Below the pieces are notes generated by a model. The model was not told where the DNA came from and ran no database searches. It saw only the letters and a program-made list of their open reading frames with translations. The position numbers and the translations under genes are program-made. Below, one piece after another: positions 1 through 64,000 of a stretch of DNA of 64,000 nt. This DNA comes from Mycolicibacterium sp. (GTDB taxonomy: Bacteria > Actinomycetota > Actinomycetes > Mycobacteriales > Mycobacteriaceae): the NCBI RefSeq assembly GCF_016462545.1, contig NZ_JAEMTA010000007.1, positions 1 to 64,000 on the forward strand. Reading direction: 5' to 3'. Numbering within the stretch: the stretch's first letter is position 1; every line of letters begins with the position of its first letter.

Positions 1-571
1 TCGAGAACAGGGTGGCCAGTCCGCTGCCGTCCTCGATGGTGATGTCCACCCGGCGATCCCGGGCCTGGGCTTCACGGCGACGCAACGCCAGCGGATCGAC
101 GTCGGCGATGATCGCGTCGATGGTCTTCTCGGTCTTGTCCACCGAGAGCGGTTCGCAGTCCTGAAACGCCGAGGACAGCTGCTCGTCCAATGCGCGAAGG
201 GCGTCGGGGTCGATGACGTTGGCGGAGCGCGTCACCATCGCCCGCACCACCGGATAGGAGATCAGCCCGGCCGAGAACAGGCCGGCGACCGTCGGGAACC
301 GTTCGCGCAGGGCGATCCCGACGAGCAGCATGCCCGAGGCCGCACCGGAGGTGATCCGCGCTGCGGCACCGATGTGCGCGGTCACCGCCGACCAGTTGTC
401 CAGGCACCATTGATCGCGTTCGGCGGATCCGTCGGCGGCGTGCACGACGGCGAGCATGTCGACCATCGCGGCAACCCGCCGGGCGCAGGAGGCGGATTCG
501 ACCCGGGTCCACCCGTCCAGCCCAGCGGCGCCGGATGCGCCTGTCGCCGAAGCCACCAATGAGTCGAACAT
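1..571 (-). CDS. DUF222 / 13E12-type HNH endonuclease family protein, N-terminal part (C-terminus beyond the left edge)
   Basis: Manual reverse translation from ATG at 571: MFDSLVASATGASGAAGLDGWTRVESASCARRVAAMVDMLAVVHAADGSAERDQWCLDNWSAV..., open to the window edge. Not in the ORF track because it is truncated. Sequence resembles the DUF222 N-terminus. Confidence 0.8.
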   Translation of the reverse strand, partial: MFDSLVASATGASGAAGLDGWTRVESASCARRVAAMVDMLAVVHAADGSAERDQWCLDNWSAVTAHIGAAARITSGAASGMLLVGIALRERFPTVAGLFSAGLISYPVVRAMVTRSANVIDPDALRALDEQLSSAFQDCEPLSVDKTEKTIDAIIADVDPLALRRREAQARDRRVDITIEDGSGLATLFS

Positions 572-706
572 GCATTCGAATCTACGCGGCCGGACCGACG
601 GAAACACCACGTCAAGCCCAAGTTGTGGATGAAACCCAGACTGTGGATAACTCCCGCGACCTACGTCGAAAAAGTCAGTGCAGCAAGATATCTCGGCCCG
701 CAGATC

Positions 707-1825
707 TCAGGCGAGCTGGTCGGCGATCGTCGACTCGGCCAGCTGTGACAGGCCTTCCCGGATGTGGCGGGCCCACATGGAACCGATGCCATCGACCGAC
801 TGCAGATCGTTGGCGCTCGCGGCCAGCACGCCCTGCAACGAACCGAACGACCGGACCAGCAAGTCGACGTGTGCGAACTGCAGACGTGGAATGCCGGCCA
901 TCGCGCGGTAGCCGCGTGAGCTCATTGCGGAGTCCTGCGCCTCGAGCGTCGATGGATAGCCGAAAACCCTTGCCAGCGCAGTGAAGTCGAGCAGCTCGTT
1001 GTCGCTGAGGGTGTCGAGCTCGTCTAGCGTCGCCATCACCTGCGCCGTGGACGGTGGGTCCGGATTGGCGTGATAGTCGCGGGCGATCAGCTCGCGGGCC
1101 GTGTCGTTGTCGCCGACGAGTTCCTCGAGCTGCAATTTGAGCTGCCGGCCGTTGGTGCCGAGTTCGACGACGTCGGCGTCGATCTCGAGGCTGATGCGGC
1201 GCACCATCTCCAGTCGCTGTGCCACGGTCATCACGTCGCGAAGCGTGACGAAGTCCTCGATCTCGGCCGTTGACAGCTGCCGATTGACCTCGTCGAGCCG
1301 GGCCTTGTAGCGCTCCAGCGTGGCGATGGTCTGGTTCGCGCGCGACAGTATCGTGGCGGAATCGGGAACGACATGTCGCTCGCCTGCGACGTACACCGTC
1401 ACGATGCTCATCGAATGGCTAACGGACACAACGGGATAGCCTGTCTGAATGGCTGTGCGCTCGGCGGACCTGTGCCGGGTTCCGGACTCATCGGTCGGGA
1501 TCGACGGGTCGGGGACCAGTTGGACGTTCGCGCGCAGGATGCGGGTGCCGTCGCTGGACAGCACCACGGCGCCGTCCATCTTCGACAGCTCGCGCAGTCG
1601 CGTCGGCGCGTACGCGACATCGAGCGCGAAGCCGCCGTCGCAGATCGCCTCGACGGTGTCGTCGTAACCGAGCACGATGAGCGCTCCGGTGCGGCCACGC
1701 AGAATGCGTTCCAACCCGTCGCGCAGCGCTGTTCCCGGCGCGAGTTGCCCTAGGGTTTCGCGCAGCGTGGGTCGGGCGAGTTGCACCACGTTGCCGCGCG
1801 CTGTCCTGGCTGCCTTCACGGTCAT
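707..1825 (-). CDS. disA: DNA integrity scanning diadenylate cyclase DisA (c-di-AMP synthase)
   Basis: ORF 707..1849; [11 protein letters not shown] start at 1825 preferred. DAC motifs DGA and [10 protein letters not shown]-terminal HhH region ([19 protein letters not shown]). Adjacent to radA. Confidence 0.95.
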
Positions 1826-1856
1826 CAACCCTCCTCGGTCTGACCGCAATTGTCTC

Positions 1857-3245
1857 TCATTTACCGGCGATGCTCTTCAACACCCGAAGCGCACCCGAGA
1901 TGTCGTCCGCCGACATGACGGTCAGACCTGCAGGCACGTCCTTCACTCCCGGCGGCACGACAGCGCAGTCGAACCCCAGCCTGGCCGCTTCGGCGAGGCG
2001 CCGATCCATGCCAGTCACCCTGCGAAGGTCCCCGGCGAGGCCCACCTCGCCGATGGCGACCACTGTGGTGGGCATGGGTATGTCGGCGTAGGCGGACGCG
2101 ATCGCCAACGCCACCGCCAGGTCCGAGGACGGATCGGTGAGCCGCATACCTCCGACCGTGGACAAATAGATGTCGTTCTGCCCGACGTTGAGGTGGGCGC
2201 GCTTCTCCAAGACGGCGGTGATCATCGCCGCGCGAGCCGAGTCGATACCGCTGACCGCCCGTCGTGGATTGCCCGCGGAGGCCGAACCGATGAGTGCCTG
2301 GACCTCGCCGATCATCGGTCGCTTGCCGTCGAGCGTCACGGTCACCGAAGTACCGGACACCGGTTGTGGCCGCTGATCCAGGAACAGGCCGGACGGATCG
2401 GCGACTCCTTCGATCCCGTTGTCGTGCAATAGGAAACAACCCACCTCGTCGGCAGCGCCGAACCGGTTCTTCACACCGCGGACCATCCGAAGGGCCGAAT
2501 TTCGGTCGCCCTCGAAGTGCAGCACGACGTCGACGAGATGCTCCAGTGAGCGCGGCCCGGCGATGGCGCCCTCCTTCGTCACGTGGCCGACGAGGATGAT
2601 CGCCACGCCGGTGGTCTTCGCGGCCATCGTGAGCGCAGTGGTGACCGCGCGCACCTGCGTAACGCCACCCGGTACGCCGTCGACCTCGGCGGTCGACATG
2701 GTCTGCACCGAGTCCACGACGATCAGCGTTGGCCGCACCTGCTCGATGTGGCCCAAGGCGGTCTGCAGGTCGGACTCCGCAGCGAGGAAGACCTCGTCGT
2801 GCGTGCACCCGGTGCGCTCGGCCCGCAGGCGGATCTGGCCCGCCGACTCCTCGCCCGACAGGTAGAGCGCCCGACGACCGGTCTGGGCCCAGCGATGCAC
2901 GACCTCGAGCAGCAGTGTGGACTTGCCGACGCCAGGATCGCCCGCAAGGAGCGTCACGGAACCGGGAACGAGGCCACCGCCGAGAACCCGGTCGAGCTCA
3001 CTCACCCCGGTGAGGAAGTGCCTGGTCGAACCCGGGTCGATCGAGCTGATGGGCACCGCGGGCGAACTTGGGGCGACGGCGCGGGTGGCTGTCGAGCCCG
3101 AGCCTGACACGGGTGTGAGCACCGCGATCTCATCGACGGTGCCCCAACTCCCGCAGTCCGGGCAACGGCCGACCCACTTGGCGGTGACGTGCTGGCACTC
3201 CGAACAGCGATGTTGTGAACGCGCCTTCGCACCAACCTTTGCCAC
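1857..3245 (-). CDS. radA: DNA repair protein RadA
   Basis: N-terminal C4 zinc motif (CSECQ...CPDCGSW), Walker [15 protein letters not shown] motif, Lon-like C-terminal domain. Confidence 0.96.
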
Positions 3246-3291
3246 GTGCTGACGGTATCCGTCGGCACCGACAGAACGTCGGCAGCGGGGG

Positions 3292-3885
3292 CTAGTGCCC
3301 GCCCGTGTCGGCTTCGGCGCCCGCGCCCGTGGGAGCCTCCCGCCGGGGTGCCTCGCCCGCTGAGATCGGCACCACGATCTCCTTCTGTCCCGAACGCTCG
3401 AACGTGAAGGTGAACGGGTAATTCAGCCCGTTGGTGATCGGCTGCGTCAGCTGGACGGCGGCCTCGACGGTGTCGGCGCCTTCGGTGGCGTCGAGCGGGC
3501 TCGGCGTGCCATCGGGCGTCCCGACGATCAGCGTTCCGCCTGCGGGCACCTTGAGGTCGCCAGAGAGGCTGACGGTGCCGATCGGGGACGTGATCGACAC
3601 CAGGCGGTCGTCCTTCTCGGCCGACTCGTTGACGGCCACGAACAGCAGTTCGGCTCCGCCGCCCGGCCTGACGTAGTCAGTGGTCTGCGCGGCCCGAAGG
3701 TGGAGATTGCGGAGCGCGATGCCCGTCGCGGGGTCACCGACCCAGGTGAGCGTGCCGTTGACCGCGGGCTGTTGGTTGGCGGTCTGGGAGATCTGACCGG
3801 CGCTGCAACCGGACAGGGCGAGGGCGGCGGCCAGGCCGCAAACGGCCAGTGCGGCGGACGAAGACCGCAATTTCAAGGGCGTCAC
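3292..3885 (-). CDS. lpqE: LpqE-like lipoprotein
   Basis: Signal peptide with lipobox LALSGCSAG; located between radA and carD as in mycobacteria. Confidence 0.8.
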
Positions 3886-4122
3886 TCAAGCCTCCTGCTC
3901 GGGCGACGGGACGACCGTGACGTGCATCCCGTGTGTCGACTATGCAGAGTAGTAGGTGGCGGGTCGAGGCGGAAGCCGAGGGCCGGTGACCGGCCGGGTA
4001 GCACATCCGTCGACGCGTCGCCGCAGCCGTGGAAACGGCTGCTCGAGGTTTGCCGGGGGGCGTGCGCGCTGCACGGATTCGCCACCGTGTCAACCCCTAG
4101 TCTTCACCCGCTATGCCCCTGA

Positions 4123-4680
<558 letters not shown>

Positions 4681-4698
4681 CGTTTCAGGCGCTCGTAC

Positions 4699-5175
4699 AT
4701 GGTGCCGAGGATCGGTTTGGGCACCGACGTACACCCGATCGAAGCTGGGCGTCCGTGCTGGCTGCTGTGTCTGTCGTTCGATGATGCCGACGGCTGTGCC
4801 GGCCATTCCGATGGCGATGTCGCTGCGCACGCCCTGTGCGACGCGCTTCTCAGCGCGGCTGGTCTCGGCGATCTAGGCAGCGTCTTCGGCACCGACCGTG
4901 ACGAATGGCGCGGTGTCAGCGGTGCGGACATGCTGCGACATGTCCATGACCTGCTGCGCAGCGAGGGCTATCGAGTGGGAAATGCCGTCGTTCAGGTGAT
5001 CGCCAACAAGCCGAAGGTGGGTCCCCGTCGCGCCGAGGCGCAACGGGTGCTCTCCGAGCTCCTCGATGCGCCGGTATCGGTGTCGGCGACGACTACCGAC
5101 GGGCTCGGTCTCACCGGTCGCGGTGAGGGTCTCGCGGCGATTGCGACCGCATTGGTAGTCGGTGTGGACGATTGA
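4699..5175 (+). CDS. ispF: 2-C-methyl-D-erythritol 2,4-cyclodiphosphate synthase
   Basis: [27 protein letters not shown] and [17 protein letters not shown] motifs. Confidence 0.95.
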
Positions 5176-5204
5176 GAGCTGACAGGCCGGTAAGCTGGCC
5201 CGTC

Positions 5205-6635
5205 GTGACCGCTCAGCCCCTGCGTCTTCACGACACCATGACGGGTGTCGTGCGCGACTTCGTGCCGCTGCGCGAGGGGCACGCGTCGATATATCTCTGC
5301 GGCGCAACGGTTCAGGGGCTGCCTCACATCGGCCACGTCCGCAGTGGTGTCGCGTTCGACGTGTTGCGGCGTTGGCTGACGGCGAAGGGTTTCGACGTTG
5401 CGTTCATTCGCAACGTCACCGACATCGACGACAAGATCCTCAACAAGGCCGCCGATGCAGGTCGTCCCTGGTGGGAGTGGGCCGCGACGTTCGAGCGGGC
5501 GTTCACCGCCGCCTACGACGCGCTGGGTGTGCTGCCGCCATCGGCCGAACCGCGGGCCACCGGCCACATCACGCAGATGGTCGAGTTGATCGAGCGGCTG
5601 CTCGACGCCGGGCATGCCTATACCGGCGGCGGCGACGTCTACTTCGACGTGCTGAGCTACCCGGACTACGGGCAGCTGTCCCGACACCGGATCGACGACG
5701 TACATCAGGGTGAGAGCGTCGCCACCGGCAAGCGCGACCCCCGCGACTTCACGCTCTGGAAGGGCGCCAAGCCAGGGGAACCGTCATGGCCGACGCCGTG
5801 GGGGCCGGGCCGGCCGGGCTGGCACACCGAATGCGTCGCGATGGCGCACGAATACCTGGGCGCGGCGTTCGACATTCACGCCGGCGGAATGGACCTCGTC
5901 TTCCCGCATCACGAGAACGAGATCGCGCAGGCGCGGGCAGCAGGCGACGGGTTTGCCCAGTACTGGATGCACAACGGCTGGGTCACCATGGGTGGCGAGA
6001 AGATGAGCAAGTCGCTCGGCAACGTGCTGGCGATTCCCGCCGTACTCCAGCGCGTGCGCCCCGCTGAGCTGCGGTACTACCTCGGCAGCGCGCACTACCG
6101 GTCGATGCTGGAATTCTCCGAGAACGCGCTTCAAGACGCAGTCAAGGCCTATACGGGCGTCGAGGAGTTCCTGCACCGGGTGCGCAACCGAGTTGGCACC
6201 GTCGTGCCGGGCGAGTGGACCGAGAAGTTCGGCGCCGCCCTCGACGACGATCTGGCGGTACCCGCCGCGCTCGCCGAGGTGCACGCCGCGCGTGCCGAGG
6301 GCAACCGCGCGCTCGATGCGGGCGATCACGACGCGGCCATGGCGCACGCGAGGTCGATCAGGGCGATGATGGGAATCCTCGGTTGTGACCCCCTCGACGA
6401 GCGTTGGGAATCGCGCGACGAGACCTCGGCTGCCCTCGCGGCGATCGACGAGTTGGTGAAGTGGGCGCTGGCGGGTCGCGCGGAGGCTCGCGAACAGCGA
6501 AACTGGGCTCAGGCGGACGAGATTCGCGACCGCCTCAAAGCTGCGGGGATCGACGTCACCGACACCGCTGACGGACCACAATGGGCGCTCCTCGACGGAG
6601 ACGCCAAGTCGGCTTCGACCGACAGAGGGGCATAG
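5205..6635 (+). CDS. cysS: Cysteinyl-tRNA synthetase
   Basis: Signatures [56 protein letters not shown] start at 5205 ([11 protein letters not shown]). Confidence 0.96.
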
Positions 6636-6637
6636 CG

Positions 6638-7576
6638 ATGGCAGGCAACTCCCAACGGCGCGGCGCGGTGCGCAAGGCGGGCACCAAGAAGGGGCCGACG
6701 ATCGGCTCCGGCGGAGTGCGGCGTCGCGGACTCGAGGCCAAGGGCGCCACTCCGCCCGCGAGTGCCCGACCCCACCACCCGGCGGGCAAGCGGGCCGCCA
6801 AGGCCGCCCGCTCGGACCAGGGCCGTCACAAGAAGACCGACGAGACCGAGGTCGTGCTGGGCCGGAACCCGGTGTTGGAGTGCCTCCGCGCCGGTGTGCC
6901 CGCCACTGCACTCTGGGTGGTGCTCGGCACCGAGTCCGACGAACGCCTCACGGAGTCGGTGCAGCGGGCGGCCGACAAGGGCATCGCGATCCTCGAGGTG
7001 CAGAAGCACGACCTCGACCGGCTCAGCTCGAACGGACTGCACCAGGGCATCGCACTGCAGGTACCGCCCTACAACTATGCGCACCCGGACGACCTGCTGC
7101 GAGCGGCCAAGGCTGATTCGACGCCTGCGCTCCTGGTGGCGTTGGACAACATCTCCGACCCGCGAAATCTCGGGGCGATCGTTCGCTCGGTTGCGGCGTT
7201 CGGTGGGCACGGCGTGTTGATCCCGCAGCGTCGATCGGCGTCGGTGACGGCGGTCGCGTGGCGCACCAGTGCAGGGGCTGCGGCACGGCTGCGGGTCGGG
7301 CGCGCAACGAATTTGACTCGGACACTGAAGAGTTGGGCCGACGAGGGCCTGCAGGTGGTCGGTCTGGACGCGGGTGGCGACACCGAACTCGACGCACTCG
7401 ACGCCCACGGGCCGATGGTGGTCGTGGTCGGGTCCGAGGGCAAGGGCCTGTCCCGCTTGGTGCGGGAGAACTGCGACGCGATCGTGTCGATTCCGATGGC
7501 CGGGCCGACGGAGTCGCTGAACGCATCCGTCGCGGCGGGTGTCGTGCTGGCCGAGATCGCTAGGCAGCGACGCTAG
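6638..7576 (+). CDS. rlmB: 23S rRNA (guanosine-2'-O-)-methyltransferase RlmB / SpoU family
   Basis: SpoU motifs [51 protein letters not shown]; basic N-terminus; follows cysS. Confidence 0.93.
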
Positions 7577-8807
7577 AGGCGTCCGGCGCCGGTTTGGTCT
7601 CGGGCATGAAGCGGGCGTAGAGCACGAACCCAACACCCGCGATGGCGGCGAGGACGTAGAACGCGATCGTGTAGCCCTGCGTCACGATGACGAAACCGGC
7701 CACCGTCGCGCTCAGCGCCGCGCCCAGCCCCTGCACCGTGGCGACCGCGCCCTGCGCCACATTGAACCGGCCGGATCCACGCGTCAGGTCGGCGACCACG
7801 ATCGGGAACAGGGCGCCGAAGATGCCGGCCCCCACACCGTCGAGCGCCTGCACGGCGAGTAGCCAGGTTGCATCGTCGGACACGGTGTAGAGCACTCCCC
7901 GCAGCGCGAGAACCCCAAATGCCAAGAGGAAGATGGGTTTTCGACCCCAGCGATCGGTCTTGCGTCCGACCACCATCGCGACCGGGATCATGACGACTTG
8001 AGCCGCCAGCACGCACAGCGCGACCAATGACGTGGCGCTGTCCTTGCCGACGACCCGGGTCAGCAGTTGGCTGACCGACGTCAGCATCGCGGCGTTGGCC
8101 AGGTGGAACGTGAACGCGACGATCGCGAACACCAAGAGCGGACGGTTGGTCACCAGCGTCGACCAGGCGCCGACCTCCGAGTCGCCGTCGTCGTCGGTGA
8201 GGCCGCGGGCCAGGTCGTCATCGATCTCGTCGCCGCGGATGCATGAGGTGGCCATGATGCTGAGCACGGCCAGCACGCCCATCAACCAGAACACCACGAC
8301 GGGCCCCAGCGACCAGGCCAGCAGCGCAGCGATACCCGCCGCGGTCGCGTTGCCGGCGTGGTTGAAGGCCTCGTTGCGACCAATCCGCGGAGCGAAGAGT
8401 CTTGGTCCGGTCAGGCCGAGGGTGATGGCGGCGATCGCAGGCGCGAACACGGCACCGGCCAAGGAGGCGATCCCCTGCGTCAACGTGATGAGGGCGAATC
8501 CGTCGACGAATGGCAGCGCGACCGAACTGACCGTCACTGCGAGGGCCGCGACGATGACGATCGCGCGCCGGTTGCGGGCGCGGTCGATCAGGCTGCCCGC
8601 CGGCGTCTGGGCGAGGAGCCCGACGATGCCGGCGATGGTGATCACCGAACCGACGGTGGCCTCGTCCCAGCCGTGACTGGGTCCGCGGACGGCAATGAGA
8701 TAGATGGCGAGGTAGGGACCCAAACCGTCGCGCACGTCGGCGAGGAAGAAGTTCAGCGCATCCAGCGCCCGCAGGGACCGACGAGACGGCATCGTCTTGA
8801 CGGCCAA
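7560..8807 (-). CDS. MFS transporter
   Basis: 12-TM-like protein with [13 protein letters not shown] motif; overlaps the rlmB 3' end by 17 bp. Confidence 0.88.
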
Positions 8808-8870
8808 CTACTACCTCGCTCGGGTCGGGTGGGCGAGATGTCTATAGCCACCCGGCCGCGCTGGCAAACG

Positions 8871-10115
8871 TCAGACGCCGAAGAGCTGGATCCCCGCCCA
8901 CAGGCCCACGACCGACACCCCGAGCGTGGCCGGCACGGTGACCAGCCCGACGCGGCTGAACTCGAGGAATCCGGCCGGTAGACGCTCGCGTTGAACCACG
9001 CTGCGCCACAGTAGATTCGACAGCGAGCCGGGATAGGTCAGGTTGGGTCCGACATTGACGCCGATCAGCACCGCGAGCACCGCGGCCGGACCCATCCCGG
9101 ACACCAGCGGCAACAGCACCAGCACCGCGGGCAGGTTGTTGACCACGTTGGACAACACCGCCGCGGCGACCGCGATGCCGAGCAGGGCGGGCAACGTCGT
9201 GCCGGTGGGCAGCACGCGACGCATCGCGTCGTCGAGACCGTGCGTCATCACCGCGGTCACCACCACGCCGAGGCACAGCACGAACGCCAGAAACGGCACG
9301 TTGGCGGCCTTCGCGATCCCCGTGACGGTGCTGCGCCCGCGAAGCAGACCGCGCACTCCCAGCACCACCGCCCCTGCGAGCGCCGCCCAGGCCGGGGCCA
9401 GGTCCAGAAGCGACGTGACCGCGAATCCGACCAGGGTCAGGGCCAGCACGACGAGCACGAAGATCGGTAGTTCCGCGGGCGGTGGCGCCGCGGCCGTCGC
9501 GGGCTTTTCGGCGAGATCGCGTCGGAAGAACCAGCGCAGCAGGAGGTACTCCGCGGCGATCGCGAGAAGCCACGGCAACGCCATCACGGCGCTGAAGTGA
9601 GCGAAGGTCAGACCGGCAGCGCTGAAGGCCAGCAGGTTGGTCAGGTTGGACACCGGCAGCAGCAAGGACGCCGTGTTGGCGAGGTGCGCGGTGGCGTAGG
9701 CATGGGGTCGGGACGGGATGCCCAGGGTCCCCGCAGTCGCCAGCACGACGGGAGTCAGCAGCACGACGGTGGCATCGAGGCTCAGCACGGCCGTCGTCGT
9801 CGCGGCGATCACGAACACCGTGCCCAGCAGTCGCTGCGGTTGGCCCGCACTGCGGCGCGCCATCGCCACGCCAGCAGCGTGGAACAGGCCCTCGTCGTCG
9901 CACAGCTTCGCGAGCACCAGGACCGCGGCGAGGAATCCGACGACCGGTAGCAACTCGTCGATCTCGGCGAGGGAGTCGTCCAGCGACACCACCCCCAGCG
10001 CGATCAACAAGCCCGCGGCGGGGACGGCCGCAACGGCTTCCGGCCACCCCCGGGGGCGAAACATGGCGAACACCAGCACGATCGCCAGCGCACCGAGCGC
10101 CAGCGTCAGATCCAC
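8871..10115 (-). CDS. ArsB/NhaD-type (SLC13/ArsB ion transporter superfamily) permease
   Basis: VDLTLALGALAIVLVFAMFRPRGWPEAVAAVPAAGLLIALG..., repeated TM helices, NVVNNLPAVLVLLPL and NVGPNLTYPGSLSNLLW motifs; GTG start at 10115 preferred to the track start 10490. Corresponds by position to M. tuberculosis arsB2. Confidence 0.85.
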   Translation of the reverse strand: MDLTLALGALAIVLVFAMFRPRGWPEAVAAVPAAGLLIALGVVSLDDSLAEIDELLPVVGFLAAVLVLAKLCDDEGLFHAAGVAMARRSAGQPQRLLGTVFVIAATTTAVLSLDATVVLLTPVVLATAGTLGIPSRPHAYATAHLANTASLLLPVSNLTNLLAFSAAGLTFAHFSAVMALPWLLAIAAEYLLLRWFFRRDLAEKPATAAAPPPAELPIFVLVVLALTLVGFAVTSLLDLAPAWAALAGAVVLGVRGLLRGRSTVTGIAKAANVPFLAFVLCLGVVVTAVMTHGLDDAMRRVLPTGTTLPALLGIAVAAAVLSNVVNNLPAVLVLLPLVSGMGPAAVLAVLIGVNVGPNLTYPGSLSNLLWRSVVQRERLPAGFLEFSRVGLVTVPATLGVSVVGLWAGIQLFGV

Positions 10116-11026
10116 GGGTCGGCACGCTCCCAGAGCGTCGGGAGATGAAGAGGCACGCCATCTTCGGTGGCCAGCCGGGTCAGCACCCGCATCGACTCGT
10201 CGAGATCGTCGCCGGCATAGGGCAGTGCGCGCAGCGGCTCGTGCAACGGGCGGAAGAAGTCGTCCCAGTGGATCAGGACGACGCGACGGGCGTGCACCGC
10301 GCGCACCGCCTCGTTCCAGTAGTCGACCAGATAGCGCTCCGGCTGCAGACCCAACTGTCCAATGCCGAGGTAGACGACGTCGGCCCGCTGCCCGTGGAGC
10401 GCGCCGGGGACGAAGCCCGCGCTGCCGACGACCAGCATGCGTCGATCGGACGCCCGGTGGTGGATCAGCGTCGACCACGACTCCCCGCACCGGTAGGCCG
10501 CCGCCTTGACGGGTGGGATGACGGGTTCGGTGATGACGCCGGGGAACCGATCGGGCGGGCAGTGGTCACCGACGATCAAGGTTACGTCGAAGGCCCCCAA
10601 CGACATTGGCTCGCCAGGTGTGGTCACGACGAGACGGTCCTCGGGAAGTCCGGCGCCGCGGCCGAGGTGCGCGGCCGACGTACCACCCACCACCTTCGCG
10701 CCCGTCCGCTGGGCGACCGTAGCTGAGTCCATCGCATGGTCGAAGTGAGTGTGGACGGGCATCACGGCGTCGAGCCGTTCGACGCCGAGGCGGATCAGGC
10801 AACCGTCGATTCGGGGTAGCGACGGGGCCAGCTTGCGCACGCCCACCGTCAGCAACGTCGGTCGGGAGAAGAACCCGTCGGTCATCAGCGCCGACTCGCC
10901 GTCGTCGATCAACAGGGTGGTGACACCAGCCCACGTCACCGTCACCGGGGACTGCGCCGTCGCGGCCGGCTGGTCGAAGTGGCGGCGATAGGCGTCGAGG
11001 TCGGGCCGTCCGAGTTTCAGTCGCAT
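10106..11026 (-). CDS. MBL-fold metal-dependent hydrolase
   Basis: MRLKLGRPDLDAYRRHF...; metallo-beta-lactamase HTHFDHAMD motif; start at 11026 overlaps the pxpA-like stop. Confidence 0.85.
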   Translation of the reverse strand: MRLKLGRPDLDAYRRHFDQPAATAQSPVTVTWAGVTTLLIDDGESALMTDGFFSRPTLLTVGVRKLAPSLPRIDGCLIRLGVERLDAVMPVHTHFDHAMDSATVAQRTGAKVVGGTSAAHLGRGAGLPEDRLVVTTPGEPMSLGAFDVTLIVGDHCPPDRFPGVITEPVIPPVKAAAYRCGESWSTLIHHRASDRRMLVVGSAGFVPGALHGQRADVVYLGIGQLGLQPERYLVDYWNEAVRAVHARRVVLIHWDDFFRPLHEPLRALPYAGDDLDESMRVLTRLATEDGVPLHLPTLWERADPWI

Positions 11027-11790
11027 CAGGTGAACGCCCTCAGTGCGACGCCGTCGGCGCTCAACCGGTCGCGGACGGACGCGGCGATCAGGACGGCGCC
11101 AGGTGAATCGCCATGCACGCAGACCGATTCCACCGTGATCGGGATCTCCGTTCCGTCGATGGCGGCGACCCTGCCTCGGCCGACCATGGTGACCACCCGC
11201 TGGGAGATCTCCTCGACGTCGTCCAGGACGGCGCCGGGGTCGCGTCGTGAGACCAGCTGCCCGTCGGGTCTGTAGGCCCGGTCGGCGAATGCCTCGGGTA
11301 CCGTCCGCAGGCCGAGGCCGTCGGCTTCGGCGAAGAAGGCCGACCCGGCGAGGCCGAGCACCGGGAGGCCGGGGTCGACGGCGTGCACCGCACGGGCCAC
11401 TGCGCCGGCTTGCTGGTGATCGGTGACGATCGTGTTGTACAGCGCCCCATGCGGTTTCACGTAGCTGACCGTCGTCCCCGCCGCGGTGGCGAGGGCCTGC
11501 AGCGCACCGATCTGGTAGATGACGTCGGCGGTCAGATCCTCGGGCGTCATGTCGATGTAGCGCCTGCCGAAGCCGGCGAGGTCGCGGTAGCTCACCTGCG
11601 CTCCGATGCGGACCCCGCGCCGGGCTGCGGCCAGGCACACGCGGGCCAATCCGGCCGGGTCGCCCGCGTGGAAGCCACAGGCCACGTTCGCGCTGGTGAC
11701 GATGTCGAGCATGGCATCGTCATCCCCGAGCCGCCACACTCCGAAACCCTCGCCGAGGTCGGCATTGAGGTCGACGGTCACGGCGGACAC
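11026..11790 (-). CDS. pxpA: LamB/YcsF family protein (5-oxoprolinase subunit A-like)
   Basis: VDLNADLGEGFGVWRLGDDDAMLDIVTSANVACGFHAGDP, SYVKPHGALYN, PEAFADRAYRPDGQLVSR. Confidence 0.9.
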   Translation of the reverse strand: MSAVTVDLNADLGEGFGVWRLGDDDAMLDIVTSANVACGFHAGDPAGLARVCLAAARRGVRIGAQVSYRDLAGFGRRYIDMTPEDLTADVIYQIGALQALATAAGTTVSYVKPHGALYNTIVTDHQQAGAVARAVHAVDPGLPVLGLAGSAFFAEADGLGLRTVPEAFADRAYRPDGQLVSRRDPGAVLDDVEEISQRVVTMVGRGRVAAIDGTEIPITVESVCVHGDSPGAVLIAASVRDRLSADGVALRAFT

Positions 11791-12455
11791 GCCGGTAAGC
11801 CTACGGCGGGAGCCGGCCACCCGTTCTCGGAGACGAACTCGGCCAGCGGTCGGCCGAGGGTCCACCGGTCAATCTCGAGGGCGGGTCGGTCGGGAAAGTC
11901 GGGAACCGGTCCGAGGCACAGGATCGCGACCGGCTCGGCGTCGTCGGGCATGCCGAGGAGCGCGCCGAGGCGGGTGGGATCGAAGATCGACACCCAGCCC
12001 ATGCCCAGCCCCTCCGCCCGCGCGGCGAGCCATAGATTCTGGATGGCGCACGATACCGACGCCAGGTCCATCTGCGGCAGGGTGCGGCGACCGAAGACGT
12101 GTCGGCTTCGATCGTCCCCGAGCGCGACGACGAAGAGTTCGGCGCATTCGAGCACGCCGTCGACCTTCAGGCCGAGGAACTCGTCGCCTCGCGGTCCCAG
12201 CTCGACCGCGGTCTGCTGACGCTCGTCGGCCACCAGGTCGTGGATCTGGTGGCGAAGCGCTACCTCGGTGATGCGGATGAACCGCCAGGGCTGCATCAAG
12301 CCCACGCTCGGCGCGCAGTGGGCGGCCTGGAGCAGCCGTGCGAGAACCTCGTCGGACACCGAGGCGCCCGGCACGAATCGGCGCATGTCACGACGTTCCG
12401 CGATGGCCCGGTACACGGCCCGCCTCTCGTCCGCGCTGAACGCGTGCTCACCCAC
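11778..12455 (-). CDS. bluB: 5,6-dimethylbenzimidazole synthase (BluB-like nitroreductase)
   Basis: ERRDMRRFVPGASVSDEVLARLLQAAHCAPSVGLMQPWRF...GLGMGWVSIFDP; GTG start at 12455 (VGEHAFSADERRAVYRAI) within track ORF 11778..13055. Confidence 0.86.
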   Translation of the reverse strand: MGEHAFSADERRAVYRAIAERRDMRRFVPGASVSDEVLARLLQAAHCAPSVGLMQPWRFIRITEVALRHQIHDLVADERQQTAVELGPRGDEFLGLKVDGVLECAELFVVALGDDRSRHVFGRRTLPQMDLASVSCAIQNLWLAARAEGLGMGWVSIFDPTRLGALLGMPDDAEPVAILCLGPVPDFPDRPALEIDRWTLGRPLAEFVSENGWPAPAVGLPACPP

Positions 12456-12473
12456 GCCGGTCAGCGTACGTTC

Positions 12474-13295
12474 ATGGGCGTGCGCAGCGAGGTACTGGTC
12501 ACGGCACGTGAACTCGGGCAGCTCATCTCGGGTGGAACGCCCCCGGTGATCCTGGACGTCCGCTGGCAGTTGGCCCAACCGGACGGTCGCCCCGACTACG
12601 AGGCGGGTCACGTTCCCGGCGCGGTGTACGTGTCGCTGGACGACGACCTGACCGATCATCGCGTGACTGGCAGGGGTCGGCACCCGCTGCCGACGGGAGC
12701 GGCACTGCAGGCCGCCGCGCGGCGGTGGGGGATCGGTGCGGGCAGCGCCGTCGTCGTCTACGACGACTGGAATCGGGCGGGTTCGGCACGGGCCTGGTGG
12801 GTGCTCAAGGCGGCGGGCCTGGTCGACGTCCGCATCCTCGACGGCGGGCTGGCCGCCTGGACGGGCCCTCTGCAGACGGGTGCCGTCACGCCCGAACCGG
12901 GCGACGTCACCGTCCTGCATGACGACCTCTACGCGGGCGCCATGCCGACGTTGAGCGCCGATGATGCGGCGGTGCTCGGGAGCCGGTTGGTCGATGCGCG
13001 TGCGCCGGAACGGTTTCGGGGTGAGGTCGAGCCGGTCGATCCGGTCGCGGGCCACATCCCCGGCGCCGTCAACGTGCCGAGTACCGCGCTGCTCGCTGCC
13101 GACGGGACGTTCCTCCCGGATGCCGAACTCGCACAGGCGCTCGACGGCGTCACCGGCGCCTACTGCGGGTCGGGGGTCACCGCGTCGGTGGCCGTGGCGG
13201 CATCGGCCGCGATCGGAACGGCCGCCGCGCTGTTCCCCGGGTCGTGGTCGCAGTGGAGTGCCGAACCCTCCCGTCCCGTCGCTACCGGCGGCTGA
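12474..13295 (+). CDS. Sulfurtransferase with two rhodanese domains
   Basis: MGVRSEVLVTARELGQLISGGTPPVILDVRW...YEAGHVPGAVYVSL...GAYCGSGVTASVAVAA (active-site Cys loop). Confidence 0.88.
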   Translation: MGVRSEVLVTARELGQLISGGTPPVILDVRWQLAQPDGRPDYEAGHVPGAVYVSLDDDLTDHRVTGRGRHPLPTGAALQAAARRWGIGAGSAVVVYDDWNRAGSARAWWVLKAAGLVDVRILDGGLAAWTGPLQTGAVTPEPGDVTVLHDDLYAGAMPTLSADDAAVLGSRLVDARAPERFRGEVEPVDPVAGHIPGAVNVPSTALLAADGTFLPDAELAQALDGVTGAYCGSGVTASVAVAASAAIGTAAALFPGSWSQWSAEPSRPVATGG

Positions 13296-14163
13296 CGCGC
13301 CTGCCGCCGATGGCCCAGCACAGCAGGAAGATCGCGAACGAGATCGTGGTGACGAACACCGAGACCGGGACGCCGGGGGCGAGCGACAGCAGGATGCCGC
13401 CGACGGCGGAGATCTCGGCGAACACCACCGAGGCGACGATCGTCGTCGCGGGTGCGGTGAAGATGCGGGCGGCCGCGGCGGCCGGGGTGATGAGCAGCGA
13501 CATGACCAGCAGAGCGCCCACGATCTGGACGCCCTGAGCAGCGGCGACGCCGACCAGGGCAGCGAAGACGATGCCGAGTGCGCGCACCGGTACGCCGCGC
13601 CCCGCCGCGACCTCCGGGTCCACGGTCGCGAACAGCAGCGGCCGGTAACTCACCGCGATCACGACGACGACCAACACGGTGATCGCGCTCAGTAGCGCCA
13701 GCCCGGAGTAGCCGACGCCCACGATCTGGCCGGTCAACAGTGCGAAGCTGGTGCCCGTCCGCCCGGGGTAGAGGTGGATGAACAGGACCGCGAGACCCAG
13801 TCCGAAGGCGAGGACGACGCCGATCGCCGAGTCGCGTTCCCTGGCGCGTTGCCCGAGGAAGCCGAATAGTATTGCCGCCAAGGCACTTCCGACGAGGGCG
13901 CCCAGCCCGACGTTGAAACCGGTGAGCAGCGCGAAGGATGCTCCCGTCAGTGACAGCTCACTCGAGCCGTGCACCGCGAAGGACATCTGCCGCATCACGA
14001 TGAACGGTCCGATCAGTCCGGCCAGCAGGGCCAGCAGTGCCGCGGCGAGCAGTGCCTGTTGCACGAAGTCACGCTGCAACAGGTCGGCGGTGACGCCGAA
14101 GTCGAACAGGCGACTCAGCAGGTCGCTCAGTCGGTCAGGCATGGTCGTGTCCGCTCGCCTCAC
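13282..14163 (-). CDS. znuB: Zinc/metal ABC transporter permease (ZnuB family); start possibly 14142
   Basis: ABC-3 family permease: SFAVHGSSELSLTGASFALLTG, GVPVRALGIVFAALVGVAAAQGVQIVGALLVMSLLITPAAAA. Confidence 0.88.
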   Translation of the reverse strand: MRRADTTMPDRLSDLLSRLFDFGVTADLLQRDFVQQALLAAALLALLAGLIGPFIVMRQMSFAVHGSSELSLTGASFALLTGFNVGLGALVGSALAAILFGFLGQRARERDSAIGVVLAFGLGLAVLFIHLYPGRTGTSFALLTGQIVGVGYSGLALLSAITVLVVVVIAVSYRPLLFATVDPEVAAGRGVPVRALGIVFAALVGVAAAQGVQIVGALLVMSLLITPAAAAARIFTAPATTIVASVVFAEISAVGGILLSLAPGVPVSVFVTTISFAIFLLCWAIGGRRVSRR

Positions 14164-14941
14164 CCGAATGGTCGTGGTGGGTTTCGCTGTGCTCGCCGAC
14201 GACCACGTACTGCTGCCCGATCTTCACGACCTGGATGTCGGCGCGGTAGAGCTCCGACAGAGTCTCCGAGGTCATCACCTCGGCGACGGTGCCGATGCGG
14301 AAGCGTCCGTCGACCAGGTACAGCACCCGGTCGACGTACGGCAGAACGGGATTCACCTCGTGCGTGACGAACAGCACGGCGGTGGCCGACTCGCGTCGGC
14401 GTTGGTCGATGAGCGCGGAGATCAGCCTGGCGTTGGCCGGATCCAGGTTGAGCAGGGGCTCGTCACACAGCAGCAGGGCAGGGTCGGTCGCCAGCGCCTG
14501 GGCGATGCGCACCCGCTGAAGTTCTCCACCGGACATCACTCCGACCGGGACGTCGCCGAGGTGAACTCCGTTGACCTGCCCAAGTGCTCGGGAGACGATG
14601 GCACGCTTGGCGGTCCGCTGACGTGGGCTGGTGATTCCCCATCGGTGCCCGTCGTAGCCGAGGCCGACCAGGTCGCGACCGCGCAGGGTCAGGCCGCCGT
14701 CCATCGAACGGTGTTGGGGCACATAGCCGACTCCGCCGGCCACGGTGGCGTTGCCTGCGCTGAGCGGCACCTGGCCGAGCAGCACCTTCAACAGCGACGT
14801 CTTGCCCGTGCCGTTGGGGCCGAGGACGGCGATGAACTCGCCCGCTGCCACGGTCAGGTCGAGTTGATCCCACAGGACACGCCCGCCGAAGGCGAGGCAG
14901 GCGCCCGACAGTTCGACGACGGGAGGTTGGTCAGGCGCCAT
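14135..14941 (-). CDS. znuC: Zinc/metal ABC transporter ATP-binding protein (ZnuC family) with His-rich C-terminal tail
   Basis: Walker A GPNGTGKTSLL, MSGGELQRVRIAQALATDPALLLCDEPLLNLD; tail HSETHHDHSGEASGHDHA. Confidence 0.9.
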   Translation of the reverse strand: MAPDQPPVVELSGACLAFGGRVLWDQLDLTVAAGEFIAVLGPNGTGKTSLLKVLLGQVPLSAGNATVAGGVGYVPQHRSMDGGLTLRGRDLVGLGYDGHRWGITSPRQRTAKRAIVSRALGQVNGVHLGDVPVGVMSGGELQRVRIAQALATDPALLLCDEPLLNLDPANARLISALIDQRRRESATAVLFVTHEVNPVLPYVDRVLYLVDGRFRIGTVAEVMTSETLSELYRADIQVVKIGQQYVVVGEHSETHHDHSGEASGHDHA

Positions 14942-14950
14942 GGATGGACA

Positions 14951-15877
14951 TCATCGCGTCACGGCGGGGGCGCGGTCCAACTGGTCGGCGAACTCCTGCA
15001 CCGTCGCGCGCTGCCAGCCCAGGTAGTCGAGGTTGTCCTGCAGTGTCTCGGCGACCGTGATGATCGGGACGCCCGCCTTGCGGGCGGCGTCCTGGATCTG
15101 GTTCGTGACGGCGGTTTCGGTCTGCTTGTTGAGCACGACGGCCGACACCTGGCGGCCGCTGATGAGGTCCAGCATCGCTGCGACGTCGACCGGTGCGGGG
15201 TCGTCGCCCTCTTCGATGGCGCTGGCGAACGACTCCGGGGTGCGGTCCGTGATGCCGGCCGCGGCGAGAAGGTAGTGCGCGACGGGTTCGGTGGCCACGA
15301 CGGCGACACCGGGGTGCTTGCGGCCGATCTCGCGTTCGGATTCGGCGATCGCATCTGCTTGGGTCCCGAAGGCGGTTGCGTTGTCGCGGTAGGCGGCGGC
15401 ATTCGCCGGGTCGTCGCTCGCGAGATGGTCGGCGATGCTCGCGGCCACCGCCTTCGCGGTCGCGAGGTCGTAGAACACGTGCTCGTTGGCGGGTTGGCCG
15501 TCGGGTTGCTGCGGGGTCAGCGAGTAGGCGTCGACGGTCGTGACCCCTTCGTGCGCGTGGAGGACGTCATCGGCCCATTGGTCGTAGTGGCCGCCGTTGT
15601 AGACGACCAGGTTCGCGTCGGCGATCGCCGCTGCGTCCGATGGCGTTGCCTCGTAGGAATGCGGATCGTCGACCGCGCTGTTGAGGATCGAGCGGACCGT
15701 CGAGTGGTCACCGGCGACCGCCTTGGCGACGCTGCCCCACACGTCGGTCGTGGCGATGACGGTCGGGGTGCCCGACTGGTCCGGGGGCGCCGACGTTCCG
15801 CATGCCGCGGCGCCGAATGCGACCAGGGTGAGCCCGAGCGTCAACGCGGTCCGGACGGGCGTGCGATGAACCACCAC
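14951..15877 (-). CDS. znuA: Zinc/metal ABC transporter substrate-binding protein (ZnuA family)
   Basis: Signal peptide/lipobox AFGAAACG; TroA-family motifs DDPHSYEATPSDA, YNGGHYDQWAD, EHVFYDLATAKAVA, HPGVAVVATEPVAHYLL. Confidence 0.88.
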   Translation of the reverse strand: MVVHRTPVRTALTLGLTLVAFGAAACGTSAPPDQSGTPTVIATTDVWGSVAKAVAGDHSTVRSILNSAVDDPHSYEATPSDAAAIADANLVVYNGGHYDQWADDVLHAHEGVTTVDAYSLTPQQPDGQPANEHVFYDLATAKAVAASIADHLASDDPANAAAYRDNATAFGTQADAIAESEREIGRKHPGVAVVATEPVAHYLLAAAGITDRTPESFASAIEEGDDPAPVDVAAMLDLISGRQVSAVVLNKQTETAVTNQIQDAARKAGVPIITVAETLQDNLDYLGWQRATVQEFADQLDRAPAVTR

Positions 15878-15892
15878 TCGAACTCCTCGATG

Positions 15893-15915
15893 TTAATGAA
15901 AACCATTTCCATTAA
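15893..15915. promoter_or_regulatory. Candidate Zur operator in the znuA / beta-propeller divergent promoter
   Basis: ttaatgaaaaccatttccattaa; perfect outer TTAATG...CATTAA arms with AAA/TTT inner positions, resembling the mycobacterial Zur box TnATGAAAATnATTTTCATnA. Confidence 0.75.
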
Positions 15916-15924
15916 TAGTAGGGC

Positions 15925-18216
15925 ATGGCCGAGGTGGTGCGCAAAGGCAGCTTGCGAACAGCCCTCCTCGACTCCGAAAGGGGTGGTGGGGCGCTGAACT
16001 CTAGGGGAATCCCTGATTCGCAGGGTGGGGGCTCGGCGTCATCATTGTCTGGACGACGTCAGAAGGGACGACGGCGAGGGGTTCGGACGGTGCGCAACTC
16101 GAGACACCTCCGGGCCGTCAGGGCCGTCGTAGTCGCCTTCGGCATTGGTGTGGTGGCGATGCTCGATCCGGGCATCGCGGTAGCCGATCCAACGGCCGAT
16201 GCGTCCTCTGACTCGTCCGAGGTCGGGGGTCCGGTACGGGGAGGTCCGGACCCGAAGACGGAGCTCGGGGTGGTGTCGCCTGGGGGGTCGACGCCACCCG
16301 CGGGGGCGGGCTCCGTCGATGCCGGGTCGGGGCCCGACGTCACGTCGGGCCCCGATCGGGCCAGCGGGTCGACCGCGTCGACCGGCTCGGCTGAGACCGC
16401 GAGCGAACCGGCGCCCGGCGTGATCGTACGAAGTTCGGGTGGTGCACTCACCTCCGATGAGCAGGAGCAGTTCGCCGGCGCTCAACGATCCGATCCGCAA
16501 CCGGTCGAGTCCCAGAGCCCCGCGGGAACCGAGGCCACCTCCGTCGCCGCCGCGGGTCGGGTTCGTCCGCGCGGCCACGAAGCGGTCGCCGAGAACGCGT
16601 TCAGGGTGTCCGTGCCCGTCGTGCGCATGGCGTCTCAACCCATGGTTCCCGCGATGTCGGAGATCCCCTCGCCGACCGCGCCCCTCGACGTCGTCGCCGG
16701 TGATCGGGCGTTCTCACTCGGGCACGAGCCGGTCGCCGTCAACGCGATGGCCGTGCCACGTGGCCTAGCGCCGGTCGACCCGAGGCGGCCCATCGAGACG
16801 TCGTTGCAGACGTTCACGGGTGCGCTCGCGGCGGCGCTGGCTCCGTTCGTCCTGCCACTGCCCGGAGTGCCGTTGGACGAGCCGGCCCTGTGGGCCGTAC
16901 TCGCCTGGACGCGAAGACAATTCGACGGCCACGCGCTCGTTGGACGGCTGAGCCCGGCGGCCCTCCCCCGGCAGACCGAGCAGATCGCGACCGATGAGGC
17001 GACGGACACGGCCGGTGCCACCGTCGATCGCGTCGACCGAATGACGGGCCGAGTCACGGGTCGTGTCAATCTCGTTGGCGAACGCGACGGCCTCGACTAC
17101 GAGCTCGTCAAGCCACTCGACCAACGGGTTGGCGTGGTCACCGTCGACGGCGCCACCGGGCGGTGGACCTTCACGCCCCACCAGGTCGCCCGGCTCGCCA
17201 CGTATCTCGACGACGGCGTAGTCGTCACGTTCGGCGTCGCCGCGTCGAATGGCCGGGCGACCGTCGTGAATGTTCCGGTCGACCCGGCAGAGGCCGTCGT
17301 CACCGACACCATCGAGACCGGCGACGGGCTGACCTACGGCTTGGCCGCCGTTGGCGACCGGCTCTGCGTGCTCAGCGGCTCCGACGGACCGGCCGGAAAC
17401 GGTCGCGTCAAGATCATCGACACGTCGACCAAGGCGATCATCGCGTCCGTCGAGGTGGGCAGCATGCCCTTCGGGCTGGCCGCCAGCGGTAGGTCGCTGT
17501 ATGTGGGGAACGCCGACGACGGCACCGTGTCGGTGGTCGACGTCGCATCCAGCAGGCTCGTCGACGTCATCGACGTCGGTGCCAATCCGTTCGGCCTCGA
17601 GATCAGCGGCGACCGCCTCTATGTCGCCGACCAGTCCGGCACGGTCTCGGTCATCGACCTCGACGATCACACCGAGTTGGCCCGGATCCCCATCGCCGGC
17701 GACCCGTTCGGAGTCGCCGCCACCGCAGACCGCGTGTACGTCACGAACTATGCGGGCGGCACGCTGGCCATCGTCGATCGGGCCACCCACACCGCCGTGG
17801 ACATGGAGCTCTCCGCCGATCCCCTCGACGTCGGCGGCTATCCGTACTTCGCGGCGGTGATGGGTGATCGCCTGTACGTCGTCAACTCCGCGACGAACGC
17901 GCTCACCATCGTCGACGGGTCGGTCACCACCGCGGTGGACGTCGCTCCCCACACCCGTGCCGTGGACGCGATCCCCGTCGACGCATCGCCGGTCGACGTG
18001 GTCGTGCGCGGTGATCGGCTCTACGTGAGCAACGTCAACAGTGGAAGCGTCGTCGTGGTCGACGTGGCCACCAATCAGCCCGTCGAGAACATCGGAGTCG
18101 GCATTGCGCCGGGGCTGATGACGGCGACGCCCGAGGGGCGCACCATCTACGTCGCCGACGTCATGAGCGGCACGGTGCGCGTGATCACCAGCGTGCGCCA
18201 CGCGGCCAACGACTGA
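15925..18216 (+). CDS. Secreted YVTN-family beta-propeller repeat protein with low-complexity N-terminal region (start may be GTG at 16090)
   Basis: Signal peptide (RAVRAVVVAFGIGVVAMLDPGIAVADP), Ser/Gly/Pro-rich linker, VCBS/Ig-like segment (LDYELVKPLDQRVGVVTVDGATGRWTFTP), then about seven repeats of the GDRLYVxNxxxGTVSVVDxxT type. Confidence 0.85.
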   Translation: MAEVVRKGSLRTALLDSERGGGALNSRGIPDSQGGGSASSLSGRRQKGRRRGVRTVRNSRHLRAVRAVVVAFGIGVVAMLDPGIAVADPTADASSDSSEVGGPVRGGPDPKTELGVVSPGGSTPPAGAGSVDAGSGPDVTSGPDRASGSTASTGSAETASEPAPGVIVRSSGGALTSDEQEQFAGAQRSDPQPVESQSPAGTEATSVAAAGRVRPRGHEAVAENAFRVSVPVVRMASQPMVPAMSEIPSPTAPLDVVAGDRAFSLGHEPVAVNAMAVPRGLAPVDPRRPIETSLQTFTGALAAALAPFVLPLPGVPLDEPALWAVLAWTRRQFDGHALVGRLSPAALPRQTEQIATDEATDTAGATVDRVDRMTGRVTGRVNLVGERDGLDYELVKPLDQRVGVVTVDGATGRWTFTPHQVARLATYLDDGVVVTFGVAASNGRATVVNVPVDPAEAVVTDTIETGDGLTYGLAAVGDRLCVLSGSDGPAGNGRVKIIDTSTKAIIASVEVGSMPFGLAASGRSLYVGNADDGTVSVVDVASSRLVDVIDVGANPFGLEISGDRLYVADQSGTVSVIDLDDHTELARIPIAGDPFGVAATADRVYVTNYAGGTLAIVDRATHTAVDMELSADPLDVGGYPYFAAVMGDRLYVVNSATNALTIVDGSVTTAVDVAPHTRAVDAIPVDASPVDVVVRGDRLYVSNVNSGSVVVVDVATNQPVENIGVGIAPGLMTATPEGRTIYVADVMSGTVRVITSVRHAAND

Positions 18217-18250
18217 CCCGCAACCATCGAATCCGCTAGCGTCATGCACC

Positions 18251-19351
18251 ATGTCCAGAGGTCCGGTGCCGCGTCGGCGCGCAACCCTGGCGTCGCTGGC
18301 CGCGGAACTCAAGGTTTCGCGCACCACGATCTCCAATGCCTACAACCGGCCCGACCAACTCTCGGCCGATCTGCGCGAGCGCGTGCTCGCTACCGCCAAG
18401 CAATTGGGTTATGCGGGGCCCGATCCGGTCGCCCGCTCGCTTCGCACCCGTCGGGCGGGGGCGGTGGGCCTGATGCTCACCGAACCGCTGAACTACTCGT
18501 TCCGCGACCCCGCTGCCCTCGACTTCGTCGCCGGACTCGCCGAATCGTGTGAGGAGGCGGGGCAGGGCCTGTTGTTGATCGCGGCCGGTCCGAACCGCAG
18601 CGTGAGCGACGGCACGGCGGCGGTGTTGTCGGCCGGCGTCGACGGTTTCGTCGTCTACTCCGCCTCCGACGATGACCCCTACCTGCAGGTGATCACGCAG
18701 CGCGCACTGCCGATCGTGGTGGTCGACCAGCCCGCGGACGTGCCCGGCGCATCGCGGGTGGGCATCGACGACCGCGCGGCGATGCGCGGGGTCGCGGAGT
18801 ACGTCATCGGGCTCGGGCACCGCGACATCGGGGTGCTCACGATGCGGCTCGGACGCGAGTGGCCGCACGCCGACGCGGTGGCTGCCGTCGCCGACCTCGA
18901 ACGTGCGGGCACTCCGCACTTCCACGTCCAGCGCGAGCGCATCCACGGCGTTCGGGATGCCATGAAGAGCGCTGGGCTGCAACCGGATTCGCTGACGGTG
19001 GTGGAGAGCTACGATCACCTGCCGACGTCCGGTGGCAGCGCGGCCGCGGTCGCACTCGAGGCCAATCCGCGGATCACCGCACTGATGTGCACCACCGATG
19101 TGCTCGCGCTTTCGGCCATGGATCATCTACGCGCACATGGCATCTACGTGCCGGGTCAGGTCACCGTGACCGGCTTCGACGGCGTGCCCGACGCTCTCGC
19201 CCGTGGCCTGACGACGGTCAAGCAGCCCAGTGTCGAGAAGGGACGCCGGGCCGGTCACCTCTTGCACAACCCACCCCGTTCGGGCCTGCCCGAGATCGAG
19301 GTGCTGGAGACCGAACTGGTGCGGGGCCGGACGTCCGGCCCCGCTGGCTAG
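18251..19351 (+). CDS. LacI-family transcriptional regulator
   Basis: N-terminal HTH LASLAAELKVSRTTISNAYNRPDQLSADLRERVLATAKQLGY; periplasmic-binding-like C-domain. Corresponds by position to M. tuberculosis Rv3575c. Confidence 0.93.
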   Translation: MSRGPVPRRRATLASLAAELKVSRTTISNAYNRPDQLSADLRERVLATAKQLGYAGPDPVARSLRTRRAGAVGLMLTEPLNYSFRDPAALDFVAGLAESCEEAGQGLLLIAAGPNRSVSDGTAAVLSAGVDGFVVYSASDDDPYLQVITQRALPIVVVDQPADVPGASRVGIDDRAAMRGVAEYVIGLGHRDIGVLTMRLGREWPHADAVAAVADLERAGTPHFHVQRERIHGVRDAMKSAGLQPDSLTVVESYDHLPTSGGSAAAVALEANPRITALMCTTDVLALSAMDHLRAHGIYVPGQVTVTGFDGVPDALARGLTTVKQPSVEKGRRAGHLLHNPPRSGLPEIEVLETELVRGRTSGPAG

Positions 19352-20130
19352 CGCCGCCGACTCAGCAGATACTCGAGCACGTCGGCGACGTGCTCGGGTG
19401 AGTCGACGCGGTGGCGGGCGAGCGTCTCGCCTGGACCGACCTTGACGCCGAGGTCCGCGCCACGCATCCGGCGAAATGCCTTCTCGTCGGTGACATCGTC
19501 GCCGAAGAACGTCACGGCGGTGGCGTCCGTGCGATCACGCAGGATGTCGACCGCCTCACCCTTGTCAGTGGAGATGACGGCGAACTCCAGGACGGCCTTG
19601 CCCGTGGTGATCTCGACGCCTGCGGCCTCGCCGACCACGCGGGCCGCGTCGAGCGCGGCCGATCCGTCGGCGGCCGAGGCGTTGCGCACGTGGAGGGCGA
19701 CGCTGGCGGGCTTCGACTCGACGGTCACCCCGGGCCTCCCCTCGGCGATCGTGTCGAGTTCCCTGGTGATCATGGACAGCAGCGCCTCGTCGACCTCGTG
19801 GGCGAAGCCGTCGTCGAACTCCGCGCCGTGGCTGCCGACCAGATGCACGTTCGACGGCATCCCGGAGTAGTCGCGCAGGATGGCCAGCGCACGACCCGAA
19901 ATCAGCGCGACGTCGGTGGCCGGTAGCGCCGCCAATTCGATGAGGGACTCCGCCGCCCGTGGAAGTGGTCGGGCTTGGGCGGGGTCGGACACGATCGGCG
20001 CCAGGGTGCCGTCGAAGTCCGAGGCGACGAGCAGGCGAGGCGTCGATGCAGCCGCGTCGAGTGCACGGATCAGGTCTGCCGGTAAGTCGCCCACCGGTAC
20101 ATCCCCCGAGTCGCTGCCGCTCCTGCCCAC
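19348..20130 (-). CDS. otsB: Trehalose-6-phosphate phosphatase (OtsB family)
   Basis: HAD motifs ASDFDGTLAPI, ALISGR, VTFFGDDVTDEKAF; VGSHGAEF. Confidence 0.93.
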   Translation of the reverse strand: MGRSGSDSGDVPVGDLPADLIRALDAAASTPRLLVASDFDGTLAPIVSDPAQARPLPRAAESLIELAALPATDVALISGRALAILRDYSGMPSNVHLVGSHGAEFDDGFAHEVDEALLSMITRELDTIAEGRPGVTVESKPASVALHVRNASAADGSAALDAARVVGEAAGVEITTGKAVLEFAVISTDKGEAVDILRDRTDATAVTFFGDDVTDEKAFRRMRGADLGVKVGPGETLARHRVDSPEHVADVLEYLLSRRR

Positions 20131-20133
20131 CGG

Positions 20134-20832
20134 TCAGATCTTAGGGTGCTCCCCGTCGCCGATCAGTAGCCGCACGGCCAGGTCCAGTCGCTTGCTGACG
20201 TCGGTCGCCGAGGCGCGCCTGGTTAGCCAGGCCAACAGGTTGGAGAGCCACACGTCGGAGATCACCCGCGCGATGTGGAACTGGTCCTCGGTCGGCTCGC
20301 CCTCACTCATCGCGCGGGCGAACATGGAGTCCATCAGCTTGCCGACGTGATCAACCTCACCGGCGGCAGAGGCGTCCGCGAACACGAAGGCCCGCGTCAT
20401 GGCCTCGGTCAGCAGGGGATTGCGCTGCATCGAGCGGTTCAGCTTGCCCACCATGATGTTGAGCCGTTGGTACGGGGTGCCGCCAGTCAGTGACGCCCGG
20501 TCGGTCTTGGCGTCGATGCGCTCGAACTCGCGGCCGAGCGCGGACACCAGGAGGTGGACCTTCGACGGAAAGTAGCGGTAGAGAGTTCCCACGGCGACGT
20601 CGGCACGCTCGGCGACCGCACGCATCTGAACTGCTTCGTAACCGCCCTTGGAGGCGATCGCAAGCGTGGCGTCGAGGATGCGCTTGCGACGTTCGCGCTG
20701 CGCTTCGGATCCGAGCTCGGACTCGGCAAGAACTGCCACGTTCATCACCTGGCGAGGGCCGGCGGTCGAATCGGACCCCGGGCCTGGATTCGAGCCTGCA
20801 GGCTTCGCTGATGGCATAGGCGAGCCGGACAT
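20134..20832 (-). CDS. kstR: TetR-family cholesterol catabolism regulator KstR (likely start near 20745)
   Basis: MNVAVLAESELGSEAQRERRKRILDATLAIASKGGYEAVQMRAVAERADVAVGTLYRYFPSKVHLLVSALGREF... very close to KstR. Confidence 0.96.
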   Translation of the reverse strand: MSGSPMPSAKPAGSNPGPGSDSTAGPRQVMNVAVLAESELGSEAQRERRKRILDATLAIASKGGYEAVQMRAVAERADVAVGTLYRYFPSKVHLLVSALGREFERIDAKTDRASLTGGTPYQRLNIMVGKLNRSMQRNPLLTEAMTRAFVFADASAAGEVDHVGKLMDSMFARAMSEGEPTEDQFHIARVISDVWLSNLLAWLTRRASATDVSKRLDLAVRLLIGDGEHPKI

Positions 20833-20973
20833 GCGGCGGGCAGCTCCTTCGTAGTACGCACTATGGGAAAACGATACGCACGCGGATCAGAAATCTCCCA
20901 CCTCCGTAGCCCCGAACAATCGACGTGTCCTGCTGTAATGGCAGTCGACTTGACGTTGGAACGCTGGCACCAT

Positions 20974-20987
20974 TAGAACACGTTCTA
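20974..20987. promoter_or_regulatory. KstR operator (kstR/fadE34 intergenic)
   Basis: TAGAACACGTTCTA, perfect palindrome matching TnnAACnnGTTnnA. Confidence 0.93.
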
Positions 20988-21031
20988 GTGAGAAGCACGT
21001 TCTTCTCTCCAAGGCCAAGGAGGGCCCCGCG

Positions 21032-23155
21032 ATGGCTCATACAGGTTCGGTACCCGCCACCGGCACCGAAGAACAGTTTGCTGCGCGAGAACTCGTCAGG
21101 AGTTGGGCGGCCTCCTCGGGCGCCATCGACGCGGTGCGTCGCGTCGAGCAAGGCGACCCCGACGCGTGGCGGGCGGCCTACGACGGTTTCGCCCAACTTG
21201 GGACGTTCGGCGTCGCCGTGCCCGAGGATCTCGGCGGCGCCGGCGGCAGCGTCGAAGATCTGTGCGTGATGGTCGACGAGGCGGCCGCGGCGCTCGTGCC
21301 CGGTCCCGTTGCGACGACGGCGCTGGCGACGCTGGTGATCTCCGACGAGAAGGTGCTCGACGCGCTGACCTCGGGACAGCGCACCGCGGGCGTGGCCACC
21401 CGATCCGACATCAGCTTCGACGGAACGACGGCGACGGGTACGGCGAAGTTCGTCCTCGGTGGGTCGGCCGACGGCGTGCTGGTGCTGCCCGCCGGCGACG
21501 ACTGGATCCACGTCGACGCCACGGCCGGGGGCGTCACCGTCGAAACCCTTGCGGCCACGGACTTCTCGCGTCCTCTGGCCAGCGTCGAGTTGGCGTCCGC
21601 GCCCGCCACCAGGATCGAGCAGCCCCATCAGTACGTCGCCGATCTGACCGCGACCGTGCTGGCCGCCGAAGCCGCAGGGCTGGCGCGCAAGCTGCTCGAC
21701 GTCGCGACCGAGTACGCGAAGGTGCGCGAGCAGTTCGGCAAGCCGATCGGCAGCTTTCAGGCCGTCAAGCACATGTGCGCGGAGATGCTGCTGCGTTCGC
21801 AGCAGATCGCCGTCGCCGCCGCCGACGCCGCCGCGGCGGTCGCGGATCCCGACGACACGCAGCTGTCCATCGCGGCGGCCGTCGCGTCGGCCATCGGCAT
21901 CGAAGCCGAGAAGGTCAATGCGCGCGACTGCATCCAGGTGCTCGGCGGCATCGGCATCACCTGGGAGCACGACGCACATCTGTACATGCGCCGCGCCTAC
22001 GCCAACGCGCAGTTCCTGGGCGGCAAGTCGTTCTGGCTGCGGCGCTGCGCGCAACTGACCAGGGACGGCGTGCGTCGGCAGATTCAGGTCGACGTCGCCG
22101 ACGGCGAGGACGTCCGGCCCGAGATCGCCGAGGTCGTCGCGGGCATCGCCGCGCTTCCCGAGGATCGGCGCCAGGCCGCCCTCGCCGAGACGGGACTGAT
22201 GGCGCCGCACTGGCCCACGCCGTACGGCCGCGATGCCTCCCCGGCAGAGCAGCTGGTGATCGACCAGGAACTCGAGGCGGCGGGCGTGGTGCGGCCCGAC
22301 ATCTCGATCGGATGGTGGGCGGCCCCCACGATCCTGGGCCACGGGAGTCCGGAGCAGATCGAGCGGTTCATCCCCGGCACGTTGAACGGCGACGTCTACT
22401 GGTGCCAGCTGTTCAGTGAACCCGGGGCCGGCTCGGACCTTGCGGCGTTGCGCACCAAGGCAGTTCGCACGGAAGGCGGCTGGCTGCTCACCGGTCAGAA
22501 GGTGTGGACGTCGAACGCGCACCGCGCGGACTGGGGCATCTGCCTGGCGCGGACCAACCCGGACGTACCCAAGCACAAGGGCATCACGTACTTCCTCGTC
22601 GACATGCGCTCGCCAGGCATCGACATCCGCCCGCTGCGCGAGATCACCGGCGAGGCCCTCTTCAACGAGGTCTTCTTCGACGAGCTGTTCGTGCCCGACG
22701 AGATGGTCGTCGGGTCGGTCGACGGAGGGTGGGCGCTGGCCCGCACGACGCTGGCCAACGAGCGCGTCGCGATCGCCGCCGGCGGCGCGTTGGACAAGGG
22801 CATGGTGCACCTGCTCGAGGTCATCGGGGACGGTGAGGTCGATCCCGCGGAGCTGGATCGACTCGGTGGGCTGATCGTCGCGGCCCAGGTCGGGGCTCTC
22901 CTCGATCAGCTGATCGCGCAGATGGCCGTCGGCGGTCACGATCCCGGTGCGCCGTCGAGCGTGCGCAAGCTCATCGGGGTGCGCTACCGCCAGAACCTCG
23001 CCGAGGCGATCATGGATTCGCACGACGGTGCGGGCATCGTCGACTCACCCGACGTCCGGTACTTCCTCAACACCCGGTGCCTGTCGATCGCGGGCGGCAC
23101 GGAGCAGATCCTGCTCAACCTCGCCGGTGAGCGACTACTCGGGCTGCCTCGCTAA
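21032..23155 (+). CDS. fadE34: Two-domain acyl-CoA dehydrogenase FadE34 (ChsE3-like)
   Basis: About 707 aa with two ACAD halves (VREQFGKPIGSFQAVKHM...; WCQLFSEPGAGSDLAALRTKAVRTEGGWLLTGQKVWTS...); adjacent to kstR with a KstR box. Confidence 0.92.
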   Translation: MAHTGSVPATGTEEQFAARELVRSWAASSGAIDAVRRVEQGDPDAWRAAYDGFAQLGTFGVAVPEDLGGAGGSVEDLCVMVDEAAAALVPGPVATTALATLVISDEKVLDALTSGQRTAGVATRSDISFDGTTATGTAKFVLGGSADGVLVLPAGDDWIHVDATAGGVTVETLAATDFSRPLASVELASAPATRIEQPHQYVADLTATVLAAEAAGLARKLLDVATEYAKVREQFGKPIGSFQAVKHMCAEMLLRSQQIAVAAADAAAAVADPDDTQLSIAAAVASAIGIEAEKVNARDCIQVLGGIGITWEHDAHLYMRRAYANAQFLGGKSFWLRRCAQLTRDGVRRQIQVDVADGEDVRPEIAEVVAGIAALPEDRRQAALAETGLMAPHWPTPYGRDASPAEQLVIDQELEAAGVVRPDISIGWWAAPTILGHGSPEQIERFIPGTLNGDVYWCQLFSEPGAGSDLAALRTKAVRTEGGWLLTGQKVWTSNAHRADWGICLARTNPDVPKHKGITYFLVDMRSPGIDIRPLREITGEALFNEVFFDELFVPDEMVVGSVDGGWALARTTLANERVAIAAGGALDKGMVHLLEVIGDGEVDPAELDRLGGLIVAAQVGALLDQLIAQMAVGGHDPGAPSSVRKLIGVRYRQNLAEAIMDSHDGAGIVDSPDVRYFLNTRCLSIAGGTEQILLNLAGERLLGLPR

Positions 23156-23160
23156 CACGC

Positions 23161-23658
23161 TCAGGTGGCGCGAAAAGTCATCGCGACGCCGTTCATGCAG
23201 TAGCGCAGACCGGTCGGTTGGGGACCGTCGTCGAAGACGTGACCGAGGTGCCCGCCGCACCGTCGGCACCGCACCTCGGTGCGAGCCATCCCGAGGGTGT
23301 CGTCCTGCTTCTCGATCACGGCGTTGTCCAGCGCCTGCCAGAAGCTCGGCCAGCCGGTGCCGCTGTCGAATTTGGTGGTGGACGAGAAGAGGTCGAGACC
23401 GCAACCCGCACAACCGAATACGCCCGCCCGGTGTTCGTCGTTCAGCGGGCTGGTGAACGGCGTCTCGGTGCCCGCATTGCGTAGGACGTCGTACGCCTGC
23501 GGGCTGAGCAGCGTGCGCCACTCGGCGTCGGAGTGGCTGACGTCGAACTTCTCGGTCGACTCCTTGGGGGTGTCGGCGCCCGCGACGTCGCGCCACGCGC
23601 CGCAGCCCGCGAGGAGGCCGACCAGTGCGCCGCCCATCAATATCTCCCGACGGTTCAT
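23161..23658 (-). CDS. msrB: Peptide-methionine (R)-S-oxide reductase MsrB, predicted exported lipoprotein
   Basis: MNRREILMGGALVGLLAGCGAW (RR plus lipobox LLAGC); CAGCG, GTGWPSFW, CRRCGGHLGHVFDDGPQPTGLRYCMNG. Confidence 0.93.
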   Translation of the reverse strand: MNRREILMGGALVGLLAGCGAWRDVAGADTPKESTEKFDVSHSDAEWRTLLSPQAYDVLRNAGTETPFTSPLNDEHRAGVFGCAGCGLDLFSSTTKFDSGTGWPSFWQALDNAVIEKQDDTLGMARTEVRCRRCGGHLGHVFDDGPQPTGLRYCMNGVAMTFRAT

Positions 23659-23772
23659 GTCTCGAACGGTAGGCCGCTGAAGTGGCGACCCCCGGATACG
23701 CAGGGCGATTCGTCAGCCTCCGGTAACAACCGTCGGCGCCCCTGCTGGCTCTTCGGGCAGGACACTGGACGC

Positions 23773-24522
23773 ATGGCGACGCGGCGAACACGGCTGACTC
23801 TGGGTAGTGGTCTCGGCGTGCTCGGTGTGGCGGCGGCAGCGTTCATCGGAGTGCAGTCCGGTGTCATCGCCAACCCGGCGGTGCTCGCCGGGATCGGCAC
23901 CCCCTCGTCATTCGTCGTGCCAGCCCCGCAGGTCGACGAGCCGGCGGCCAGCTCGGGCGGACGCGAGACCGCGGTGCTCGCCGGCGGCTGCTTCTGGGGC
24001 GTCCAGGGAGTGTTCCAACACGTCAAGGGTGTCACCCAGGCTGAGTCCGGTTACGCCGGGGGACAGCAGGACACGGCCGACTACGAGACCGTCAGCACCG
24101 GCACCACCGGGCACGCCGAGTCCGTCCGCATCACCTATGACCCAAGCCAGGTGACGTTCGGACAACTCCTGCGGATCTACTTCTCCGTCGTGCAGGACCC
24201 GACCCAACTCAACCGACAGGGTCCCGATGAGGGCACGCAGTACCGCTCGGCGATCTTCGCGCAGGACGCCACCCAGCAGCGGGTCGCCGACGCCTACATC
24301 GCTCAACTCGACTCAGCGGCGGTCTTTCCCGCCCCCATCGTGACGAAGGTCGAGCCGAACACGGGATTCTTTCCCGCGGAGGCCTACCACCAGGATTATC
24401 TGAATTCGCATCCGACGAGTTCGTACATTGCCATCAACGACATGCCGAAGGTCGACGGTCTCAAGCAGTTGTTCCCGGCGGAGTACCGAGCAGAGCCGGT
24501 TCTGGTCGGCAGGGTCGACTAA
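23773..24522 (+). CDS. msrA: Peptide-methionine (S)-S-oxide reductase MsrA, predicted exported
   Basis: ATG at 23773: MATRRTRLTLGSGLGVLGVAAAAFIGVQSG hydrophobic N-terminus; catalytic GGCFWGVQGVF, YAGG, HAESVRITYDP, DEGTQYRSAIF. Confidence 0.93.
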   Translation: MATRRTRLTLGSGLGVLGVAAAAFIGVQSGVIANPAVLAGIGTPSSFVVPAPQVDEPAASSGGRETAVLAGGCFWGVQGVFQHVKGVTQAESGYAGGQQDTADYETVSTGTTGHAESVRITYDPSQVTFGQLLRIYFSVVQDPTQLNRQGPDEGTQYRSAIFAQDATQQRVADAYIAQLDSAAVFPAPIVTKVEPNTGFFPAEAYHQDYLNSHPTSSYIAINDMPKVDGLKQLFPAEYRAEPVLVGRVD

Positions 24523-24528
24523 AAGCGT

Positions 24529-25125
24529 TCAGGCGTAGGTGGTCTGAGCGCAGGCCGTCGGTGTCGTCAGGTTGACCCCGCCGTAGACCACCTGGATGAA
24601 GGCGCAGGCGATGTAGCCGGCGTCGGTCCTGGGTTGTCCGGTGCTCCAGTCGACGGTCCGGGTGTTGGCGTGCAGCATGAACTTCTCCGGCGGGCCACCG
24701 CCGAAGTAGACGGTGGCGAACTCGACGTCGCCGATCGACTTGAACATCCGGGTATTGGCTGCGTCGAAGTCGGAGTCCGCGACGTACACCAGCCGGTTCG
24801 TCGACCGCACGGTGGTGTTCTGCTTGGCGTAGACGTCGTCGGGGAACGGGACCGGGCCCTGCGGCGTGCGCAGGTTCGCGGCCGTCGTGACGTAGCACTG
24901 GTTGTCGGCCTTCACGCAGTTGGCGGTCACGTGCATCTCGATCGACGTCACGTCGTCCACGGCGATCGACGTGGTGGCGGAGTTCTCCGCGGCGAACGAC
25001 GGTGCGGTCGGGGTGAGGACGGCCAGCGCCGGCAGGAGCGCCGACACGGCCGCGAGACGTCCAGCCAACCGCTTCACGATGCTCCTCCGAGTCCAGCGAA
25101 TGTTAGCCCGCACGTCATTCGTCAT
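24529..25125 (-). CDS. Secreted protein of unknown function
   Basis: Signal peptide (RLAAVSALLPALAVLTPTAPSFAAEN); Cys-containing mature region. Position matches Rv3572 (between fadE34 and kshB). Confidence 0.7.
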   Translation of the reverse strand: MTNDVRANIRWTRRSIVKRLAGRLAAVSALLPALAVLTPTAPSFAAENSATTSIAVDDVTSIEMHVTANCVKADNQCYVTTAANLRTPQGPVPFPDDVYAKQNTTVRSTNRLVYVADSDFDAANTRMFKSIGDVEFATVYFGGGPPEKFMLHANTRTVDWSTGQPRTDAGYIACAFIQVVYGGVNLTTPTACAQTTYA

Positions 25126-26185
25126 AGGTGACTTCGACGGAATCCGACGCGGGCCTGGCCTGGCAGGCGAGGATCAATCCCTCGTCGAGGTCGGAGGCCT
25201 CCAGCACGTCGTTGACCTCCATGTCGACCTCTCCGCTCTTGACCAGCACCGCGCACGCGCCACAATGCCCTTCGCGGCAGGAGAACGGCGCATCGAGGCC
25301 CTTGTCGAGCAGCACGTCGAGCAGCTTTGCGTGGCGGGGCCAGCGGATCTCCTGGGTGTTTCCGTCGAGTGTGACGACCGCTTTCGCGGGGGGTGCGGCG
25401 GGGCCATCCTCGCCGTCATCGTCGTCGATGACCACCGCAGCAAACGGATCGGACTCCAGCGACTTGAACACTTCGAGGTGGACGCGCTCCGGTGTGGCGC
25501 CTGCCGCCGTGAGCGCCTCCTGGACGGCCACCATGAACGGACCGGGTCCGCAGATGAACGCCTCCCGCCCGACGTAGGGCGCCACCAGATTTGCCAGCGC
25601 CGCCGCGTTCGGCAGGCCCTGCACGGTCTCGACCCAGTGCAGGACGGTGAGGCGGTCGGGATACTTGGTCGCGAGATCGCGCAGCGCGGCGGCGAAGATC
25701 ACCGACTTCTCGTCGCGGTTGGCATACAGCAGGGTGACCTTGCCGCTGCCCTCGGACAACGCGGACTTCAGGATCGCCATCATCGGGGTGATGCCGCTGC
25801 CCGCGGCCAGGAGGAGGAAGTCGGTGTCGAGCGTCGTGGGAACGAACGTGCCCGACGGCGCGAGCACGTGCATGCGCATCCCGGGGTGGGCGTTGTCGCA
25901 GAGCCAGTTCGACGCGTAGCCGCCCGCGGTGCGCTTGACCGTGACGGTCAGCGCGTCGCCGGTGAACGGCGAGCTGGACAGCGAGTAGCAGCGGGCCACC
26001 GACCCGGTGCGGTCACTGGGCACCCGCAGGGTGAGGAATTGTCCCGGCGCGTGGCGGAGACGCTGCGGGGGGATCTCGGCTCCGTCCGGCACCTTGAAGA
26101 CCAACGAACGCGCGTCGGCGGTCTCGTCGATGACGTCGGCCAGTTGCAGCTCGAGCACGTGGGTACCTAGCGGCTCGTCCGTCAC
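25115..26185 (-). CDS. kshB: 3-ketosteroid-9-alpha-monooxygenase, ferredoxin reductase component
   Basis: FAD/NAD reductase motifs (RCYSLSSSP, GSGITPMMAILK) plus C-terminal 2Fe-2S CREGHCGACAVL; upstream KstR boxes. Confidence 0.95.
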   Translation of the reverse strand: MTDEPLGTHVLELQLADVIDETADARSLVFKVPDGAEIPPQRLRHAPGQFLTLRVPSDRTGSVARCYSLSSSPFTGDALTVTVKRTAGGYASNWLCDNAHPGMRMHVLAPSGTFVPTTLDTDFLLLAAGSGITPMMAILKSALSEGSGKVTLLYANRDEKSVIFAAALRDLATKYPDRLTVLHWVETVQGLPNAAALANLVAPYVGREAFICGPGPFMVAVQEALTAAGATPERVHLEVFKSLESDPFAAVVIDDDDGEDGPAAPPAKAVVTLDGNTQEIRWPRHAKLLDVLLDKGLDAPFSCREGHCGACAVLVKSGEVDMEVNDVLEASDLDEGLILACQARPASDSVEVTYDE

Positions 26186-26249
26186 GGTCGGGTCCTCCCT
26201 CTTTCGAGCGCTCGGGTGCTGCGCGTCGTCGGTCGTGCACGGCCAAAAC

Positions 26250-26263
26250 TAGAACACGTTGCA
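26250..26263. promoter_or_regulatory. KstR operator (kshB side)
   Basis: TAGAACACGTTGCA matches TnnAACnnGTTnnA. Confidence 0.9.
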
Positions 26264-26317
26264 AAAAAGGGCTTCCGCAGGTCTAGGCGCCGTGGGAATG
26301 CCTTACTCGACACAAAT

Positions 26318-26331
26318 CGTAACGTGTTCTA
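26318..26331. promoter_or_regulatory. KstR operator (hsaA side), one mismatch at the first position
   Basis: CGTAACGTGTTCTA versus TnnAACnnGTTnnA. Confidence 0.75.
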
Positions 26332-26379
26332 ATCTTTGTCTAGATCCCCATATCGGCCCATACCGTCCGGAGGCACCCA

Positions 26380-29330
<2,951 letters not shown>

Positions 29331-29894
29331 ATGTCCGAACCCATCGATCCGCGCACGTTCCGGCACGTGCTCGGCCAGTTCTGCACTGGGATCACCATCA
29401 TCACGACCGTGCACGACGACGTCCCCGTCGGCTTCGCCTGTCAGTCGTTCGCGGCCCTGTCACTGGATCCGCCGCTGGTGCTGTTCTGTCCGACGAAGCA
29501 GTCCCGATCCTGGCTGGCGATCGAGGCCAGCGGCAAGTTCTGCGTCAACGTGCTGCACGAGGACCAGAAGGACGTCTCAGCCCGGTTCGGCTCGCGCGAA
29601 CCGGACAAGTTCGCCGGAATCGATTGGCAGCCATCGGCTCTCGGGTCGCCGGTGATCGGTGGGACGCTGGCGCACATCGACTGCGAGGTGGCGTCGGTGC
29701 ACGACGGTGGCGACCACTTCGTCGTATTCGGCGCGGTGCACTCCCTGTCGGAGGTGCCGAAGGAGAAGCCCCGACCGCTGCTGTTCTACCGCGGGGAGTA
29801 CACCGGCATCGAACCGGACAAGACGACCCCCGCGCAGTGGCGTGACGACCTGGATGCGTTTCTCACCACCACCACGTCCGACACCTGGCTGTAG
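29331..29894 (+). CDS. hsaB: 3-HSA hydroxylase, flavin reductase HsaB
   Basis: RTFRHVLGQFCTGITIITTVHDDVPVGFACQSFAALSLDPPLVLFCPTKQSRSW; stop/ATG abutting hsaC. Confidence 0.95.
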   Translation: MSEPIDPRTFRHVLGQFCTGITIITTVHDDVPVGFACQSFAALSLDPPLVLFCPTKQSRSWLAIEASGKFCVNVLHEDQKDVSARFGSREPDKFAGIDWQPSALGSPVIGGTLAHIDCEVASVHDGGDHFVVFGAVHSLSEVPKEKPRPLLFYRGEYTGIEPDKTTPAQWRDDLDAFLTTTTSDTWL

Positions 29895-29900
29895 CCGACC

Positions 29901-30311
29901 TCAGCGTCGGTCGGCCATCGCCCCGAGGGCCAACCCCACGAACAACGCGGCTCCGGCAGCCACGCCAAGAAGACTGGATTTCGGTGCGCCGGCGCGAACG
30001 GCCAGCAGGGTTGCCAGCACGTCGGCCGAGTCGATGACCACGCCGGCCTGCAATGCGACCTTGCGGACGTCGGCACTCGGGTGTTGCAGAGCGAGGCCGA
30101 GTGCGACGTCCCGCACGCCGAAGAGACGGGCCAGCAGGCCGGCGCGACCGTCGGGGGCAGCGCGGCCAAGTAGGAAGACCCGTGATGAGAGTGCCGGGCT
30201 GGCCCAGGACAGTGCCCCGGCGAAGATCCGACCGATGGAAATGAACGGGATTCCGTACCGCGACCATGTTGAGGGGGACAGTGCTGCTTCGGTATTGGCG
30301 AGGGTCGCCAT
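29901..30311 (-). CDS. Small predicted membrane protein, divergent from a TetR regulator
   Basis: MATLANTEAALSPSTWSRYGIPFISIGRIFAGALSWASPALSS...; start at 30311 preferred to the track start 30338. Confidence 0.7.
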   Translation of the reverse strand: MATLANTEAALSPSTWSRYGIPFISIGRIFAGALSWASPALSSRVFLLGRAAPDGRAGLLARLFGVRDVALGLALQHPSADVRKVALQAGVVIDSADVLATLLAVRAGAPKSSLLGVAAGAALFVGLALGAMADRR

Positions 30312-30327
30312 GAACTCACCTCCGTTT

Positions 30328-30341
30328 GTAGTGATCACTAC
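30328..30341. promoter_or_regulatory. Palindromic operator site 1 for divergent TetR
   Basis: GTAGTGATCACTAC, perfect 14-bp palindrome between divergent genes. Confidence 0.75.
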
Positions 30342-30352
30342 GAACTCTAAAC

Positions 30353-30366
30353 GTAGTAAGCACTAC
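30353..30366. promoter_or_regulatory. Palindromic operator site 2 for divergent TetR
   Basis: GTAGTAAGCACTAC; same GTAGTnnnnACTAC arms 25 bp downstream of site 1. Confidence 0.75.
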
Positions 30367-30377
30367 AATCAAGGCCG

Positions 30378-30929
30378 ATGGGGTACAAGCATTCGCGCGA
30401 GGAGATTCTCGAGGGAGCGCTGGAGGCGGCTCTCGCCGAGGGGTTGAGTCCCCTGACGTTCGGGCGATTGGCCAAGCGTCTGGGTGTCAGCGACCGCGTC
30501 ATCGTCTACTACTTCCCCTCCAAGACCGACCTGGTGCTCTCGGTCCTGGAACTGATCGCCGCCCGGCTGCAGGCGGTCTTGGCGGACGCGATCACGCAGC
30601 GTGCTTCCGGCCACCTCGAATTGGTAAGGGCCGCATGGCCGCAACTCGCAAACGAAGACATCGACCCGATCTTCGGTCTGTACTTCGAGGCCATCGGTCA
30701 GGCCACCGCAGGCATCGAGCCGTTCGCCGGACTCGCGGGTCCGCTGATCGAGGGCTGGATCTCCTGGCTGAGCGGATTCTTCGACGGCGAGGCGCACACC
30801 TGCCGCGCCGAGGCGGAGGCCGCCCTGGTGCTGCTCGACGGGCTGCTGCTGATGCGTCAACTCGCGGGTGGCTCAGCGGCCGACCGTGCGGCGACGCAAC
30901 TCGGCCTCAGTCGTCCAGATGCTCGATGA
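30378..30929 (+). CDS. TetR/AcrR-family regulator
   Basis: HSREEILEGALEAALAEGLSPLTFGRLAKRLGVSDRVIVYYFPSKTDLVLSVL HTH. Confidence 0.9.
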   Translation: MGYKHSREEILEGALEAALAEGLSPLTFGRLAKRLGVSDRVIVYYFPSKTDLVLSVLELIAARLQAVLADAITQRASGHLELVRAAWPQLANEDIDPIFGLYFEAIGQATAGIEPFAGLAGPLIEGWISWLSGFFDGEAHTCRAEAEAALVLLDGLLLMRQLAGGSAADRAATQLGLSRPDAR

Positions 30930-31680
30930 CGAAGTCCGTGATCGCCGCCGCCACCTCGCGGTGCGTGACGTCGTTGAGGATGTCGTGGCCGCCACCGGCG
31001 ATCTCGAGGAGCGACAGCGTCTCGAGTTGCTCGGCGTAAGCCCGGACTGCGCCGACGGGGGCGATCGGATCGTTGCTCCCGTGTACCGCAAGGATCGGCA
31101 CCGCCAGCGAGGGCAGCGTCGCTCCGAAGCTGTCCCAGCCGCGGTCCAGTTCGCGTGCCAGCGGGCCGCCGTCGGCGTCGACGAACGCGAGTGGGTCGTT
31201 CTCGATCGCGTCGAGGTAGAACGGATCGGCGGACAACTGGCTGGGCGCGATCTCGAACGTCGAGTCCGCATCGACGAGCCCCGGGACCGGTGCCAGCGGC
31301 GCACCTGAGATCACCCCGGCCCGGTAGCGGTCGGGCGCGCCGAGCAGGCGGAACAGGGTCGCTACCGCACCGAACGAATGTCCCTGCGCGACAAGGGGAA
31401 TGTCGGGATGCTCAGCGAGTGCCAACTCGGTGAGCTGTTCGGCGAGGGCGCCGCAGGCCTCCAGCGTTCGGAAGTCTCCACGATCGCCCGGCGTCAGACC
31501 GTGCCCGAACTGATCGACGGCCCACAGGTCGATGCCCGCGGAGTTCAACGCGAAGCCGTAGCGGTGGTAGAGCCCCGTGTGTTCGCCGAACCCGTGCAGG
31601 AAGATGACAGCCGCACGCGGCTCGGGGGCGGCCCAGTGGCGGTAGTACGCGGGGCCGCCATCAGTGTCCAGGAATGGCAT
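30907..31680 (-). CDS. Alpha/beta hydrolase, monoacylglycerol lipase-like
   Basis: MPFLDTDGGPAYYRHWAAPEPRAAVIFLHGFGEHTGLYHRYG; GHSFGA elbow; GGGHDILND. Confidence 0.88.
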   Translation of the reverse strand: MPFLDTDGGPAYYRHWAAPEPRAAVIFLHGFGEHTGLYHRYGFALNSAGIDLWAVDQFGHGLTPGDRGDFRTLEACGALAEQLTELALAEHPDIPLVAQGHSFGAVATLFRLLGAPDRYRAGVISGAPLAPVPGLVDADSTFEIAPSQLSADPFYLDAIENDPLAFVDADGGPLARELDRGWDSFGATLPSLAVPILAVHGSNDPIAPVGAVRAYAEQLETLSLLEIAGGGHDILNDVTHREVAAAITDFVIEHLDD

Positions 31681-31725
31681 GTCTGCGACTGCACCAGCTG
31701 AGTGCCTGCAGCGCAAGGGATTGGC

Positions 31726-32631
31726 TCAGCGTGCACCGAGAAGCACCTCGCGCTGATCCTCCATCCGGGCGTGGAGCGCATCGATGAGCACGCCCACTTC
31801 GGGCCTGCGGAGGGTTTCGGCGCGGGCCACCAGCCAGTAGGACAGCTGCAGTCCCACCTCGTCGGGCAGAACCCGGACCAGGTCGTCGTGCCGGTCCGCC
31901 ATGAAGCACGGCAGCAGGCCAAGCCCGGCCGCTGCCCGGGTGGCCTCGACGTGGACGAAGACGTTGGTCGAGGTGACGGATTCCCGCATCGCCGGGGCGA
32001 AGGTGCGAGCCAGGTCGAGGTCGTCGACCTGCAACATGGAGTCGACGAAGTAGACCAGCGGGTGAGTCGCGAGATCGGAGGTGGACGCAGGCGCTGCGTG
32101 CCGCTTCAGATATTCGCGCGATCCGTAGAGTCCCAAGCGGTAGTCGCCGAGACGGGCGGCCTCGGCGCGATGTACCTGGGGTTCGCCGACGACGACCTCG
32201 ATATCGAGGCCCGAGCGCTGCTGCGTCGCCCGCCGGGTGGCGGTCACGATCTCGACGGACACCTTCGGGTGGCGCTGCTGGACGTGGGCCGCCGCAGGCG
32301 CGGCGATGTAGGCGCTGAAGCCGTCGGTCGCCGACATCCGAACCACGCCCTCCAACGTTCGCGAACCGGCCGGCCCCGTCAGGGACCGGACAGCGAACTC
32401 GACGGCCTCCGCCGCCGCCAACGCCTCCCTGCCGAGTTCGGTGAGCTCCCAACCCCCAGTGGCACGGGCCAGCAGTCGGCCGCCGACGGACTGTTCCAGT
32501 GCGGCGATTCGGCGCGAGACGGTCGTGTGGTTGAGGCCCAGCTCCTCGGCGGCGGTCACGAATCGGCCCGAACGTCCCACCGCCAGCAGGATCAGCAGAT
32601 CGTCGGCACTGAGCCCCTTGGAAGCGGTCAT
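31726..32631 (-). CDS. LysR-family transcriptional regulator
   Basis: LSADDLLILLAVGRSGRFVTAAEELGLNHTTVSRRIAALEQSVGGRLLARATGGWELTELG; start at 32631. Confidence 0.92.
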   Translation of the reverse strand: MTASKGLSADDLLILLAVGRSGRFVTAAEELGLNHTTVSRRIAALEQSVGGRLLARATGGWELTELGREALAAAEAVEFAVRSLTGPAGSRTLEGVVRMSATDGFSAYIAAPAAAHVQQRHPKVSVEIVTATRRATQQRSGLDIEVVVGEPQVHRAEAARLGDYRLGLYGSREYLKRHAAPASTSDLATHPLVYFVDSMLQVDDLDLARTFAPAMRESVTSTNVFVHVEATRAAAGLGLLPCFMADRHDDLVRVLPDEVGLQLSYWLVARAETLRRPEVGVLIDALHARMEDQREVLLGAR

Positions 32632-32649
32632 ATCTGCATTTTTGCAGAT
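32632..32649. promoter_or_regulatory. Inverted repeat, candidate LysR operator
   Basis: ATCTGCATTTTTGCAGAT: perfect 7-bp arms, 4-nt spacer, directly upstream of the lysR start and divergent from the MHS transporter. Confidence 0.65.
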
Positions 32650-32761
32650 GATCCTTGCATTCTTGGGCATTGCGGCCGGTCGCTGAGTGCAGGAATACTC
32701 AGTGTCAATTGTGGGCCGGATCACACGGCCCTTTCGGGGTGACCGTGGTGAGGAGAGTTCG

Positions 32762-34111
32762 ATGGGCAAGCCGATACCGACGGGGCTGCGGCGGGTCGTG
32801 GCCGCCTCGATGGCGGGCACGGTGGTGGAGTGGTACGAGTTCTTCCTCTACGGCACCGCAGCCACGCTGGTGTTCAGCAAGGTGTTCTTCTCGCCGAGCA
32901 CCAGTGACCTCGACGCGATTCTCGCGGCGTTCGTCACCTACGCGGTCGGTTTCGCTGCGCGCCCGCTGGGCGGCGTGGTGTTCGGCCACTACGGAGACAA
33001 GTACGGTCGCAAGAAACTGCTCCAGTTCTCGCTGCTCCTGGTGGGCGCGGCGACGTTCCTGATGGGCTGCCTGCCCACCTTCGGACAGATCGGCTACTGG
33101 GCACCCGCGCTATTGGTCGCACTGCGATTCATCCAGGGCTTCGCCGTGGGCGGGGAATGGGGCGGTGCGGTGCTCCTGGTAGCCGAGCACAGCCCGGACA
33201 GGGAACGCGGTTTCTGGGCCAGCTGGCCCCAGGCCGGCGTGCCCGCAGGCAACCTGCTCGCGACGGTGGTGCTGCTGGTTCTGACCAGCACGCTGTCCGA
33301 CGCCGCGTTCCTGTCCTGGGGTTGGCGGGTCGCGTTCTGGCTGTCCGCGGTGGTGGTATTGGTCGGCTACTACATCCGCACCAAGGTCACAGACGCGCCG
33401 ATCTTCGTGGCGGCGCAGCAGGAGGCCGAAAAGATCAAGGCGACGTCGTTCAGCGTCGTCGAGGTGCTCAAGCGTTATCCGCGCGCAGTCTTCACTGCGA
33501 TGGGACTGCGCTTCGGCGAGAACATCATGTACTACCTGGTGGTCACGTTCTCGATCACCTACCTCAAGGTCCAGGTCGGCGCCGACACCAGCTCGATCCT
33601 CTGGTATCTGCTCGTAGCCCATGCCGTGCACTTCGCGATGATTCCGTTGGTGGGCAAGTTCGCCGACCGCTTCGGTCGTCGCCCGGTGTACTTCACGGGT
33701 GCTGCGCTCGGCGCTACGTGGGGCTTCTTCGCCTTCCCCATGATGAACAGCGGCAACTACGTGATCGTCACCGCCGCGGTCACCATCGGCCTCGTCATCC
33801 ACGCCATCATGTACGCACCGCAGCCGGCCATCATGGCCGAGATGTTTCCCACCCGGATGCGGTATTCCGGTGTGTCCCTTGGCTATCAGGTGACGTCGAT
33901 CGTCGCAGGCTCGCTGGCGCCGATCATCGCCGTCAAGCTGCTCGACGTCTACGACTCGTCGGTACCGATCGCGATCTATCTCGCACTGGCCTGCGCCGTC
34001 ACCCTGGTCGCCGTGGTCGTGACGCGTGAGACCAAGGGGATCGATCTCACGTCCTTGGACCGGGCCGACGCCGACGAGATGGCTGAAGAGCGTCAGGCGG
34101 CGGTCGGATGA
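32762..34111 (+). CDS. MHS-family (MFS) metabolite:H+ symporter
   Basis: RRVVAASMAGTVVEWYEFFLYGTAATLVFSKVFF, GHYGDKYGRKKLL, RFIQGFAVGGEWGGAVLLVAEHSP. Confidence 0.92.
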   Translation: MGKPIPTGLRRVVAASMAGTVVEWYEFFLYGTAATLVFSKVFFSPSTSDLDAILAAFVTYAVGFAARPLGGVVFGHYGDKYGRKKLLQFSLLLVGAATFLMGCLPTFGQIGYWAPALLVALRFIQGFAVGGEWGGAVLLVAEHSPDRERGFWASWPQAGVPAGNLLATVVLLVLTSTLSDAAFLSWGWRVAFWLSAVVVLVGYYIRTKVTDAPIFVAAQQEAEKIKATSFSVVEVLKRYPRAVFTAMGLRFGENIMYYLVVTFSITYLKVQVGADTSSILWYLLVAHAVHFAMIPLVGKFADRFGRRPVYFTGAALGATWGFFAFPMMNSGNYVIVTAAVTIGLVIHAIMYAPQPAIMAEMFPTRMRYSGVSLGYQVTSIVAGSLAPIIAVKLLDVYDSSVPIAIYLALACAVTLVAVVVTRETKGIDLTSLDRADADEMAEERQAAVG

Positions 34112-34854
34112 CCGACCTCACTGGACGTCGGGCGCTGGTGACCGGCGGCGCCAGCGGCATCGGCGCCGCCTGCGCGAGGGAACTGGCGCGCCGCGGTGCC
34201 GACGTCACGGTCGCCGACATCGACGACGTGGCGGCCAAGGCCCTCGCGGACGAGATCGGCGGACGTCCCTGGGCAGTCGACCTGCTCGACGTCGAGGGCT
34301 TGGAGGATCTGCGGCTCGACGTCGACATCCTCGTCAACAACGCCGGGGTGCAGAACATCGACCCCATCGTCGAATTCGACCCGGCCCGTTTCCGCTCGAT
34401 GCTGGCGCTGATGGTCGAGGCTCCGTTCCTCTTGATCCGCGCGGCGCTGCCGCACATGTACGACGCGGAATTTGGTCGGGTCGTGAACGTCTCGTCGGTG
34501 CACGGGCTGCGGGCGTCGGAGTTCAAGGTCGCCTACGTCGCCTCCAAGCACGCACTGGAAGGTCTGTCCAAGGTGACCGCCCTGGAAGGCGGACCGCGAG
34601 GGGTGACGAGCAACTGCGTCAACCCCGGTTATGTGCGAACTCCCCTGGTGACCAAGCAGATTGCGGATCAGGCCCGCACCCACGGGATCGCAGAGCAGGA
34701 GGTCTTGGAGCGCATCCTGCTGTCGGAGAGCGCGATCAAACGGCTCGTCGAGCCCGAGGAGGTGGCCTCCCTGGTGGCGTGGTTGTCCTCACCCGACGCC
34801 GGCATGGTGACCGGGGCGTCCTACACGATGGATGGCGGCTGGAGCGCGCGGTAG
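34108..34854 (+). CDS. SDR, 3-hydroxybutyrate dehydrogenase-like
   Basis: TGGASGIG, NNAG, YVASKHALEGLSK, NCVNPGYVRTPLVTKQIADQA; ATGA overlap with the transporter. Confidence 0.85.
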   Translation: MTDLTGRRALVTGGASGIGAACARELARRGADVTVADIDDVAAKALADEIGGRPWAVDLLDVEGLEDLRLDVDILVNNAGVQNIDPIVEFDPARFRSMLALMVEAPFLLIRAALPHMYDAEFGRVVNVSSVHGLRASEFKVAYVASKHALEGLSKVTALEGGPRGVTSNCVNPGYVRTPLVTKQIADQARTHGIAEQEVLERILLSESAIKRLVEPEEVASLVAWLSSPDAGMVTGASYTMDGGWSAR

Positions 34855-35021
34855 ACGGATGGCTGCAATCCTGGCGAAAGCTCAGCGTGTGAGCAGGACC
34901 TCCAGCAACACTTCGGTTGCGCGTTTGATCATGATTCTGGCAAACTTTGGGCAATCTCTGCGAACGACTTGACGTAGAGTCGGGCAGGGCCGGTTTCGAG
35001 ATCGGGCCGAGGTGGGTGTTC

Positions 35022-37502
35022 ATGCAATTTCCGCTGGCGTCGATGTCGGCTGCGAAATCGGGGAATGAATCGTCCCAACCGATTTCGCAGCACCGCAACT
35101 CGAGCCTTTTGACGCCGACGTCATTTATCGTTCCTCGGCGTGCCCAGCTTGCACTGGCCGCACTCCTCGTCGGCGTCATCGGATACGGCGTCCTGACGAC
35201 CGCGCGCAGCAATGTCACCGCGATCGTGCTGACCGGTCAATGGCTATACCCGGCGCTGATGTTCGTGGCCGCCGCCGTGGTCGCCGCGCGAGCGTGGTCG
35301 GTCTCCCAAGAGCGATGGGCCTGGTGGCTGATCGCCGCCGGGATGTTTCTGCCTGCCGCCCGCAACATGCTCTACGCGGCATTCGGACCGCTGAACTCGC
35401 TGCGTCCGCTGTGGTTGTGCTTCTATCTGCTGCTGCTTGCCGGGCTTCTCCTGCTGCTGCGGGCGCGGGTGCGCCCCTTGCCTCTGGCGCTGTCACTGGA
35501 CGCGCTCATCGCGGGCTCGACGCTGGCCGCGGTCGCGGCGATCGCATTCCATCCCTACCGCACGGCCACCAGCGGTTCACCGATCCAGGTGATTCTGGCG
35601 CTGGCGTTTCCGGCGGGAGACCTGCTGCTCGTCGCGCTGGCCGCCGGCGCGCTCGCGATGTTGGGTTGGCGTGCCGACAAACGGTGGGCGCTCCTCGTCG
35701 CGGGCTTCCTGCTCTACGCCGTGGCCGACGTCCTGTTCATGTTCCACGTCGCCGACGGCACCTACTTCCGCGGTAGCTGGTTCGATGCCATGAGGCCCGC
35801 TGCGGCGATGATGTTGGCGGCCGCCAGTTGGGTGGCACCTCCGCCGCGACGCTCCAATCTGCACCTGACGGCCCGAGGTAACGCAGCTCCGCAGGTGCTC
35901 TTCACCATCATCCTCATGGGCCTGCTCGTCGCCGGCTACGACGCGAGGTTACCCAGGATGACGGTGATTCTCGCCGCCGTCGGACTCGTCGCGGTAGCCG
36001 CGAGGTTCGCGATGGCCTTCCGCGAGGTGAGCAGGCTCGTCGACAGTCACCGCCACGCGATGACCGACGATCTCACGACGTTGGGCAATCGACGCGCACT
36101 GTCCAGTGCATTGGCCACGGCATCGATCGCCTACTCGGCTCACGCCGTGAATGGCACGGGACCCGCTCTGCTCCTGATGGACCTGGATCGTTTCAAGGCG
36201 ATCAACGACGCCTTTGGTCATCACGTCGGTGATGAGTTGCTGCGTCGGGTCGGCCAGCGCCTCTCGCATACGGTGCGATCGAGAGACCTCCTCGCTCGGG
36301 TCGGTGGTGACGAGTTCGCCATCCTGATGCCCATCGGGACGGATCTCGCCGCTGCGGAGGGTTTGGCCGCGCGCGTCGCTGCGGCGCTGGCCGAGCCCTT
36401 CGTCTTGGACGAGGCGACCGTCGAGGTGGAGGCAAGCATCGGCGTCGCGCTCTGTCCGGCGCACTGTGGCGATCCGGAGGATCTGCTTCAACGTGCGGAT
36501 GTGGCCATGTACCGGGCCAAGGAGCTCCCCGCCCGAATCGCTTCCTACGACAGCACTTACGACTCACGTCGTATCGAAGAGCGCCGGATCATCGGCGAAT
36601 TGCGGTCGGCGATGACCGCGGGGCAGATGACCTGCCACTACCAACCGAAGATCCGCGCAGGCGACGGGAGCGTGCACAGCGTGGAGGCGTTGGTGCGCTG
36701 GCAGCATCCCACCGACGGCCTGATGAAACCCGACGAATTCCTGGACTACGTCGAACGAGGTGGTCTGATGCGCCCCCTCGCGACAGCCGTCCTGAACGTG
36801 GCCCTCGGCCGGGTGCGAGCCTGGCGCGAGCAGGGTGTCGACTTGACCGTCGCGGTCAACCTGTCAGCCACCAACCTGCTCGACGTCGACCTGGTGTCTC
36901 ACATCGGTGACCTCCTCCGCAGTTACGACGTCCCTGCCGATGCGTTGATCCTGGAGCTCACCGAAGGGGTATTGACCTCCAACTCGCAACGGTCGCACAG
37001 CGTCGTGGAAGCGTTGCAGCGCTTGGGGATAAAGCTCTCCATCGACGACTTCGGTACGGGTTGGTCGTCACTGGCCCGTCTTCAGGAGATGACCGTGGAC
37101 GAGCTCAAGCTCGACGGTGTCTTCGTGGGCCGACTCCTCGAGGATCCCCGTTCGACCGCCATCGTGCGATCGACGGTGGCGCTTGCGCACAGCCTGGGTG
37201 CCTCGCTCGTCGCCGAGGGGGTCGAGGACCTGGCCACCCTGCACGCCCTGCGCGAATACGGCTGCGACATCACCCAGGGTTACGTGCACTGCCCACCGCT
37301 TCCGGCAGACGAGTTGGGACGTTGGCTTGCCAGCCACGGCCCCATCCGGCGCAGCGCCTCGACGATGTCGGAGGTGGCACCTGCAAACGACAACCGCACG
37401 TACCCGCCGCCGTGGACGGTGTCGAAGTCGATCCCCGGAGCGATCGCAATGCCGGTGTCGGCCAACAACCTTGCGCAGAAGTCGAGCGAATCCGCCGAGT
37501 AG
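35022..37502 (+). CDS. Membrane-anchored GGDEF-EAL protein (c-di-GMP turnover)
   Basis: Multiple TM helices, then LLARVGGDEFAILMP (GGDEF) and SVEALVRWQHP / DDFGTGWSSLARL / EGVEDLATL (EAL); start ATG 35022 likely. Confidence 0.92.
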   Translation: MQFPLASMSAAKSGNESSQPISQHRNSSLLTPTSFIVPRRAQLALAALLVGVIGYGVLTTARSNVTAIVLTGQWLYPALMFVAAAVVAARAWSVSQERWAWWLIAAGMFLPAARNMLYAAFGPLNSLRPLWLCFYLLLLAGLLLLLRARVRPLPLALSLDALIAGSTLAAVAAIAFHPYRTATSGSPIQVILALAFPAGDLLLVALAAGALAMLGWRADKRWALLVAGFLLYAVADVLFMFHVADGTYFRGSWFDAMRPAAAMMLAAASWVAPPPRRSNLHLTARGNAAPQVLFTIILMGLLVAGYDARLPRMTVILAAVGLVAVAARFAMAFREVSRLVDSHRHAMTDDLTTLGNRRALSSALATASIAYSAHAVNGTGPALLLMDLDRFKAINDAFGHHVGDELLRRVGQRLSHTVRSRDLLARVGGDEFAILMPIGTDLAAAEGLAARVAAALAEPFVLDEATVEVEASIGVALCPAHCGDPEDLLQRADVAMYRAKELPARIASYDSTYDSRRIEERRIIGELRSAMTAGQMTCHYQPKIRAGDGSVHSVEALVRWQHPTDGLMKPDEFLDYVERGGLMRPLATAVLNVALGRVRAWREQGVDLTVAVNLSATNLLDVDLVSHIGDLLRSYDVPADALILELTEGVLTSNSQRSHSVVEALQRLGIKLSIDDFGTGWSSLARLQEMTVDELKLDGVFVGRLLEDPRSTAIVRSTVALAHSLGASLVAEGVEDLATLHALREYGCDITQGYVHCPPLPADELGRWLASHGPIRRSASTMSEVAPANDNRTYPPPWTVSKSIPGAIAMPVSANNLAQKSSESAE

Positions 37503-38485
37503 TCGGAGATGTCGGCGTAGACGTAGAACGCGCCATCCGCAGGCGCCAGTCGGGACAGTCCGATATCGGGCAGACCACGCAGCAGCATGTCACGGTTGAC
37601 GGCGTACTGGCCGACCAGGTCGTCGGCCTCGGCTGCCGACTCGGGCAAGAACGCCGCGACGGCGGCGAGTTGCGGAAGTGTGGGCGGACAGATGGAGAAG
37701 TTGCCGGTCAGCCGATCGACCGCGCGACGAAGGGCTGGCGGCACCAAGAGCCAGCCGAGCCGCCAGCCGGTCATCGCGTAATACTTCGAAAAGCTGTTGA
37801 CCACAATGGCTTCGCGGGATGTCTCCCATGCGCAACTGGTCGGTGGCGCACCGAGGTAGACCAGCCCGTGGTAGATCTCGTCGCTGACCAACTGGACGTC
37901 GTGTACCTCGCACCAGGTCGCGATCGCAGCCAGTTCCGCAGGCGCAATGACGGTGCCCGTCGGGTTGGCCGGGCTGGCGAGCACCACACCCTCGATGGGT
38001 GGCTCGATGGCGGCGAGCATCTCGACGGTCGGTTGGAATCGAGTCTCGGGCCCGCACGGAACCTCGACGACCTCGCAGCCCAGTGCCGACAGGATGTTGC
38101 GGTAACAGGGATAGCCCGGGCTCGTCACGGCGACGCGATCGCCAACGTCGAAGCAGGCCAGGAAGGCCAGCAGGAATCCACCGGTGGAACCGGTGGTGAC
38201 CACGACATCCTCGGGACCGAGCCGAAGCCCGTAGCGGGGTTGATACGACGCCGCGATGGCCTCGCGAAGCTCCGGGATGCCCAGCGCTACGGTGTATCCC
38301 AGATTGTGCTCGGCAAGCGCTACGCCAGCCGCAGCGCGGATCGGTGCCGGTGCCTGGGCGCTCGGCTGTCCGGCGGACAGATTCACCAGATCGCCGTGGG
38401 TGCGTTGGCGTTCGGCAGCGGCCAACCACACGTCCATCACATAGAACGGTGGAATCCCGGCGCGCAGCGCGACACGATCACTCAC
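37280..38485 (-). CDS. aspB: Class I/II PLP-dependent aminotransferase (AspB, Rv3565-like)
   Basis: SPANPTGTV, VSDEIYHGLVY, VNSFSKYYAMTGWRLGW; GTG start at 38485. Confidence 0.92.
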   Translation of the reverse strand: MSDRVALRAGIPPFYVMDVWLAAAERQRTHGDLVNLSAGQPSAQAPAPIRAAAGVALAEHNLGYTVALGIPELREAIAASYQPRYGLRLGPEDVVVTTGSTGGFLLAFLACFDVGDRVAVTSPGYPCYRNILSALGCEVVEVPCGPETRFQPTVEMLAAIEPPIEGVVLASPANPTGTVIAPAELAAIATWCEVHDVQLVSDEIYHGLVYLGAPPTSCAWETSREAIVVNSFSKYYAMTGWRLGWLLVPPALRRAVDRLTGNFSICPPTLPQLAAVAAFLPESAAEADDLVGQYAVNRDMLLRGLPDIGLSRLAPADGAFYVYADISDYSADSLDFCARLLADTGIAIAPGIDFDTVHGGGYVRLSFAGATSDIVEALRRMGPWLASQRPNSSAGSGGQCT

Positions 38486-38495
38486 CTGGACCAGG

Positions 38496-39437
38496 CTAGA
38501 GCACCTCCGAGGCGAGGCGGCGCAGGTAGTCCCGCGGCGGACCGAGCAGTTGCGCGCTGCCATGCGCTCGCTTGAAGTACAGCTGAATGTCGTACTCCCA
38601 GGTGATGCCGACGCCGCCGTGCATCTGGATGGCCTCGGCCGTGACGGCGCTCAACGCCTCGCTGGCCGATACGCGTGCCAGTGCCGCGGATGTCGCCGAC
38701 GGTTCGGACACCGCGTCGGCGACGACCGCCCGCGCCGATTGCACGAGCACGTAGAGGTCGGCCATCCGGTGCTTGAGCGCCTGGAAGCTACCGATGGGCC
38801 TACCGAACTGGACGCGGTCCTTGGTGTAGGCCACGGTGAGGTCCAGACAGCGGCCTGCGGCGCCAATCTGCTCTGCTGCCAACAGGATCGCTGCGGTGTC
38901 CTCGACTCCGGGATCGGTCCCGATCGGCTCTCTCGTGCCGCCGTGCAGTCGGGCGAGCCTACGGGTCGGGTCCATGGGGACGAGGGGTTCGGCGGTGAAG
39001 CCGCTCCAGCGGATCAGGCGGCCATCCTCGACGGAGACGACGACGTCGGCGACGTCACCGTTGACCACGTAGCCGGGATCGAAGACGACCGCACCGATAC
39101 TGGCCCCCTCGGCCAGCCTCTCCAGCGTCTCCGCATCGGGCTCGTCGGCGGCCAGCAGGGCCAGTTCCGCGAGCGTCGTGCCCAACAGCGGGGTCGGTAC
39201 CAGTCCGCGACCCAGGGTTTCGATCACCACCGCGGCGTCGGCGAGCTCGCCGCCCGCACCGCCCAGCTCCTCGGGGATGACCAGCGCCGCCGCGCCCACC
39301 TGCTCGCACAGCAGTGTCCACAGCGACTCGTCGTAACCCCGCTCGGACTCCATCGCGCGGCGCACGGCTTCGGAGGAGGCGTGCTTGTCGACGATCGACG
39401 CGACGGTGTCGCGCAGCATCTCGCGTTCTTCGCTCAC
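38496..39437 (-). CDS. fadE33: Acyl-CoA dehydrogenase FadE33-like
   Basis: ACAD motifs KDRVQFGRPIGSFQALKHRMADLYV, QMHGGVGITWEYDIQLYFKRA; third ACAD downstream of fadD3. Confidence 0.88.
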   Translation of the reverse strand: MSEEREMLRDTVASIVDKHASSEAVRRAMESERGYDESLWTLLCEQVGAAALVIPEELGGAGGELADAAVVIETLGRGLVPTPLLGTTLAELALLAADEPDAETLERLAEGASIGAVVFDPGYVVNGDVADVVVSVEDGRLIRWSGFTAEPLVPMDPTRRLARLHGGTREPIGTDPGVEDTAAILLAAEQIGAAGRCLDLTVAYTKDRVQFGRPIGSFQALKHRMADLYVLVQSARAVVADAVSEPSATSAALARVSASEALSAVTAEAIQMHGGVGITWEYDIQLYFKRAHGSAQLLGPPRDYLRRLASEVL

Positions 39438-40393
39438 GATGCCAGTGCCTCCAGGACTCGATGGCGGTGCCAGGTCGGATCGCCCCAGGCCGATCGCAGC
39501 GCCTGCACCCGCAACAACAAGAGCGACAGGTCGTGTTCCTGCGTGTAACCGATCGCGCCGTGCGTCTGCAGCGACGAACGAGCCGACAGCAGCGCCGCTT
39601 CGGAGGCCGCCGCCTTGGCCGCGCTGACGTCGCGTGCCGTATCGGATGAGCCGTCCGCGAGAGACAGGGCCGCGCCGAAGACCAGCGGACGGGCCAGTTC
39701 GATCGCGATGTGCACGTCGGCCAGTCGGTGCTTGATCGCCTGGTACGAGCCGATCACCCTGCCGAACTGGGTGCGCTGCTTGGCGTAGTCGACCGAGCCG
39801 TCCAGCATGGCCTGGCCCGCTCCGACCAGCTGAGCGGCGGTGATCAAGGCGCCAAATTCGAAAGCCGTTGCAGTGTCGGCACTGTGCGCAACACCGGCGC
39901 CGGAGAGTTCGAACAGACGACGGGCGGGGTCGACCGAGTCGTGTCGTGTTCCCGCCTCGGCATCGCGCACCTCGCCGTCGCCGGCCAGCAGGACCAGGCC
40001 GGCGGAGTCGGCGTCGACCGCCCTGGGTGCGTGTGGCGGCATCGCCACGGTCGCGATCAGCTCGCCCGATGCCAGCGCTGAGCTGCGGTCGTCGCCCGCG
40101 AGCAGAACCGGTGCCACGGCAATGGATTCCGCGACCGGGCCCGGCACACCCCAGTATCCCAGGCGTTCCGCGGCGACCACCAGGTCCACCGGGTGGGCGC
40201 CGATGCCGTCGAACTCCTCGGAGACGGCCAGCGCGGTGACGCCGAGGTCGGCGAGCGAGGACCAGACCTTGCGGCCGGGTCCGGTGTCACCGGACGACCA
40301 CGCCCGGATGGCGGCGGGTACGTCGGCCGCGCGGAGCAGGCCGTCGATGCTGGCCGCGAAGTCGCGCTGCTGATCGTCCAGATCGAATCTCAC
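39434..40393 (-). CDS. fadE32: Acyl-CoA dehydrogenase FadE32-like
   Basis: VRFDLDDQQRDFAASIDGLLRAADVP..., KQRTQFGRVIGSYQAIKHRLADVHIA; GTG start at 40393. Confidence 0.88.
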   Translation of the reverse strand: MRFDLDDQQRDFAASIDGLLRAADVPAAIRAWSSGDTGPGRKVWSSLADLGVTALAVSEEFDGIGAHPVDLVVAAERLGYWGVPGPVAESIAVAPVLLAGDDRSSALASGELIATVAMPPHAPRAVDADSAGLVLLAGDGEVRDAEAGTRHDSVDPARRLFELSGAGVAHSADTATAFEFGALITAAQLVGAGQAMLDGSVDYAKQRTQFGRVIGSYQAIKHRLADVHIAIELARPLVFGAALSLADGSSDTARDVSAAKAAASEAALLSARSSLQTHGAIGYTQEHDLSLLLLRVQALRSAWGDPTWHRHRVLEALAS

Positions 40394-41523
40394 TTCGGCT
40401 CCCGAGGCAGGCCCAGCAACCGCTCGGCGATGATGTTGCGTTGAATCTCGTTGGTGCCCGCGTAGATCGGTCCACCCAGGGCGAAGAGCAGACCGTCGGT
40501 CCACGAATCGGCAAGCTCACCATCCGCGCCGCGGATGTCCAACGCGGTCTGGTGCAGTGCGACGTCGAGGTCTGACCAGAACACCTTGGTCACCGAGGAC
40601 TCGGCGCCGAGTTCACCTCCGGCTGCCAGCCTGGTGACGGTGCCGAACGTGTGCAGCCGGTAGGCCTGCGCCTTGATCCAGGCGTCGGCGACGCGGTCGG
40701 CGTACGCCGGATTGCGCTCGTCCTTCCAGGCTTCGACGAGACGTTCGGCCGGCGCGAGGAAGCGGGCCGGGCTGCGCAGGGACATACCGCGCTCGTTGCT
40801 GGTGGTGCTCATGGCCGCACGCCAGCCCTCGTGCACGCCGCCGATGACGTCCTCGTCGGGAACGAACACGTCGTCGAGGAAGATCTCGCCGAAGCCGGTG
40901 TCCCCGCCGAGTTGCGCGATCGGGCGGACGGTGACTCCGTCGGCCTTCAGGTCGAACATGAGATACGTCAAGCCCTTGTGGCGTTGCGCGCTCGGATCGG
41001 ATCGGAACAGCCCGAATGCGCGTTCGCCGAAGACCGCCCGCGAGCTCCAGATCTTCTGACCGTTGAGCTTCCAGCCGCCGTCGGTCTTGGTGGCCGTGGA
41101 GCGCAGGGACGCCAGGTCGCTGCCCGACTCCGGCTCCGACCAGGCCTGCGCCCAGATCTCCTCGCCGCTGGCCATCTTGGGCAGCACGCGCTTCAACTGG
41201 TCCTCGGTGCCGTGCGCGAAGAGGGTGGGCGCCAGCATGCTGGTGCCGTTGGCACTGCCGCGACCCGGTGCCCCCGCGCGAAAGTACTCCTCCTCGTAGA
41301 CGATCCACTGCAGCAGTGTCGCGTCCCGACCGCCGTACTCCTTCGGCCAGGCGATGACCGACAGGCCGGCGTCGAAGAGCACCCTGTCCCAGTGGCGGTG
41401 TTGCTCGAAACCCTCGGCGGTGTCATAGGACTTGGTGGGGAACTGTGCCGTGTTGGCGGCCAGGAAGTCCCGCACCTCGGTACGGAAGTCATCGGTGTCG
41501 TCGTCGAAAGTCAGATCCATCAA
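40390..41523 (-). CDS. fadE31: Acyl-CoA dehydrogenase FadE31-like
   Basis: AWPKEYGGRDATLLQW, QAWSEPESGSDLASLRSTATKTDGGWKLNGQKIWSS, IYAGTNEIQRNIIAERLLGLPREPK. Confidence 0.9.
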   Translation of the reverse strand: MMDLTFDDDTDDFRTEVRDFLAANTAQFPTKSYDTAEGFEQHRHWDRVLFDAGLSVIAWPKEYGGRDATLLQWIVYEEEYFRAGAPGRGSANGTSMLAPTLFAHGTEDQLKRVLPKMASGEEIWAQAWSEPESGSDLASLRSTATKTDGGWKLNGQKIWSSRAVFGERAFGLFRSDPSAQRHKGLTYLMFDLKADGVTVRPIAQLGGDTGFGEIFLDDVFVPDEDVIGGVHEGWRAAMSTTSNERGMSLRSPARFLAPAERLVEAWKDERNPAYADRVADAWIKAQAYRLHTFGTVTRLAAGGELGAESSVTKVFWSDLDVALHQTALDIRGADGELADSWTDGLLFALGGPIYAGTNEIQRNIIAERLLGLPREPK

Positions 41524-43085
41524 CTGATCTCTCGCAGTAGCGGTTTGACCACTTTTCCTCCAGGGTTGCGCGGCAGTACGTCCACGAAGGCCACCGACCG
41601 CGGGGTCTTGAAGTTCGCCAAATGCTGTCGCGTGTAGGCGATCACGGTCGCCTCGTCGAGACGGGCGTCGGGTTTGACGACGAGGAAGGCCTTGCCAACC
41701 TCGCCGAGGCGTTCGTCGGCCACCCCGATCACGGCGCTGTCCGCTACGCCGTCGAGGCGGGCGAGCACCTGCTCGACCTCGGCGGGGTAGACGTTGAAAC
41801 CGCCGCAGATGTACATGTCCTTGAGCCGGTCGGTGATGCTGAGATTACCTGCAGCATCGAGCTTTCCGACGTCGCCGGTGTGTAGCCAGCCGTCGGCGTC
41901 GATGGCCGCGGCGGTCGCATCCGGGTCGTCGAGGTAGCCCAGCATGACGTTCGGACCGCGCAGCAGGACTTCTCCCGCCTCCTCGTCCCCATCGATCCTG
42001 AGCTCGAAGCCCGCGATCGGCTTGCCGCAGGTGGTCGCGACCGTGACGGCGTCGTCATCGACCCGGCACATGGTGCCGAAACCACTTGCCTCCGTGAGCC
42101 CGTAGGCCGTCAGCACGATGTCGATGTCGAGTTCGTCTTGCATGCGCTCGATCAGTACGACCGGTACGACGGCCGCTCCGGTGACGGCGAACCGCAGTGA
42201 CGTCAGGTCATAGTCGCCGCGCTTGGGGTGATCCAGCAGGGTCTGGTAGATGGTCGGCGGACCGGGAAGCACGGTGATCCGCTGGTCCTGGACGGCCCGC
42301 ATCGCCTTCTCGGGATCGAACGTCAACTGCGGGATCAGCGTTGCACCCTTCTGCAGGCACGCCAGGATCCCGGCCTTGAAGCCGAAGTTGTGGAAGAACG
42401 GGTTGATGCAGAGGTAGCGGTCCGCGCTGGTGAGTTCGCCGCAGGCCGCCCACGCCGCAGGGGCGTCGAGGGACTGTCGGTGAGCGCACAGCACCCCCTT
42501 GCTGCGCCCGGTGGTGCCGGAGGTGAAGAGGATGTCGGAGACGTCGTCGGGGGTGACGGCCGCGGCACGCACGTCGACAGCGTCGAGATCGGTGCCGCGA
42601 GCGACGAACTCGTCCCAGGTCCCGTCATTGCCGTCGACGGGCACCCGCACGATGTGCCGCAGCGCGGGTAGCGCCGCGCGGTCGAGCTCCGTCGTGCGAT
42701 CCGCTCCCAGGAACTGGCCCATCGCGATGAGCAGAGGGGCTTCGGTGCGCGCCAGGATGTCGGTGGCCTCACTCGCCGTATAGCGCGTGTTGAGTGGGAC
42801 GACGACGGCGCCCGCGTAGTGGGTGGCGAGGCACGCCACCACCCAGTGCCACGTGTTCGGAGACCAGATCGCGACCCGGTCCCCGGCCTGCACCCCGAGG
42901 GCGATCATCGCCGCGGCAGCCCGCCTGACCTCGGTCCTCAGTTCGGCATAGGTCAACGTGCGGTCGTCGGTGACGAGCGCTTCGTGGTCGGAGAACTCGC
43001 CGCTGACTCGGTCCAACACGCCGGGAATGGTCCTCGGCTGGAACATCCCCGTATCGCTGCGCTCCGGCCCGCCGGACCTCTCCAT
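41520..43085 (-). CDS. fadD3: HIP-CoA ligase FadD3
   Basis: AMP-binding motif ILFTSGTTGRSKGVLCAHRQ, GLTEASGFGTMCR, PRNPGGKVVKPLLRE; KstR2 box upstream. Confidence 0.93.
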   Translation of the reverse strand: MERSGGPERSDTGMFQPRTIPGVLDRVSGEFSDHEALVTDDRTLTYAELRTEVRRAAAAMIALGVQAGDRVAIWSPNTWHWVVACLATHYAGAVVVPLNTRYTASEATDILARTEAPLLIAMGQFLGADRTTELDRAALPALRHIVRVPVDGNDGTWDEFVARGTDLDAVDVRAAAVTPDDVSDILFTSGTTGRSKGVLCAHRQSLDAPAAWAACGELTSADRYLCINPFFHNFGFKAGILACLQKGATLIPQLTFDPEKAMRAVQDQRITVLPGPPTIYQTLLDHPKRGDYDLTSLRFAVTGAAVVPVVLIERMQDELDIDIVLTAYGLTEASGFGTMCRVDDDAVTVATTCGKPIAGFELRIDGDEEAGEVLLRGPNVMLGYLDDPDATAAAIDADGWLHTGDVGKLDAAGNLSITDRLKDMYICGGFNVYPAEVEQVLARLDGVADSAVIGVADERLGEVGKAFLVVKPDARLDEATVIAYTRQHLANFKTPRSVAFVDVLPRNPGGKVVKPLLREIS

Positions 43086-43102
43086 CGAGACTCCTCTAAC
43101 AA

Positions 43103-43116
43103 AGCAAGTGCTTGGT
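43103..43116. promoter_or_regulatory. KstR2 operator (fadD3/fadE30 intergenic)
   Basis: AGCAAGTGCTTGGT matches AnCAAGnnCTTGnT. Confidence 0.9.
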
Positions 43117-43132
43117 AGGTTAGCCTACAGGG

Positions 43133-44281
43133 GTGATAGGGGTCCAGGAGTTCCGGGCCGAGGTCCGGCAGTGGCTCGCCGACAATCTCGTCGGCGAATT
43201 CGCCGCGCTCAAGGGGCTCGGCGGCCCGGGGCGAGAGCACGAGGCATTCGACGAGCGGCGCGCGTGGAACCAGCACCTCGCCGCCGCGGGGCTGACGTGT
43301 CTGGGGTGGCCGGAGGAACACGGCGGGCGCGGCCTGACGGTGGCGCACCGCGTCGCCTTCTACGAGGAGTACGCCCTCGCGAACGCCCCGGACAAGGTCA
43401 ACCACCTCGGTGAGGAACTGGTGGGGCCCACCCTCATCGCCTACGGGACGCCCGAGCAGCAGAAGCGCTTCCTGCCGAGCATCCTCGACGTCACCGAACT
43501 CTGGAGTCAGGGGTACTCGGAGCCGGGCGCGGGCAGCGACCTGGCCAATGTGTCGACGTCGGCTGAACTCGTCGGCGACGAGTGGGTGATCAACGGACAG
43601 AAGGTGTGGACGTCACTGGCGCACTGGGCGCAGTGGGTCTTCGTCGTCGCGCGCAGTGAGAAGGGCTCCAAGCGCCACGCCGGGCTGTCCTATCTGCTGG
43701 TCCCGTTGGACCAACCCGGTGTCGAGATCCGTCCGATCGTCCAGCTGACCGGCGACTCGGAGTTCAACGAGGTCTTCTTCGACGATGCCCGCACCGACGC
43801 GAGCCTGGTCGTGGGCGAGCCTGGTGACGGGTGGCGCGTCGCGATGGGCACGTTGACGTTCGAGCGCGGTGTGTCGACCCTTGGCCAGCAGATCCGTTAC
43901 GCCCGTGAGCTTTCCGGGATCGTCGACCTGGCGAAGAAGACCGGGACCATCGACGATCCGGTGATCCGGGAGAAGCTGACGCAGTCGTGGGTGGGGCTGA
44001 AGACCATGCGGTCCTACGCGCTGGCCACCATGGACGTCGAGCAGCCGGGGCAGGACAACGTGTCAAAGCTGTTGTGGGCCAACTGGCACCGCGAACTGGG
44101 TGAGATCGCGATGGACGTCCAGGGCAGCGCGGGGCTGGTCCTCGACGGCGGTGAGTTCGACGAATGGCAACGGCTCTACCTCTTCTCGCGCTCGGACACC
44201 ATCTATGGCGGCTCGAACGAGATCCAGCGCAACATCATCGCCGAGCGCGTGCTCGGCCTACCTCGGGAGGCCAAGGGCTAG
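43133..44281 (+). CDS. fadE30: Acyl-CoA dehydrogenase FadE30
   Basis: ACAD motifs GYSEPGAGSDLANVSTSAELVGDEWVINGQKVWTSLAHW; IYGGSNEIQRNIIAERVLGLPRE; divergent from fadD3. Confidence 0.92.
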   Translation: MIGVQEFRAEVRQWLADNLVGEFAALKGLGGPGREHEAFDERRAWNQHLAAAGLTCLGWPEEHGGRGLTVAHRVAFYEEYALANAPDKVNHLGEELVGPTLIAYGTPEQQKRFLPSILDVTELWSQGYSEPGAGSDLANVSTSAELVGDEWVINGQKVWTSLAHWAQWVFVVARSEKGSKRHAGLSYLLVPLDQPGVEIRPIVQLTGDSEFNEVFFDDARTDASLVVGEPGDGWRVAMGTLTFERGVSTLGQQIRYARELSGIVDLAKKTGTIDDPVIREKLTQSWVGLKTMRSYALATMDVEQPGQDNVSKLLWANWHRELGEIAMDVQGSAGLVLDGGEFDEWQRLYLFSRSDTIYGGSNEIQRNIIAERVLGLPREAKG

Positions 44282-45069
44282 TGGATCTTTCCATCGCGCC
44301 GAAGGAGATCGAGGGCCACGGACTGTTGACCGGCAAGGTCGTGCTGGTGACGGCGGCCGCCGGTACCGGCATCGGGTCGTCGGCGGCCAGGCGGGCGTTG
44401 GCCGAGGGTGCGGACGTCGTCGTGTCGGACTTCCACGAGAGGCGTCTGGGCGAGACCCGCGACGAACTGGCCGGGCTGGGACTCGGCCGGGTCGATGCGG
44501 TGGTGTGCGACGTGACGTCGACCGCGGCCGTCGATGCGCTGATCACGGACTCGGTGGCCAAGATGGGTCGCCTCGACGTCCTCATCAACAACGCTGGGCT
44601 CGGCGGTCAGACGCCCGTCGTCGACATGACCGACGACGAGTGGGACCGCGTGCTGAACGTGACGTTGACGTCGGTCATGCGCGCCACCCGTGCGGCGCTG
44701 CGGTACTTCCGGGAGGCCGGGCACGGCGGCGTGATCGTCAACAACGCCAGCGTGCTCGGATGGCGCGCGCAGCATTCGCAGTCGCACTATGCGGCGGCGA
44801 AGGCCGGTGTGATGGCACTGACCCGTTGCAGCGCAATCGAAGCGGTCGAATACGGGGTCCGCATCAACGCCGTGTCGCCGAGCATCGCGAGGCACAAGTT
44901 CCTCGAGAAGACCAGCAGTTCAGAGCTTCTCGACCAGTTGTCGTCCGACGAGGCGTTTGGTCGGGCGGCTGAGCCGTGGGAGGTGGCGGCGACCATGGCC
45001 TTCCTCGCGAGCGACTATTCGAGCTATCTGACCGGCGAAGTCATCTCGGTGTCGAGCCAGCGCGCCTGA
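44281..45069 (+). CDS. ipdF: SDR oxidoreductase IpdF
   Basis: GTG at 44281 overlapping the fadE30 stop; VTAAAGTGIGSSAARRA, NNAG, YAAAKAGVMALTRCSAIEAVEYGVRINAVSPSIARHKFL. Confidence 0.9.
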   Translation: MDLSIAPKEIEGHGLLTGKVVLVTAAAGTGIGSSAARRALAEGADVVVSDFHERRLGETRDELAGLGLGRVDAVVCDVTSTAAVDALITDSVAKMGRLDVLINNAGLGGQTPVVDMTDDEWDRVLNVTLTSVMRATRAALRYFREAGHGGVIVNNASVLGWRAQHSQSHYAAAKAGVMALTRCSAIEAVEYGVRINAVSPSIARHKFLEKTSSSELLDQLSSDEAFGRAAEPWEVAATMAFLASDYSSYLTGEVISVSSQRA

Positions 45070-45141
45070 CGGCACACTTCTCCACCATTTCTTCACAATC
45101 TCTCCCCAGAAGGTCCACAGCGGGCACCTACAGTCAGGTGT

Positions 45142-45807
45142 GTGAAGCGAATCCTGGTGGTCGACGACGAGCCGACCATCCTCGCCGCCGTGACGACCCG
45201 GCTACGCGCCGAGGCGTTCCTGGTGGAGACCGCGGTCGACGGCCCGTCCGCGGTCGAGAAGGCGGCGGCGACGAATCCGGACCTGGTGGTGCTCGACGTC
45301 ATGCTGCCCGGCTTCGATGGTCTGGAAGTGTGTCGGCGCATCCAGGCGGCGCGATCGTTGCCCGTGCTCATGTTGACCGCCCGCAGCGACGAGACCGACA
45401 TGTTGATTGGGCTTGGCATCGGCGCCGATGACTACCTGACGAAGCCGTTCAGCGTGCGCGAGCTGGTCGCTCGCATCCACGTCCTGCTGCGGCGCGTGGA
45501 CCGCGCGGCCGATGAGCCGTCAGTCATGTTGGGGGACTGCCGAATCGACCCCCAGGAACGCCGCGTGTACCGGGGCGAGGCGGAGGTCCACCTCACCAGG
45601 ATCGAGTTCGACCTGCTCGCGTTCCTCGCGGCACGGCCGCGGGCGGCCGTGCCCAGAGAGGTCCTGCTGGAGCAGGTGTGGGGGTGGGCATCGAGCGGGG
45701 AGACCCGCACGGTGGACAGCCACGTCAAGGCCCTGCGGCGCAAGCTGGGCACCGGGCTGATTCGCACGGTCCACGGCGTCGGGTACGCGTTGGAGACGCC
45801 CAAGTGA
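45142..45807 (+). CDS. OmpR-family response regulator
   Basis: KRILVVDDEPTILAAVTTRLRAE, VVLDVMLPGFDG, winged-helix RTVDSHVKALRRKLGTGLIRTVHGVGYALE. Confidence 0.93.
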   Translation: MKRILVVDDEPTILAAVTTRLRAEAFLVETAVDGPSAVEKAAATNPDLVVLDVMLPGFDGLEVCRRIQAARSLPVLMLTARSDETDMLIGLGIGADDYLTKPFSVRELVARIHVLLRRVDRAADEPSVMLGDCRIDPQERRVYRGEAEVHLTRIEFDLLAFLAARPRAAVPREVLLEQVWGWASSGETRTVDSHVKALRRKLGTGLIRTVHGVGYALETPK

Positions 45808-46829
45808 GCCGCGTCCAGAACCTCTGGGACAGGTTGCCGCGACCACTCGATCCGCTTTCCTCGTTCAAGGTGAAGATGGGTCTTCTCGTCGTCGGCGTCA
45901 TCTTCCTGATCGCCTTCTTGTTCTGGGTCGGCACCGGCTGGCAGATCCGTCACACGCTGCTGGTCGCACTGGGCGCGTCACTCGTGTTCACGCTGTTCCT
46001 CACCCATGGCATGACGTCGCCGTTGCGGCAGATGACCGCCGCCGCCCGTGCGATGGCCCGTGGCGATTACAGCCGAAGGGTCCGGGCGACGTCGCGCGAC
46101 GAAGTCGGGCAGTTGGCAACGGCTTTCAACCAGATGGCGGCCGATCTCGGAGCCGCCGACGAGTATCGCCGCGGTCTGATCGCCAACGTCTCGCACGAGC
46201 TGCGTACCCCGATCGCGGCTCTGCACGCCGTCCTCGAGAACGTGGTGGACGGAGTCGCGGACCCCGATCGCGACACGATGCGTCTGGCGCTCGCGCAGAC
46301 CGAGCGACTTGGCGAGTTGGTGGCCAACCTGCTCGATCTGTCGCGCGTGGAGGGTGGCGTAATTCCGCTGCAGCTCAGCTCCTTCCGTGTCGAGGACTTC
46401 CTGTGGGAAGCGCTCGTACACGTCGGCCCGTCATCCGGCGACGTCCGGATCGGGGTCGATGTCGTGCCCGCTGACCTGGAGGCGGTCGCCGACCCCGCCC
46501 GGCTGCGGCAGGTGGTGGTCAACCTGGTGGACAACGCCGTCCGGCACAGCCCGGCCGGTGCCACGGTGTCAGTGGAGGCACGCGTCACCGCGTCGAGGGG
46601 ATTGCGGCTCGAGTTCGGCGACGAGGGCCCCGGCATTGCGCCCGCCGAACGCGAGCGGGTGTTCCAACGCTTCACCCGAGGCGCGACGTCCGCCGGGGGT
46701 ACCGGCCTGGGCCTGGCAATCGCTCGGTGGGCGGTCGAATTACACGGGGGCACAATCGAAGTCATGGATGTCGCGGTCGGCTGCCGCATCGGGGTCACGA
46801 TCCCGACGATCGAGGAGACGTGCGCGTGA
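45804..46829 (+). CDS. Sensor histidine kinase
   Basis: TM plus HAMP (SPLRQMTAAARAMARGDYSRRV), H-box NVSHELRTPIAALHAVLENVVDG, N-box VVNLVDNAVRHSPAGA, G-box; GTGA overlap with the RR. Confidence 0.93.
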   Translation: MSRVQNLWDRLPRPLDPLSSFKVKMGLLVVGVIFLIAFLFWVGTGWQIRHTLLVALGASLVFTLFLTHGMTSPLRQMTAAARAMARGDYSRRVRATSRDEVGQLATAFNQMAADLGAADEYRRGLIANVSHELRTPIAALHAVLENVVDGVADPDRDTMRLALAQTERLGELVANLLDLSRVEGGVIPLQLSSFRVEDFLWEALVHVGPSSGDVRIGVDVVPADLEAVADPARLRQVVVNLVDNAVRHSPAGATVSVEARVTASRGLRLEFGDEGPGIAPAERERVFQRFTRGATSAGGTGLGLAIARWAVELHGGTIEVMDVAVGCRIGVTIPTIEETCA

Positions 46830-48367
46830 CGATGATTGATCCGGGGTGGTACGCCACACGACAGACTGTCCCGCCGCCGCTCGAGGGGGCGGCGCTGCCG
46901 CGTCGCGGCGAACTGGGCTGGACCGCATGGCCCCTGCGGGTGTGGCCGCTCGACCCGCTGGCCCGCGCACCCCGTCGGGTCGTGTTCCTCACCTTCGGGG
47001 TCGGCATGATCGGTACGGCGCTGTGGCGACCGACGACGTTGTCGGTCGGCTACGTTCTGGTGGGCGTGATGGTGTTCGCCGTGGTCTACGGCACCGCAGA
47101 TCGTCGTCCCACCCGTGCGGAATGGCTGGGGGCCACACTGACGCTGGCCTTGCTCGCGGTTCCTGCGCTGCTCGCGGCGCGATGGCTCGGGGTGCTCTGC
47201 ATCATGGCGGCCTGGTTGGTGGGCTGGTGCACACTCGTCGGCGGTCGCACCTGGACCGCGGTGTTCGTGGCGCCGTTCATGCCGTGGGCGTTGCCGTACC
47301 GGGTGGCTGGGTGGGCGTGGCGAGCGTCGTCGGAGTTGGTGCCGCGTGGGGTGGGACTGCCGAAGCTGGGTCGGGCCGCAGCCGTCGCCGCCATCTCGGC
47401 GGCATTGGTGGGGATCTTCGGTGGCCTGTTCGCCGCGGCCGATCCCGCGTTCGCGCACGTGGTCGAGCGCCTCGTGCCCGCGCTGGACACGATGGACGTC
47501 ATCGCTCGAGTGATGGTGTTGGGCATCGTGGTCGTCTTCGCGCTGAGCGGCGGTTATCTGATGCACTTCGCGCCGCGGTTGGATGCGCTGGCGCCCGCCC
47601 CCATGCGGCCCATCCCGAGGTGGGAGTGGGCCGTGCCCCTAGGCGTACTCGACGCGCTGTTCGTCCTCTTCGTCGCCGTCCAGGCGACTGTCCTCTTCGG
47701 CGGTCACGACCACGTCCTGGAGACCGAGGGCCTGACCTATGCCGAGTACGCGAGGCAGGGTTTCTGGCAGTTGCTGTGGGTGTCTGCGTTGACCCTGCTG
47801 GTGATCAGCGTGGTCATCCGAGTGGCCGGTCGTGACGCGGCCGCCGACCGACGACTGCTGCGGATTCTGGTCGGGACCACGTGCTTGACGTCGGTGGTGG
47901 TGGTGATCTCGGCGATTCATCGGATGTGGCTCTATCAGCAGGCGTACGGGTTCAGCGTGCAGCGGGTGATGGTGATCGCGATCGAGTCGTGGCTCGGGGT
48001 GGTGTTCGTGCTCGTCGCCGTGGCGGGCATGGGGATGACCGGCCGCTGGCTACCCCGAGCCGTGCTCACCGCCGGGGTTCTGACGCTGCTCGGGTTGGCG
48101 GCGATCAATCCCGAGCGGCTGATCGCTGAGTGGAACGTCGACCGCTACGAGCAGACCGGGTCGTTGGACGCCGACTACCTCCTGTCGCTGTCGAGCGACG
48201 TCGAACCGGTCCTGGCGCGGTTGCCCGAATCGATGCGGCAGTGCGCGAGATATCGTGACGACGTCCGGGACCCCTGGTACGAGTTCAACCTGTCGCGGGT
48301 CACCGCCAGCCACGACGGCACGCCTCGCGGCGACGAGTGCAGAGAGTATTGGACGCCCGGGTCCTGA
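46826..48367 (+). CDS. Multi-TM DUF4153/DUF4173-like membrane protein
   Basis: VTMIDPGWYATRQTVPPPLEG...; many TM helices; GTGA overlap with the HK gene. Confidence 0.8.
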   Translation: MTMIDPGWYATRQTVPPPLEGAALPRRGELGWTAWPLRVWPLDPLARAPRRVVFLTFGVGMIGTALWRPTTLSVGYVLVGVMVFAVVYGTADRRPTRAEWLGATLTLALLAVPALLAARWLGVLCIMAAWLVGWCTLVGGRTWTAVFVAPFMPWALPYRVAGWAWRASSELVPRGVGLPKLGRAAAVAAISAALVGIFGGLFAAADPAFAHVVERLVPALDTMDVIARVMVLGIVVVFALSGGYLMHFAPRLDALAPAPMRPIPRWEWAVPLGVLDALFVLFVAVQATVLFGGHDHVLETEGLTYAEYARQGFWQLLWVSALTLLVISVVIRVAGRDAAADRRLLRILVGTTCLTSVVVVISAIHRMWLYQQAYGFSVQRVMVIAIESWLGVVFVLVAVAGMGMTGRWLPRAVLTAGVLTLLGLAAINPERLIAEWNVDRYEQTGSLDADYLLSLSSDVEPVLARLPESMRQCARYRDDVRDPWYEFNLSRVTASHDGTPRGDECREYWTPGS

Positions 48368-48381
48368 GTCACGGCTAGCCA

Positions 48382-48395
48382 AGCAAGCGCTTGGT
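48382..48395. promoter_or_regulatory. KstR2 operator upstream of kstR2
   Basis: AGCAAGCGCTTGGT matches AnCAAGnnCTTGnT. Confidence 0.92.
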
Positions 48396-48410
48396 CGATA
48401 TGATGCCCAG

Positions 48411-48998
48411 GTGGACAAGGCGATTCCGAGTCGCCGCGACGAGCTGCTCGACCTCGCCGCGGCGATGTTCGCCGAGCGCGGTCTGCGGGCCACCACCGTG
48501 CGTGACATCGCAGACTCCGCGGGCATTCTGTCCGGAAGTCTCTACCACCACTTCAAGTCCAAGGAGCAGATGGTCGAGGAAGTGCTGCGGGACTTCCTCG
48601 ACTGGCTCTTCGGCCGGTACCGCGAGATCGTCGACACCGAGACCGATCCGCTGAAGCGCGTCGAGGGCCTCTTCATGGCGTCCTTCGAGGCCATCGAGCA
48701 CCGGCATGCCCAGGTCGTCATCTATCAGGATGAGGCCAAACGGCTTTCGCCACTGCCGCAGTTCGCGTTCGTCGATGAGCGCAACCGTGAACAGCGGGCG
48801 ATGTGGTTGGACATCCTCAAGCAGGGCGTCGCCGACGGTTGCTTCAGTGCCGATCTCGACGTGGACCTCGTCTACCGATTCATCCGCGACACCACCTGGG
48901 TTTCCGTCCGCTGGTACCAGCCAGGTGGACCCCTCACCGCCGAGCAGGTGGGCAGGCAATACCTCGCCATCGTGCTCGGCGGCATCACGAAAGAATAG
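48411..48998 (+). CDS. kstR2: TetR-family regulator KstR2
   Basis: GTG at 48411: VDKAIPSRRDELLDLAAAMFAERGLRATTVRDIADSAGILSGSLYHHFKSKEQMVEEVLRDFLDWLFG; upstream KstR2 box. Confidence 0.94.
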   Translation: MDKAIPSRRDELLDLAAAMFAERGLRATTVRDIADSAGILSGSLYHHFKSKEQMVEEVLRDFLDWLFGRYREIVDTETDPLKRVEGLFMASFEAIEHRHAQVVIYQDEAKRLSPLPQFAFVDERNREQRAMWLDILKQGVADGCFSADLDVDLVYRFIRDTTWVSVRWYQPGGPLTAEQVGRQYLAIVLGGITKE

Positions 48999-49004
48999 GG
49001 AACC

Positions 49005-50162
49005 ATGACTGGAACATCACCCGCCTACATCATCGATGCTGTGCGTACCGCAGTGGGCAAGCGCAACGGCGGGCTGTCGGGCGTGCACCCCGTCGATCTC
49101 GGAGCCGCCGCGTGGCGTGGGCTCTTCGATCGCAACGACGTCGACCCCGGTGCCGTCACCGACGTGATCGCCGGCTGCGTCGACGCCATCGGCGGCCAAG
49201 CGGGCAACATCGCCCGGCTGTCCTGGCTGGCCGCAGGTTTTCCCGAAGAGGTTCCTGGTGTCACCGTGGACCGGCAGTGCGGATCGAGTCAGCAGGCCAT
49301 TTCCTTTGGTGCACAGGCGATCATGTCCGGCACCGCCGATCTGATCGTGGCGGGTGGCATGCAGAACATGAGCCAGATCCCCATCTCGTCGGCGATGATC
49401 GTCGGCGAGCAGTTCGGGTTCACCTCGCCCACCAACGAGTCGAAGAGTTGGCTGCACCGATACGGCGATCAGGAGATCTCGCAGTTCCGCGGATCCGAGA
49501 TGATCGCGGAGAAGTGGAACATCTCGCGCGAGGAGATGGAGCAGTACTCGCTGACCAGCCACCAGCGCGCGCAGGAGGCCATTCGGTCGGGATACTTCGA
49601 GAACGAGATCATTCCCGTCGACGGGTTCGTCACCGACGAGGGCCCGCGTGAGACGTCGCTGGAGAAGATGGCCGGACTGAAGACGCTCGTCGAGGGCGGT
49701 CGGTTGACGGCGGCCATGGCCAGCCAGATCTCCGACGGTGCCAGCGCCGTGCTCATCGCGTCCGAGCAGGCCGTCAAGGACCACGGATTGACGCCCCGCG
49801 CCCGCATCCATCACGTGAGCGCCCGCGGTGCCGACCCGGTGTACATGCTCACCGGTCCGATTCCGGCGACGCACTACGCGCTGGAGAAGACCGGTCTGAC
49901 CATCGAGGACATTGACACCGTGGAGATCAACGAGGCCTTCGCGCCCGTGGTCATGGCGTGGCTCCAGGAGACGAAGGCAGACCCCGCGAAGGTCAACCCC
50001 AGCGGTGGTGCGATCGCACTCGGTCACCCCCTCGGCGCAACGGGCGCAAAGCTTTTCGCGACCATGCTCAATACGCTCGAGCGTACGGGTGGCCGCTACG
50101 GTCTGCAGACGATGTGCGAGGGCGGCGGCACCGCCAACGTCACCATCATCGAACGCCTCTAG
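49005..50162 (+). CDS. fadA6: Acetyl-CoA acetyltransferase FadA6
   Basis: Thiolase motifs [59 protein letters not shown]; follows kstR2. Confidence 0.93.
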   Translation: MTGTSPAYIIDAVRTAVGKRNGGLSGVHPVDLGAAAWRGLFDRNDVDPGAVTDVIAGCVDAIGGQAGNIARLSWLAAGFPEEVPGVTVDRQCGSSQQAISFGAQAIMSGTADLIVAGGMQNMSQIPISSAMIVGEQFGFTSPTNESKSWLHRYGDQEISQFRGSEMIAEKWNISREEMEQYSLTSHQRAQEAIRSGYFENEIIPVDGFVTDEGPRETSLEKMAGLKTLVEGGRLTAAMASQISDGASAVLIASEQAVKDHGLTPRARIHHVSARGADPVYMLTGPIPATHYALEKTGLTIEDIDTVEINEAFAPVVMAWLQETKADPAKVNPSGGAIALGHPLGATGAKLFATMLNTLERTGGRYGLQTMCEGGGTANVTIIERL

Positions 50163-50182
50163 CCGCGGCCCCTAGCGGCCCC

Positions 50183-50245
50183 GCCGAGTGTGTGGATTCC
50201 GAGTACGAACTGCGATGACAGCCGTCGACTAGTCACACACTCGGC
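50183..50245. repeat. 12-bp perfect inverted repeat with 39-nt loop between convergent genes
   Basis: GCCGAGTGTGTG (50183-50194) and CACACACTCGGC (50234-50245) flanking a 39-nt loop, between the fadA6 stop and the convergent AbiEi/DUF559-like gene. Confidence 0.85.
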
Positions 50246-50247
50246 AG

Positions 50248-51111
50248 TCAAATGGGGCAGCCTGCTGCTCTCAGCTTCTGGCGCACCCGCTCGATGACGA
50301 CGTCGGGCCTGGCCAGCATTCCGGCGCTTACCCTGACGACGACCCAACCCGATGCCTCGAGCATCGCAATCCGTTCGATGTCCCACGCGCGTTGACGTGT
50401 GTCCGTCCAATGCTGAGCGCCGTCGTACTCGACGGCGACCTTCCATTCGCGCCAGCCCATGTCGAGCCGGACGCGGACGCGGCCGTATCGGTCCCTCAAC
50501 TCGATCTGCGTAGCTGGCCTCGGGAGGCCGGCTCGTACGATCGCCATGCGGAGCCGTGTCTCTCGTGGGGATTCGGCGCCGCCGTCCATGTGCTGCAACG
50601 TCTCTCGCAATGTGCGTACGCCGCGACTGCCGGGGCGCGAATCGGCTATGGCGACGACGTCGCTTACCGCCAACCCCGTTGCCCGAGCCAACGCGTCGAG
50701 ATGAACGAGCGCAGTGTCCTGCGGCATCGTTCGCCCTATGTCGAATGCGGTGCGCTCAGGCGTCGTCGTACGCATTCCGTCGATGGTGCAGATCTCGCTG
50801 CCGAGCAGGCCATAGGTGTGCACGACGATTCCACGTGGTGAGTGACGATCCTCGCGGCAGATCTCGGCGGGCAGCTGTGCGTCGATCCACTTGGTGCCCA
50901 ATACGGCTGCTGCCGAAAGGCCCGCAAGAACGCAATCACCACCGGCCCACAGCCACGCTGCGCGGGCCCTGGTGACGGCATCGACGGTGGCGTGCTTGGA
51001 CACGTAGGCGTTGCGGTAGATCGCCCGGAAGTCCTTCTGCAGTCGGCGTGCCGTGACGTCGCCGCGCCGTAGCGCTTGTTGTCCGAGGAACGGACGTTCT
51101 CCCAATCCCAT
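50248..51111 (-). CDS. AbiEi-antitoxin-like / DUF559 (Vsr-fold nuclease-like) protein, Rv3555c-type
   Basis: N-terminal HTH-like region (TARRLQKDFRAIYRNAYVSKHATVDAVTRARAAWLWAGGDCVLAGLSAAAVLG), C-terminal AVEYDGAQHWTDTRQRAWDIERIAMLEASGWVVVRV (PD-(D/E)xK/Vsr-like). Confidence 0.8.
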   Translation of the reverse strand: MGLGERPFLGQQALRRGDVTARRLQKDFRAIYRNAYVSKHATVDAVTRARAAWLWAGGDCVLAGLSAAAVLGTKWIDAQLPAEICREDRHSPRGIVVHTYGLLGSEICTIDGMRTTTPERTAFDIGRTMPQDTALVHLDALARATGLAVSDVVAIADSRPGSRGVRTLRETLQHMDGGAESPRETRLRMAIVRAGLPRPATQIELRDRYGRVRVRLDMGWREWKVAVEYDGAQHWTDTRQRAWDIERIAMLEASGWVVVRVSAGMLARPDVVIERVRQKLRAAGCPI

Positions 51112-51214
51112 GCCCCGGATGCTGGCGCTGGGCGACGACGTCGCCCGTCGAGTGTGGGTGTTCTTCGTGCGTTTCGCGAGTGGGGCTGTGGACTATCCCC
51201 ACACTGGGGATAGT

Positions 51215-52288
51215 TCAGTCGACGACGTGCGCGGAAGCTGCCCGCAGGTGTGCGATGGCGTCGGCCACGATGGACTCGACGAGCTCCGCGCACGACGGCA
51301 GGTCGTTGAGGATGCCCGCCACCTGTCCGGATGCCAGCACTCCCGCCTCGGTGTTGCCGTCGACCAGGCCGGCCTTCAGAAGCATGGGCGTGTTCGCGGC
51401 CATCACGACCTGCGACCACGTGAGCTCCTTCCCGCGGCGCATCGCCAGACCGTCGGTCACGATCGAACGCCACGACATACCCGACATGGCCTTGAACTTC
51501 TGCGCGTTCAGGACCGCGGCACTGAATCCCCGCACGGGCGACCCACTTTCGAGCTTCTCCACCAACCCGGTTCGCAGTACCCGGTGCGGCATGCCGTCGA
51601 CGCGCTTGGACACGACGGTCGCATCGAAGGCGGAGTCCAGATACCGCTGCTTGACGGCATCGGGCACGGTCGAATCCGACGTCAGGAGAAACCGGGTGCC
51701 CATCGCGACGCCGGCGGCGCCGTACGACAGCGCGGCCGCTAGGCCCCTGCCGTCGAAGAAACCGCCCGCCGCCACGACGGGGATGCCGGTGCCCGCGAGG
51801 GCATCCAGTACCGACGGCAACAGCAGCGTGGTCGCGACGGGTCCGGTGTGGCCGCCGCCCTCACCGCCCTGCACGATCACCGCGTCGGCGCCCCACGCCG
51901 CGACCTTCTTCGCGTGCTTGGCCGCCCCGACCGACGGGATGACGACGACGCCGGCATCCTTCAGCTTGGCGATGAGGTCCGCCTTGGGAGCTAGGGCGAA
52001 GGAGGCGACTTTGACTCCTTCGCGGATCAGGAGGTCGACGCGATCACCGGCGTCGCCCGCGTCGGCACGCATGTTGATGCCGAATGGTTTGTCGGTGGTG
52101 GCCTTTACCTTGGTCACCGCGGTCTGCAGTTCGTCCAGCGTCATGGTCGCCGAGGCGAGGATCCCGAGCCCGCCGGCGTTGGACGTCGCCGCGACCAGTC
52201 GGGCACCCGCGACCCAGCCCATCCCGGTCTGCACGACGGGGTGCTCGATGCCGAGTAACTCGGTCAGCGGAGTGCGCAGGCTGCTCAT
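51215..52288 (-). CDS. ipdC: Nitronate monooxygenase-fold flavoprotein IpdC
   Basis: LLGIEHPVVQTGMGWVAGARLVAATSNAGGLGILASATMTLDEL; VQGGEGGGHTGPVATTLLLP; adjacent to ipdB/ipdA. Confidence 0.92.
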   Translation of the reverse strand: MSSLRTPLTELLGIEHPVVQTGMGWVAGARLVAATSNAGGLGILASATMTLDELQTAVTKVKATTDKPFGINMRADAGDAGDRVDLLIREGVKVASFALAPKADLIAKLKDAGVVVIPSVGAAKHAKKVAAWGADAVIVQGGEGGGHTGPVATTLLLPSVLDALAGTGIPVVAAGGFFDGRGLAAALSYGAAGVAMGTRFLLTSDSTVPDAVKQRYLDSAFDATVVSKRVDGMPHRVLRTGLVEKLESGSPVRGFSAAVLNAQKFKAMSGMSWRSIVTDGLAMRRGKELTWSQVVMAANTPMLLKAGLVDGNTEAGVLASGQVAGILNDLPSCAELVESIVADAIAHLRAASAHVVD

Positions 52289-53031
52289 ACCTTGACTTCC
52301 TTGTCCCGCAGTCCCTTCGGATCGATCACCTTCTGGATCAACTCGAGCTCATCACCGGTTGGCAGTCGCGAGGACTCGACGGAGTCCAGGCCGTGCACCT
52401 CGAAGCCCGTGTTCTCGGCCACCTGGTCGGGCTCGACCCCGGGATGTAGCGACACCGCGCGCATCTGATGGTCGGGGCCGTTGAAGTCGAACACGCCGAG
52501 GTTGGAGACCACCCGGTAGACGTTGACGAACCGGTAGGCCGGATTGTCGGGATCAACCTTGTCCCAGCCGATTCCGGACACGATGTCCACCGATTCACCG
52601 AACACGCGGGTCGAGTGGTTGCCCACCCAGTAGCTCGTCGCGTGGTTGATGGTGTTGCCCGGGGCGCCACGGACGCCGAACATCTGACGTTTCGGATGCT
52701 GAATCGGACCGAACGCGGACAGGTTCTGGTTGCCGTACCGGTCGATCTGATTGGCGCCCATCACGACGTGGCGCCTGCCCCACGCCAGTGTCTCGAAGAC
52801 GCGACCGAACGGCATCCAGCCCTCGATCGCCCCCGTCGCGCCGATCGCGGGCGTGTCGGCCAGTAGGCGGGCTTCGCCGTCGGTGAGCAGGATGTCCGGG
52901 GAGAACGTCAAGCGCGCCAGTCGGGCGCCGACGGACACGATCGTCGTCATGGGACTGACCATGATTTCGCCTGCGTCGCGGAACAATTCGGCGCACGCGA
53001 CGGCGCAGACCTCGGCTCGGGTCACGGACAT
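52285..53031 (-). CDS. ipdB: COCHEA-CoA hydrolase subunit IpdB (CoA-transferase fold, beta)
   Basis: MSVTRAEVCAVACAELFRDAGEIMVSPMTTIVSVGARLARLTFSPDILLTDGEARLL; start 53031 abuts the ipdA stop. Confidence 0.93.
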   Translation of the reverse strand: MSVTRAEVCAVACAELFRDAGEIMVSPMTTIVSVGARLARLTFSPDILLTDGEARLLADTPAIGATGAIEGWMPFGRVFETLAWGRRHVVMGANQIDRYGNQNLSAFGPIQHPKRQMFGVRGAPGNTINHATSYWVGNHSTRVFGESVDIVSGIGWDKVDPDNPAYRFVNVYRVVSNLGVFDFNGPDHQMRAVSLHPGVEPDQVAENTGFEVHGLDSVESSRLPTGDELELIQKVIDPKGLRDKEVKV

Positions 53032-53909
53032 CACTGGGCGTCCTCCTTGAACTTGCGCACTGCCGCTTGATAGTCGGCTTCGCTGCCCGACAGGTAGGTG
53101 TCGACGAACTGCTGCCACGTCTCCTCGGACGCGGCCGCCTCGGCGTAGTGCCGCTGGAACTTCTCGTCGCGGCGGTAGTCGGGCTCGTTGGTGGTGAAGT
53201 GCGCCCCGCCGGGTGCCTCCACGACGGAGTCGACCATCATGCGGTTGACCAGCAGCGCCTGCGGTGGCACCGCCTTGATCAGCTCCTCGGTCGACACGAC
53301 GCGCTCGACGGAGAGCAAGCGTCTGTCGGCGGCCATCAGGAACAGGTCGTCGAAGTACGGGTCGATACCGGTATAGGCGGCATTGCCGCGCTCGTCGCCG
53401 AGATTCATGTGCACGAAGGCTGCGTCGAGAGTCAGCGCGGGCATGGCCACTAGTTGCTCGTAGCCCCCGTCGGTGGGATACGGCGACGTCACGGTCTTGA
53501 GCTCGTCGCCCCAGAACGCGCGGACGTCGCTGCCGAGGCCGGCGCGGATCGGGAGGAACGGAAGTCGTTGTGCCGCAGCCTGCAATCCGCAGCGCAGCAT
53601 GCCCTCGTCCATCTCACGCGCCTCGATGGCACCGGTGGTGCGGGCCTTGGCGAACCAGGGGTCGTAGAACGGCGGGGAATCCAGGGACACGAAGCCGTAG
53701 TAGACCCGCTTGACCTTGCCTGCCGAGCACAGCAGGCCGATGTCGGGCCCGCCGTAGCTGACGACGGTGAGATCGGTGACGTCCGTGCGGAGCAGCGCCC
53801 GGACGAATGCCATGGGCTTGCGCCGAGATCCCCAGCCGCCGATGCCGATGGTCATGCCGCTCTGGATCGAGGCGACCGCCTCGTCGAGTGTGGTCCTCTT
53901 GTCCGACAC
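53031..53909 (-). CDS. ipdA: COCHEA-CoA hydrolase subunit IpdA (CoA-transferase fold, alpha)
   Basis: SDKRTTLDEAVASIQSGMTIGIGGWGSRRKPMAFVRALLRTDVTDLTVVSYGGPDIGLL. Confidence 0.94.
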   Translation of the reverse strand: MSDKRTTLDEAVASIQSGMTIGIGGWGSRRKPMAFVRALLRTDVTDLTVVSYGGPDIGLLCSAGKVKRVYYGFVSLDSPPFYDPWFAKARTTGAIEAREMDEGMLRCGLQAAAQRLPFLPIRAGLGSDVRAFWGDELKTVTSPYPTDGGYEQLVAMPALTLDAAFVHMNLGDERGNAAYTGIDPYFDDLFLMAADRRLLSVERVVSTEELIKAVPPQALLVNRMMVDSVVEAPGGAHFTTNEPDYRRDEKFQRHYAEAAASEETWQQFVDTYLSGSEADYQAAVRKFKEDAQ

Positions 53910-53984
53910 TATCTCCCCGCTCGCTTCGCTCGTGCCCGCCGAATCACTATTTCCCCGCTCGCTTCGCTCGTGCCCGCCGAATCA
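53907..53984. repeat. 38-bp direct tandem repeat (about 2 copies) in the echA20-ipdA junction
   Basis: CACTAT(C/T)TCCCCGCTCGCTTCGCTCGTGCCCGCCGAAT repeated at 53907 and 53945 with one mismatch. Confidence 0.93.
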
Positions 53985-54743
53985 TTGCTTCTCGGATCCC
54001 TTCGACGTCCCCGCGAACGCATCACGGTGTTCGTCGGACACGCCCGACAGGTTCAGCTCGAACGTGAAGCCCTGCTCCATCCGGTATCTGGCGTTGGGCG
54101 GTTGCACGTCGATGAGGTTCAACGCTTCCTTCGCCGCGCGGATCACGCGGGTGTCCTTGCTGGCGATGTCGCGCGCGACCCGCAGCGCGGACTCGTTGAG
54201 ATCGGCGCGCGGCACGACCTCGTGGACCGAGCCGAAGTGGTGCAGCGTCGCGGCGTCGACGGTCGCCGCGGTGAAGAACAGCCGCCGCATCAGGTGCTGG
54301 GGCACCAGGCGGGACAGGTGGGTGGCGGCGCCGAGGGCGCCGCGCTCGACCTCGGGTAGGCCGAACTTTGCGTCGTCGGAGGCGACGATGACGTCGGCAT
54401 TGCCGACCAGTCCGATGCCGCCACCGACACAGAACCCGTTGACTGCCGCGACCACGGGTACCTCGCACTCGTACACCGCGCGGAAGGCGTGGAAACAACC
54501 GCGATTGGCGTCGATGAGCGCGGTGAAGCCCTCGGTGTTCTGCATCTCCTTGATGTCGACGCCGGCGTTGAAGCCGCGGCCCTCGGCGCGGAGGATCACT
54601 ACGTGGGTGCTCCGGTCGCGACCGGCGGCGGTGATGGCGTCACCGAGTTCGAACCACCCCTTCGACGGGATGGCGTTGACGGGTGGGTAGTCGACGGTGA
54701 CCGAGACGATGCCCGGTTCCACGGCTTTGGTGATGATTGGCAT
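53982..54743 (-). CDS. echA20: Enoyl-CoA hydratase family protein EchA20
   Basis: Crotonase motifs AEGRGFNAGVDIKEM, AAVNGFCVGGGIGLVGNADVIVASDDAKFGLPEVERGALGAA. Confidence 0.93.
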   Translation of the reverse strand: MPIITKAVEPGIVSVTVDYPPVNAIPSKGWFELGDAITAAGRDRSTHVVILRAEGRGFNAGVDIKEMQNTEGFTALIDANRGCFHAFRAVYECEVPVVAAVNGFCVGGGIGLVGNADVIVASDDAKFGLPEVERGALGAATHLSRLVPQHLMRRLFFTAATVDAATLHHFGSVHEVVPRADLNESALRVARDIASKDTRVIRAAKEALNLIDVQPPNARYRMEQGFTFELNLSGVSDEHRDAFAGTSKGSEKQ

Positions 54744-54778
54744 GCGAATTCCTCAGCTACTCCATGAGCGACTACCTA

Positions 54779-54792
54779 AGCAAGCACTTGCT
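54779..54792. promoter_or_regulatory. KstR2 operator (echA20 / SDR intergenic)
   Basis: AGCAAGCACTTGCT, perfect palindrome matching AnCAAGnnCTTGnT. Confidence 0.92.
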
Positions 54793-54807
54793 TGGTACGC
54801 TAGCACA

Positions 54808-55587
54808 GTGACCGATGGGGCTGACAGTGCCGGATTCAATCTGCAACTCGGCGGCCGCGTCGTCTTGGTGACGGGCGGCGTTCGAGGGGTCGGCGCCGGC
54901 ATCAGCGCGGTCTTCGCGGGACAGGGCGCGACGGTGGTGACCTGCGCCCGTCGTCCCGTCGACGGCCTGCCGTACGAGTTCATAGCCTGCGACGTGCGAG
55001 ACGACGAATCGGTCGAGGCGCTCGTCGACACCATCGTGGAACGCCATGGTCGCCTCGACGTCGTGGTCAACAATGCGGGTGGCTCGCCGTACGTCCTGGC
55101 CGCGGATGCCTCCGCGAAGTTCAGCACCAAGATCATCGAACTCAATCTGCTTGGCCCGCTTTCGGTGTCGCAGCACGCCAACGAGCACATGCAGACCCAG
55201 GCCGACGGTGGCTCGATCATCAACGTCGCCAGCGTCAGCGGTCGCAGGCCCACCCCGGGTACGGCGGCCTACGGCGCCGCCAAGGCGGGCGTCGAAAGCC
55301 TCACCAGCACGCTGGCGGTCGAATGGGGGCCGAAGGTGCGGGTCAACTCGCTCGTCGTGGGCATGGTCGAGACCGAGCAGTCCGAACTGTTCTACGGCGA
55401 CGCCGAGTCGATCGCCGCGATCTCGGCCAACGTCCCCCTCGGCAGGCTGGCCAAGCCCGCCGACGTCGGTTGGGCAGCAGCCTTTCTGGCGAGTGATGCG
55501 GCGTCCTACATCAGCGGAGCATCACTCGAGGTGCACGGCGGTGGCGAGCCCCCGCATTACCTCGCCACCACCAACGCAATCAAATAA
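54808..55587 (+). CDS. SDR oxidoreductase (Rv3549c-like)
   Basis: GTG at 54808; VTGGVRGVGAGI, NNAG, YGAAKAGVESLTSTLAVEWGPKVRVNSLVVG. Confidence 0.9.
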   Translation: MTDGADSAGFNLQLGGRVVLVTGGVRGVGAGISAVFAGQGATVVTCARRPVDGLPYEFIACDVRDDESVEALVDTIVERHGRLDVVVNNAGGSPYVLAADASAKFSTKIIELNLLGPLSVSQHANEHMQTQADGGSIINVASVSGRRPTPGTAAYGAAKAGVESLTSTLAVEWGPKVRVNSLVVGMVETEQSELFYGDAESIAAISANVPLGRLAKPADVGWAAAFLASDAASYISGASLEVHGGGEPPHYLATTNAIK

Positions 55588-55604
55588 CAAGGGAGACAAC
55601 GCAC

Positions 55605-56522
55605 ATGGGTTTGCTTGACGGCCGGGTGGTCATCGTCACGGGTTCGGGAGGCGGCATCGGTCGTGCGCATGCGCTCGCCTTCGCCGACGAGGGCGCCCGC
55701 GTGGTGGTCAACGACATCGGTGTCGGCCTCGACGGTTCGCCCGCGGGCGGCGGCAGCGCGGCCCAGAGCGTGGTCGACGAGATCACGGCCGCGGGTGGCG
55801 AAGCCATCGCCAGCGGTGCGAACGTCGCCGACTGGGCGCAGGCTGAAGAGTTGATCCACACCGCAGTAAGGGAATTCGGCGGTCTCGACGTGCTGGTGAA
55901 CAACGCCGGGATCGTCCGCGACCGGATGGTCGCAGGCACCAGTGAAGAGGAGTTCGACGCCGTCATCGCCGTCCACCTCAAGGGACACTTCGCGACGATC
56001 CGGCACGCCGGCGCCTACTGGCGCGCGCAGGTGAAGGCAGGAAAGGCCGGCCCTGACACCCTCAATGCACGCATCATCAACACCAGTTCCGGCGCGGGCC
56101 TGCAAGGCAGTGTGGGACAGGGCAATTACAGCGCAGCCAAGGCGGGCATCGCCGGTCTGACCCTGGTGGCCGCCGCGGAGATGGGACGCTACGGCGTCAC
56201 GGTCAACGCGATCGCACCCTCGGCGCGAACCCGGATGACCGAGACGGTCTTCGCCGACATGATGTCGACGCAGGACGCCGACTTCGACGCCATGGCGCCG
56301 GAGAACATCTCCCCGCTGGTGGTGTGGCTCGGCAGCGTCGAATCCCGCGACGTCACGGGACGGGTCTTCGAGGTCGAGGGCGGCATCATCCGCGTCGCCG
56401 AAGGTTGGGCCCGCGGCGCGGAGACGGACAAGGGAGCCCGCTGGGACCCGGTCGAACTCGGTCCCGTCGTCACCGGCCTGCTGGCCAAGTCCAGGACGCC
56501 ACTGCCGGTCTTCGGCGCGTAG
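55605..56522 (+). CDS. SDR oxidoreductase (Rv3548c-like)
   Basis: VTGSGGGIGRAHALAFADEGARVVVNDIGV, NNAGIVRDRM, YSAAKAGIAGLTLVAAAEMGRYGVTVNAIAPSARTRM. Confidence 0.92.
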   Translation: MGLLDGRVVIVTGSGGGIGRAHALAFADEGARVVVNDIGVGLDGSPAGGGSAAQSVVDEITAAGGEAIASGANVADWAQAEELIHTAVREFGGLDVLVNNAGIVRDRMVAGTSEEEFDAVIAVHLKGHFATIRHAGAYWRAQVKAGKAGPDTLNARIINTSSGAGLQGSVGQGNYSAAKAGIAGLTLVAAAEMGRYGVTVNAIAPSARTRMTETVFADMMSTQDADFDAMAPENISPLVVWLGSVESRDVTGRVFEVEGGIIRVAEGWARGAETDKGARWDPVELGPVVTGLLAKSRTPLPVFGA

Positions 56523-56525
56523 CGG

Positions 56526-56993
<468 letters not shown>

Positions 56994-57376
56994 CTAGTCC
57001 ACGTGGAGGAACGGCCGGATGGCGGCCCGAATGTGGTGGATCTGCCCGTCGGCCGGGATCGCGAACGTCTCGTCGATGTGGGCCCCGACCCGGCGGCCGC
57101 CGATCGACGGCTTCGTCACCAGGTCGAACTCGGCGCGGACGCTGTCGCCGGTGACGGTGAACTCGGGCACGGTGGTCTCGCGGATGACGCGGTACTGCAG
57201 GCCGCCGTTCAGGCTCCGGCGCAGGTGAGCTCCCGAGAACCCGGTCTTCAGGCCCACTTCGACGCGCGTGCAGCCCGGAGCGAAGGGAACGGCGCTGGCG
57301 TCATGACTGACCAGGGCGTCGATGTAGGCCTGCGCCGCCGCGATGCGATCGGTGTCCGTGATCTGGTCTGTCGTCA

Positions 57377-57377
<1 letters not shown>
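56994..57377 (-). CDS. NTF2/SnoaL-fold-like protein of unknown function
   Basis: GTG at 57377: VTTDQITDTDRIAAAQAYIDALVSHDASAVPFAPGCTRVEVG...; overlaps the fadA5 stop by 1 nt. Track ORF start 57785 rejected because it lies inside fadA5. Confidence 0.75.
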
Positions 57378-58549
<1,172 letters not shown>

Positions 58550-58550
58550 C

Positions 58551-58564
58551 TAGAACACGTTTCA
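58551..58564. promoter_or_regulatory. KstR operator (fadA5 side)
   Basis: TAGAACACGTTTCA matches TnnAACnnGTTnnA. Confidence 0.9.
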
Positions 58565-58629
58565 TAAGTCTGACAAGCTGCGATGCCGCCACGCCTTTGA
58601 TCTGCAGTGAAGGCATGTTTTACTGGCAC

Positions 58630-58643
58630 TAGAACACGTTGCA
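58630..58643. promoter_or_regulatory. KstR operator (cyp125 side)
   Basis: TAGAACACGTTGCA matches TnnAACnnGTTnnA. Confidence 0.92.
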
Positions 58644-58660
58644 ATTAGGAGCGCACAGCT

Positions 58661-59902
58661 ATGGCACCCCTCGACATCCCCGCCGACTTCGACTTCCTGG
58701 ACCCGGACGTCAACCTCATCGGTCTGCCCGTGGCAGAACTGGCCGAGCTCAGGAGCACGGAGCCGATCCACTGGGTCGACATGCCAGAGGGTGCCGGTGG
58801 TTTCGAGGACCACGGCTACTGGCTGGTCACCAAGCACGCCGACGTCAAGGAAGTCTCCCGTCGCAGCGACGTCTTCTCGAGTTGGGAGAACGGCGCCATC
58901 CCGACCTGGCCCAAGGAGATGACGCGCGAGTCCGTCGAGATGCAACGTGCCGTCATGCTCAACATGGACGCGCCGCACCACACCCGGCTGCGCAAGATCA
59001 TCTCCCGGGGTTTCACCCCGCGCGCCATCGGGCGGCTCGAGGAGGAACTGGCGCAGCGGGCCCAGAACATCGCCAAGGCCGCCGCGGCCGAGGGTAGCGG
59101 CGACTTCGTGGAGCAGGTCTCGTGTGAGCTGCCCCTGCAGGCCATCGCCGGCCTGCTCGGCGTTCCGCAGGAGGATCGTGACAAGCTCTTCCGCTGGTCG
59201 AATGAGATGACCGGTGGTGAAGACCCCGAGTTCGCCGACGTCGATCCGGCGCAGTCGTCGATGGAATTGATCATGTACGCCATGGCCATGGCCGACGAGC
59301 GCGGCAAGAACCCCACCGACGACATCGTCACGACCCTGATCCAGGCCGACGTCGAGGGGGAGAAGCTCTCCGACGACGAGTTCGGCTTCTTCGTCATCAT
59401 GCTCGCGGTGGCGGGCAACGAGACCACTCGCAACTCGATCACCCACGGCATGATCGCGCTCGCCAACAACCCGGACCAGTGGGAGCTGTACAAGAAGGAG
59501 CGCCCGTCGACCGCGGCCGACGAGATCATCCGCTGGGCCACCCCGGTGTCGGCGTTCCAGCGCACGGCGAACGAGGACACCCAGCTTTCGGGCGTGCAGA
59601 TCAAGAAGGGCCAGCGCCTGGTGATGTCGTACCGCTCGGCCAACTTCGACGAGGACGTCTTCGACGACCCGCATTCCTTCAACATCCTGCGCGACCCGAA
59701 CCCGCACGTCGGTTTCGGCGGGACCGGCGCCCACTTCTGCATCGGTGCCAACCTCGCCAGGATGACGATCAACCTCATCTTCAACGCGGTCGCCGACCAC
59801 ATGCCCGATCTCAGGCCCGTCGGCGAGCCGGAGCGGCTACGGTCGGGTTGGCTCAACGGGATCAAGCACTGGCAGGTCGACTACACCGGCGCCAGCGCCT
59901 AG
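58661..59902 (+). CDS. cyp125: Steroid C26-monooxygenase CYP125
   Basis: P450 motifs AGNETTRNSITHG, ExxR (DEIIRWATP), heme loop FGGTGAHFCIGANLARM. Confidence 0.95.
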   Translation: MAPLDIPADFDFLDPDVNLIGLPVAELAELRSTEPIHWVDMPEGAGGFEDHGYWLVTKHADVKEVSRRSDVFSSWENGAIPTWPKEMTRESVEMQRAVMLNMDAPHHTRLRKIISRGFTPRAIGRLEEELAQRAQNIAKAAAAEGSGDFVEQVSCELPLQAIAGLLGVPQEDRDKLFRWSNEMTGGEDPEFADVDPAQSSMELIMYAMAMADERGKNPTDDIVTTLIQADVEGEKLSDDEFGFFVIMLAVAGNETTRNSITHGMIALANNPDQWELYKKERPSTAADEIIRWATPVSAFQRTANEDTQLSGVQIKKGQRLVMSYRSANFDEDVFDDPHSFNILRDPNPHVGFGGTGAHFCIGANLARMTINLIFNAVADHMPDLRPVGEPERLRSGWLNGIKHWQVDYTGASA

Positions 59903-59940
59903 CACGTAGCTCAAAGCCCAAGGAATCAAGGAGGATTCGG

Positions 59941-60948
59941 GTGGACTTCAGTCCGGACGAAGGTCAGCAAGCCGTCGCGAACGTGGTGACGTCGGCGCTG
60001 GACCGGGACAACAGCTGGGATGCACTCGTCGCAGGCGGTGTGATCGCGTTCGGCGTGCCGGAACGGCTCGGCGGTGACGGACTGGGTCTGCCGGAGATCG
60101 CGACGGCCCTGACCGAGATCGGTCGGCACGGCACGGTGAGCCCGGCGCTCGCGACCCTGGGTCTCGGCTTGGTGCCGCTGCTGGATCTCGCCTCCGACGA
60201 GCAGCAGGATCGCTTCCTCGCGGGGGTCGCCAAGGGCGGCCTCCTGACCGCCGCACTCAACGAGCCGGGTTCGTCGTTGCCCGAGCGACCGGCCACGACG
60301 CTGAGCGCCGGCAAGCTCTCCGGGACGAAGGTCGGCGTTCCCTATGCCGAACAAGCGGAGTGGATCGTCGTCACCACCGATGGCGGCGTCGTCGTCGTAT
60401 CGCCGACGGCCGACGGCGTGACGCTGGCCAAGACGCCCTCGGCCAACGGATCAGACGAGTACGTCGTCACCTTCGCCGACGTCGCCGTCCCCGACGCCGA
60501 CGCCCTGGGCGGAGTCGGTGCGGTGAACCGGGTCAACCAGTTGGTGCTGGCCTCGATCGGTGCCTTCGCGGCCGGTCTCGTCGCCGGGGCGCTGCGGTTG
60601 ACCGCCGACTACGTGGCCAAGCGTGAGCAGTTCGGTAGGCCGCTGTCGACGTTCCAGACGGTGGCCGCGCAGCTCGCCGAGGTCTACATCGCTTCTCGCA
60701 CGATCGCGTTGGCGTCGACATCGGTGATCTGGCGGCTCGCGGAGGGCCGTGACGCCGATGCCGATCTGGAGGTGCTCGGCTACTGGCTGACCTCGCAGGC
60801 GCCACCGAACATGCAGACCTGTCATCACTTGCACGGCGGTATGGGCATGGACATCACCTACCCGATGAACCGCTACTACTCCACTGTCAAGGATCTCACC
60901 CGACTGCTGGGTGGTCCCGCGCATCGTCTCGACCTGGTGGGAGCGTAA
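59941..60948 (+). CDS. fadE28: Acyl-CoA dehydrogenase FadE28 (ChsE2)
   Basis: GTG at 59941: VDFSPDEGQQAVANVVTSALDRDNSWDALVAGGVIAFGVPERLGGDGLGLPEI; KREQFGRPLSTFQTVAAQLAEVYIA. Confidence 0.92.
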   Translation: MDFSPDEGQQAVANVVTSALDRDNSWDALVAGGVIAFGVPERLGGDGLGLPEIATALTEIGRHGTVSPALATLGLGLVPLLDLASDEQQDRFLAGVAKGGLLTAALNEPGSSLPERPATTLSAGKLSGTKVGVPYAEQAEWIVVTTDGGVVVVSPTADGVTLAKTPSANGSDEYVVTFADVAVPDADALGGVGAVNRVNQLVLASIGAFAAGLVAGALRLTADYVAKREQFGRPLSTFQTVAAQLAEVYIASRTIALASTSVIWRLAEGRDADADLEVLGYWLTSQAPPNMQTCHHLHGGMGMDITYPMNRYYSTVKDLTRLLGGPAHRLDLVGA

Positions 60949-62112
60949 ATGTTCATCGAACTGACCCCGGAACAGCGGCAGTTGCAAGCCGAGATGCGGC
61001 AGTACTTCAGCAATCTCATCTCGCCCGACGAGGCGAAGGAGATGGAGGTCGACCGACACGGCAAGGCCTACCGGGCGATCATCAAGCGGATGGGTTCGGA
61101 CGGCAAGCTGGGCGTCGGCTGGCCAAAGGAGTTCGGCGGCCACGGCTTCGGTCCCATCGAACAGCAGATCTTCGTCAACGAGGCGGCCCGCGCCGACGTT
61201 CCGTTGCCGGCGGTGACGCTGCAGACGGTTGGGCCGACGTTGCAGGTGTACGGCACCGAGTTGCAGAAGAAGAAGTTCCTGCCCGCGATCCTGGCCGGCG
61301 ACGTCCATTTCGCGATCGGCTACTCCGAACCCGAGGCGGGCACCGACCTGGCGTCGCTGCGCACCTCGGCCGTGCGACAGGGCGACGAGTACATCGTCAA
61401 CGGCCAGAAGATCTGGACCACGGGTGGCCACGACGCCGACTACCTCTGGCTCGCCGTCCGCACCGATCCGGAAGCCGTGAAGCACAAGGGCATTTCGATC
61501 CTGATCGTCGACACCACCGATCCGGGATACTCCTGGACGCCGATCATTCTGTCCGACGGCGCTCATCACACCAACGCCACCTATTTCAACGACGTCCGGG
61601 TGCCCGCCGAGATGCTGGTCGGTGAGGAGAACGCCGGGTGGCGGTTGATCACCACCCAGCTGAACCACGAGCGCGTCATGCTCGGACCCGCGGGCAAGGT
61701 TGCGGGCATCTACGACCGCGTGCACACCTGGGCGTCCAAGCCGGGCGGTAACGGCGTCACCCCCCTCGATCACGAGGACGTCAAGCGTGCCCTCGGAGAG
61801 ATCCGCGCGATCTGGCGGATCAACGAGCTCCTGAACTGGCAGGTGGCCGCCGGCGGTGAGGAGATCAACGTCGCGGATGCTGCGGCGACCAAAGTCTTTG
61901 GCACCGAGCGCATTCAGTTGGTGGGACGCCTTGCCGAGGAGATCGTCGGCAAGTACGGCAACCCCGCCGAGTCCGACACCCGCGAGTTGTTGGAATGGTT
62001 GGACAGCCAGACCAAGCGCAACCTGGTGATCACCTTCGGTGGCGGTGTCAACGAGGTGATGCGGGAGATGATTGCGGCGTCCGGTCTCAAGGTGCCGCGG
62101 GTGCCCCGCTGA
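60949..62112 (+). CDS. fadE29: Acyl-CoA dehydrogenase FadE29 (ChsE1)
   Basis: GWPKEFGGHGFGPIEQQIFVNEAARADVPLPAVTLQTVGPTL; IGYSEPEAGTDLASLRTSAV; abuts fadE28. Confidence 0.93.
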   Translation: MFIELTPEQRQLQAEMRQYFSNLISPDEAKEMEVDRHGKAYRAIIKRMGSDGKLGVGWPKEFGGHGFGPIEQQIFVNEAARADVPLPAVTLQTVGPTLQVYGTELQKKKFLPAILAGDVHFAIGYSEPEAGTDLASLRTSAVRQGDEYIVNGQKIWTTGGHDADYLWLAVRTDPEAVKHKGISILIVDTTDPGYSWTPIILSDGAHHTNATYFNDVRVPAEMLVGEENAGWRLITTQLNHERVMLGPAGKVAGIYDRVHTWASKPGGNGVTPLDHEDVKRALGEIRAIWRINELLNWQVAAGGEEINVADAAATKVFGTERIQLVGRLAEEIVGKYGNPAESDTRELLEWLDSQTKRNLVITFGGGVNEVMREMIAASGLKVPRVPR

Positions 62113-62140
62113 TGAGCGCTCGCGCGAAGAAGAGACGACC

Positions 62141-63106
62141 ATGAGTGCCATCGAGGACATCAAGGCGGCAGCCGAGAAGGTCAAGGCGCAGGGGCGAAGC
62201 ACGCCGCGGGTCGGTCGCCATCCGGTGAACCAGCCGATGGTGGATCACTGGCTCGACGCGATCGGCGACGAGAACCCCATCTACGTCGACGAGTCCGCCG
62301 CGAAGGCGGCTGGTCACCCTGGCGTCGTCGCGCCGCCCGCGATGATCCAGGTCTGGACGATGATGGGTCTCGGCGGGGTGCGTCCCGATGACGACCCGCT
62401 CGGCAAGATACTCGAATTGTTCGACGAGGCAGGCTATGTCGGCGTCGTCGCCACGAACTGCGAGCAGACTTACCACCGCTATCTCAAAGCCGGTGACGAG
62501 GTCAGCATCGCGGCCGAACTGACCGATGTGGTCGGCCCCAAGCAGACGGCGCTCGGCGAGGCATTCTTCATCACCCAGCGGATCACCTGGTCTGTGGGTG
62601 ACGAGGACGTCGCCGAGATGATGTGGCGCATCATGAAGTTCATCCCGAAGGAGACGGGCGGCGCGGCGGTGAGCACCGTGCCGGACGACCTCGACGCCGA
62701 TTCGGCGATGCGGCCCGCGTCGTCGAAGGACACGAAGTTCTTCTGGGACGGCGTGAACGCGCACGAACTCCGTATCCAGAAGCGGCCCGACGGCACCCTG
62801 CAACACCCGCCGGCACCGGCGCTGTGGTTGGACAAGGAGGAAACGACCGATTACGTCGTGGCAGCCGGCACCGGCTCGGTCTTCAGCTTCGTCGTGCACC
62901 ACGCCCCGAAGGTGCCCGGTCGCACACTGCCGTTCGTCATCGCGCTCGTCGAACTCGACGAGGGTGTCCGGATGCTCGGCGAGCTCCGCAACGTCGACCC
63001 CGCCAAGGTGGAGATCGGAATGCCCGTGCGCGCCATGTACATCGACTTCCCGGCCAACGACGTCGGACCCGCTTGGACCAACTACGCATGGGAGCCCGTC
63101 GCGTGA
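62141..63106 (+). CDS. chsH2: Enoyl-CoA hydratase ChsH2 (MaoC plus DUF35 OB-fold)
   Basis: MSAIEDIKAAAEKVKAQGRSTPRVGRHPVNQPMVDHWLDAIGDENPIYVDE; C-terminal DUF35-like segment; start 62141. Confidence 0.92.
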   Translation: MSAIEDIKAAAEKVKAQGRSTPRVGRHPVNQPMVDHWLDAIGDENPIYVDESAAKAAGHPGVVAPPAMIQVWTMMGLGGVRPDDDPLGKILELFDEAGYVGVVATNCEQTYHRYLKAGDEVSIAAELTDVVGPKQTALGEAFFITQRITWSVGDEDVAEMMWRIMKFIPKETGGAAVSTVPDDLDADSAMRPASSKDTKFFWDGVNAHELRIQKRPDGTLQHPPAPALWLDKEETTDYVVAAGTGSVFSFVVHHAPKVPGRTLPFVIALVELDEGVRMLGELRNVDPAKVEIGMPVRAMYIDFPANDVGPAWTNYAWEPVA

Positions 63107-63507
63107 GCGCGCCCGCACTGGAAGTGGGCACGAAGCTGCCCGAGCTGAAGCTCTACGGCGACCCGACGTTCATCGTCTCCACGGCGATTGCGACGCGCGA
63201 CTACCAGGACGTGCACCACGACCGAGACAAGGCGCAGGCCAAGGGGTCCAAGGACATCTTCGTCAACATCCTCACCGACACCGGGCTGGTGCAGCGCTAC
63301 ATCACCGACTGGGCCGGCCCGAGCGCCGTCATCAAGACGATCGGACTGCGCCTGGGGGTGCCGTGGTACGCCTATGACACCGTGACCTTCTCCGGTGAGG
63401 TGACCGCCGTGGAGGATGGATTGATCACGCTGAAGATCGTGGGCGCCAACAGTCTTGGCGACCACGTGATCGCCAACGCGACGCTGACGATCGGAGGGGT
63501 TGCGTGA
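63103..63507 (+). CDS. chsH1: Enoyl-CoA hydratase ChsH1 (MaoC)
   Basis: VSAPALEVGTKLPELKLYGDPTFIVSTAIATRDYQDVHHDRDKAQAKGSKDIFVNILTDTGLVQRYITDWAG; GTGA coupling. Confidence 0.93.
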   Translation: MSAPALEVGTKLPELKLYGDPTFIVSTAIATRDYQDVHHDRDKAQAKGSKDIFVNILTDTGLVQRYITDWAGPSAVIKTIGLRLGVPWYAYDTVTFSGEVTAVEDGLITLKIVGANSLGDHVIANATLTIGGVA

Positions 63508-64000
63508 GCGGCGCACTGTCGGGCAAGGCCGCGATCGTCGGAATCGGCGCCACCGACTTCTCCAAGAACTCTGGCCGCAGCGAATTGCGACTGGCCGCCG
63601 AGGCGGTGCTCGACGCACTCGACGACGCGGGCCTGACGCCCGCCGACGTCGACGGCATGACGACCTTCACGATGGACTCCAACACCGAGGTTGCGGTCGC
63701 CCGCGCCACGGGGATCGGTGACCTCAAGTTCTTCTCCAAGATTCACCACGGCGGCGGCGCCGCGTGCGCCACGGTGCAGCAGGCCGCCATGGCGGTCGCC
63801 ACCGGTATCGCGGACTGCGTGGTGGCCTACCGCGCGTTCAACGAACGCTCGGGTATGCGCTTCGGTCAGGTCCAGATGCGTCTGGTGGAGAACGCCGACT
63901 CGACCGGAGTTGACAACTCGTTCTCCTATCCGCACGGATTATCCACTCCCGCAGCACAAGTCGCGATGATCGCCAAGCGGTACATGCATCTCTCGGGCGC
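63504..64000 (+). CDS. ltp2: Lipid-transfer protein/retro-aldolase Ltp2 (partial, runs off the right edge)
   Basis: GTG at 63504: VSGALSGKAAIVGIGATDFSKNSGRSELRLAAEAVLDALDDAGLTPADVDGM...; thiolase-like SCP-x fold; follows chsH1. Confidence 0.92.
   Translation, partial: MSGALSGKAAIVGIGATDFSKNSGRSELRLAAEAVLDALDDAGLTPADVDGMTTFTMDSNTEVAVARATGIGDLKFFSKIHHGGGAACATVQQAAMAVATGIADCVVAYRAFNERSGMRFGQVQMRLVENADSTGVDNSFSYPHGLSTPAAQVAMIAKRYMHLSG

Follow-up and report, generated by a model that had tools for sequence, protein, structure and literature searches.

Gene organization between znuA and lacI

The stretch of DNA analysed here, referred to as the window, covers 64,000 nucleotides of Mycolicibacterium sp. 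(contig NZ_JAEMTA010000007.1, positions 1 to 64,000). M. hodleri and M. yunnanensis are near relatives of the source strain. Its minus strand carries znuB (zinc ABC transporter permease; 13282..14163, Pfam PF00950), znuC (zinc ABC transporter ATPase; 14135..14941, PF00005) and znuA (zinc-binding lipoprotein; 14951..15877, PF01297 with E 8.5e-53), the last having orthologues in about 50 mycobacteria, and these Pfam assignments bear out the znuABC identity given in the original prediction. In the opposite direction lies a gene (16090..18216, plus strand, starting at a conserved GTG) for a secreted protein of 708 amino acids with an Ig-like domain and a C-terminal seven-repeat beta-propeller, hereafter the propeller gene. 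It is followed on the same strand by the gene for a LacI-family regulator (18251..19351), recognized by domain search and by locus comparison as the ancestral divergent neighbor of znuABC.

The Zur box of the znuABC operon

A palindrome of 23 bp (15893-15915, core 15897-15911) is located 15 bp upstream of the GTG start codon of znuA (15877), at the position originally described, and it far exceeds chance expectation, as dinucleotide shuffles of the window gave no match to it even with three mismatches allowed. The core TGRAAAYSRTTTYCA has only two exact matches in the 6.25-Mb genome, one being the znuA box and the other located at the smtB-zur operon, in which smtB and zur were identified from their ORFs and from their ArsR and FUR domains. 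The znuA-upstream box is retained in nearly all of the mycobacterial loci examined, both with and without the propeller gene, and in mycobacterial loci an AT-rich stretch adjoins it on the znuA side. In M. smegmatis, Zur represses both znuABC and smtB-zur, and the form of its Zur sites matches that of the window palindrome (PMC7174638). The operator of the M. smegmatis znuABC genes (MSMEG_6045-6047; PMC7174638) is likewise an AT-rich palindrome of the TGRAAAN3TTTYCA type immediately upstream of znuA, and in M. smegmatis as in the window genome the smtB-zur operon bears the same operator. The genes neighboring the two znuABC loci differ, however.

Because of the operator match at smtB-zur, the published M. 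smegmatis sites and the genus-wide conservation upstream of znuA, the palindrome, first noted only as Zur-box-like, is supported as a Zur box serving znuABC, and Zur presumably acts on it. Following the M. smegmatis model, zinc-loaded Zur would bind the palindrome and repress znuABC, while zinc starvation would free znuABC from this repression.

Translation start and structure of the propeller protein

The original prediction placed the palindrome 9 bp upstream of the propeller ORF and gave 15925 or 16090 as its start. Alignment favored the latter position: the six orthologues all begin at the equivalent of GTG 16090, preceded by a Shine-Dalgarno-like GAGGGG or AAGGGG (GAGGGG in the window) at a distance of a few bases. 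ATG 15925 was ruled out as the translation start by its lack of conservation and by frame breaks: between 15925 and 16089, indels of lengths not divisible by three disrupt the frame in three relatives, and in-frame stops occur 84-132 nt upstream of the propeller GTG in four of the five relatives. The distance from the box to the start codon is thus 174 bp and not 9 bp.

The description of the product as a secreted YVTN-like protein of about seven repeats was correct. The encoded protein has seven repeats of the YVTN type and an N-terminus resembling a signal peptide, and its score of 105.8 bits against the TIGR02276 YVTN repeat profile lies well above the cut-off of 27.85, indicating membership. 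The C-terminal 396 residues (17026..18213, plus strand), comprising an Ig-like domain and then the YVTN propeller, were modelled by AlphaFold2 from five sequences (pLDDT 80, pTM 0.79), and the model matches E. coli YncE (3vgz) and the YVTN propeller found in an S-layer protein from an archaeon (1l0q). Both agree with the window protein in fold and repeat type but are only 17-26% identical to it, and their genomic context is not in common with it.

The original prediction knew of no propeller protein in zinc acquisition, but AztD is such a protein, a beta-propeller that acts as a zinc chaperone and possesses a disulphide and conserved histidine sites (PMC6689063). AztD and the window protein are both beta-propellers located outside the cytoplasm, and the gene of each adjoins those of a zinc ABC importer. 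AztD has eight blades, clusters of conserved histidines and the disulphide, whereas the window protein has seven repeats, and the residues invariant across its six orthologues include one histidine and no cysteine; the conserved His/Asp zinc sites and the disulphide of AztD are not found in these six orthologues. The profile matches that might point to a named family are weak: 19.2 bits for AztD (NCBIfam NF038015; cut-off 400), 31.9 bits for YncE (cut-off 400) and 33.7 bits for the MmpL3/TtfA complex stabilizer (NF048007; equivalog cut-off 600). As these scores lie far below the cut-offs, and as the N-terminal Ig-like module and the long linker give the window protein a different architecture, all three candidates were rejected, and it is scarcely credible that the protein is an orthologue of any of them. 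The sequence does not indicate a zinc chaperone, nor does it support a role in zinc handling. The protein is most likely a scaffold or adhesive protein of the cell surface or the extracellular space.

Predicted promoter of the propeller gene

Between the box and the propeller gene, a palindromic element TAGGGGAATCCCTGATTCG is located at 16002..16020 (plus strand), with 14 of its 19 columns identical among the six orthologues. It is followed after 19 bp by a -10-like hexamer CATCAT (16040..16045, plus strand), of which five of six columns are identical and the register may be one base earlier; the orthologues have SATCAT at this position. The intervening 19 bp are gapless in the six orthologues and yet identical in only one or two of the 19 columns, and it is because the length of this spacer is fixed while its sequence is free that 16002-16045 is read as a promoter. 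The sequence from the box to the element is poorly conserved (17/85 columns identical). SATCAT fits TANNNT less well than do the -10 hexamers of other genes that bear the element.

The predicted promoter is found downstream of the box, at a distance of about 90-140 bp, and does not overlap the operator; its conservation indicates that the propeller gene probably has a promoter of its own, separate from the box. Transcription would be directed by the element TAGGGRWWTCCCYGATKCG together with the fixed 19-bp spacer and the -10-like hexamer, and would produce a short leader followed by translation from GTG 16090. We infer that this promoter is active and that Zur has no effect on it. A Zur-independent promoter downstream of the palindrome had been named in advance as evidence against joint control; the conserved 16002-16045 has the position foreseen, and its independence of Zur is likely.

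Distribution of the propeller gene among mycobacteria

The distribution of the propeller gene was determined from 199 sampled genomes and about 50 mycobacterial znuA loci. The common gene order in the latter is tetR-(otsB)-lacI<>znuABC-lamB, and only in the window and in L040-L043 does a propeller gene lie between lacI and znuA. Among the loci compared, the divergent propeller-znuA pair, whose conservation was raised in the original prediction, is confined to these few. A -10 of the TAGCGT/TAACGT type is located a few bases from the lacI start in both arrangements (TAGCGT at 18237..18242, plus strand, in the window), being kept next to lacI with or without an upstream propeller gene. On the propeller side, the right flank of the box (15916..15928) resembles by eye the lacI-side flank of propeller-less genomes (AATAGTAGGGCATGG versus AATAACTCTAGGGCATTGG). 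Since lacI keeps its own -10 and the box keeps an ancestral-looking flank, the propeller cassette is placed between the box and the lacI promoter. The distribution suggests that the propeller gene was gained by insertion in one small clade and not lost everywhere else; a separate surface-protein unit would have entered the gap between the box and the lacI promoter, bringing its own promoter with it.

In the sixth genome with the propeller gene (G178), the surroundings of the gene and its promoter are unchanged, yet neither the box nor an orthologous znuABC is present. At this locus (L126, G178:C24) the znuABC operon and the Zur box are missing together, with the flanking genes in place, and the sole ZnuA left is a 32%-identical paralogue encoded elsewhere in the genome. 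G178 thus offers a natural test that separates the propeller promoter from the box, one that represents a single event in one draft genome. Relatives have a second znuABC locus, a paralogous one, that bears a Zur-type box; no propeller gene was seen by eye at the two such loci inspected.

In the same comparison, contigs labelled as Bifidobacterium breve MAGs (L054 and L071) were found to bear mycobacterial znuABC-lamB loci, so that these bins look mislabelled or contaminated. The znuA locus in a record titled Kitasatospora arboriphila (L095) is very like that of Williamsia muralis in layout, with a similar box, and may also be mislabelled.

Recurrence of the promoter element

The element was searched for with a reversed-pattern control. 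In the six genomes of the clade, the element alone, at up to 2 mismatches, gave 22 sites, and the element plus the spaced TANNNT, at up to 3 mismatches, gave 21; the reversed pattern gave 0 in each search. Across the genus, for which 79 genomes were searched, the element with the spaced TANNNT occurs at 60 sites distributed over 26 genomes, again with 0 in the control. The arrangement of TAGGGRWWTCCCYGATTC, 19 bp and TANNNT precedes many mycobacterial genes that are small or have secreted products (window 16002-16045; L150-L165, L166-L186 and L196-L223). By our reading, the genes downstream include those for small secreted peptides, for a PE protein (this one confirmed by domain search) and for PE-PPE-like and Excalibur-like secreted proteins. 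Others encode long secreted proteins of bacterial Ig or tandem-95 repeats with a terminal propeller.

The window protein is homologous to these long proteins in its N-terminus (E 3e-13) and in its propeller (E 4e-7). It has in common with the tandem-95/Ig-repeat propeller proteins of L187, L188 and L190 the promoter element as well as a homologous signal region, the LWxVLAxxRRQF module, an Ig-like domain and a propeller at the C-terminus. It differs from them in being shorter, in having only one Ig-like domain, and in that its YVTN repeats are more regular. Another family of about 100 amino acids downstream of the element (L196-L200, L204-L206, L213, L215, L217, L218 and L222) is recognized by the pattern AEWYxPxL...VDDIVxRLDAAA...VPTDEVLYGVF...CxRAG. 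Its start codon often lies about 7 nt past the -10, which suggests leaderless mRNAs, and the one member tested gave no match in Pfam or NCBIfam.

A literature text search with variants of the element motif, which would miss motifs drawn only in figures, returned nothing relevant; the element is apparently unnamed, although missing text matches are weak evidence of novelty. We give even odds to the proposal that TAGGGRWWTCCCYGATTC, the 19-bp spacer and TANNNT serve as the operator for a mycobacterial regulator not yet described, which would coordinate secreted and surface genes. Its targets would then be the propeller/tandem-95, PE, PE-PPE-like, small secreted and leaderless-looking 100-residue proteins, the window propeller among them. 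Because the element is common to other secreted genes, including those for Ig-repeat propeller proteins, the propeller gene probably answers to the regulator that reads the element, and not to Zur. That regulator could itself respond to metals.

Regulation of the propeller gene

We assign a probability of about 0.83 to the reading in which the palindrome serves znuABC as its Zur operator, and the propeller gene is a separate surface unit, inserted in one clade with its own promoter and not run by Zur. Identity of the box, start site, insertion, conserved promoter and recurrence of the element can all be read from the sequences compared. The original prediction, in which Zur bound at the palindrome represses znuABC and the propeller gene alike and the propeller serves as an extracellular zinc-starvation factor, draws on the fact that a true Zur box separates the two genes, on the precedent of beta-propellers such as AztD that are zinc chaperones, and on M. 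smegmatis MSMEG_6049, an uncharacterised secreted protein under Zur (PMC7174638). The propeller start is, however, 174 bp off, with the conserved promoter in between; G178 keeps the propeller and its promoter without box or znuABC; the gene was probably inserted into an older lacI<>znuA arrangement; and the protein has no conserved metal ligands. The palindrome is common to the two genes in position, but with a conserved promoter downstream of the box its functional sharing is not supported, and neither is a zinc-starvation factor under Zur in the case of a clade-specific insertion of this kind. Joint control therefore appears highly improbable.

Somewhat less improbable, but still unlikely, is a mixed arrangement, in which an ancestral Zur-controlled rightward promoter by the box, once facing lacI, reads through into a mainly Zur-independent propeller gene without any zinc function. 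The AT-rich ancestral flank of the box that faces the propeller might hold a weak promoter for such read-through, as this flank resembles that of genomes with lacI as the neighbor and no gene intervenes between it and the propeller. Against this, the flank contains no good TANNNT, lacI has a separate and better -10 at its own start, and the sequence from the box to the element is identical in only 17 of 85 columns. Zur is able to act at a distance, and long-range action or Zur-controlled read-through into the propeller gene is possible. On balance we prefer the propeller gene as an inserted unit with its own promoter.

Biological implications

The analysis tells a well-understood zinc operator apart from a neighboring gene that merely looks co-regulated, with an operator-less relative as the natural test. 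Its most interesting by-product is the promoter element, which is conserved, apparently unnamed, and located before many mycobacterial surface-protein genes, so that its regulator can be sought directly.
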